Positions 1 to 34,999 of a stretch of 34,999 nucleotides of DNA are shown here, one piece after another; positions within the stretch are counted from its first letter, which is position 1, and each line of letters starts with the position of its first letter. The notes beneath the pieces were generated by a model. That model did no database searches, was not told the DNA's origin, and worked only from the letters and a program-made list of their open reading frames with translations. The translations under genes and the position numbers were made by a program. The stretch spans positions 1-34,999 of the forward strand of contig JAQXAR010000018.1 in assembly GCA_029252805.1 (NCBI GenBank), in the 5' to 3' direction. This stretch comes from Rickettsiales bacterium. Its GTDB lineage: Bacteria > Pseudomonadota > Alphaproteobacteria > Rickettsiales > JALZUV01.

Positions 1-21
1 CATGCAAGGCAAAGCGAGCAC

Positions 22-49
22 TTGATAAGCAATAAAACTTGGTTATAGT
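22..49 (+). promoter_or_regulatory. Predicted promoter of tRNA-Val
   Basis: TTGATA (22-27) and TATAGT (44-49) are separated by 16 bases, a good housekeeping-type promoter. Transcription would start near 56, about 13 bases before the tRNA. This is inferred from pattern only. Confidence 0.55.
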
Positions 50-68
50 GCAGTTTATCTTTTGGTGC

Positions 69-145
69 GGGCGGTTAGCTCAGCTGGTTAGAGCGCGTCG
101 TTGACATCGACGAGGTCGGAAGTTCGAATCTTCTATCGCCCACCA
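69..145 (+). tRNA. tRNA-Val (anticodon GAC), 3' half replaced by island sequence
   Basis: The cloverleaf can be folded by eye. The acceptor strand is GGGCGGT pairing with ATCGCCC, the anticodon stem is CGTCG/CGACG around the loop TTGACAT (anticodon GAC), the T-arm has loop TTCGAAT, and CCA is encoded (143-145). The 3' half from about 101 onward belongs to the integrated island. The displaced original 3' half lies at 6749-6793. In the hybrid molecule one acceptor pair is G-U (GGT/ATC), whereas the original 3' strand ACCGCCC would pair perfectly. The T-stem differs between the two copies but pairs in both. The gene should still be functional. Confidence 0.95.
101..119 (+). other. attL core
   Basis: TTGACATCGACGAGGTCGG is identical to 6749-6767. 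It begins in the anticodon loop and ends at the start of the T-arm, so strand exchange happens at the anticodon stem-loop, a common crossover point for tyrosine integrases in tRNA genes. Sequence similarity continues, with mismatches, to the CCA end at 145. Confidence 0.9.
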
Positions 146-213
146 TTTTTCTTTATATATGTCAATAGATTGCTAGATTATTAGCAAGTACGGTTAATAA
201 CATAGATAGCAAC

Positions 214-233
214 TAGTGACCTTATAGTGACCA
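214..233 (+). repeat. Left-end integrase arm-site candidates (TAGTGACC)
   Basis: TAGTGACC occurs at 214-221 and TAGTGACCA at 225-233, 11 bases apart, so on the same helical face. The same 9-mer TAGTGACCA occurs at 6600-6608 near the other end, next to the integrase start. Repeats shared by both ends of a tyrosine-integrase element are typically arm-type binding sites. The function is inferred. Confidence 0.5.
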
Positions 234-345
234 CACCTGCATTGAAGTTCAAAAATAGACAATCGAACATAATTCGAATAAAAAGATAAATCTGGTTGAC
301 AAAGCTTTTATTTGTGTCATAAATGATAAATTATTCAATTTTATA

Positions 346-373
346 TTGACCTTCACTCAAGGGTCTGTATAGT
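346..373 (+). promoter_or_regulatory. Promoter giving a leaderless AlpA-like transcript
   Basis: TTGACC (346-351), a 16-base spacer and TATAGT (368-373) form a strong promoter. The start codon at 381 lies about seven bases past the -10, so the transcript would begin at or next to the ATG. The flanking GACC (348-351) and GGTC (362-365) are complementary and could form a small operator. A second, upstream promoter-like pair is TTGACA (296-301) with ATAAAT after 17 bases. Confidence 0.55.
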
Positions 374-380
374 CACGCCT

Positions 381-635
381 ATGCAAATCATTGAAACAAA
401 CCACTCTCACCCAATCGCACCTAAAGCCAATCCAGAGAATAAGCGTCAAATCTATTTGACAGAAACAGAAGTCGCAGAAAGGCTGGGTATGTCAGTCGAA
501 TGGCTTCGTAAGAATCGTCGAAATCGCACAGAAATTACCTTCAGTAAATTCAGTAATCGCGTAAGATATCATATTGATGATATTGAGGCTTATGAACAAA
601 GTCGAAAAATAACACCAATCATCCCACAATATTAA
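381..635 (+). CDS. Small AlpA/MerR-type helix-turn-helix protein (excisionase-like)
   Basis: The 84-residue protein has a winged-helix DNA-binding fold typical of AlpA/excisionase proteins. Residues 25-47 (IYLTETEVAERLGMSVEWLR) form the helix-turn-helix, and a basic strand with SNRVRYHIDDIEAYE follows as the wing. The first 20 residues look disordered. Family members bind island ends or promoters and control excision or early gene expression. It is the first gene inside the island's left end, close to the arm-site repeats at 214-233, which fits a directionality or regulatory role. It stands alone, transcribed from its own promoter and probably without a ribosome-binding site. Its exact role cannot be read from sequence. 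Confidence 0.75.
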   Translation: MQIIETNHSHPIAPKANPENKRQIYLTETEVAERLGMSVEWLRKNRRNRTEITFSKFSNRVRYHIDDIEAYEQSRKITPIIPQY

Positions 636-665
636 CCAACCTTCATAATTTCGTCACATTGGCAT

Positions 666-819
666 GGTATAATTTACATGTTTTCTTATGAATTTTTGTT
701 TGCAGAATGCTTGTAATTTTTTCTGCTTATGCGGATTTATTACAGCTTGATGCTTACTTTATGGATTTGAAGACTTAACTTAACAATAACAAGCCAACAT
801 ATAATTGGTATAATTTACA
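666..819 (+). promoter_or_regulatory. Repeated -10-like motif upstream of the membrane protein gene
   Basis: GGTATAATTTACA occurs at 666-678 and again at 807-819. Each contains a consensus TATAAT. The second copy (TATAAT 809-814) would start transcripts near 821 for the gene at 838. No good -35 is obvious for it and no Shine-Dalgarno sequence precedes the ATG. The 13-base exact repeat suggests two promoters or a shared regulator site. Nothing else is recognisable between 636 and 837. Confidence 0.4.
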
Positions 820-837
820 CTTTAAATTCTAAAAATT

Positions 838-1296
838 ATGAAAGTTTCAATTTTAAAAGCAGTTCTAATTATTGCCTTAGTATTCGCAGCTCTTGTTGCC
901 TTACAGGTAATGGGTGGTTACCATTTATCAGCTAGCAAATTGTGGTTGAAGATAGTCCTCGGATTTTTCTGGTCTGGTGCCCTCTTTACCAATGCCATTT
1001 GGTCACCCTTTAATAAGGCGTTCAAATGGTGGCATATTGTTTACGGGCTGATTCTAGCATTTTCTAGTGTTGCCTTATACAATTCAGGCGGTCTATCACA
1101 ATTAGGTATGACACTTGTTTGCTTAATTCAGGTGGCAGTATATTCTGAATTCATCTTCACGACAGATAGCGATGAATTCTTTCGAAGAAAGGTTCTTCCT
1201 GAGAGTGCTGATGAAGACGAAGAATTGGATTTGAATAGTTACAAAGAATCTGATTACCAGTATCAGAAACCCTATAGGGATGAAGATTTGGTATAA
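838..1296 (+). CDS. Four-helix membrane protein of unknown function
   Basis: I do not recognise this 152-residue protein. It has four hydrophobic stretches at roughly residues 7-27, 38-56, 63-82 and 90-110, and so is probably an inner-membrane protein. A strongly acidic and tyrosine-rich cytoplasmic tail (about 118-152) follows. It is a single-gene unit: a TATAAT motif lies upstream and a clear hairpin terminator follows at 1319-1349. It sits among mobile-element genes and is likely island cargo. Roles such as superinfection exclusion or defence would be guesses; nothing in the sequence decides. Confidence 0.65.
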   Translation: MKVSILKAVLIIALVFAALVALQVMGGYHLSASKLWLKIVLGFFWSGALFTNAIWSPFNKAFKWWHIVYGLILAFSSVALYNSGGLSQLGMTLVCLIQVAVYSEFIFTTDSDEFFRRKVLPESADEDEELDLNSYKESDYQYQKPYRDEDLV

Positions 1297-1318
1297 AGGT
1301 TTGAAAAAATAGAAAAGA

Positions 1319-1349
1319 AGGTTGAGCAAATGTGCTTGACCTCTTTTTT
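1319..1349 (+). terminator. Rho-independent terminator
   Basis: AGGTTGAGCA (1319-1328) pairs over ten positions, two of them G-U, with TGCTTGACCT (1333-1342) around the loop AATG, followed by a run of six T (1344-1349). It ends the membrane protein gene. It lies against the 3' end of the convergent recombinase gene (stop at 1352) and may work in both directions. Confidence 0.85.
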
Positions 1350-1351
1350 AT

Positions 1352-1942
1352 TTACACCAACTTCACGACATTCTGCGCAGCAGCAGAATCATATTCGATG
1401 TAACGCTGTGTCGTGCCAAGACTCGAATGACCAGCGAGTCTTCGCACATCTTCAAGGCTTCCACCAACTGAACTGATTTTTCTTGCAGCCTGACTAATGA
1501 AATTTCTTCGCCCTGAATGGCTACTCGCACCTTCAAACCCTAAATCATTGTATAATTTTTGAAAGAAGTTCACGATGGTCTGTGCAGATGGTCGGTTTGA
1601 GCGCTGTGTTTTAATCACTCGTTCAACACCGTCAGGCGCATCATCGAGACTGCTTAACAGAAGCTGCAATGCATCTTTCAACTTAGGATGCAGGTAAATC
1701 ACTCGACCACCCTTCTTGCCTTTACTTGCAGTGTTGGTGAGTTGAATCGTGTCAGTCAAACTACCCTCTGTGTCAGTAACCATTGACCACGTCAAAGATG
1801 AAACCTCTTTCGCACGTAAACCAGCTTTAAACGACAGCAAGAACATCACACGATTTCGTTCAGGGTGTTGAGTCTTCGATAAATAATCTAAAGCGACATT
1901 TTGTTGCTTGTCAGTAAGTATCTTTGCTTGGCGGTTTAACAT
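1352..1942 (-). CDS. FimB-sized tyrosine recombinase (catalytic domain only)
   Basis: At 196 residues this is essentially a stand-alone catalytic domain of the phage-integrase family. The active-site set is visible: Arg43 in GLRAKE, a beta-hairpin Lys near 74-77, His142-x-x-Arg145 in HSGRRNF, His172 in AGHSS and the nucleophile Tyr181 in QRYIEYD. The N-terminal core-binding domain of full integrases is absent, as in the roughly 200-residue FimB/FimE DNA-inversion enzymes. It lies mid-island and is not next to an att site, so it probably does not integrate this island. A degraded 3' end of a close relative lies at 11931-11981, so the gene travels on more than one element. The substrate is unknown; inversion or resolution is possible. 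Confidence 0.88.
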   Translation of the reverse strand: MLNRQAKILTDKQQNVALDYLSKTQHPERNRVMFLLSFKAGLRAKEVSSLTWSMVTDTEGSLTDTIQLTNTASKGKKGGRVIYLHPKLKDALQLLLSSLDDAPDGVERVIKTQRSNRPSAQTIVNFFQKLYNDLGFEGASSHSGRRNFISQAARKISSVGGSLEDVRRLAGHSSLGTTQRYIEYDSAAAQNVVKLV

Positions 1943-2372
1943 GATTATCTCGTTATACTTTATTCAAATGAATGTAAATAATACTAAGACTAGACATGAA
2001 GTCAAGTTGAATCATCCCGTAAGCATTGCAAACACTAGGCTTGGTATAAAATATAGATTTCATACTGAGGTTGATTTTGAGGTGAACGTTGTTGCTAATT
2101 GGTTCAATACGACTGCAAAAAACTTCACTCATAAGCATCTGTAAAATAATGATTCAGAAAAATAATTGCACTTTTTTGAAATTATTTTCACGTCAAATCA
2201 CTCGATTTTGAAGATTTGAGCCGCCTGAATATCAACATTATCATTTAATAACAGAATGATGATAGGGTTTTAATCCTACATCACCTCAAAAACACCATTT
2301 TTATAAATAAAAGTACGCAATGGAGTTTCTTTACGTCCTTTGCAGCAACTCAAAACGAAGGAATGACAGGTG
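1943..2372. other. 430-bp intergenic region with an AT-rich inverted repeat
   Basis: No gene is convincing here. A perfect 9-bp inverted repeat, AAAATAATT (2159-2167) and AATTATTTT (2180-2188), has a 12-base spacer containing six T. It could be an operator between the divergent recombinase and AlpA-like genes, or part of a replication origin for the neighbouring HUH-like protein. Neither is shown. Confidence 0.35.
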
Positions 2373-2570
2373 ATGACAACATTACTAACCACCATTGAAG
2401 CTGCACATTATCTCAGTGTTTCAGCGCAAACCATGAAGAACTGGCGAAGCTTAGGCAAACCACCAAGCTACATTAAATTGCAAAATGAAAAGATGGTCAG
2501 GTATCGACAAGGTGACCTTGATAGTTTTATCGAGCAGTTGGAATTGATGAATGTTGAGGGTGATGTTTGA
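2373..2570 (+). CDS. AlpA-like helix-turn-helix protein
   Basis: The 65-residue protein has the excisionase/MerR-like signature: LTTIEAAHYLSVSAQTMKNW is the helix-turn-helix, and a wing with VRYRQGDLDSFIEQ follows. I start it at ATG 2373 because AAGGA at 2358-2362 is correctly spaced; a GTG at 2370 directly precedes it. Its TGA stop overlaps the ATG of the next gene (TGATG, 2568-2572), so the two are translationally coupled. An AlpA-like protein coupled to a replication protein is a common satellite or plasmid-like module, with this protein as regulator or origin-binding factor. Specific targets are unknown. Confidence 0.75.
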   Translation: MTTLLTTIEAAHYLSVSAQTMKNWRSLGKPPSYIKLQNEKMVRYRQGDLDSFIEQLELMNVEGDV

Positions 2571-3220
2571 TGTCGTGCATTCTCAATTCCAAAGACGCAG
2601 AAGGAGAGATAAGAACTGAATCTCTTGCTAAGAAAAAGTATCTTCGTTCCAATGGCTTAAAGTTCAAAAGTTATGTTGAGGTGTATGATTACTTTATCAA
2701 CATACTTGACCCGCAATATTTCATCACCATTGCATTCAATCCTGATAAAAAATCTAGGCCAATAAAGAAAAGTGATGATGAGAAAAATCAACGACATGAC
2801 AAATCAAAAAAGTTTCGTCCAGAAATTGCCAGAAGGTATTACTCTCAAAAACTGAAATATATTTTTGGTCGGATGGATAGAAAGTTGGTTGGAAAAACAT
2901 ATCAGCACCCTGCAAAGAGAGAAAATCGTTGCGAAGGATTGGCAATCCCAGAACACCAAAGTTCTAATTTTCATTATCATATCTTATTGACGAACCAAAA
3001 TCATAGTGAAGATGAACTGCATAATGCGATGGATTACAGCTTAACCAAGCTAAGAATGGATTATGCATCTTACGACATTCAGAAAATATGGAATGTTGAA
3101 GGCTTAAAGCACTACAGCCTGAAAGAGTTTTATAAACGATTGAGAACAAATGACATAGCAACCATTAACAACATTGCAGAACAGTTCATTCTGCTGGGAG
3201 AATTTCATTCTGAACACTAG
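2570..3220 (+). CDS. Putative HUH-type replication initiator or nickase
   Basis: The 216-residue protein shows features of rolling-circle Rep/HUH endonucleases. A hydrophobic strand FITIAFNP (about 51-58) resembles motif 1. FHYHILL (134-140) has the His-hydrophobic-His arrangement (His135, His137) of the metal-binding motif 2. Tyrosines near Lys185 in HYSLKEFYKR (181-190) could serve as motif 3. The middle (60-120) is highly basic. It is coupled by a one-base overlap to the AlpA-like gene, as expected for a replication module of an integrated element. It contains Tyr-rich stretches, so the catalytic Tyr cannot be fixed by eye. It could instead be a relaxase-like or uncharacterised protein. 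The 268 bases after it hold no gene I can support. Confidence 0.5.
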   Translation: MSCILNSKDAEGEIRTESLAKKKYLRSNGLKFKSYVEVYDYFINILDPQYFITIAFNPDKKSRPIKKSDDEKNQRHDKSKKFRPEIARRYYSQKLKYIFGRMDRKLVGKTYQHPAKRENRCEGLAIPEHQSSNFHYHILLTNQNHSEDELHNAMDYSLTKLRMDYASYDIQKIWNVEGLKHYSLKEFYKRLRTNDIATINNIAEQFILLGEFHSEH

Positions 3221-3488
3221 GTTGAATATATGGAACCGTGCAACGCATAATTGAAGTATACTGACCTTTTCATCTTTGTTTCTCTTGTTACTTTATCCAA
3301 AGCAGCAATGGCGAAGCAATGGTTGGTTCGCTTGCGATTGATATACAGATAAGGTGATGTGTTGCTTGAGTTGATTGTTCAAGATTCATTAAAGCAGTTT
3401 TCTTGAAGTGTATGTGATTTATGTGGGTTGGTATGTAAAATTGAAAGAAGATGCTTCTAGAGAGCTTAAATGAGCAGTATGAAGATGT

Positions 3489-3782
3489 TTATTGTGAACA
3501 AAGAGTGAGATTATTTAAACGATGTTTTTCTTGTCGGTCTTGTAGATTGATTGCAGTAGAAATTTGATTTGCAACTTCTTCATTATGACAATGAATAACA
3601 AAGCCATGATGCTTATGAACCAGCTTGTAATCTTCAACCTTTGCTTCCTGAAGTTGATGTTCGATTGCTTCTTGTTCAGCAGCATAATCAAACACATCAG
3701 CGTAGATAATATCCTTGGTTGATGGGATGTAGAATTTTACCCAACCAGTGTACATTGGTGATGGTTCGATATGTAGATTCAT
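3489..3782 (-). CDS. Hypothetical protein, 97 residues
   Basis: I do not recognise this protein. It is soluble, begins with a predicted beta-rich part (GWVKFYIPSTKDIIYADVFD), has an acidic, glutamine-rich helix around residues 34-48, then His-rich KHHGFVIHCHNEE (57-69). It has no signal peptide or membrane segment. It lies 17 bases downstream of the PH-like membrane protein gene on the same strand, so the two are probably co-transcribed. No Shine-Dalgarno is evident, consistent with coupling to the upstream gene. Confidence 0.5.
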   Translation of the reverse strand: MNLHIEPSPMYTGWVKFYIPSTKDIIYADVFDYAAEQEAIEHQLQEAKVEDYKLVHKHHGFVIHCHNEEVANQISTAINLQDRQEKHRLNNLTLCSQ

Positions 3783-3799
3783 AAGGTTTGTTCTTTGGT

Positions 3800-4279
3800 T
3801 TACTGGCCAGAATACAGCAGTTCAGTGTTGACGATACGTTCTTTCTTACGTGATGCACGGTACATCTTACGAAGCTTTTCTTTGATAGCCATAGGGTCAT
3901 CAATGCCTTTTATCAGCAGTTTAGAGGTCGTATCATCTACAGATAGAACTTGAACCGTACCGATGTTCAAGAGTCGTTCAAAGAAGCCTTGTGAAACTGT
4001 GACATCTTTGATTCTGAAAAGTTCGATTTCTTCAAGTGTACGTGCGATAATGCCATGTTTGAAGATTAATCTCTCTGTCGTAATTGTGTACATATCCACC
4101 TTCATGTGAAGAAAAATGAAAGCGAATATAATCAACGTCAGTGGTAGCAACATAAACATAGTCATTAATGATGCACCGACACCTAGCACAATCCAGAACA
4201 AGAATGCTTTCCATGATGGCTTTATCTCTTGAATGACTGTTTCATCTTCTTCTAACTCTGGTTGGTTCTCTTCTGACAT
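3800..4279 (-). CDS. Bacterial PH domain (YdbS-like) membrane protein
   Basis: I start this 159-residue protein at ATG 4279, where GAGGT precedes it at proper spacing; an in-frame ATG at 4351 would add 24 poorly supported residues. An acidic N-terminus is followed by two hydrophobic helices (about 25-58, WKAFLFWIVLGVGASLMTMF and the next segment). A bPH2-like beta domain then follows, with TTERLIFKHGIIART, EIELFRIKDVTV and IGTVQVLSVDDT. This is the pattern of YdbS/YdbT-type membrane proteins, whose biochemical role is poorly known. It heads a two-gene unit divergent from an XRE regulator, with operator-like repeats between them. Confidence 0.7.
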   Translation of the reverse strand: MSEENQPELEEDETVIQEIKPSWKAFLFWIVLGVGASLMTMFMLLPLTLIIFAFIFLHMKVDMYTITTERLIFKHGIIARTLEEIELFRIKDVTVSQGFFERLLNIGTVQVLSVDDTTSKLLIKGIDDPMAIKEKLRKMYRASRKKERIVNTELLYSGQ

Positions 4280-4305
4280 TGTGACCTCGTAGCTTTGATT
4301 GATAA

Positions 4306-4340
4306 GGAACAATAAGTTCCATTTACGGTACAATAATGCC
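4306..4340. promoter_or_regulatory. Paired operator-like repeats between divergent genes
   Basis: GGAACAATAAGTTCC (4306-4320) is a perfect GGAAC/GTTCC inverted repeat. A second copy, GGTACAATAATGCC (4327-4340), keeps the half-site and spacer. The copies start 21 bases apart, two helical turns. They sit between the PH-like gene and the XRE gene, so the XRE protein may bind here to control both. Binding is inferred. Confidence 0.45.
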
Positions 4341-4376
4341 GTGCCGTGCATAAATCAATGCGTTTAATTTCTTTAA

Positions 4377-4625
4377 ATGAAAGATGAATTAAACGACCTA
4401 ACAAAAAGATTAGCGGCTTATATCAAAGTTCAGCGAAAACAACGTGGCTGGAGTCATCAAACGCTTGCAGAGAAAGCAACACTGACCAGACGAACCATTG
4501 GCAAAATTGAAGCCAGTGAACGCAACCTAACGGTTACATCATTGCATAAGATTGCAAAGGCATTTGGTTCAACACCTGAAGAAGTGATTATTCAGGCAAA
4601 GAAGATGAATTTGACTGACGAGTGA
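4377..4625 (+). CDS. XRE-family helix-turn-helix regulator
   Basis: The 82-residue protein is nearly all one Cro/C1-type domain. Helices cover residues 10-60, with WSHQTLAEKATLTRRTIGKI forming helices 2 and 3, and IAKAFGSTPEEVI following. It lacks a ligand-binding or cleavage domain. It is transcribed divergently from the PH-like gene, and two operator-like repeats lie in the gap, suggesting autoregulation and control of its neighbour. No clear ribosome-binding site precedes the ATG. It converges on the antitoxin gene 48 bases downstream, so it is not itself the antitoxin of that pair. Confidence 0.85.
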   Translation: MKDELNDLTKRLAAYIKVQRKQRGWSHQTLAEKATLTRRTIGKIEASERNLTVTSLHKIAKAFGSTPEEVIIQAKKMNLTDE

Positions 4626-4673
4626 ATGTGCATTTAAACGCCATATAAAGCACGTACAGCACTGTTGTCGGTG

Positions 4674-4973
4674 TTACACCAGTTCGACACGCAAAGAACG
4701 GCCAATCACTTTGGCGGCACTTGTAATCGTTTCTAGTGAAACCCCTGTTTTCATTGGGTCGAGAAGGCGGTCAAGCTGTGAACGACTAGTTTGCATCATT
4801 TTGGCCATTGCTGTTTTGGTAATGTGCTTACGTTCCATTTCCTCAGCTATTTGACGTGCAATAACACGCTTCAACGCAATAGCAGTTACTTCATCTTTGA
4901 TGCCTTCTTCTGAAAGAAAATCATCAAAGTCAGAACCCGCATGAATGTTTATTTTTTTAACCATTTGCTTCAT
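4674..4973 (-). CDS. HTH antitoxin, HigA/XRE type
   Basis: The 99-residue protein has an XRE-like DNA-binding domain (about 45-95: ITKTAMAKMMQTSRSQLDRL, then VSLETITSAAKVIGRSLRVE), preceded by a segment FDDFLSEEGIKDEV that could contact the toxin. Antitoxins of Gp49/HigB-like toxins have this build. The start at 4973 has AAGGA just upstream and lies inside the toxin gene, so the genes overlap by 17 bases. In such pairs the antitoxin binds the toxin and represses the operon. Toxin-first order is typical of higBA loci. The pair probably stabilises the island. Confidence 0.8.
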   Translation of the reverse strand: MKQMVKKINIHAGSDFDDFLSEEGIKDEVTAIALKRVIARQIAEEMERKHITKTAMAKMMQTSRSQLDRLLDPMKTGVSLETITSAAKVIGRSLRVELV

Positions 4974-5319
4974 ATTCCTTTTGTCGTTTGACCGCCAAGT
5001 TGATTTCTTTCAATTCTGTCTTCTGTGATTTCTTGATAAAGCCATGTAACAAAATCATTTCACCATCATCTACACAGAACATTACACGAACAATTCGTTT
5101 ATTCGTAATGTCACATCGAACTTCCCACAACCCTTTATGACCTTTGATTTGACGACATAAAGGTAGACCAATTGGCCAACTGAATTCACAATCTTTAATC
5201 GCAATGCCAATAAGCTTTCTATCTTCCTTATCCAGCCCTAACAACCATTGACGCACAGGCTCTTTACCTGAAGTCATGTGAAAGAATTTAGCAGTCAGTT
5301 TTTTTCTATCAATTACCAT
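4957..5319 (-). CDS. RelE/HigB-like (Gp49 family) toxin
   Basis: This 120-residue protein resembles phage-derived Gp49-like RelE toxins, ribosome-dependent mRNA interferases. Typical marks are the N-terminal segment with VRQWLLGLDKEDRKLIG, the central LCRQIKGHKGLWEVRCDI, then RIVRVMFCVDDGEMILLHGF and IKKSQKTELKEINLA near the end. I choose ATG 5319 because it gives the family's normal N-terminus; an upstream start at 5349 would lie deeper in the integrase gene. The start overlaps the integrase's 3' end by seven bases, so integrase, toxin and antitoxin form one overlapping transcript. Toxin activity is inferred from family. Confidence 0.8.
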   Translation of the reverse strand: MVIDRKKLTAKFFHMTSGKEPVRQWLLGLDKEDRKLIGIAIKDCEFSWPIGLPLCRQIKGHKGLWEVRCDITNKRIVRVMFCVDDGEMILLHGFIKKSQKTELKEINLAVKRQKEYEANG

Positions 5320-6572
5320 GATTGTACCATATTTGGTGCATAATGCCAACGCAAAATTTCATCCATCTTTTCGTTAGGTTCAGCAATTTTCATTAATTTG
5401 TCAGTGTGGTATTGAATCAAAGACAGTGGTTTTCGTAAAACTTCAATGCCGCCTTGAATATAATGACGGCCAGTCACAGATTTATTTTGACTATGATTTA
5501 GAAGTCTTGATACCAACGATTCGCTGGCGGTCCTTTGATACGCCAACTCTGAAAATGTACGTCGTAAATCGTGGCAAGTAATGCGTAAACCACACCTTTC
5601 TTCTATCCTTTCAACAAGCTTTTTGGGTTCTTCAATATGTCCAGATTTACTGGATTCACTAGGAAAAACCCAACTACTTTCATTCGCAGTAGATTGTTGA
5701 AGCTTCAACAACTCAAATATATTGTCTGTAATTGGCAGAATGTGAGGTTTGCCATTTTTTGTTTTTGGAATATATAAAATCAAATTGTCAAAATCAACAT
5801 TGCGCCATGTCAATGTCATGGCCTCTGTTTTTCGTAATCCTGAGTATAAAATGAGCTTCAGAAGATTAACCAATGCTGCGTTTTCATCTTCGATAAGCGC
5901 AGTGTACCAAGTTTGCATCTGATGTGGCTGAATGTAGTTTTTGCGAGCTTTGCAAGGATTCCATTCTTCTTTTGTTGTTAGAATTTTCACTGGGTTTTTA
6001 TAAATATCATTGTCAGCGAAATGATACTTTAAAACCGATTGCAAGCTAGTGAACGCTTTATTTGCAGCGTAAGGTCCTGCCTTTTTCGTAATGCTGTTAT
6101 GACGCTTCAAAACCATGTCAGCAGTAATGATTGATACAGGTTTACTCATCCAATCTGAAAGATGACGATAAAATGTTGCGCGAAATTCTTTTGGATGTTT
6201 CAGTTTTTCATTTTTGATTCTATTAGCAAGATATGTATCCAATGCAGTTGTCAATTCTGTCGCTTGCAGCTTGGTCATTTGCAAACGGTCTTTCGGATTT
6301 TTACCTTCCTGCATTTCAAAGTGTTTTGCTCGCGCTGATTTTCTGGCTATCTCAACGCTTATTTCTGGAAAGCGGCCAAGCTTGATACTTACGTACCTAC
6401 CCTTCAATCTCTTTCTGAAAAAGAAAGTTTTACTGTTCTTTCCAACTTTTATGTGTAAGCCTTGAACCTTGCTATCCCAAACTACCACCTGAATTCCTGA
6501 TTCGTTTGGTAACTTGCTAATAATATCTTTAGTGAGATTTTTTGTATTCTTATTTTCTGTTTTGCTAGTCAT
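5313..6572 (-). CDS. int: P4-type tyrosine integrase of the island
   Basis: At 419 residues this is a full-length P4-type integrase. The N-terminal DUF4102-like domain spans about 15-90 (VQGLHIKVGKNSKTFFFRKR, YVSIKLGRFPEISVEIARK), the core-binding domain about 105-200, and the catalytic domain follows. Active-site residues are Arg247 (SGLRKTEAM), Lys272 (KTKNGKPH), His334 and Arg337 (CHDLRRTF), His360 (LLNHSQNK) and Tyr371 (RHYIQGG). It lies next to attR and reads into the island, as P4-type integrases usually do. Candidate arm sites lie upstream at 6600-6726. Its last seven bases overlap the toxin gene, tying integrase and toxin-antitoxin expression together. Confidence 0.93.
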   Translation of the reverse strand: MTSKTENKNTKNLTKDIISKLPNESGIQVVVWDSKVQGLHIKVGKNSKTFFFRKRLKGRYVSIKLGRFPEISVEIARKSARAKHFEMQEGKNPKDRLQMTKLQATELTTALDTYLANRIKNEKLKHPKEFRATFYRHLSDWMSKPVSIITADMVLKRHNSITKKAGPYAANKAFTSLQSVLKYHFADNDIYKNPVKILTTKEEWNPCKARKNYIQPHQMQTWYTALIEDENAALVNLLKLILYSGLRKTEAMTLTWRNVDFDNLILYIPKTKNGKPHILPITDNIFELLKLQQSTANESSWVFPSESSKSGHIEEPKKLVERIEERCGLRITCHDLRRTFSELAYQRTASESLVSRLLNHSQNKSVTGRHYIQGGIEVLRKPLSLIQYHTDKLMKIAEPNEKMDEILRWHYAPNMVQSW

Positions 6573-6599
6573 GTCATCTTCTGTATTTTAGTTATGCTT

Positions 6600-6726
6600 T
6601 AGTGACCATGCTGGGTAACAACTGGTACAACTAGAAAATAGAATAAAATTGAGAAACTGCAAAATAAACATTATAAAACAGTAAATTATAACAACTCATG
6701 TGACTGCATAATAACAGGTACAACTA
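6600..6726 (+). repeat. Right-end integrase arm-site candidates
   Basis: TAGTGACCA (6600-6608) matches the left-end repeats. GGTACAACTA occurs twice, at 6624-6633 and 6717-6726, and a related GGTAACAACT lies at 6614-6623. All lie between the integrase start codon (6572) and the attR core (6749), which is where arm-type and excisionase sites are expected. The region has no gene. Confidence 0.5.
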
Positions 6727-6748
6727 ACAAATTAAGTCAAAAATAGGT

Positions 6749-6793
6749 TTGACATCGACGAGGTCGGGGATTCGAATTCCTTACCGCCCACCA
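6749..6793 (+). other. attR core plus displaced 3' half of tRNA-Val
   Basis: The 19-bp core (6749-6767) is followed by the T-arm and acceptor strand of a tRNA-Val ending ACCGCCCACCA (6783-6793). No 5' half precedes it. ACCGCCC is a perfect complement of GGGCGGT at 69-75, so this is the original chromosomal 3' end pushed 6.6 kb away by the integration. Confidence 0.9.
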
Positions 6794-7022
6794 TATTTTT
6801 CAATAGGTTAGACGAATAACACTTACACCTCTTAGAGTCCGTTGCTCCCCAGTTGCTCCCCTTGAGATACACTCCCAGCTATTTTTATCCATTCCTATCA
6901 AGCTCAAATCTATCTTCTTTTACAAGTTCCTGAAGGTGACTACGAAGAATTCCTGTGGCATGCAATCTAGCAAGAGGTAAAGTAGTTGCGGGTTCGACTC
7001 CTTATTTTGCTTCTCAGTATAG
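6794..7022. other. Gene-free junction with GTTGCTCCCC direct repeats
   Basis: GTTGCTCCCC occurs at 6841-6850 and 6852-6861, an 11-base period, 48 bases outside attR. Such helically phased repeats resemble integrase arm sites and could be relics of an earlier element in the same tRNA. A minus-strand open stretch (about 6890-7000, containing LARLHATGILRSHLQELV) may be a gene remnant. Around 6980, GGGTTCGACTCC looks like a tRNA T-loop but cannot be folded into a tRNA. Confidence 0.3.
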
Positions 7023-7601
7023 GAGGCGTCCGCTAGCTTCCTATGGCTAGGAAATAGTAAAAACAAAGGAATCGGAGTTTTTGCCAGAAATGGTCATTCA
7101 GTAGAGAGCTTGGGGTGGGATGATGGTGGCTTTCAGTCTTTTCTGCCGTGCACTATTTCTAACGATTTTAATCTCCTTGCTATTTGGACAAAGAAGGTGG
7201 ATTCGCAAGCTACAGGATATATTGCTCAGTTGTGGAAATATTTACAGCTTCACAAAAGTCGACTTTGTTCCTCGCCAATGATTCTCTGTGGCGACTTAAA
7301 TAGTAGTGCTTTATGGGATAAGAAAAGAGTCTGGAATCACAGTAAAGTTGTCAGTGAGCTAGATGAGATAGGATTCAAAAGTCTTTACCACGAGTTAACA
7401 AACGAAGAGCAAGGTAAAGAGTCGCGGCCAACACTTTTCATGCATCGACAGATTGAAAGGCCCTATCATATTGATTACTTTTTCATTCCAGAATTGGCGC
7501 TAGAAAATAGTCAATTAACGATAGGTGACCCTACCACTTGGCTGGAACTCAGCGATCACATGCCGTTAGTATGCGATGTAGAGGAAGATAAACTTTTATA
7601 A
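7023..7601 (+). pseudogene. 5'-truncated endonuclease/exonuclease/phosphatase family gene
   Basis: The frame is open from a TAG at 7020-7022 to the stop at 7601. Codons before the first usable start (TTG 7110) already look like family sequence (LWLGNSKNKGIGVFARN). Conserved EEP motifs follow: ILCGDLNSS (metal and active-site Asp/Asn), RPTLFMHRQ, HIDYFFIP and the C-terminal LSDHMPLVCDV with the catalytic Asp-His. The N-terminal third, with the Asn and Glu motifs needed for metal binding, is missing, and I found no detached piece in the window. So this is a decayed gene cut by an earlier rearrangement. The substrate class (DNA, lipid or other phosphodiester) cannot be told. Confidence 0.7.
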
Positions 7602-7829
7602 AGTTGGTTAAAGTTATATTTGTGGCTTTATCAAATTCTCCATAATGGAAGTTTTCAAAATTGTTCATAAAAAGATGGCTAGCAGAATCTTTGTTTGAAC
7701 ATGAGTCAGTCATAAAAATATCGCCAACACCACAACTACTGGCCTGAAGCTGCCAGCAGATATTGGTGCATAAGTGATTCGGCCAGTGATAACTCAAACT
7801 GGCCTAGTGGGCTGTGAACGGGATCGCCG
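7602..7829. other. Gene-free stretch with GGCCAGT inverted repeats
   Basis: GGCCAGT (7781-7787) and ACTGGCC (7798-7804) form a perfect 7-bp inverted repeat with a 10-base spacer, and a further ACTGGCCT lies at 7738-7745. These sit downstream of the RepB-like gene and could be a binding site for the ParB-like proteins or the end of the serine-recombinase element. No gene is supported. Confidence 0.35.
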
Positions 7830-7931
7830 TCATTCCCACCACCATGATTGCTCCATATCTGTTCTTACCAGATGGCTTCTCCCATGGTCCCGGCGCTTTT
7901 GGATCCCGGTCTCCGTTAGTTTGGTATTCAC
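7830..7931 (-). CDS. Candidate 33-residue protein ending in a Trp triplet
   Basis: On the minus strand, 23 bases after the stop of the RepB-like gene, a GTG at 7931 opens a frame of 33 codons ending in TGA at 7830. The product is basic and hydrophilic (KLTETGIQKRRDHGRSHLVR) and ends DMEQSWWWE. The frame stays open upstream back into the RepB-like gene. The last position in the recombinase operon and the biased composition suggest a real small protein or the tail of a lost one. I do not recognise a family, and no convincing Shine-Dalgarno is present, so it remains tentative. Confidence 0.3.
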   Translation of the reverse strand: MNTKLTETGIQKRRDHGRSHLVRTDMEQSWWWE

Positions 7932-7954
7932 CTCATAGCCAAACCCTGCTTCAG

Positions 7955-8866
7955 TTACGCCGCCACCTCCTCACGTAACGACGATATTTCGGTAATGCGC
8001 TGAAACTCATTCAATATGTTTGGGTGATGCTTGGACAAGTAGCGCGTAATTTGTGTGTTCTCGAGCAAATTACTCAGATAGCCTTTCGCAAAGGTGAGAC
8101 TCAGCACATCGGCACCATAACCTTCCTCAATAAGCTTATATTCTCGTTGCAAGCTAGCCATCTCATTTTCCATGCGTGCCATTTGCTCCGGTGTGAGTCC
8201 TTTAATGCTTTTGGGCTTTTCAGGGTTCTTGAGTTGATCTTTAGGCGTACTGCCTAGAATGGCTTTGGCGTAGGTTGCATTAAAGCTATTGGCATCAACC
8301 ATAAGCGTTGCGGCTTCAACCTGTCGCAAAGGCTTCATACGCTTGAGAACATTGAATACACTACCCGGAACAATCTTATCTTTGAGAATCTCGGCTGCTT
8401 CATCACAGATGCCCTTCAAGAGATTACGCTTCATGATAATACTCTTCACATCAAGGTTCAGCGCCGCCGCTATTTTATCCTCTGACACGCCTCGCTCAAC
8501 CGCTTTCAGAATCATTTTATGCTCCTGGATGGGGGCAAGACGGTTTATATGTTTGTTGTAGGTGAAGGATTCATCATCTGATGAAATTAGGCATAGCGTT
8601 TTCTCCTGCTCCAAATCTTGCAATGCCTGCAAACGCACATGACCATCAAGTAAATAATAAGTGCCCTTCTCTTCTGTCACGACCAATGGCTCAATCACGC
8701 CAATTTCACGAATAGAGGAAAGTATTCGTTTGTATTTAATGCTCACTTTGATGGCTTTGGTCACCACCCGCGTAGGCGTTATTGTTTTAAGCGGCAGTTC
8801 TACCAGCCGATCTTCAAAGCCAATGGTAATATTATCTGTAAAAAGCTGTGAACCTCTAGAACTCAT
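7955..8866 (-). CDS. RepB-like ParB-domain protein (plasmid-partition RepB family)
   Basis: The 303-residue protein has a ParB-like N-terminal domain (about 22-110) in which the usual GERR box is replaced by DGHVRL (74-79) and the ENLQR region by NKHINRLAPIQE (104-115). A helix-turn-helix follows near 126-148 (VSEDKIAAALNLDVKSIIMK). The C-terminal half resembles RepB C-terminal domains (KIVPGSVFNVLKRMKPLRQV, then a long helix KSIKGLTPEQMARMENEMAS). It overlaps the ParB-like gene by four bases (8863-8866), making it the third gene of the recombinase operon. No ParA/RepA ATPase is present, so ordinary plasmid partition is unlikely. A DNA-bridging or recombination-control role is inferred. Confidence 0.82.
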   Translation of the reverse strand: MSSRGSQLFTDNITIGFEDRLVELPLKTITPTRVVTKAIKVSIKYKRILSSIREIGVIEPLVVTEEKGTYYLLDGHVRLQALQDLEQEKTLCLISSDDESFTYNKHINRLAPIQEHKMILKAVERGVSEDKIAAALNLDVKSIIMKRNLLKGICDEAAEILKDKIVPGSVFNVLKRMKPLRQVEAATLMVDANSFNATYAKAILGSTPKDQLKNPEKPKSIKGLTPEQMARMENEMASLQREYKLIEEGYGADVLSLTFAKGYLSNLLENTQITRYLSKHHPNILNEFQRITEISSLREEVAA

Positions 8867-9747
8867 GCGCCTTCTCCCAATAATTCGGAAATAGGCTTGG
8901 GGATAGTTTCTAATCCTTCCGCTTTCAGAAGCGTCATAAAATGCTCTTCTTCATAAATACGCCGTAGCGATTGTTTGATGAAAAGCAATCGGTGGCTAAC
9001 GAGACTAGCTTTGCGCGTGAGTAGGGATTTACGATCGACTTCGCGCTGATAGACTTCCATCACATCGCCTGCAGTGACGATGCCCGATCCAGAACCAGAC
9101 TTGGAGTTTCGTTCCTCTGGAGTAGATCCCATACCCTTGCCGAGTCGCTGGCGCTTCTCGATTAGATTTTTGGCCAAAAGCAATTTCTTGCCGCGCAATT
9201 GTTTCTTTTCATAAGCCTCCTGTAGTGCTTCCTGACCACTACCGGATGATGTAGCAATGGACATTGCCACCGTGAGCGGAATATGACCGGATTCGACTGC
9301 CGCTAGTAGACGCTGCTCACCGCGTTTCAATAAGTCGAGCACCGCATAAACATATTTATCGCTCAGTCCCGTCTTTTTCGCTATTTCAATAGCTTTATAC
9401 CCCTTTTGCTGAAGAGCTTCGATTCCCTGCAGAAGATCGATAGAACGATGCTGACGCCTTGCTAGATTCTCAACCAGACTCATAATCAGCGCCTCTTCTT
9501 CAGAAGCTTCAATCACAATAGCAGGAATATGCGTTTGTTCATGCGCCTCAAACGCTTCAATACGCCCCTGTCCGCAGACAAGATCATATTTCTTCTCACC
9601 AGAGGAAGATTCCGTCACGGTAATGGGACGCTTCAAACCTACCTTGGTGATATTCTCGGTAATAGTCTGAAAGATACGCTTATTGCGCACCCGAGGATTT
9701 AAGATATTGATATCTTCAATCGAGATCATTTCTATCTGCTGGCTCAT
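8863..9747 (-). CDS. ParB/RepB/Spo0J-family protein
   Basis: The 294-residue protein has a ParB N-terminal CTP-binding-like domain: VCGQGRIEAF (57-66) at the GERR position and LVENLARRQH (91-100) at the ENLQR position. A helix-turn-helix lies at about 119-140 (AIEIAKKTGLSDKYVYAVLD). A basic, Gly/Ser-rich linker (about 195-222) leads to a helical C-terminus. The arginines of the ParB boxes are retained better here than in its partner, so nucleotide binding is plausible. It overlaps the serine-recombinase gene upstream and the RepB-like gene downstream by four bases each (ATGA), implying fixed stoichiometry. It may act as a heteromer with its neighbour. There is no parA. Confidence 0.85.
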   Translation of the reverse strand: MSQQIEMISIEDINILNPRVRNKRIFQTITENITKVGLKRPITVTESSSGEKKYDLVCGQGRIEAFEAHEQTHIPAIVIEASEEEALIMSLVENLARRQHRSIDLLQGIEALQQKGYKAIEIAKKTGLSDKYVYAVLDLLKRGEQRLLAAVESGHIPLTVAMSIATSSGSGQEALQEAYEKKQLRGKKLLLAKNLIEKRQRLGKGMGSTPEERNSKSGSGSGIVTAGDVMEVYQREVDRKSLLTRKASLVSHRLLFIKQSLRRIYEEEHFMTLLKAEGLETIPKPISELLGEGA

Positions 9748-11315
9748 ACGGATTCTGGCTCCTTAATAGGTTCACGCTCCGTCATGAAAAAGAAGGCTTC
9801 GAGATCATCAAAACGATAAGCATCTAAGGCAAGACCATTATGCTCGTTCAGGCGTAGCTTCGGATTTTCAATATCAATGGAAGGCAGCAGATAATAGTCG
9901 AGAGGTTGCTGATTTTGTGCATCCATGCGAATAGCAATTGTTACATCTGGCTCCAAACCAGAATCCAAGCGCATCTTCCAGCGATACGAGCCAGCAGACG
10001 TTTGCAAACATCTGCATATTATCATGGAAACGCTCACCTCATCATTAATGTTAAACAGGTCGGAGCCGACCTGGTGCGTAATAGTGGCGCCGAGCGATTC
10101 GATTTTCTGAATCGTTTGCGCAAACACATCCGCATGAAGCTTGCGAAGATAGCGGTTAATTTCGATATAACGGTAATCACGGTCAGGCGTATAGCCAATC
10201 AACTTGTAGGCGCGTATTAAACTGCCAAAACGGTTAGAATAAGCTCCACTAGATGGCATATTCTCCTGCTCATCGATCACGACACCAGATAACCAGCCAT
10301 TACGTTCTTGTAAGCGCTGTAATTTCTCTAGCATTTCTTCATTACTGTAACGGCGATTGCGCTCTCTTAGGATTCCTTGCACCGTGTAGAAGTCGCTAGG
10401 GTTAACAATGGCTTCAAAAACCCCTTCTGCACGCACCCACATTTCAGGGTCATTTTCAACAAGGCGGTTTTTGAGCTTGTTCGAAGTACGGTTGAAGACG
10501 TTATTGCCGATATATTTTTCGTTGGTGAGAATCTGATGCACGGTGCCGCGACTCCAATCTCGCCCGAAATCTGTTTTGATGCCGCGTCGGTTTAATTCAG
10601 TGGCTATCTGACTTTCTTTCATGCCCTCATTGATAAAGGAGTCATACATCCAACGTACGTTTTGCACTTCTTCATCAGGTCCCGGCACAAGAATGACGCG
10701 ATCTGTTTGAAAGCTTTTATGCTGACCAGGCTTTAGCACGCCTTTGGTTAATCCGTGTTCATCAATCAGCATCCGCCGCAATCCATAGCCAGCAGGGCCG
10801 CCTTGGCGATAACCTTTTTTAATCAACCGACACTGACCAGCAAATACTTTGCCGGATAACTCACGACTATATTCGCCAGCCATTGCGCGTTTTACGCCTT
10901 TGACGATCGTTGCGACAGGGCTTCCATCATTTTCAAATTGCTCGGCAACATATTGAACGTCGATACCCGCACGACGGCAGATATATTCATAATAGGCGCT
11001 TTCATCGGCATCTTGAAAACGTCCCCAGCGTGTGACATCTAGAACCAGAATAGTCCCAAACTCGGCGCGTTTGTTTTCTACATCTTCAATTAAGCGCCTA
11101 AGTGCATCGCGTCCCTCAATTTTGAGACCGCTTTTTCCATGGTCGGCATAGGTGTTAATAATCTCGAGATTTTTCTTATCCGCATATTCCCGAATGGTGG
11201 CTTCTTGGTTTTCGGTGGAGTATTTTTGATGATCCGTTGACATGCGCACATAAATGGCAGCTTTAGTTGGATTAGGTTTAACAGCCTTGTTGTTTTCATC
11301 AAAAATCTCGTTCAC
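9744..11315 (-). CDS. Large serine recombinase
   Basis: The N-terminal resolvase domain has the nucleophile in YVRMSTDHQ (Ser26 from the GTG start) and conserved TILVLDVTRWGRFQDADES. The recombinase domain follows (KKGYRQGGPAGYGLRRM, WSRGTVHQILTNEKYIGNNV), then a coiled-coil segment rich in Glu/Arg and a C-terminal domain special to this alphaproteobacterial group. I choose GTG 11315, preceded by AAAGGAG at six bases, giving 523 residues; a TTG at 11342 is less likely. Such enzymes integrate and excise elements by a Ser-DNA intermediate. It leads the three-gene operon with the ParB-like pair, and its att sites are not obvious here. It probably mobilised this segment. Confidence 0.93.
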   Translation of the reverse strand: MNEIFDENNKAVKPNPTKAAIYVRMSTDHQKYSTENQEATIREYADKKNLEIINTYADHGKSGLKIEGRDALRRLIEDVENKRAEFGTILVLDVTRWGRFQDADESAYYEYICRRAGIDVQYVAEQFENDGSPVATIVKGVKRAMAGEYSRELSGKVFAGQCRLIKKGYRQGGPAGYGLRRMLIDEHGLTKGVLKPGQHKSFQTDRVILVPGPDEEVQNVRWMYDSFINEGMKESQIATELNRRGIKTDFGRDWSRGTVHQILTNEKYIGNNVFNRTSNKLKNRLVENDPEMWVRAEGVFEAIVNPSDFYTVQGILRERNRRYSNEEMLEKLQRLQERNGWLSGVVIDEQENMPSSGAYSNRFGSLIRAYKLIGYTPDRDYRYIEINRYLRKLHADVFAQTIQKIESLGATITHQVGSDLFNINDEVSVSMIICRCLQTSAGSYRWKMRLDSGLEPDVTIAIRMDAQNQQPLDYYLLPSIDIENPKLRLNEHNGLALDAYRFDDLEAFFFMTEREPIKEPESV

Positions 11316-11375
11316 GAATTCTCCTTTATCTTCATTAACCAATACTCGCCATGCGACTAAATAACGGCATCACTG

Positions 11376-11406
11376 CGCCTCTTTCAAAATACCAAAGAAG
11401 GAGGCG
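11376..11406 (+). promoter_or_regulatory. Hairpin overlapping the ribosome-binding site of the HTH gene
   Basis: CGCCTC (11376-11381) is complementary to GAGGCG (11401-11406), which contains most of the Shine-Dalgarno AGGAGG just ahead of the ATG at 11409. The TTT/AAA next to the stem can add pairs. Folding would hide the ribosome-binding site, so translation may be controlled, or this is a dyad operator in the divergent promoter region. Confidence 0.4.
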
Positions 11407-11408
11407 TT

Positions 11409-12062
11409 ATGTCGCTAACGAAAAATACGCAAGAATTTCCAAACAAAATCACAGAACGAAACATCATTATTTTGATTGGGAACTTGCTGCGCAATATTCA
11501 TCCAAATGAGAGTGCTGCAGTAAAACGAATCAGCCGAAAAACTGGCATTGAAATACGAACTATTGAGGGCTGGTTCCAATCTCGCAACACGCCGAATGTA
11601 AAGAACTTATTGCTACTAATGCTTCATTATCCTGAGATAAAAGAAGCTGTCATGAAAATTACGCGTAACAACATTGATGAGCACATCACTTTCGATAATA
11701 AATCAGCTAAAAAGATTGGGAAGCAAACAGGCAATAATTTTAACCCATTTCAGATTTATAGGGTCATTTTTGACCCTATAAATTCAATCGCCGATACTCG
11801 AAAGATTTCAGATTTGAACCTTCGTCAGCTATGGTTCGTGAACGAAATACATAATGGTTCGAATCCCAATTCAGAATCCATACAGGCTATCTGGGGTAAC
11901 GCCCTAGTGGTTTCAACGGTCAAACCGTTTTTACACCAACTTCACCACATTCTGTGCCGCACTGGTATCATATTCTATATAATATTAAGAGGCTCTGTGA
12001 GGAGATGGATAAACATAGACGAGTTGGCTGTAAGTTTATTAGATGTCAGCTATTTAAGTTAA
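11409..12062 (+). CDS. HTH regulator with chimeric C-terminus
   Basis: A strong AGGAGG precedes the ATG. Residues about 17-75 form a helix-turn-helix (SAAVKRISRKTGIEIRTIEG then WFQSRNTPNVKNLLLLMLHY), a type common beside alphaproteobacterial recombinase operons. Residues about 140-165 (LNLRQLWFVNEIHNGSNPNS) look like a second winged-helix motif. After about residue 168 the frame runs through a hairpin and then antisense to the tail of a decayed recombinase gene (11931-11981), so the last 50 or so residues are probably not native. The gene was likely fused to junk by a deletion. It is divergent from the serine recombinase and may have regulated it. A perfect 30-bp palindrome lies inside it. 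Confidence 0.6.
   Translation: MSLTKNTQEFPNKITERNIIILIGNLLRNIHPNESAAVKRISRKTGIEIRTIEGWFQSRNTPNVKNLLLLMLHYPEIKEAVMKITRNNIDEHITFDNKSAKKIGKQTGNNFNPFQIYRVIFDPINSIADTRKISDLNLRQLWFVNEIHNGSNPNSESIQAIWGNALVVSTVKPFLHQLHHILCRTGIIFYIILRGSVRRWINIDELAVSLLDVSYLS
11754..11783. repeat. Perfect 30-bp palindromic hairpin inside the HTH gene
   Basis: ATTTATAGGGTCA (11754-11766) is the exact complement of TGACCCTATAAAT (11771-11783), with four T between. It falls in the linker between the two HTH parts of the gene and is in frame. A 13-bp perfect stem is unlikely by chance. It may be a protein-binding site, a mobile palindromic element, or an RNA hairpin. Confidence 0.85.
11915..11932 (+). terminator. Terminator-like hairpin
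   Basis: AACGGT (11915-11920) pairs with ACCGTT (11924-11929), followed by T to 11932. It lies directly against the stop of the recombinase remnant, the same place a terminator occupies beside the intact recombinase at 1319-1349. It probably once ended a convergent gene. It is short, so only moderately convincing. Confidence 0.45.
11931..11981 (-). pseudogene. 3' remnant of a FimB-sized tyrosine recombinase gene
   Basis: The minus strand encodes YIEYDTSAAQNVVKLV then a stop (11933-11931), matching the last 16 residues of the intact recombinase at 1352-1942 except for Ala to Thr and Ala to Ser changes. It includes the catalytic-tyrosine motif. DNA similarity is also plain. Upstream the codons no longer match and a stop appears at once. 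This is the deleted end of a second copy, marking the edge of an older element. Confidence 0.85.
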
Positions 12063-12952
12063 GCGCGGTGGTTCTCTGATTTTAGTTTTTCTTCTGCATC
12101 ACGCAAATTGATGATTTGCGCGCGGTGGCCCTCGCCTTGATTCAGCTGGGTATGATGTATATTGCGACTCTTTTGCTCTGCCTCAATCCTCTGCATTTGC
12201 GCTTGGCGCTCCTCCACTGAAGGGTGAGTGCTGTATAAACCTTGTGCTTTCGTGTGTGCGGCTGGCAGTGGGAGATTCCCGTCGGTTTGGGGGATTTCTA
12301 TCGGGTCTGGTGTTAAGTTATCGGGGTAATTCCCAAGCTTCTGCAGCGCACTGGCGAGTTTCTCAGGTTTGCGCGTAATCCACGCCGCCTCTCTATCCGC
12401 CTTAAGTTCTTCATGGCGTTGATGTGCATGTAGCGGAATCGATGTAGCTTTACTGAATAACCATGCAGCGGCACCAAACGTCACCGCATTGACAAATGGG
12501 TTTTGTAACGGTTTCCATAAATGCTTCATGACTTGATGCGTTGCAACTGCGGCGAGCCCTGCTGTCACGGCATAATAACCGAGAGTCACCGCCATATCAG
12601 TTTTGCCATGTTTTTGATGAGATATCTCATGCGCTAAAATCACCTCGCGCTCGTCTTTATCGAGGCGCTTAAGGAGACCGGTCGAGATCACAATGGTGCC
12701 GGTATGCACAAAGGCGGCATTGGGTACATCTTGTTCATACAGCACGAGCTTAGGTCTATTGGGCATCTTTTCGAGATCATAAATCTTTTGCACTTGGGCG
12801 ATAAGTTCGCTGTCTTGTGCCTGCGTCGCGACACGATAGCTGCTCGCGCCGAGTGCCTGTAAGCCCATTTTCTCCCAATAGCCAATCGCCTCATTCTGCG
12901 GAGAAACCGCATGCTGTAAGGCGCCGAGCGCAGAATAGAGCTTTGACATCAT
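12059..12952 (-). CDS. M48-family zinc metallopeptidase
   Basis: The 297-residue protein has the zinc motif HEISH (His108, Glu109, His112) and a third ligand Glu in HEELKADREAA (about 180-190). Two hydrophobic segments (about 121-145 and 154-172) lie between, as in HtpX/Oma1-like peptidases, so it is probably anchored in the inner membrane. There is no N-terminal signal peptide. The C-terminus (about 195-297) carries TDPIEIPQTD-like linkers, THPSVEERQAQMQ, typical of M48 proteins, and a Lys/Glu-rich tail. Likely role: membrane protein quality control. It lies downstream of the AsmA-like gene but has its own intergenic region containing a Pho-box-like sequence. Two adjacent ATG codons (12952, 12949) could both start it. 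Confidence 0.88.
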   Translation of the reverse strand: MMSKLYSALGALQHAVSPQNEAIGYWEKMGLQALGASSYRVATQAQDSELIAQVQKIYDLEKMPNRPKLVLYEQDVPNAAFVHTGTIVISTGLLKRLDKDEREVILAHEISHQKHGKTDMAVTLGYYAVTAGLAAVATHQVMKHLWKPLQNPFVNAVTFGAAAWLFSKATSIPLHAHQRHEELKADREAAWITRKPEKLASALQKLGNYPDNLTPDPIEIPQTDGNLPLPAAHTKAQGLYSTHPSVEERQAQMQRIEAEQKSRNIHHTQLNQGEGHRAQIINLRDAEEKLKSENHRA

Positions 12953-12974
12953 GCCATAAAGCTACAGCAACTGT

Positions 12975-12992
12975 GTTACAGCTTAATGACAG
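12975..12992 (-). promoter_or_regulatory. Pho-box-like sequence upstream of the M48 peptidase
   Basis: On the minus strand CTGTCAT (12992-12986), four bases, then CTGTAAC (12981-12975) reproduce the 7-4-7 layout of a PhoB-binding box. Ten bases further is TAGCTT, a weak -10, as in PhoB-activated promoters that lack a -35. This suggests phosphate control of the peptidase, unproven. Confidence 0.4.
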
Positions 12993-13014
12993 AACCCTAG
13001 AAAAGACTGAAAAA

Positions 13015-16000
13015 TCAGCGTTTTTCGCGCATAAATGAACCGGGTTTCTTACGACTCGGCACATAATCTCCTTCTTTTTCGTTTTCCACTAACGATTCTT
13101 TCTCAACGGCCTTAACCGGCACTTCTATCTCTGCACCCGTTTGGGGAGGTTCTTCTGCTTGCACTGCCTCTTTTGTCGCTTCTTGGGAGGCTTCATCTTC
13201 CATGGTCTGCACATCGTCTTCGACCTCTTTCAAAGCATCTTCAGCAGTCTTAGCATCTTCCACTTCTTGCTTCGAAGAAGGGTTGAAAATATCAAAGAAT
13301 CCACGCAAAAATCCTGGGGTTAGCACCGATAACGGATTGACACTAATTTTGGGATCATCCGCCTTTCCCTTCATGCTGTAATTCACCGCCACCAAGCCTT
13401 CACCGCCGGTTAGCACTTTATAAACCTCACCAATAATAGGAATACCACCCAACACCGTATCGAGTAATTTTGCGGGGATAACCGCGCCCTCAATTTTCAA
13501 CGTATCAGGTTTAATATCGAGGGCGCCATCGGCGGTAATCCCAAGCGACGGCCCTACAGCACGTGCGTCTTTAATGATCAATTTTTGCGTGTCATATTGG
13601 AACGGCACCACCATTTTCTGGAAACTCAATCCGCCCCCAGACATCACATCAAGAATCCCGGTGAACGTGGCAACGGTCAACAACTTTGCTAAAACAGGGA
13701 CACCTTTTACATTAAAGTCATCTAACGCAAAACGGCCTGCCATTGGATTATTCGGCAGATCATCTTGATAAACCGCATTTAAGCTCAGAGAGCCGTTGCG
13801 CATATCATCGAACAAGCCAGTCACACGTAAAATGCGTCCAAGATTTGGAGTCGTCGCAGAGAAGTTCCGTTTACCGTCAACCTCCCCCACTTTAGCAGCA
13901 ACTGGCACATCACCACTACGCGTCTGGAGGGAGAAACTTTGACAGCGCTTATTTGAGCATTTCGCCGTCAGTTTGAGATCTTGTAATTCTCTATCTTCAG
14001 CAAATCTGACCTTATCAAGCGACACATCAATCACAGCATCTGGGATATTTGCTAATCGCTGCAACACCGATTCTCCTGAACTTTGTTTTTCAGATTGATC
14101 GCCCATGAAAGGCTCAAGGTCTAGCATCTCTGCGTTGATCGTTAGATTATGCTGAGTGCCCTTTCGGAAGTAATTCCCGTTAAGCTTAGTCTTCCCTAAC
14201 GTAAGATGGTTCATTTGACTCTTCAGCACATTACCCGTCTTTTTACTGACTTCTAAAGAGCCCGAAAACTTAATTTGAGAATCATCAATCGCCAGAGAGG
14301 ATAGGAATATACGCCCACTGGAAGCACTCCCGTTAGCTCTGATATTCCCTGCTTGCCCAGCCACCTTTCGGATCTTTAAATCTGGAATCGAATAGCCCAT
14401 ATCGCGCGTATCCGCATTGAGGAGAACTCTCGGACGTTCACCGGAATTCTGTACCCAGTCCGCTTCCAAATCAACTGCACCTGACAGGTAACGGTTTAGG
14501 TCATTCGAGGCGAGAGCAGCAACCGATACCGGCAAGTACCCCGAATAGTGATATTGCTCGCTATCCTTTGTGATGCTTAAATCGGTATCGAATTTCTGCT
14601 GATTGAACTTACCGCTCGCAGAAAACTCGACCCCTGCATTATTGGCTTTTATTTCTCCATTAAGCGCAGATAAGTCAGCGCCTTTGGCCAGCCCGGCATA
14701 AGCAACATTTTGCAAATCACCCTTTAGTTGGAAATCCACTTCATCTTCAACGGGCGAGACTTGATCAATCACTTTCATGGAAAGCACACCTTGCAACCGC
14801 CCCTTCATAGATGCTGGGTTTAAAGAGAATGACGCGGGTAGTTTATAAGGCGTGGATTTCATAAACTCTAATACGTCGCTAATTTTGGCGGTCAGCGGTA
14901 TATCAATCAAAATATTAACATTATTCACCATCAAATCAGGAATGCGCACGCGTGCAAATGGGTAGGCTCTGACCGGATGTAATTTAGTGCCACTCAGCAT
15001 GCGCACCGAATCAATCTCCGCTAATAAGGTTTGTCCGGCAAAAATCACACGGCCATTAGCTTTCTTTACTTCCGGGAAGCCGGCAACGAACTCTATAATT
15101 GAGTCTTCCACATGTAAAACGGCCTGCACTGCATCACTCGGCAAGATATCTTGCTTTAAATCCTTAGGAGTTAGATTGATATTAAACTCACCTTTTTTGA
15201 CCGTCGCCTGGCGGATACTGCTCGTAATCCAGCGATAGGCGTCTTTGCCTACGCCTTGAGGCCAGTTTTTCTTCAAAAAAGGTAAATCGAATTCACCCAA
15301 CGAACCTCGCGCTAAGAAGCTTGGCTGATCGAACGTTCCACTCACCTCACCTTTCACTTTCAGATTAGCCAGCGCCTTACTCTTTAAGTCGAAATTCAGC
15401 ACCTCAATCTGGTTAGGAAAAACAATACTTGATTCGATCCTTCCCGAAAGTGGCACACTCACTTTAGCCAAATCCGCAAGTGCCGCACTTGCTTTGGCAA
15501 ACTGTGATAACGTGATTTGATGCACATTCACATCTGCTTTGAGTTGCTTGCCTTCATGCGCGTAATGGAAGTTAGATTGCAACAAGGCAGGCTGCTGACG
15601 ATCATTCTTATAAGAAGCTGAAATACTACCGCTCACCTCTTCTGACAATAAAACGGAATCAATATGGGCGGAAAAGTTCGGTAGCTTAAGCTCAAATCCG
15701 GTCAGTTCGCTTTTATATTCCATCGAGGCGCGGGATATATTGACCCGTCCGATACCGAGCTCGAACAGGTGCTCTAGACTAAATGCATCTTCAGTTTTCA
15801 CTGTTTCAGATGTTTTATCTGCGGCAAAGAAGAGTGAGTCTAAACGCGTTGGAGCGGCCTGCTCACGTGTATCAAGATAAAACACACCCTGCTTATCCTG
15901 TAATATTGCAAAGTCAGCTCCTAATATCTCGACACTATTGGGAACGAATTTACCCTTCAACATTCCCCAAAAGCTCGGAGAGAGTTTTAACTCAGGAATA

Positions 16001-16284
16001 TTAAGCAACACCTCTCCGGCTGGGTTCTTCAATTTCAAAGATTCGATCGATAATAAAAGCGGCGCTTTAAAGCCTTCATTCTTCAAAACGACTTTGCCGA
16101 GTTGTAAATCGTATCCTAACTTGGCGAAATCGACATCAAATTCCTGCATAAGGGCAGGAACATGCGCCGTCATATCGCGGGGAGTCCAGCTGAGCCAAGC
16201 GTAGAGACCTAAGCTAATACCCAGCACTAATGCTAAAATCACCGCAAAAGTAGTGTCTAACCAATTGAAGGTTTTTTTAAGCAT
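13015..16284 (-). CDS. AsmA-like giant envelope protein (DUF3971/AsmA_2, YhdP-type)
   Basis: I start this 1089-residue protein at ATG 16284, where a -10 lies just upstream and the N-terminal helix begins at once (LDTTFAVILALVLGISLGLY, about 7-27), a single membrane anchor. The rest is a long beta-rich periplasmic body of the DUF3971/AsmA kind, with repeats such as GEVSGTFDQPSFLARG, a cysteine pair in KCSNKRCQSF, and the conserved C-terminal AsmA_2 region (LLTVATFTGILDVMSGGGLS and the GIPIIGEVYKVLTGGEG segment). It ends in an acidic, glutamate-rich tail and a short basic end. AsmA-like proteins such as YhdP and TamB are implicated in lipid transport between membranes. It is divergent from glnE. 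Confidence 0.85.
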   Translation of the reverse strand: MLKKTFNWLDTTFAVILALVLGISLGLYAWLSWTPRDMTAHVPALMQEFDVDFAKLGYDLQLGKVVLKNEGFKAPLLLSIESLKLKNPAGEVLLNIPELKLSPSFWGMLKGKFVPNSVEILGADFAILQDKQGVFYLDTREQAAPTRLDSLFFAADKTSETVKTEDAFSLEHLFELGIGRVNISRASMEYKSELTGFELKLPNFSAHIDSVLLSEEVSGSISASYKNDRQQPALLQSNFHYAHEGKQLKADVNVHQITLSQFAKASAALADLAKVSVPLSGRIESSIVFPNQIEVLNFDLKSKALANLKVKGEVSGTFDQPSFLARGSLGEFDLPFLKKNWPQGVGKDAYRWITSSIRQATVKKGEFNINLTPKDLKQDILPSDAVQAVLHVEDSIIEFVAGFPEVKKANGRVIFAGQTLLAEIDSVRMLSGTKLHPVRAYPFARVRIPDLMVNNVNILIDIPLTAKISDVLEFMKSTPYKLPASFSLNPASMKGRLQGVLSMKVIDQVSPVEDEVDFQLKGDLQNVAYAGLAKGADLSALNGEIKANNAGVEFSASGKFNQQKFDTDLSITKDSEQYHYSGYLPVSVAALASNDLNRYLSGAVDLEADWVQNSGERPRVLLNADTRDMGYSIPDLKIRKVAGQAGNIRANGSASSGRIFLSSLAIDDSQIKFSGSLEVSKKTGNVLKSQMNHLTLGKTKLNGNYFRKGTQHNLTINAEMLDLEPFMGDQSEKQSSGESVLQRLANIPDAVIDVSLDKVRFAEDRELQDLKLTAKCSNKRCQSFSLQTRSGDVPVAAKVGEVDGKRNFSATTPNLGRILRVTGLFDDMRNGSLSLNAVYQDDLPNNPMAGRFALDDFNVKGVPVLAKLLTVATFTGILDVMSGGGLSFQKMVVPFQYDTQKLIIKDARAVGPSLGITADGALDIKPDTLKIEGAVIPAKLLDTVLGGIPIIGEVYKVLTGGEGLVAVNYSMKGKADDPKISVNPLSVLTPGFLRGFFDIFNPSSKQEVEDAKTAEDALKEVEDDVQTMEDEASQEATKEAVQAEEPPQTGAEIEVPVKAVEKESLVENEKEGDYVPSRKKPGSFMREKR

Positions 16285-16332
16285 GAGATTCGTTATACTG
16301 CCTGTAGTTTCCACAAAGACCGCTATACTGTC
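16285..16332. promoter_or_regulatory. Compact divergent promoter, AsmA-like gene and glnE
   Basis: Only 48 bases separate the two start codons. On the minus strand TATAAC (16297-16292) sits seven bases before the AsmA-like ATG, predicting a leaderless transcript. On the plus strand TATACT occurs at 16294-16299 and 16324-16329; the first would give glnE a leader of about 27 bases. The -35 elements are weak and no Shine-Dalgarno is visible for either gene. Confidence 0.4.
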
Positions 16333-19125
16333 ATGGTGCATCCCGATTCCGCAAGCATAAACACGGATTTTCTTCCGAAACCTTATCAGCTAACCCCTGT
16401 GCCAGAGGTCTTTTCGTCATTTTCGGGTACTCCCTTCATGCAATTACTTGAGACGATCTACGGAACCTCGCCTCACTTAAGTAAATTGCTCGATAAGCAC
16501 CCTGATATCGCCCGCGCATTTTACACGTTAGGAGCGGATACGGCATTTACACAGCTAGATACCGACTTCTCTGATAAATCTGAGGCCGGGTGCATGCGTG
16601 ATATGCGCATCTATAAACAACATGCGGGCCTACTGATTGCCATGGCCGATATTGCCGGAATTTGGACATTAGACCAAGTAACCGAAGCTTTAAGCAAGTT
16701 GGCAAAAATTACACTCCAAGCCTCGCTTGACTACCTAATTAAGCATTATCAAAAGCAATATGGCTTACAGATACGCGATGCGGAGGATGGCTGCGGTATC
16801 ATCATACTGGCCATGGGAAAACTGGGAGCGCAGGAGCTTAACTATTCTAGCGATGTGGATCTGATTCTGCTTTACGAAGCGGATAAGCTTTCCCTCAAGA
16901 CTGAAAAACCGACGGCAACCCTCCTCAATCGCATAGCACAGGACATGATCCGCTTGATGCAAGAGCGCACCGCCGACGGCTATGTTTTCCGCATGGACCT
17001 TCGGTTACGCCCCGACCCAGCCAGCACCCCCCTCATGCTCAATACTGAAACCGCGTTCCGTTATTATGAAAGTGTCGGGCAGAATTGGGAACGTGCGGCT
17101 TTTATCAAAGCACACCCCGTTGCCGGAGACATCGCCGCAGGTGAGCGCTTCCTCAACGAACTAAAGCCGTTCATCTGGCGTAAAAGTCTAGACTTCGCCG
17201 CCATTGCCGACATCCAATCCATCAAACGCCAAATGGATAGAGCCTTTGATAATCTTGAAATTGAGATTGCAGGGTATGATGTCAAAAAAGGCCTCGGCGG
17301 TATTCGTGAGATTGAGTTTCTCGCACAAATCCACCAACTCATCTGGGGTGGAAGAAGACAGCAGTTACGCTCTCGCCGCACCTTAGAAACATATCAAGCC
17401 TTACAAGTTGCCCAACTCGTAACCGCCGAGGAAGTGGCCACCCTATCCGCCCATTACGAAACCTTGCGGATGATCGAACATCGTTTACAAATGCTGCATG
17501 ATGCCCAGACCCATCAAATCCCCTTACAGGAAGATGAGCGCACAAGAGTGGCACTGTTCTGCGGGTATTCGTCGCTGGATGAATTTGAAGCTGCTCTAAC
17601 GAATATCGCAATTGAGACTCACACGATTTACCATCAATGCTTTAACGAAGATGAATCTTTAGCCGGTGATGGCAAACTCTCTTTCATCGGCGTGAGTCAT
17701 GATAGCGAAACCCTCAAAACCTTACGCAAAATGGGCTTCAAAGACCCCGCAACAATTTGCGATACGATACAATCGTGGCATCGCGGCTCCATTGCGGCCA
17801 TGCGCTCCAGTCGATCGCGTGAATTGCTGACAGAGCTGACACCAACACTGCTGTCACATATTTCCGAACAGGTCGATGCCGATGCGACGTTCAAACGTTT
17901 TGCCAAATTCTTTTCTAAACTTCCGGGGGGCGTGACCCTACTCTCTTTACTATATAACAATGCGCAACTACTGGCCGTCTTTATGAATATTATCGGCAAC
18001 GCGCCCCAGCTTGCAGATTATTTAAGCAAGCACCCGGACTGGCTCGACGCGCTACTCACGCTAGGGCGAAATAAAGCGCTCGCACAAGCCTCCCTGAATC
18101 CTACAAAACATTACCGCCTGATGAGTCATCAACCTGAAGAGGCAGCAAGTTGGTTATGTCGCTACCGTGCGGAACATGAATTCGTGATGGGATGTCAAGT
18201 ACTTGCTGGAAACCTCGATCCACTCAAAGCCATGCCGGTGCTGACGCATATTGCAGATACTGCAGTGACCGAGTTAAGCCAAAATGTGATTCACATCTTC
18301 GAAGAGCAGTATGGCAAAATCGCAGATAGCAGCTTTCATATTGTCGCACTTGGCCGCTTAGGCACTGAGACTCTCACCTTCGGTTCTGACCTCGACCTCC
18401 TCTTCCTATATGATGCCCCTGATGAGCTTGCCGAATCGGATGGAGAGCGTAGCTTAGGGGTATCCGCCTATTATAACCGGCTGGCGCAACGCATCACCGG
18501 TCAACTTAATGCCATGACACCTGAGGGGCGCCTCTATGAAGTTGATGGTCGATTGCGTCCTGCTGGCTCGGATGGCCCACTCGCTGTAAGCCTTAAGGCA
18601 CTGCAACAATATTACGCAAAGGATGCGTGGATCTTTGAGCGCATGGCCTTGTTAAAACAGCGCCTTATCATCTCGCACCCAGATCAGGGCGATAAGGTGC
18701 AAAAGGCGCTTACGGAGATTTTGCAACAGCCTCTCGATGCAACTCAAGTGCGACAAGATGCGCTCAACATGCGCAAACGATTATGGGCAGAATTCGGCAC
18801 GGACAACCCCTGGAGCATGAAGCAAGCCAAAGGCGGACTGATGGATATCACCTTCATCCATCAAGTTTGTGCGCTACAAAATAAGCTACTTTCGAAAGCA
18901 GAATGGCAGACGCTCGAAGCATCACTCAATTTCCAACAACATGCGCAATCTATTCTACGTTTATGTCATGATCAATTTGAAGAATCTAAATTCTCCTCTG
19001 GCTTAAAACAAATCTTAGCGCGCAGCCTTGGCCTAAAAACCTTCGATCATGTACGACAAGACTTGCGCAAACATCAACAAGCCAGTTATACCATCTTTAG
19101 TAAAATCATAGGAGACTACACATGA
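16333..19125 (+). CDS. glnE: Bifunctional glutamine synthetase adenylyltransferase/adenylyl-removing enzyme
   Basis: At 930 residues this is a full-length GlnE. It has two nucleotidyltransferase domains, each with its aspartate pair: SSDVDLILLY (Asp174, Asp176) in the N-terminal adenylyl-removing half, and FGSDLDLLFLYD (Asp686, Asp688) in the C-terminal adenylylating half. GKLGAQELNYSS and GRLGTETLTFGS precede them, and a helical regulatory linker lies between. Conserved VRLRPDPAS-type (LRLRPDP) and GRLRPAGSDGPLAVS motifs follow each. The enzyme turns glutamine synthetase off and on according to PII and glutamine. It opens a tight rightward operon: bcp overlaps its stop by four bases. No other nitrogen-control gene lies nearby. 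Confidence 0.95.
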   Translation: MVHPDSASINTDFLPKPYQLTPVPEVFSSFSGTPFMQLLETIYGTSPHLSKLLDKHPDIARAFYTLGADTAFTQLDTDFSDKSEAGCMRDMRIYKQHAGLLIAMADIAGIWTLDQVTEALSKLAKITLQASLDYLIKHYQKQYGLQIRDAEDGCGIIILAMGKLGAQELNYSSDVDLILLYEADKLSLKTEKPTATLLNRIAQDMIRLMQERTADGYVFRMDLRLRPDPASTPLMLNTETAFRYYESVGQNWERAAFIKAHPVAGDIAAGERFLNELKPFIWRKSLDFAAIADIQSIKRQMDRAFDNLEIEIAGYDVKKGLGGIREIEFLAQIHQLIWGGRRQQLRSRRTLETYQALQVAQLVTAEEVATLSAHYETLRMIEHRLQMLHDAQTHQIPLQEDERTRVALFCGYSSLDEFEAALTNIAIETHTIYHQCFNEDESLAGDGKLSFIGVSHDSETLKTLRKMGFKDPATICDTIQSWHRGSIAAMRSSRSRELLTELTPTLLSHISEQVDADATFKRFAKFFSKLPGGVTLLSLLYNNAQLLAVFMNIIGNAPQLADYLSKHPDWLDALLTLGRNKALAQASLNPTKHYRLMSHQPEEAASWLCRYRAEHEFVMGCQVLAGNLDPLKAMPVLTHIADTAVTELSQNVIHIFEEQYGKIADSSFHIVALGRLGTETLTFGSDLDLLFLYDAPDELAESDGERSLGVSAYYNRLAQRITGQLNAMTPEGRLYEVDGRLRPAGSDGPLAVSLKALQQYYAKDAWIFERMALLKQRLIISHPDQGDKVQKALTEILQQPLDATQVRQDALNMRKRLWAEFGTDNPWSMKQAKGGLMDITFIHQVCALQNKLLSKAEWQTLEASLNFQQHAQSILRLCHDQFEESKFSSGLKQILARSLGLKTFDHVRQDLRKHQQASYTIFSKIIGDYT

Positions 19126-19616
19126 GCTCAGCTGCACAAGAAATTGCCGATAACCAACCTCAAATTGGCGATAGCGCTCCTGCTATCAATCTGCCAAACG
19201 ATCAAGGCAAAACCATCTCGCTTAGCGATTTAAAGGGTAAGAATGTGGTCGTGTATTTCTATCCTAAAGATGACACGCCCGGCTGCACCACTGAGGGCAA
19301 AGACTTCCGCGACCTCTATGCTAAATTCCAAGATGCCAATACGGAAATTTTCGGTATATCCAAATGCCCTGTCGCCAAGCATGATAAATTTAAATGCAAA
19401 TATGAGTTCCCCTTTGCACTGCTTTCCGATGAAGAAGGTGATGTGTGCGAACGCTATGGGGTATGGGTTGAGAAGAACATGTATGGCAAAAAATACATGG
19501 GCATTCAGCGCACGACTTTCTTGATTAACGCAGAAGGTAAAATCGCCGCAACATGGCCTAAAGTCAAAGTGGCCAATCACGTCCAGGAAGTGCTCGAGGC
19601 AGCCTCAGCGCTTTAA
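19122..19616 (+). CDS. bcp: Bcp/PrxQ-type peroxiredoxin
   Basis: The 164-residue protein is a thioredoxin-fold thiol peroxidase that reduces hydroperoxides. The peroxidatic cysteine is Cys55 in DDTPGCTTEGKDF. The resolving cysteine five residues later in E. coli Bcp is replaced by Lys60. Three other cysteines occur: Cys82 and Cys92 in GISKCPVAKHDKFKCKYEF and Cys109 in GDVCERYGVW. The first two are unusual and may supply resolution. The C-terminal MGIQRTTFLIN is typical. The ATG overlaps the glnE stop (ATGA), and the glnE-bcp order recurs in alphaproteobacteria as far as I know. Confidence 0.93.
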   Translation: MSSAAQEIADNQPQIGDSAPAINLPNDQGKTISLSDLKGKNVVVYFYPKDDTPGCTTEGKDFRDLYAKFQDANTEIFGISKCPVAKHDKFKCKYEFPFALLSDEEGDVCERYGVWVEKNMYGKKYMGIQRTTFLINAEGKIAATWPKVKVANHVQEVLEAASAL

Positions 19617-19623
19617 CAAACCC

Positions 19624-20877
19624 ATGAAAGTCCTCATTCTCGGATCGGGTGTTATCGGCGTCACCACAGCTTACGTCTTGGCCACGCGTGGTTACGATGT
19701 GGAGGTGATTGATCGCGCGCCTTCCGCCGCCGCCGAGACGAGCTTCGCCAATGGCGGTCAGCTCAGCTATAGCCATGCTGAACCTTGGGCGAGCCCCAGC
19801 ACCTTGCCAAAGGTCTTTAAGTGGATGTTTGATGATACGGCGCCTTTGGTTTTACGCCCACGCCTCGATTATCAAATGTTGCGCTGGGGGATGAAATTCC
19901 TCGCCAATTGCACTCAAAATGGGTTGGAAAGGAATACCGTCACTTTGCTACGCCTTGGCCTTTATAGCCGTAAAATGATGCAAGATCTCGCGACCATGAC
20001 AGATATTGATTTCCACTACCAGCGTGATGGAATTTTGCATATATTCTCGCAAGAATCGAATTTTGAAGCGGCTCAAAAACAAGTCGAATTTCAAAATAAA
20101 TTTGGCTGTCAGGAGAGAACAAAAACCATCGCAGAATGCCTCCAAATGGAACCTGCACTCGAACATAGCAACTGCAAACTTGTTGGCGGCATTCACGCCC
20201 ACCTTGATGAAGCGGGTAGCGGTCATCTTTTCACCACTGGGCTCGCTAAAATTTGCGAGAAGGAGTATGGCGTAAAGTTCCATTATGACACGACCATTAC
20301 CGGAATTCGCAAAGAAAGCGATAAAATCGTCGCCGTTGAGACAGACAAAGGCGAGTTTACCGCCGATAAATATGTCATGTCACTCGGCTCCTATAGCGCT
20401 ATTTATTTGCGCATGCTTGGGATGGATGTGCCCATCTACCCGATGAAAGGCTACAGCCTCACTCTCGATAGCAATACCCATTCTCCTTCCATTAGCGTGA
20501 CCGACCAAAAAGCGAAAATTGTATTTAGTAGACTCGGCGATCAAATTCGGATCGCCGGTACGGCTGAATTTGCCGGTTACAATACCACGATCAAAAAGCG
20601 TCGTATCACACAAATTAAGAACGCCGCGAAAGGGCTTTTCCCTAAAATGATGGAAAGTGATCCCCACTATTCTGAATGGGCTTGCCTGCGCGCGTCCACC
20701 CCCGATGGCCCGCCGATTATTGGCAGCTCCCCTATCAGTAATCTATTCCTCAATACCGGGCATGGCACACTGGGTTGGACCCAAAGCGCAGGGAGCGCCT
20801 TCCTTCTGGCCGATACATTAGAGGGTAAAGAAACCGAAATCAGCCTTGATGGCATGGAAGTGAGACGTTACCTATAA
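19624..20877 (+). CDS. dadA: D-amino-acid dehydrogenase (DadA-like FAD oxidoreductase)
   Basis: The 417-residue protein belongs to the DAO/DadA flavoenzymes, membrane-associated dehydrogenases that oxidise D-amino acids to keto acids and ammonia. The FAD-binding Rossmann motif is at the N-terminus (VLILGSGVIGVTTAYVLATR, then VEVIDR), followed by FANGGQLSYSHAEPWASP, highly characteristic of DadA. PMKGYSLTL and the C-terminal NTGHGTLGWTQSAGSA close the FAD site. It begins seven bases after bcp and abuts the hydrolase gene, whose ATG overlaps its TAA by one base, so it is part of the glnE operon. No alanine racemase gene accompanies it. Confidence 0.9.
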   Translation: MKVLILGSGVIGVTTAYVLATRGYDVEVIDRAPSAAAETSFANGGQLSYSHAEPWASPSTLPKVFKWMFDDTAPLVLRPRLDYQMLRWGMKFLANCTQNGLERNTVTLLRLGLYSRKMMQDLATMTDIDFHYQRDGILHIFSQESNFEAAQKQVEFQNKFGCQERTKTIAECLQMEPALEHSNCKLVGGIHAHLDEAGSGHLFTTGLAKICEKEYGVKFHYDTTITGIRKESDKIVAVETDKGEFTADKYVMSLGSYSAIYLRMLGMDVPIYPMKGYSLTLDSNTHSPSISVTDQKAKIVFSRLGDQIRIAGTAEFAGYNTTIKKRRITQIKNAAKGLFPKMMESDPHYSEWACLRASTPDGPPIIGSSPISNLFLNTGHGTLGWTQSAGSAFLLADTLEGKETEISLDGMEVRRYL

Positions 20878-21731
20878 TGATAGAACCTAAGATCCAAACC
20901 ATCACCCGAAATGACCGAGATATCTCGTGCGCCGTATGGAACGAGAATAACGATAAAACGCCCGTTTTTTGTATTCACGGCCTAACCCGTAACGGGCGAG
21001 ATTTCGACTATCTCGCCTCCAGCTTAAATGATAGTCGTACAATCTATGCCCCAGATGTCGTCGGCCGCGGCCTAAGCGACTGGCTGCCTGCAGGTGAAAT
21101 CTACAACTACGATACCTATGTAGAAGATACCCTACACGTCCTTGATACACTCGGCTTAGAGCAAGTCGATTGGGTCGGTACTTCGATGGGCGGTCTTTTA
21201 GGCATGCGCATGGCGTGCGAATACCCTTCACGCATTCGTAAATTCGTGATTAATGACATTGCCCCGGTGATAAGCGTCGAAGCCATGCAGCGCCTTGATG
21301 ATTATGTCGGCCAGCATATGGATCATGCCTCCCTCGCTGAGGCTGAGAATTATATTCGTATTTGCTACGGTGCCTTTGGCTTAAATAAAAGCTGGCAATG
21401 GAATCACATGCTCAAACATAGCGTCAAACCCACCGAAGATGGGCGTGTGCGAATGCTTTACGATCCAGCCATCATCAATGGCATTCGCGACGAAAAAGGC
21501 GAAATGACGCTCACGGATGATATCAATCTCTGGCCACTTTGGGAGAATATACCCCAGCCTATCTTACTGCTGCGCGGCGAGCATTCCGATTTCCTAAGCG
21601 CCGCCATGGCAAAAGAAATGTGCGAACGTCACCCCAATGCCACATGGATAGAATTCAAGGATTGCGGCCATGCTCCCGCGCTCATGGTTGACGGACAAGT
21701 AAATGCCGTGCGCGAGTGGCTTGATAGCTAA
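20877..21731 (+). CDS. Alpha/beta-fold hydrolase
   Basis: The 284-residue protein is a cytosolic alpha/beta hydrolase. HGLTRNG (34-40) forms the oxyanion region, the nucleophile is Ser103 in GTSMGG, the acid is probably Asp in HSDFLS (about 250), and the catalytic His lies in CGHAPALM near 266. A helical cap region lies between. The specific substrate cannot be read; esterase or lactonase are possible. The gene overlaps the dadA stop by one base and ends the operon. The following gene has its own promoter. Confidence 0.85.
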   Translation: MIEPKIQTITRNDRDISCAVWNENNDKTPVFCIHGLTRNGRDFDYLASSLNDSRTIYAPDVVGRGLSDWLPAGEIYNYDTYVEDTLHVLDTLGLEQVDWVGTSMGGLLGMRMACEYPSRIRKFVINDIAPVISVEAMQRLDDYVGQHMDHASLAEAENYIRICYGAFGLNKSWQWNHMLKHSVKPTEDGRVRMLYDPAIINGIRDEKGEMTLTDDINLWPLWENIPQPILLLRGEHSDFLSAAMAKEMCERHPNATWIEFKDCGHAPALMVDGQVNAVREWLDS

Positions 21732-21750
21732 AAATAAATGCTCACAACCA

Positions 21751-21779
21751 TTGTTAAGCAAACACAATTGCCCTATATT
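21751..21779 (+). promoter_or_regulatory. Promoter of the small gene and gcdH, leaderless
   Basis: TTGTTA (21751-21756), a 17-base spacer and TATATT (21774-21779) form a good promoter. The ATG at 21786 lies exactly where transcription should begin, so the transcript would be leaderless. Confidence 0.55.
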
Positions 21780-21785
21780 TAGAGT

Positions 21786-22040
21786 ATGACGGATATCCGC
21801 AACATTCCTCTGTCGCCACTCGGCAGACCGATTGAGCAGGCACAACAACGCCCTCAAGGGAATACGTCACAGCAAAATCAGCAGCAAAACACCACTTCCG
21901 CGCGAGTCAATCCCAGGCAAGCTCCGATCAATGTGTTACCTTCTGACGAAGCTTTAGGCCGCCTAATTACTCGGGCGCAAGAAGCACAAAATCAAGGCCA
22001 AACGCTTGAGCGTGGGTCAATCCTCAACCTCATTATTTAA
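21786..22040 (+). CDS. Small Gln/Pro-rich hypothetical protein
   Basis: The 84-residue protein is not recognised. The first half is low-complexity and probably disordered ([20 protein letters not shown]), and the second half has a helix ([17 protein letters not shown]) and ends in a hydrophobic strand, RGSILNLII. That build suggests a short partner-binding protein. It fills a gap between two genes, has a good promoter, and ends ten bases before gcdH, so it is probably co-transcribed with gcdH. It may be a real lineage-specific gene. Confidence 0.55.
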
Positions 22041-22050
22041 AGATAGATAT

Positions 22051-23241
22051 ATGTCCCTACAGCCTATGAATTGGGAGGACCCTCTCCTCCTCGACCTAGA
22101 ACTTACTGATGAAGAACGCATGATCCGTGATTCTGCCCGCGAATATTTCCGTGGCACTTTGTTTCCAGGAATCATTGAAGCCAATCGTAATCACTATTTC
22201 GATCCGAAAATTATGCGTGAAATGGGCGAAATGGGCTTGCTCGGTTCTACTATTGATGGCTATGGCTGCGCCGGCGCCAGTCATGTAGCATACGGCCTTA
22301 TCGCACGTGAAATCGAATGGGTTGATAGCGGCTATCGCTCGGCTCTTTCTGTGCAGTCGAGCTTGGTGATGCATCCGATCCATGAGTTCGGTTCAGATGA
22401 ACTTAAAGATCAATTTCTCCCGAAACTCGCAACCGGCGAGCTCATCGGCTGCTTCGGCCTAACGGAGCCTGATCATGGCTCAGATCCCGGTAGTATGAAC
22501 ACCCGCGCGACTCGCAAAGGCACTACCTACAGCCTCACCGGAAACAAGATTTGGATTACCAATTCACCGATCGCAGATGTGTTTGTCGTGTGGGCCAAAG
22601 TCTATGGTGATGACGCGCTAGCAGATGGTACGATCAGTGGCTTTGTGATGGAAAAAGGCATGAAGGGGCTTTCCGCTCCTGAACTTAAAGGCAAACTCTC
22701 GCTTTGCGCCTCGATCACCGGTGAGATCGTGATGGATAATGTGGAAGTGCCTATTGGCAATCGCCTGAATGTAACGGGCCTTAAGGGGCCGTTTAGCTGC
22801 TTAAACAAAGCACGCTACGGCATTGGCTGGGGCGCAATGGGTGCGGCAGAATTCTGTTTCCAAGCCGCTCGAAGCTACACGATGGAGCGCATACAATTTG
22901 GCAGACCTTTGGCCGCCAATCAGCTCATCCAAAAGAAACTCGCCGATATGCTAACGGAGATCACGCTTGGTCTACATGCTTGTTTACGCGTGGGTCGTCT
23001 GTTGGATGAAGGCACGCTGATTCCTGAAACTATCTCGATCATCAAACGCAACAATGCCGGCAAAGCCCTCGACATTGCCCGCGTTGCACGTGATATGCAT
23101 GGCGGAAACGGTATCTCAGATGAATACCATGTAATGCGTCATTCCGTGAATCTAGAGAGTGTGAATACCTATGAAGGTACGCATGATGTGCATGCCCTTA
23201 TTTTGGGTCGCTCTATTACCGGAATGCAGGCCTTTCAATAG
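22051..23241 (+). CDS. gcdH: Glutaryl-CoA dehydrogenase
   Basis: I start this 396-residue acyl-CoA dehydrogenase at ATG 22051; an in-frame extension to 22006 runs into the preceding gene and is unlikely. It has the family regions [30 protein letters not shown] and the C-terminal [20 protein letters not shown], whose Glu in YEGT is the catalytic base. This tail and [20 protein letters not shown] are typical of GcdH, which oxidises and decarboxylates glutaryl-CoA to crotonyl-CoA in lysine and aromatic degradation, passing electrons to ETF. No CoA-transferase lies beside it. No good Shine-Dalgarno is seen, so translation may be coupled to the small upstream gene. Confidence 0.93.
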
Positions 23242-23248
23242 GGACTGG

Positions 23249-25006
23249 CTAGCTTAACTCATGCCCGGTTTTTCGGGTATGAAGGTAAAGCATCGCTTGA
23301 ATCATCGTGCTGTAATCGGCAGGCATTTCTTTCATCGCCTTTTCATAAACGGCCATGATCACACGTGCGCGCCCGAGCCATTTTTCATCACCGGTAATTT
23401 CCCATAAACGCAGGATATTATGCAACATCACGCCATTAGCCGCAGGTAGGCCGGTATCATGCCCTTTATGGATACGTACGAGGAGATTCTCCACTCCGTC
23501 CGTCATAAAGTAACCGCCCTTTTCAGCGTCCCAGAATACAGTATTCGTCGTACGGTGAATTTTACGTGCTTGCTTTAACCACTGCTCATCGCGAGTAATT
23601 TCATAAAGCGTCAATAATCCTGCTTCGAAATACGCATAATCTTCCAAGAACCCATGAATCTCAGCGCCTTCAATACGCAATAAAATTGTATCCTCAATCA
23701 GTGAATCACACAGATGAGTTGCGGCTTTTAAGGCAGCTTGCAAATAATCATCACGTTCAAATATCTTAGACGCACGTGCCAATGTGTCGATCATCAGGCC
23801 ATTCCAACCGGCGATCACTTTCTCATCGCGGTCAGGGCGTTTACGCTCATCACGCGCAGCTCTTAGTTTCCCAAGAATCGGGTTAAGTGAATCCCGAAAG
23901 CTTTCATAACTCCGGTTTTTCTCATTCGCTAGCTCCATCAAATGGCGGCGTGCATAGAGCGCTTTGCCATCTACCGGTTCGTGCCCAGGATAAACTGGCA
24001 AATCGGCTAATCCATAGGATTTGCTAAAGAAGTCGCGCTCTTCCGGTGCGAGTGTGGCGTGTAGCTCATCCTCCGTCCAAACATAGTAAGCACCTTCGAC
24101 ACCATCCGTCTCCGCATCCAGTGCGCTATAGAATGCGCCCGAAGGTGCCGTGAGTTCACGCAATACAAAGTCCATCGTTTGCTGCGCAATATCACGATAA
24201 TAGGGCTTGTTAGTCAACACATAGAGCTCAGCATAGCAACGCCCCAAGAGCGCTTGATTATAGAGCATTTTCTCAAAATGGGGTGCACGCCACTCTTTAT
24301 CAACGCAATAACGATGGAAACCACCACCGACCGCATCATTCATTGCCCCTGCCGCCATTTTCTTCAAACTCTGACGTACCATCTCTAACGATGATTCATC
24401 CTTAGTATGGCGAAATTCGGAGAGAAGAAAGAGCAGATAATTCTCATGCGGGAATTTAGGGTCCGTATAGAAGCTACCATATTCCGCATCATAATGCTGG
24501 CTGAGATAATCATGGAATATACTGACAACACTCTTATCCGGCGTGCCGTCTCCCTCCAACACTTCAACAGAAAGTTCATCGCGGATGATGGTAGCGATAT
24601 GCCCCGCTGCTTCACGCAACTGAGCCTCACTTGCTTTCCAGCGCTCTGCTACATCTTGCGACAGCTGTGTTAAATTTCGCCCATATTCAGGCAACATAAC
24701 GCCGCAGGCTAAGAAGGGTTCGCCTTCAGGGGTTAAATACACATGATTTGGCCAGCCAGATTGCTTGGTAATAAGCGTTCGCGCGCGCTGGTAAATCTCA
24801 TTCACATCGGGGCGCTTATCACGATCAACCTTAATGGCGATAAAATGGTTATTAAGCACATCGGCAAAAGCCTCATCGCTGTAAACTCGCTTTTCCATCA
24901 CATGACACCAGTAACAAGCGAAATAACCCACGCTCAAAAAGATCGGTTTATTTTCCGCCTTCGCCTTCGCCAAGCTGGCCTCGTCCCATTCATGCCATTG
25001 AATCAT
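23249..25006 (-). CDS. Thioredoxin-domain protein of the YyaL/DUF255 (SPATA20-like) family
   Basis: The 585-residue protein joins an N-terminal thioredoxin-like domain with Cys31-x-x-Cys34 (FACYWCHVMEKRVYSDEAF) to a large alpha/alpha barrel resembling N-acylglucosamine 2-epimerase (GGGFHRYCVDKEWRAPHFEK, FYSALDAETDGVEGAYYVWT, VIAGWNGLMIDTLARA). Family members are usually about 600 to 700 residues; here the opening SPYLLQHAxNPVDW-like region is reduced to MIQWHEWDEA, so the N-terminus is short. It is cytosolic with no signal peptide. Its ATG overlaps the Nudix gene's stop (ATGA), so the genes are coupled. The function of the family is poorly known. Confidence 0.9.
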   Translation of the reverse strand: MIQWHEWDEASLAKAKAENKPIFLSVGYFACYWCHVMEKRVYSDEAFADVLNNHFIAIKVDRDKRPDVNEIYQRARTLITKQSGWPNHVYLTPEGEPFLACGVMLPEYGRNLTQLSQDVAERWKASEAQLREAAGHIATIIRDELSVEVLEGDGTPDKSVVSIFHDYLSQHYDAEYGSFYTDPKFPHENYLLFLLSEFRHTKDESSLEMVRQSLKKMAAGAMNDAVGGGFHRYCVDKEWRAPHFEKMLYNQALLGRCYAELYVLTNKPYYRDIAQQTMDFVLRELTAPSGAFYSALDAETDGVEGAYYVWTEDELHATLAPEERDFFSKSYGLADLPVYPGHEPVDGKALYARRHLMELANEKNRSYESFRDSLNPILGKLRAARDERKRPDRDEKVIAGWNGLMIDTLARASKIFERDDYLQAALKAATHLCDSLIEDTILLRIEGAEIHGFLEDYAYFEAGLLTLYEITRDEQWLKQARKIHRTTNTVFWDAEKGGYFMTDGVENLLVRIHKGHDTGLPAANGVMLHNILRLWEITGDEKWLGRARVIMAVYEKAMKEMPADYSTMIQAMLYLHTRKTGHELS

Positions 25007-25650
25007 CTTTCCAAACCACTTTCATTTGAGAGCTGCTTACGAAGCACCCTATCAATTTCACGAATAATTTTTAAGTGATCTGGACGAATCTTCTCAACTT
25101 GCGCTCGGTTTTGTGGATCAAACCACTCTCGTGCCACAGTATTGGCATGCTCGGCGCTTGGCTCATCAAACGGACAATCAGGATAAACACCGACAGGATA
25201 TAACCACATAGTCTTCAACTCACCCGTAGAGGCAGATGCAAAGGCGGCTTGCCCCCACTCAGTCACTTCGACAATTTCTTCTAAAGGCAGGCCGATTTCT
25301 TCAATCCCCTCACGTAACGCGGTTACGATAAGTGGCTCAAGGTTCTCAGGCCCATACTCTTTTAATTTTGTGGAGCTGTGATAATCTTCCCATTCGCCCG
25401 TTTCAGGGTTTTTGATTTCGCGGGTACCTTTACATATTTGAAAACCAGGATCGCCCATTTCAGGCATCATTTCAGAAGGTTTGAACAAGTAATACTCAAT
25501 CCCATTCTCCCCTAAACGGTAAGGCACCACACCGGCTTTATGAACATGAATATAAGGAGGTTTCGGCCAATGTAGCTGCTCTCGCAAGCAGTGTGGCACA
25601 ATTTTCTCAGCCGCTTCTTCAGCCAACTGACGCATTTTTTCTTTATCCAT
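25003..25650 (-). CDS. Nudix hydrolase
   Basis: The 215-residue protein has most of a Nudix box: Glu, seven residues, then REGIEEIGL (EPLIVTALREGIEEIGL), with a glycine slightly offset upstream (YGPENLE). These Glu residues bind the metal used to cleave nucleoside diphosphates linked to another moiety. I use ATG 25650, preceded by AGG at six bases, rather than the adjoining GTG at 25653. It is a large Nudix protein with a hydrophilic N-terminal extension. It is translationally coupled to the thioredoxin-fold gene. The substrate is unknown. Confidence 0.82.
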   Translation of the reverse strand: MDKEKMRQLAEEAAEKIVPHCLREQLHWPKPPYIHVHKAGVVPYRLGENGIEYYLFKPSEMMPEMGDPGFQICKGTREIKNPETGEWEDYHSSTKLKEYGPENLEPLIVTALREGIEEIGLPLEEIVEVTEWGQAAFASASTGELKTMWLYPVGVYPDCPFDEPSAEHANTVAREWFDPQNRAQVEKIRPDHLKIIREIDRVLRKQLSNESGLER

Positions 25651-25689
25651 CACTTACCTATAAAGCAGATACGTTAGCGAGTCGTTAAT

Positions 25690-25947
25690 TTACTGCATGC
25701 TAGGCTCTAGCGGCATTATGCTTAAGGTGCTTTCCGTGACGCAGCGTGCAGATGCCGATCGCGTGCCCCCATCTAACACCCCATACTCACCAAACATGGT
25801 GCCTTTACTTAAAAGAGCTAAGCGCCTATTGCCCTCATCTCCTTCTTCAAAGATTTCAACGACACCCTCTTTAATAACATAGGCAGCATCGCTCTGCTCG
25901 CCTTTGTTAAAAATGACTTCGCCCGCTGGCACTGTGATCATTTCCAT
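25690..25947 (-). CDS. Short cyclic-nucleotide-binding domain protein
   Basis: The 85-residue protein is little more than one cNMP-binding jelly roll: PAGEVIFNKGEQSDAAYVIK, then VVEIFEEGDEG, the phosphate-binding-cassette region MFGEYGVLDGGTRSASARC, and a final strand. It lacks the helix-turn-helix of CRP proteins and any enzyme domain, so it is probably a small sensor or partner. An AGGAG lies upstream of ATG 25947. It may be cotranscribed with the Nudix gene 39 bases downstream. The ligand is unknown. Confidence 0.8.
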   Translation of the reverse strand: MEMITVPAGEVIFNKGEQSDAAYVIKEGVVEIFEEGDEGNRRLALLSKGTMFGEYGVLDGGTRSASARCVTESTLSIMPLEPSMQ

Positions 25948-25970
25948 AGTAGGTTACTCCTGATAACACT

Positions 25971-26001
25971 TTGAATACAATCTTAGATTACAATATATAA
26001 T
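25971..26001 (+). promoter_or_regulatory. Promoter of hisN-trmFO
   Basis: TTGAAT (25971-25976) and TATAAT (25996-26001), spaced by 19 bases, precede the gene at 26019. The leader would be about ten bases with no Shine-Dalgarno. The spacing is longer than ideal. Confidence 0.45.
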
Positions 26002-26018
26002 TTAACAAAAGATTAATA

Positions 26019-26804
26019 ATGCCTACAATTAACAGTATAAAAAATAGAAAATATCTCTTTAAATGGAGAAACAGACTCCTCCCGCTCACCAAAGAGCTGA
26101 TAAAAGGGATGCAGGGAACTGAAAAAAAACCAGATGGAACACCGGTTACAGCTGTTGATAGAGAAATTGAACTCTTTCTGCGCGAGGAGATAAAATCTAA
26201 TTTTCCCGAAGATGGAATTATTGGCGAAGAGTTCCCGCCCCATCAACCAGAAGCTGAAAATCAGTGGATAATTGATCCAATCGATGGCACCCGTGCGCTT
26301 ATCGCCGGTGTACCTACCTTCACCACGCTCATTGCCTTATTGAAGAACGGACATCCTCAATTCTCTATGATGCTACAGCCTGTTACGGGCGAAACGTGGT
26401 TCGGAGATAATGAAACAACCCACTATAATGGCGAGGCTACCCATTGCCAAAAAGTTGAAACGCTCGCGGCGGCAATATTCTCGACCACCTCTCCACAGCT
26501 TTTTCGTGACGCGGATAAACCCATCATTGATTCCATCATGCAAAACGCCCGCAACTGCCAGCTCGGCGAAGATGGCTATGCTTACGGAAAACTCGCCAAA
26601 GGCGATCTCCATTTAGTGGTTGAATCCGGCTTAAAGCCCTATGATTTCTTGCCCTTAGTTCCCATCGTAATAGGGGCCGGGGCCATCATGACAGACTGGC
26701 AAGGCAATCCCCTCACGTTAGAATCTAACGGAGATGTGATCGCCGCCAGCAGCAAAGCCTTGCATAAACAGGCATTAGCGCTATTAAACCCGCATGACAG
26801 ATAA
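26019..26804 (+). CDS. hisN: Inositol-monophosphatase family; probable histidinol-phosphatase HisN
   Basis: The 261-residue protein is a metal-dependent phosphomonoesterase of the IMPase superfamily. Visible motifs are [19 protein letters not shown] (metal Glu), [17 protein letters not shown] (DPIDGT with metal ligands) and [20 protein letters not shown] near the C-terminus. The sequence following DPIDGTRA and the KPYDFL motif fit the HisN-type histidinol-phosphatase of histidine biosynthesis better than SuhB or CysQ. No his genes are adjacent, so the symbol is tentative. It overlaps trmFO by 11 bases in another frame, making a two-gene operon. Confidence 0.8.
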
Positions 26805-28137
26805 AAAACTCACCATTATCGGTGCTGGCCTTGCCGGCAGTGAAGCAGCGTGGCAAGCCGCCAACGCAGGTATCAACGTAACTCTAATAGAGATGCGCCC
26901 TACCCGCGAAACCTTCGCCCACCAGACCCAAGATTGTGCCGAGCTTGTATGCTCTAACTCCTTCCGTTCCGATGATGCGACACGTTCGGCCATTGGCTTA
27001 CTGCATGAAGAGATGCGCCAGTTAGACTCCGTCATCATCCGCTGCGGCGATGCCAGCAAGTTACCTGCAGGCGGCGCACTTGCCGTTGATCGCGATGGCT
27101 TCTCGGCCATGGTGACACAAGAACTCACCAACCACCCCAACATCACGCTTGAACGCCGCGAAGTCACCGAACTTCCTTCCGCTGATGAAGGCATGTGCAT
27201 TGTCGCAACCGGCCCCCTCACCTCCGATATTTTAGCCGAATCTATTCTCGCGCATACCGGCGAAGAGTATCTTTCTTTTTTCGATGCAATTGCTCCCATT
27301 ATATTGAAAGAATCCATCGATTTTGAAAAAGCATGGTTCCAATCGCGCTACGATAAAGGTAGCGGCAAAGATTACATCAATCTGCCGATGGATAAGGAAC
27401 AATATGAAACCTTCATTCAAGCACTTAACGAGGGCGATAAAACTGAATTCAAAGATTGGGAAAAAGACACGCCTTATTTTGAAGGCTGCTTGCCGATCGA
27501 AGTCATGGCCGAACGCGGCCCTGAGACTTTGCGCTGGGGCCCAATGAAGCCTGTTGGCCTCACCAACCCGCATAACCCCACCGTCAAAGCCCATGCGATT
27601 GTACAGCTGCGTCAAGATAATGCCCTTGGCACACTCTTCAATATGGTCGGCTTCCAAACCAAACTCAAATGGGGTGCGCAGAAAGAAATTTTCTCCACTA
27701 TCCCCGGCCTAGAAAATGCCGACTTTGTTCGCCTTGGCGGTATTCACCGCAACACGTTCATCAACAGTCCGGCTTTGCTGGATGAGCAATTGCGCCTAAA
27801 GAAGCACCCTCACCTTCGCTTTGCAGGGCAAGTCACTGGCGTTGAAGGCTATGTTGAATCTGCCTCATCGGGCTTAATGGCAGGTCGTTTCGCCATCGCT
27901 GAATTGCTCGGACAAAACTTCACCTATCCGCCACAAGAAACAGCAATCGGTGCCTTGATGACTCACGTCACCACTGGTGCGGAATCAAAGACCTTCCAGC
28001 CGATGAATGTGAATTTTGGCCTACTGCCGCCCTTCCCAGAGCGCGTAAAGAAGAAAGAACGCAAAGAAGCCTACTGCACCCGCGGAATGGAAGCGTTCAA
28101 GAATTGGAAAGAATCAGAAAGTCAGGCCGCCGCTTGA
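26794..28137 (+). CDS. trmFO: Methylenetetrahydrofolate-tRNA-(uracil-54-C5)-methyltransferase
   Basis: The 447-residue flavoprotein makes 5-methyluridine at position 54 in the T-loop of tRNAs, using folate and FADH2. Its N-terminus has [20 protein letters not shown] (FAD binding), followed by the signature [14 protein letters not shown] whose cysteine belongs to the conserved set, [12 protein letters not shown], and [14 protein letters not shown]. The C-terminal [19 protein letters not shown] and [15 protein letters not shown] are characteristic. The length equals the family's. It overlaps hisN by 11 bases, and converges with pgk, overlapping its 3' end by 16 bases. Confidence 0.95.
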
Positions 28138-29333
28138 GCGTGACGCGCTAGCGCTGCTACACCAGGAAGCTCTTTGCCTTCCATCCACTCTAGGAAAGCT
28201 CCCCCTGCTGTGGAGAGATAGGTAAAGGCATCGAACAAGCCACTATGCGCGAGCGCCGCCACCGTATCGCCTCCCCCTGCAACTGAGTGTAACTCACCCT
28301 TGGCTGTTTGAATTGAGGCTTCACGTGCGAGGGCAACGGTTCCCATATCAAACGGCGTGTTTTCAAATGCACCAAGTGGGCCATTCCACACGAGGCTCTT
28401 ACATTCGCGCAACGCCGCACGCATCGCGTCCATCGTTTCCATCCCGATATCCAGCGCCATCGCATCATCCGGAATCTCACTTATAGGAACAATCCTGTTA
28501 CGTGCATGTGCCGCAAATTCGTGCGTAATCACCACGTCACTTGGCAGTATAATGCGGCAGTTTTTAGCATCGGCTTGGCTGAGAATATCTTTCGCCGTAT
28601 CGAGCAAGTCAGGTTCATAAAGTGACTTACCAACACGATACCCCTGTGCTGCAAGAAAAGTATGCGCCATCGCCCCGCCGATCATCAGGATATCCACTTT
28701 CTCAAGCAAAAACTCTAACACGCTGAGCTTTGTTGACACCTTAGCACCACCAATCACCGCACCTAAGGGGCGCTCAGGCACATCGAAGATACTGCCAAGC
28801 ATTTGCAGTTCATTCGCCAGAGAGGTGCCGGCATAAGCAGGCAGATAATCTGTAATCCCAACCATCGAGGCATGTGCACGATGCGCACAGGAGAAAGCAT
28901 CATTTACAAAAATATCACCATTCGCTGCAAGCGCTTGAGAAAATTCCGCATCATTGGCTTTCTCTGCCTTATGAAACCGCAGATTCTCCAAGAGGGCAAT
29001 TTCGCCATTTTGCATGGCTGAAACAACTTTCTCAGATTCAATCCCAATGCAATCCGGGGCGAAAGCAATCGGCTGGCCCAAGGCTTCGCTAATAGGGTCC
29101 ACCAAAATAGATAAGGATAATGCCGGATCATACGAACCATCTGGACGCCCAAAATGCGATAGAATAATTACCTTAGCCCCTCGCTTGGACAGAGACTGAA
29201 TCGTTGGCAGCTGGCGTGTAATACGTGTCATATCACGCACTTCGCTCCCTTGCATCGGTACATTCACATCCATCCGCACAAGCACTCGCTTGCCTTTAAC
29301 ATCAATATCTTCAAATGAGGGGAGGTTTTTCAT
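28122..29333 (-). CDS. pgk: Phosphoglycerate kinase
   Basis: The 403-residue enzyme interconverts 1,3-bisphosphoglycerate plus ADP with 3-phosphoglycerate plus ATP. Signature sequences are [13 protein letters not shown] (about 14-26), ILSHFGRP, the basic patch in [47 protein letters not shown] and the nucleotide-binding [16 protein letters not shown] and [10 protein letters not shown]. It lies three bases after gap on the same strand, an obvious operon. Its 3' end overlaps that of trmFO by 16 bases. The family length is normal. Confidence 0.97.
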
Positions 29334-29336
29334 GCA

Positions 29337-30326
29337 CTAGCCATGCACCTTCGCCATCAACGCCGTGACATCGAGCATACGGTTAGAGAACCCCCACTCG
29401 TTATCGTACCATGCGGCAATGCGGCCCATCTTATCGCCGGACAGGCGCGTGCCTGTTGCATCAAAGATAGAGCTTGCCGGATGGTGGTTAAAATCGATCG
29501 AAACCAACGGCTCATCCGTATAAGCCAGCACATCTGATGAGGCGGCTTTAACGGCAGCATTAATCGCTTCAATCGTCATTGGTTTTTCACTATTGAACGT
29601 TAAATCCACGAGGGAAACATTTGGCGTTGGCACACGCACAGCCACGCCATCTAATTTGCCTTCAAGCTCAGGAATCACCAGGCTAATCGCTTTAGCTGCC
29701 CCGGTTGAAGTCGGAATCATCGATACCGCTGCCGCACGCGCGCGGCGTAAATCTTTATGCGTCGCATCGACGATATTTTGATCGCCCGTATAAGCATGCA
29801 CCGTAGTCATGAAACCATTCACAATGCCAAACTCATCATTCAACACTTTCGCCACCGGAGCTAAACAGTTTGTCGTGCATGAGCCAACGGAGACAACCGT
29901 ATGTTCTGCCTTCAGTGCCTCATTATTCACCCCATAAACAATCGTTGAATGCGCATCAGGTGACGGCGCTGACACCAGCACCCCTTTGACCTTACTGCTC
30001 ATATGGCGATTACATTGCTCAACCGATTTAAAAATTCCCGTGCATTCCAACACATAATCAACATCCCAACCGATATTCTCCGGCTCGCGCTCATGTGTTA
30101 ATTTCACGCGCTTACCGTTAATCAATAGGTCTTCGCCATCAGCTTTGACTTCACCACGAAAGCCACCGTGAACAGAATCGTACTTTAAAAGATGCACATG
30201 CGTTTCGATCGGTGCGGGGCCATTCACTGCAACAAGTTCAATGTCATTGCGATCAGATTCCACCAATGCGCGCAGAACGCAGCGTCCAATACGCCCCAGT
30301 CCGTTAATACCAATACGAATTGTCAT
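29337..30326 (-). CDS. gap: Glyceraldehyde-3-phosphate dehydrogenase, probably NADP-using
   Basis: The 329-residue enzyme has the N-terminal dinucleotide motif RIGINGLGRIGRCVLRA, the active-site SVGSCTTNCLAP (Cys150) and His in MTTVHAYTGDQ. Where strictly NAD-dependent enzymes have Asp after VAVN, here it is Gly36 (VAVNGPAP). Where they carry Leu-Pro ahead of HKDLRRARAAA, here it is Ala188-Thr189 (DATHKDLR), resembling the Ala-Ser of NADP-linked photosynthetic forms. NADP(H) use, in the gluconeogenic direction, is thus inferred. An AAAGGGG lies eight bases before the ATG. It is divergent from glpX and followed by pgk. Confidence 0.96.
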   Translation of the reverse strand: MTIRIGINGLGRIGRCVLRALVESDRNDIELVAVNGPAPIETHVHLLKYDSVHGGFRGEVKADGEDLLINGKRVKLTHEREPENIGWDVDYVLECTGIFKSVEQCNRHMSSKVKGVLVSAPSPDAHSTIVYGVNNEALKAEHTVVSVGSCTTNCLAPVAKVLNDEFGIVNGFMTTVHAYTGDQNIVDATHKDLRRARAAAVSMIPTSTGAAKAISLVIPELEGKLDGVAVRVPTPNVSLVDLTFNSEKPMTIEAINAAVKAASSDVLAYTDEPLVSIDFNHHPASSIFDATGTRLSGDKMGRIAAWYDNEWGFSNRMLDVTALMAKVHG

Positions 30327-30399
30327 GTACGATTCCCCTTTAGTGTTTTATAAATATGCTTATGCTAGTTTCCAGATAAATACTCAAGGAGCTTTTTGC

Positions 30400-31428
30400 A
30401 TGTCTTATTCACTTCCTAAACCCTCAGAACATTCTTTTGACGATGAAGGTTTCACGATGGATAGAAACTTAGCCCTTGAAGCGGTGCGTATTACCGAGGC
30501 TGCAGCCCTCGCAGCATCCAAATGGATGGGCTGCGGCGATGAGAAAGCCGCTGACAACGCTGCCGTAGAAGCGATGCGTGCAGTGCTCAACAGTTTAGAC
30601 ATGGATGGCACGGTCGTCATCGGTGAAGGCGAACGTGATGAAGCGCCGATGCTCTATATCGGTGAAAAAGTCGGCTCAGCTAAAGGCCCACAAGTAGATA
30701 TCGCGCTTGATCCTTTGGAAGGCACCACAACCTGTGCCGTGGGTGGGTTCAATTCTATTGCTGTACTCGCTATGGCCAGCAAAGATGGCTTCCTACATGC
30801 ACCTGACGTTTACATGGATAAAATCGCTGTTGGCGCAGGCTTACCAGTTGGCGTGATTGATCTTGATAAATCACCTAAAGAAAACCTAACATCGCTGGCA
30901 AAAGCCAAAAACTGTGAAATTAGCGATCTCGTGGTTTGTGTCCTTGACCGCGAACGCCATCAAAAACTTATCAGCGATATTCGCGAAGCCGGTGCGCGCA
31001 TCCTCCTCATTTCCGATGGTGATGTGACTGGTATTATCGCCACCACTAAATCAGATACGAATATCGATATTTACATGGGCATTGGCGGCGCACCTGAGGG
31101 TGTACTCGCTGCAGCAGCATTGCGTTGCATTGGCGGCCAAATGCAAGCGCGCCTTCTGTTCGATAATGACGAGCAACGCACCCGCGCGAAACGCATGGGT
31201 ATTGATGATCTCAACCGTAAATATAATATGGAAGATATGGCTAAAGGCGAAGTCATGTTCGCGGCGACCGGAGTAACTGACGGCCCAATGCTAAAAGGCG
31301 TTCGTCGTATGACGGGGGGTGCAGAAACCCACTCTATCATCATGCGCAGCAAAACCGGTACCGTGCGCGACATCCACGCTCACCACAACTTCAATCGTAA
31401 AACATGGGTCGATAACGAAGAGAAGTAA
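30400..31428 (+). CDS. glpX: Class II fructose-1,6-bisphosphatase
   Basis: I start this 342-residue enzyme at ATG 30400, preceded by AAGGAG (30386-30391); a longer frame back to 30241 runs into gap. GlpX hydrolyses fructose 1,6-bisphosphate in gluconeogenesis. Signature parts are VIGEGERDEAPMLYIGEKVG (metal-binding Glu), VDIALDPLEGTTTCAVGGFN (the DPLEGT motif), LISDGDVTGII, YMGIGGAPEGVLAAAALRCI and GVTDGPMLKGVRR. It is divergent from gap-pgk, with only 73 bases between the starts, so the three genes are probably co-regulated for sugar synthesis. Convergent with dnaJ. Confidence 0.95.
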   Translation: MSYSLPKPSEHSFDDEGFTMDRNLALEAVRITEAAALAASKWMGCGDEKAADNAAVEAMRAVLNSLDMDGTVVIGEGERDEAPMLYIGEKVGSAKGPQVDIALDPLEGTTTCAVGGFNSIAVLAMASKDGFLHAPDVYMDKIAVGAGLPVGVIDLDKSPKENLTSLAKAKNCEISDLVVCVLDRERHQKLISDIREAGARILLISDGDVTGIIATTKSDTNIDIYMGIGGAPEGVLAAAALRCIGGQMQARLLFDNDEQRTRAKRMGIDDLNRKYNMEDMAKGEVMFAATGVTDGPMLKGVRRMTGGAETHSIIMRSKTGTVRDIHAHHNFNRKTWVDNEEK

Positions 31429-31444
31429 GTCTCTACTCTTCGTT
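31414..31444. terminator. Possible bidirectional hairpin between glpX and dnaJ
   Basis: AACGAAGAG (31414-31422) is perfectly complementary to CTCTTCGTT (31436-31444), spanning the glpX stop codon. There is no T run on either side, so the terminator assignment is weak. The genes converge here. Confidence 0.35.
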
Positions 31445-31463
31445 ACTCTCGAATAGCAGGATT

Positions 31464-32633
31464 TTAATCTTTTAAGTCTTCCCAGAACTCTTTGACTCGG
31501 CCGAAGAAATTTTCTGATTCGGGGCTGTTATCTTTGTTGCTCTTATCGCCTTTAAACTGCTTAAGCATATCTTTCTGCTTCTTGCTTAAGTTCACGGGCG
31601 TTTCGATGGCAGCATGTACATACATGTCTCCGCGTAATCCGCTAGAGCGCATTACAGACATCCCTTTATCTTTCAAACGGAATTGACGGCCAGACTGCGT
31701 GCCTGCAGGAATCGTCACTTTCACCTTGCCGCCTTCAATGGTCGGCACTTGTGCGCTTCCACCGAGAGCTGCTTCTATCATTGGTACGGGCACACGACAA
31801 TGTAAGTCAGTGCCATCACGCTGGAAGATAGGATGGGGTTTGATATTGAGGAAGATATAAAGATCGCCCGATGGACCGCCGCGCATCCCCGCCTCACCTT
31901 CACCACTCAAGCGGATACGAGTCCCCTCTTCAACACCGGCAGGAATCGTCACTTTCAGTGACTTTTGCTTACGGGTACGGCCTGAACCTGCACATGGCTT
32001 ACAAGGAGATTTAATGATCTTACCCAAACCTTGGCATGTATGACAGCCACGTTCGATCGTGAAGAACCCTTGTTGTGCACGTACTTTGCCGCGCCCATTA
32101 CAGGTTCCGCAACTTTGAGGCTTGGTGCCTTTTTCAGCACCATTACCGGCACAGCCGCTACAGGTCACGGATGTCGTCACCTTCACTTGGCTTTGTTTGC
32201 CTTTGAATGCATCTTCAAGCGAGATACTTAAATTATGGCGCAAATCAGCACCACGAGCGGCACCGCCAGCAGCGCCACGTGCCTGACCGCCGCCAAAACC
32301 GCCACCACCTCCGCCGCCGCCGCCAAAGAGATCTTCGAAAATATCAGAGAAACTGCTGCCGCCAAAGTCAAAGCCACCAGCACCAGGCCCACCAGCACCG
32401 CCGCTCATTCCTTGCTCGAAAGCATCATGGCCATACCGATCGTAAGCGGCACGCTTTTGCTCATCTTTGAGAACTTCATAAGCGCCTGAAATTTCTTTAA
32501 ATTTCTTCTCCGCTTCAGCATCACCCTGATTTTGATCTGGATGGTATTTCATGGCTAATTTACGATAAGCAGCTTTAACCTGCTTCGCATCAGCATCGCG
32601 GCTTACGCCAAGTAATTCGTAATAATCAGCCAT
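31464..32633 (-). CDS. dnaJ: Chaperone protein DnaJ
   Basis: The 389-residue Hsp40 co-chaperone stimulates DnaK's ATPase and delivers unfolded substrates. The J domain (1-70) has HPD at 31-33 (MKYHPDQNQ). A Gly/Phe-rich linker (about 75-118) contains long glycine runs. The zinc domain has four CxxCxGxG repeats: [24 protein letters not shown] and CKPCAGSG. The two beta-sandwich peptide-binding domains follow ([20 protein letters not shown]). It lies downstream of dnaK on the same strand. The 47-base gap holds a strong hairpin terminator, so dnaJ gets only read-through or a separate signal. Confidence 0.97.
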
Positions 32634-32648
32634 TGAGGTCCCAAAAAT

Positions 32649-32669
32649 GAGGGGCCATCATAGCCCCTC
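32649..32669 (-). terminator. Hairpin terminator/attenuator between dnaK and dnaJ
   Basis: GAGGGGC (32649-32655) and GCCCCTC (32663-32669) form a perfect 7-bp GC-rich stem with a 7-base loop. Read leftward, as transcription from dnaK would run, it is followed by ATTTTT. It should end most dnaK transcripts while letting some reach dnaJ, keeping DnaJ below DnaK. The plus-strand side also has a T-rich tract. Confidence 0.75.
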
Positions 32670-32680
32670 GTTTTATTTAT

Positions 32681-34597
32681 CTAGTCGTCTTTTTTGTCGT
32701 CGACTTCTTCAAACTCAGCATCGAGAATTTCTTCTCCGCCATCCGCATCATCTGTCGCTGCTTCAGTCGCTTCGCCTTCAGCGCCTTCTTCTTGCTGAGA
32801 CTTGTAAATCGCCTCACCCAGCTTCATAGACACTTGTTGCAATGCTTCGAGCTTTGTTTCGATAGCGGCTGCATCTTCAGATTCAAGCGCTGTCTTCAAG
32901 TCAGCAACTGATGCTTCAATCTCGCTCTTATCGTCATCCGGAAGTTTATCGCCATATTCCTCGAGATTCTTCTCAGTCATATGAACAAGGCTCTCCGCTT
33001 GGTTTCTCGCTTCAACCAGTGCTTTACGCTCTTTATCCGCTTCAGCATTGGCTTCCGCATCTTTCACCATACCTTCAATATCGTCATCTGACAGGCCACC
33101 AGATGCCTGAATACGAATTTGCTGTTCTTTGTTCGTGGCTTTATCTTTCGCTGTCACATTGACCAAACCGTTCACATCAATATCGAAGATAACTTCAATT
33201 TGCGGCATCCCGCGTGGCGCAGAAGGAATTCCCACAAGGTCAAATTGACCGAGTAGTTTATTATCCGCCGCCATTTCGCGTTCACCCTGGAAGACACGAA
33301 TCGTTACCGCTGATTGGTTATCATCTGCTGTTGAAAATACTTGTGATTTCTTGGTTGGAATCGTCGTATTACGCTCGATCAAACGAGTGAATACTCCGCC
33401 CAGTGTTTCGATACCAAGTGATAGAGGCGTGACATCAAGCAAGAGAACGTCTTTCACGTCGCCTCGCAATACGCCGCCTTGAATCGCTGCACCCATGGCC
33501 ACGACTTCATCAGGATTTACGCCTTTATGTGGTTCTTTACCAAAGAATGCTTTCACCTTCTCCTGAACCTTAGGCATACGCGTCATACCACCCACCAAGA
33601 TCACTTCGTCAATGTCAGAGGCTTTAAGGCCTGCATCTTTCAACGCCGCTTCGCAAGGTTTGATCGTACGAGACACCAAATCGCCTACGAGAGACTCTAA
33701 TTTCGCACGGGAAAGTTTCACGTTTAAGTGTTTCGGGCCGGCTGCATCTGCCGTGATAAACGGAAGATTCACTTCGGTTTGTTGCGTAGAAGAAAGCTCA
33801 ATCTTGGCTTTCTCTGCTGCTTCTTTCAAACGCTGTAGCGCCAATTTATCTTCTTTAAGGTTAATGCCTGAATCTTTTTTGAACTCTTCAATAAGATGTT
33901 CAATGATCGCCATATCGAAATCTTCACCCCCAAGAAACGTATCCCCGTTGGTTGATTTTACTTCAAAAACGCCATCACCAATTTCAAGGATCGATACATC
34001 AAACGTACCACCACCCAGATCATAAACGGCAATCGTTTGACCTTCTTTTTTATCCAAACCATAAGCAAGGGCAGCCGCAGTCGGCTCATTGATAATACGA
34101 AGCACTTCAAGACCGGCAATCTTACCTGCATCTTTAGTGGCTTGGCGTTGCGCATCGTTAAAGTAAGCCGGAACGGTAATCACCGCTTGGTCCACCTTCT
34201 CGCCGAGATAGCTTTCGGCTGTTTCGCGCATTTTTTGCAACGTGAAGGCCGAAATCTGGCTTGGGCTGTATTTTTCACCCGCCGCTTCGACCCATGCATC
34301 GCCATTATCAGACTCAACGATTTTGTATGGAACCAAATCCATATCTTTTTTCGTGGTTTTGTCATTGAAAGGACGACCAATCAAACGCTTCACTGCGTAG
34401 ATCGTATTTTCAGGGTTGGTAACTGCTTGACGCTTCGCCGGTTCGCCGACCAACTTCTGATCATCCGCCGTGAAAGCCACCATAGAAGGGGTTGTGCGCG
34501 CACCTTCGGCATTTTCAATTACTTTCGCTTCTTTACCATCCATCACGGCTACGCATGAGTTGGTGGTACCTAAATCAATTCCAATTACTTTTCCCAT
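32681..34597 (-). CDS. dnaK: Chaperone protein DnaK (Hsp70)
   Basis: The 638-residue Hsp70 folds and protects proteins in the cytosol using ATP. All three family signatures are present: [15 protein letters not shown] at the N-terminus, [16 protein letters not shown] in the ATPase domain and [14 protein letters not shown]. The substrate domain (about 390-500) has [19 protein letters not shown], and a helical lid and acidic tail ending EEVDDKKDD follow. GAGG precedes ATG at 34597, and a promoter lies about 50 bases upstream. It heads the dnaK-dnaJ unit. grpE is not in this window. Confidence 0.98.
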
Positions 34598-34646
34598 AAG
34601 GCTTATCCTCTTGATTTACATCAATAGTTTGTTTTTCGATGTATCA

Positions 34647-34675
34647 GATATAAGGAGGCAAGCAAAAGAATACAA
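34647..34675 (-). promoter_or_regulatory. Predicted dnaK promoter
   Basis: On the minus strand TTGTAT (34675-34670), 17 bases, then TATATC (34652-34647) form a good promoter, giving a leader of about 42 bases. Whether the heat-shock or the housekeeping sigma factor uses it cannot be told. No CIRCE element is present. Confidence 0.5.
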
Positions 34676-34712
34676 CCCGTTAACCAATTTTTTTTACAAT
34701 AAATTTACAATG

Positions 34713-34988
34713 CTGTTCGCTCGCATAACACCTACCGCGCGCATAACAGTGGCTCCCACAAGCGCCGGGAGGCTTTACCCTATTTACAACATTCGAACGA
34801 GTATTCCCAGATTGCCTAACCATGGTCTTTTATTCCCCGATCCTCCCGACTTTAAGCGAGTGACCAGCAGTGGGGAGAGCCCACTGGTAGCCGGGGTGTT
34901 CAAAAACCGGACAAAAGTACGGCGTGACGCTTTCAGCGTAAGCCTATTATATAACGCCACCACCCCGACCCTAGGAACGAGGAGACAG
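34713..34988. ncRNA. Possible structured RNA or RNA-like region
   Basis: There is no supported gene in the last 300 bases, but several complementary segments are nested: CTGTTCGCTCG (34713-34723) with CGAGGAGACAG (34978-34988), GTGGC (34749-34753) with GCCAC (34956-34960), and AGGCTT (34770-34775) with AAGCCT (34940-34945). Two perfect local hairpins lie inside: CAGTGGG/CCCACTG (34868-34886) and ACGCT/AGCGT (34927-34939). A rod-like fold closed by its ends is compatible with an RNA such as 6S, but the length is large for 6S and I cannot match conserved cores of 6S, RNase P, SRP RNA or tmRNA. The strand is unknown. Confidence 0.3.
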
Positions 34989-34999
34989 TGTAGTTAACG

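Follow-up and report, generated by a model that had tools for sequence, protein, structure and literature searches.

The window, a stretch of 34,999 nucleotides from contig JAQXAR010000018.1 of a Rickettsiales bacterium (GCA_029252805.1), contains on its minus strand the genes of a large serine recombinase of 532 amino acids (9744..11342), a ParB-like protein of 294 amino acids (8863..9747) and a RepB-like protein of 303 amino acids (7955..8866). As the initial annotation described, the genes overlap by four nucleotides, ATGA, at each of the two junctions, and the motifs it named are present: VCGQGR and LVENLARR in the ParB-like protein, LLDGHVR and TYNKHINRL in the RepB-like protein. It was correct on the trio and overlooked a fourth gene, encoding a divergent regulator on the plus strand (11409..11897), and a structured RNA element on the minus strand (7737..7921). 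Of the regulator's 196 residues the window copy retains 163, after which the reading frame continues to 12062 in unrelated sequence; over 163 amino acids it is 56% identical to an intact copy (L024:2743-3333). A sister copy of the module is present in the same genome on contigs C6 and C19, with a recombinase that is 88% identical. Across loci the exact ATGA overlap, found at the end of the recombinase gene in 43 of 73 and at the end of parB in 40 of 79, varies more than the gene order.

Pfam matches to the Resolvase (PF00239, 1.8e-22) and Recombinase (PF07508, 1.5e-24) domains place the first protein among the large serine recombinases, as proposed, with the catalytic serine and arginines and the DNA-binding domain in place. 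Residues R33, S35, R78, D102, R105 and R108, which we take to be those of the active site, are invariant across 40 recombinase sequences, and residues 24-328 of the predicted model match large serine integrase complexes with Z scores up to 19.5. Large serine recombinases typically have a C-terminal zinc ribbon and coiled coil; there was no Pfam match to either in this protein. Residues 398-526 of the full-length model, whose mean pLDDT is 79, match the homing endonuclease I-Ssp6803I (Z 10.0, rmsd 3.2, 119 aligned), which targets the anticodon region of tRNA-fMet. There is also a weak homing-endonuclease-associated repeat (PF18780, 0.0015, under its cut-off). Among the 50 Foldseek matches listed, only Eco15I covers the C-terminal part, and a phmmer search of this part against PDB sequences gave no match up to E 5. 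In this domain, fused here to a recombinase, the (D/E)xK motif is not evident among conserved residues; judged by eye, without a structural alignment, its position seems to read I-x-R. The domain, PD-(D/E)XK-like in its predicted fold, is therefore probably not a nuclease.

The ParB-like protein has ParB_N and RepB domains (PF02195, 1.9e-10; PF07506, 4.9e-13), and in a profile search it matched the structures of Spo0J, Noc, ParB and KorB. Its box II is GQGR, as in 12 of 17 ParBs; the other 5 have GEGR. The RepB-like protein matches PF07506 strongly (1.2e-46) and PF02195 at 0.00035, under the cut-off of that family. Its boxes are altered to DGHxR and NKxxxR, and its model resembles CTP-bound ParB (Z 13.7) and Noc (Z 13.5). 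It had been suggested to be a degenerate partner; it is not a decayed copy, but belongs to a conserved subfamily that has its own invariant residues, DGHxR being kept in 40 of 40 RepBs. The GERR box of Spo0J and Noc is altered in both proteins, and their division into a nucleotide-binding ParB-like and a degenerate RepB-like member would be a motif argument only. The divergent regulator gene is present in all 9 loci of the order and has a match in 63 of 80 genome loci; one relative is annotated as DeoR family.

A structured RNA, about 190 nt long, lies 3' of repB in 61 of the 79 genome loci having DNA beyond repB, and is therefore conserved with the recombinase but not universal. The window copy matches covariance model R1 at 7779-7916 (6.6e-29), the copy itself being one of the model's 39 rows, and the homology of the two copies in this genome stops at 7737. 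The helices of the element covary; further pair types were no more numerous than in shuffles (28 vs 27.2; 207/500). A Rfam gathering scan of the window found tRNA-Val only, with nothing at the element, and the L087 element, scanned by E-value, had no match up to 5; on these scans a known RNA family was rejected. The 33-codon frame ending in WWWE (7830..7931, minus strand, GTG start), which the initial annotation had listed after repB, was judged not to be a gene: it falls within the region occupied by the structured RNA, and the sister copy has a hairpin-loop indel that puts the frame out of register and abolishes WWWE. Openness alone is uninformative, as a sense frame of 33 codons without a stop exists in 71 of 72 elements. 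In the P5 loop of the RNA the sequence is often CGAACC, the complement of GGTTCG in the T-arm; this is a likeness of six bases that may be due to chance.

The element could also be thought of as a recombination site that folds as single-stranded DNA, similar to attC, and receives cassettes. In locus L074 about 4.8 kb of cargo is flanked by two copies in direct orientation (87% identity over 197 nt), and in many pairs of loci the homology ends at the right end of the element. Against this, of the 38 copies that a search of 39 genomes yielded, 35 are placed 1,804-1,879 bp downstream of a recombinase; the other three are the contig-split copy of the window's own genome, a copy in a decayed module and the extra copy of L074. 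At most 87 candidates were scored per genome, and the genomes were picked for containing the module, so that scattered copies may have been missed. Moreover, several pairs are maintained by G-U on the operon strand, and 13 of the 18 genome loci that lack the element keep a recombinase match of at least 820 bits. Thus a DNA site of this kind is very unlikely, and a cassette platform with many such sites was set aside, the copy counts being mostly against it within the limits of the search.

Of 80 genome loci selected through RepB, 74 have the recombinase, ParB-like and RepB-like genes in fixed order. Five others are cut by contig ends, and L055 has a partial ParB without recombinase. This order is kept far more often than by chance. 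The genome search that the initial annotation had called for found the two ParB-like genes to be near-obligate beside the recombinase. Among 22 recombinases sampled across the class, 20 adjoin both, with one more cut by a contig end; 18 of 289 class genomes match the recombinase profile and 16 of those hold both ParB-like genes; and the pair accompanies the recombinase in 59 of 67 viral loci. Recombinases lacking the pair, which would have spoken against the proposal if common, do exist, and they are mostly lower-scoring relatives (G269, and L246-L249 of the viral set). RepB relatives without recombinase are also known, as in Sinorhizobium locus L043, and with differing E-value limits 110 plasmid records contained RepB and 61 the recombinase. 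The module occurs on bacterial plasmids, on chromosomes and in predicted prophages.

The window has no open reading frame of at least 150 amino acids bearing the ParA motif KGGxGK[ST], in agreement with the initial annotation. The motif was likewise absent from all 35 genome loci of at least 18 kb, and a ParA-type motif from 19 further loci (relatives in the order, plasmids and one phage record). The only locus with such a motif is L160, where the module is decayed and the contig has a replicon of plasmid type. Plasmid partition was rejected because no ParA-type motif was present in the 35 and 19 loci scanned. The near-obligate linkage, the lack of nearby ParA-type genes and the behavior of the module as a mobile unit bear out the suggestion that the pair goes with the recombinase. 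There is another way to view the pair: the recombinase may be a large serine integrase of the usual kind found in islands and prophages, and ParB and RepB maintenance genes that stabilize the excised circle or the host replicon and have no part in recombination. Both proteins are indeed ParB/Noc relatives, many copies are on plasmids (71 of the 110 RepB records are typed conjugative), and a related recombinase without the pair adjoins a terminase-like gene, read by eye. The absence of the ParA-type motif from the 35 loci, the constancy of gene order and of recombinase-to-RNA spacing between highly diverged sequences, and the retention of both genes in a 3.9-kb block with no replication gene all argue otherwise, and we regard this explanation as unlikely.

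That block was revealed by comparison of Agrobacterium plasmids. pAtC58 and pAt1D1460 have in common 3,904 bp, at 96.9%, that extend exactly from repB to the regulator. The compared stretches outside have only two matches, each under 40 bp; two further places in pAt1D1460 match other parts of the pAtC58 query. pTiCFBP5473 is without the block at the corresponding place, its sequence resuming at the block's end, and Shinella pShin-12 has the other flank with a single GGTTCGAATCCTGTCAAGGCGA site where no module is present. The two ends of each Agrobacterium copy carry repeats of the GGTTCRAYYCC type that agree at 16 of 22 positions. Read from these sequences, the four-gene block is a discrete unit in differing surroundings, with direct repeats at its ends that resemble a tRNA T-arm. 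Discrete ends, direct repeats, and occupied and unoccupied relatives, by which an integrative element is recognized, are thus found in the Agrobacterium and Shinella plasmids. The comparison of ends, initially proposed for finding att sites, gave these repeats for the Agrobacterium copies; end repeats were also searched for at the window copy and none were found. Aminobacter and Rhizobium plasmids have a common block of 4,196 bp (92.7%), with GGTTCGATTCC at the regulator-side end of the Aminobacter copy, and a second common stretch of 2.1 kb beyond repB. The Agrobacterium, Aminobacter and Rhizobium loci L037, L041 and L042, among the clearest evidence for a block, are without the RNA.

Other ends also resemble 3' parts of tRNAs. 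The sequence TGGCGGAG, which can be read as the 3' end of tRNA-Ser, occurs in 8 of 63 loci within the 250 bp that follow the regulator stop, compared to 31 of 3,751 background blocks, and L058 and L091 are flanked by sequences read by eye as 3' parts of tRNA-fMet. A scan of 80 genome loci for the T-arm motif showed no enrichment at the ends: in the first 500 bp there were 5 hits in 59 loci on the regulator side and 5 in 73 on the repB side, with similar rates further out. The T-arm was therefore rejected as a general target and kept for the named loci, tRNA ends being seen in a minority. In L074/L107, in L114/L126 and, on the left, in L087/L096, similarity runs past the proposed ends. A tyrosine integrase is present near the module in the window and in L025, and a broken serine recombinase in L103, so that passive carriage is possible at these loci. 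In viral contigs of at least 15 kb, the recombinase, counted from the ends of its match, is within 4 kb of a contig end in 49 of 71, with 20.5 expected. An outward orientation of the regulator side in these contigs (29, vs 20 for the repB side) was dropped.

Neighboring genes are often annotated or matched as restriction endonuclease, AbiEii, Dnd-associated, RES/Xre, or type I or IIG restriction-modification. This raises the question of whether the module is itself a defense system, in which incoming DNA would be the target of the recombinase and ParB-like proteins, and the RNA would serve as a sensor or guide. The tally of neighbors was uncontrolled, and no defense association is claimed from it; islands of all kinds carry cargo of this type. 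PADLOC matches were unconvincing (recombinase 9e-4 and RepB 1.2e-3 at best, ParB and regulator none), and the block boundaries and nearness to viral-contig ends suit integration better. A defense function is highly improbable.

The trio probably forms the core of a mobile module for site-specific integration, in which the recombinase would work with two cofactors of the ParB/Noc fold. Support for a mobile module comes from the fixed gene order, the near-obligate linkage, the Agrobacterium boundaries, the tRNA-like ends at the named loci and the position near viral-contig ends. The module, of approximately 3.9 to 4.3 kb, runs from regulator through recombinase, ParB-like and RepB-like genes to, usually, the structured RNA. 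As the 3.9-kb block contains no second recombinase, we infer that the serine recombinase catalyzes insertion. ParB and RepB may bind the DNA of the module and contribute to building or directing the synaptic complex; the clamp, synapse or directionality factor initially suggested for the pair is a putative role. The PD-(D/E)XK-like domain would replace the zinc ribbon and coiled coil in recognizing tRNA-like targets. The RNA, presumably the 3'-terminal part of the operon transcript, could act in regulation or in the recombination complex. That it is a working part of that complex, i.e. that a serine recombinase needs or is guided by RNA together with a ParB/Noc-fold clamp, is rather doubtful. 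If true, it would be a further case of RNA-associated DNA rearrangement beside the IS110 bridge RNAs and transposon-encoded nucleases. The self-contained 3.9-kb unit makes the role of each part directly testable.

No paper on this module was found in the open-access literature searched. It ties ParB-type clamps to site-specific recombination without partition, and adds a covarying RNA element that had no Rfam match in the scans made. The homing-endonuclease fold may be a new targeting part for serine recombinases, a class used in genome engineering. In bridge RNA and OMEGA systems a structured RNA is paired with a DNA-acting operon, and the module likewise has a structured RNA beside such an operon. 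TIGR TasA loci occasionally include a ParB-like gene, tasParB (PMC12045711). The module differs from IS110, OMEGA and TIGR-Tas in having a serine recombinase and different proteins, and a guide role for its RNA is only putative. With RepABC and ParABS systems it has in common the RepB and ParB_N domains and the ParB/Noc fold; in contrast to them, it has no ParA-type motif in the 35 loci and a recombinase heads the operon. The best NCBIfam matches of the recombinase are to CcrA/B/C of SCCmec (CcrB, 9.9e-19), at 67 bits far under the family cut-off of 900 bits, and we know of no ParB or RepB partners in those systems. The catalytic and recombinase domains are common to the large serine integrases, including Bxb1 and phiC31. 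The module is set apart from these by its pair of ParB-like genes and, in most loci, a structured RNA, by the C-terminal part of its recombinase, which resembles a PD-(D/E)XK homing endonuclease, and by its ends, which in the best-resolved case are tRNA-like repeats of about 20 bp.

The large serine recombinase (11342..9744, minus strand), with the Pfam Resolvase and Recombinase domains, is followed on the same strand by a ParB-like protein (9747..8863; Pfam ParB_N and RepB) and a RepB-like protein (8866..7955; Pfam RepB, with ParB_N below its cut-off). As the initial annotation had it, the three genes overlap by ATGA at each junction; both overlaps are present in the window on the minus strand. 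Upstream of the recombinase and divergent from it is a fourth gene, encoding a regulator of 196 amino acids. The window is contig C18 of a 2.19-Mb genome, in which a second copy of this module, its recombinase 88% identical, lies on contig C6. The regulator is whole beside the second copy (locus L024, 2743-3333) and broken off at residue 163 of 196 in the window; the second repB is split by the end of C6, with its remainder at the start of contig C19. NCBI labels plasmid-borne relatives of the recombinase 'recombinase family protein', those of ParB and RepB 'plasmid partitioning protein RepB C-terminal domain-containing protein' or 'ParB/RepB/Spo0J family partition protein'; one plasmid-borne regulator carries the label 'DeoR family transcriptional regulator'.

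Among 55 genomes of the same order, nine recombinases at least 67% identical were found, the genome's own two copies included. A regulator and at least a partial ParB are present at 9/9, and RepB, complete or interrupted by a contig end, at eight; the ninth contig stops within ParB. A genome-collection scan seeded with RepB gave 568 confirmed loci, the best 80 of which were read with profiles of the four proteins (17, 17, 16 and 12 rows). In this set, chosen by RepB, the order recombinase-ParB-RepB was found in 74/80 loci; in five a contig end comes first, and one (L055) has a partial ParB and no recombinase. The regulator was matched in 63/80. Because these loci had been chosen by RepB, a search was also made from the recombinase, through 289 genomes of the class. 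Matches occurred in 18/289 genomes; with two weaker fragments left aside, 22 recombinases match at 420 bits or more, and both ParB and RepB adjoin 20 of them, the genome's own copy that is split over two contigs being counted. One exception is a locus cut by a contig end (G377:C34); the other, in genome G269, is without ParB and RepB and has terminase-like and ParB-domain methylase genes upstream, as read by eye.

On viral contigs (best 80 of 116 relatives), both partner genes accompany 59 of the 67 recombinases that are followed by 1,750 nt or more, the other 13 being cut. The eight exceptions comprise L246-L249, without either partner, and L178, L183, L222 and L245, with one of the two by the criteria used; the recombinases of L245-L249 are weaker matches (491-572 bits). 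Counting against strict linkage, RepB matches 110 plasmid records (E ≤ 1e-5) and the recombinase 61 (E ≤ 1e-60), and a Sinorhizobium locus (L043) has pieces of RepB and no recombinase. The trio also occurs in one unverified human-faeces contig among 50,697 phage records, and a Paraburkholderia caribensis plasmid bears two diverged copies in opposite orientation about 3 kb apart (L045, 829-3502 and 6367-9876). The recombinase match is within 4 kb of a contig end in 49 of 71 viral contigs of at least 15 kb (29 on the regulator side, 20 on the repB side) compared to 20.5 expected at random; these IMG/VR contigs are predictions, and some may be islands rather than phages.

The reported lack of a ParA ATPase agrees with a motif search in the window and beyond it: an ORF with KGGxGK[ST] is absent from it and from 35 genome loci of at least 18 kb, and none was found in 19 further loci (order relatives, plasmids and one phage record). 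The motif is present in L160 (G075:C16; 1495-2431 and 6950-9075), about 6 kb from a decayed module in which the recombinase start is fused to the RepB end and the regulator and RNA element are kept; plasmid-replicon ParA-type and ParB-type genes lie about 5-7 kb from this remnant. In an uncontrolled reading of the L037-L042 and L025 neighbourhoods, defence-type genes (restriction-modification, AbiEii, Dnd-associated, RES/Xre) are common beside the module.

A conserved non-coding element lies downstream of repB, and a profile from 15 loci matched many others. From 37 aligned copies RNAalifold predicted 25 pairs, 14 of them with pair-keeping changes on both sides; 97.1% of cells pair, and several pairs are maintained by G-U on the operon strand. 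Both-side changes number 83 cells vs. 22.0 in shuffles (0 of 500), and the covariation score is 0.348 vs. 0.179 ± 0.008 (0 of 500), or at most 0.114 with the partners slid, with no excess over shuffles in the number of further pair types; these controls flatter the structure, which was drawn from the same alignment of related sequences. Despite this, many compensatory changes remain. Additional hairpins follow the predicted structure, as judged by eye, and Rfam gave no match. A covariance model of 39 sequences, searched against 39 genomes picked via module loci with at most 87 candidates scored per genome, found 38 copies in 33 genomes. Thirty-five lie 1,804-1,879 bp downstream of the recombinase on the same strand; the others are the genome's own contig-split copy, that of the decayed module in G075:C16, and a second copy in Ruegeria conchae. 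Eight of 41 full-length recombinases in the 39 genomes have no RNA within 4 kb, one merely through the contig split. The element is not universal: where the sequence continues past repB, 61 of 79 genome loci have it, a figure that includes many rows of the model, as do 5 of 8 order loci, and it was matched in 23 of the 80 viral loci (best 80 of 116 relatives).

The 33-codon frame ending in WWWE (7830..7931, minus strand), which had been noted after the trio, lies inside the RNA element and is judged not to be a gene; in the sister copy an indel in a hairpin loop removes WWWE. The element occurs twice in direct orientation in Ruegeria conchae (L074; 10920-11115 and 15954-16149), the copies being 87% identical across 197 nt. 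Between them are an ORF of 1166 codons that looks helicase/nuclease-like by eye and one of 295 codons that looks PIN-like, and the repeat boundaries are those of the element.

Many close Rhodobacteraceae loci have the module in common, and their similarity breaks off abruptly outside it. The right-hand break falls about 150-226 bp past repB, close to where the last hairpin of the RNA ends; in L065, L070 and L073 the left-hand one falls about 120 bp beyond the regulator stop. In other pairs similarity continues past the ends (L074/L107 to +3.8 kb, L114/L126 to +6.8 kb, L087/L096 on the left). The clearest case of mobility comes from the Agrobacterium plasmids pAtC58 and pAt1D1460. Over the compared stretches they have in common a 3,904-bp block, 96.9% identical, that runs exactly from repB to the regulator; outside it there are only two matches, each below 40 bp, and two further places in pAt1D1460 match other parts of the pAtC58 query. 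The pAtC58 flank recurs in plasmid pTiCFBP5473 (92.5%), starting at the base that directly follows the block, and the pAt1D1460 flank recurs in Shinella pShin-12; the module is absent from both places. The similarity to pShin-12 begins 21 bp inside the block's end, within the site GGTTCGAATCCTGTCAAGGCGATCG. Both Agrobacterium copies start with GGTTCGAT and finish with GGTTCAACTCCCTTC.AGGCGA, and the two ends are identical at 16/22 positions. Aminobacter and Rhizobium plasmids have a common block of 4,196 bp (92.7%), whose Aminobacter copy has GGTTCGATTCC at its end on the regulator side; a second common stretch of 2.1 kb starts 55 bp past the repB-side end in one plasmid and 4.4 kb past it in the other. 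In Sphingobium plasmids the module and one gene fill L038 4563-10187, where relatives have nhaA or arsenic genes. These comparisons show that the module has moved as a unit.

By eye, the ends of the Agrobacterium block resemble a tRNA gene in its T-arm and acceptor portion; ARAGORN found no tRNA there. The sequence TGGCGGAG, which would fit a tRNA-Ser 3' end read on the opposite strand, occurs in the first 250 bp past the regulator stop at 8 of 63 loci (L065, L070 and L073 are related) compared to 31 of 3,751 background blocks. Several Rhodobacteraceae loci, L087, L096, L105 and L123 among them, have next to the regulator end what by eye is a ParD-like antitoxin gene, where L065, L070 and L073 have the tRNA-Ser end. 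After repB, L058 has the 3' half of tRNA-fMet from the anticodon loop on, by eye, and L064 a complete tRNA-Arg at 0.36 kb; L091 has a similar tRNA-fMet 3' part past its regulator, and L122 has another tRNA-like end. Because a scan of the 80 loci showed no enrichment of the T-arm motif (on the regulator side, 5 matches in the first 500 bp of 59 loci, and similar farther out), sequence likeness supports putative tRNA targeting in the named loci only. The loop of hairpin P5 in the RNA element (alignment columns 97-103) is often CGAACC, complementary to the T-arm GGTTCG at some module ends, a match of six bases that may be due to chance.

At the ends of the module in the window no repeats were found. 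A 6.6-kb island is bounded by an intact tRNA-Val (69-145) and by a partial duplicate comprising its 3' half from the anticodon loop onward (6744-6799); it contains a tyrosine integrase (5313-6572), a Gp49/HTH toxin-antitoxin-like pair and an XerC-like fragment (1352-1942), and the partial tRNA-Val more likely belongs to this separate element. A 53-bp repeat, 83% identical, links the sequence that follows the shortened regulator (11930-11982) to one end of the XerC-like fragment (1351-1403); the regulator may thus have been cut by another insertion.

In the predicted recombinase model (mean pLDDT 79, pTM 0.50) residues 24-328 match large serine integrases (Z up to 19.5), and residues 398-526 match the PD-(D/E)XK homing endonuclease I-Ssp6803I (2ost; Z 10.0, rmsd 3.2, 119 aligned), which reportedly cuts tRNA-fMet genes. 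The same C-terminal part matches Eco15I at Z 7.2, within the chance range; the 50 Foldseek matches listed include Eco15I and not 2ost, and a sequence search with this part gave nothing. Immediately ahead of it is a weak prediction of a homing-endonuclease-associated repeat. Since no clear (D/E)xK was seen by eye among its conserved residues (N433, E435, R444, W455, D466, R472 and D482), we take this to be a putative binding domain. Matches to the RepB-like model (pLDDT 80.7) include CTP-bound ParB (Z 13.7) and Noc (13.5). Spo0J and Noc have a GERR box, whereas the ParB-like protein has GQGR or GEGR and the RepB-like protein DGHxR.

Most likely, the recombinase would cut and join at the module ends and at tRNA-like targets, ParB and RepB would act as assembly or directionality cofactors, the regulator would control the operon, and the RNA would either have a regulatory part or join the recombination complex. 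No description of the module was found in the open-access literature searched, and we rate it as a serine-recombinase mobile element, a known kind, with an RNA found described nowhere in that literature. As a related precedent, passages of one report note that TIGR TasA loci occasionally have a ParB-like gene (PMC12045711).
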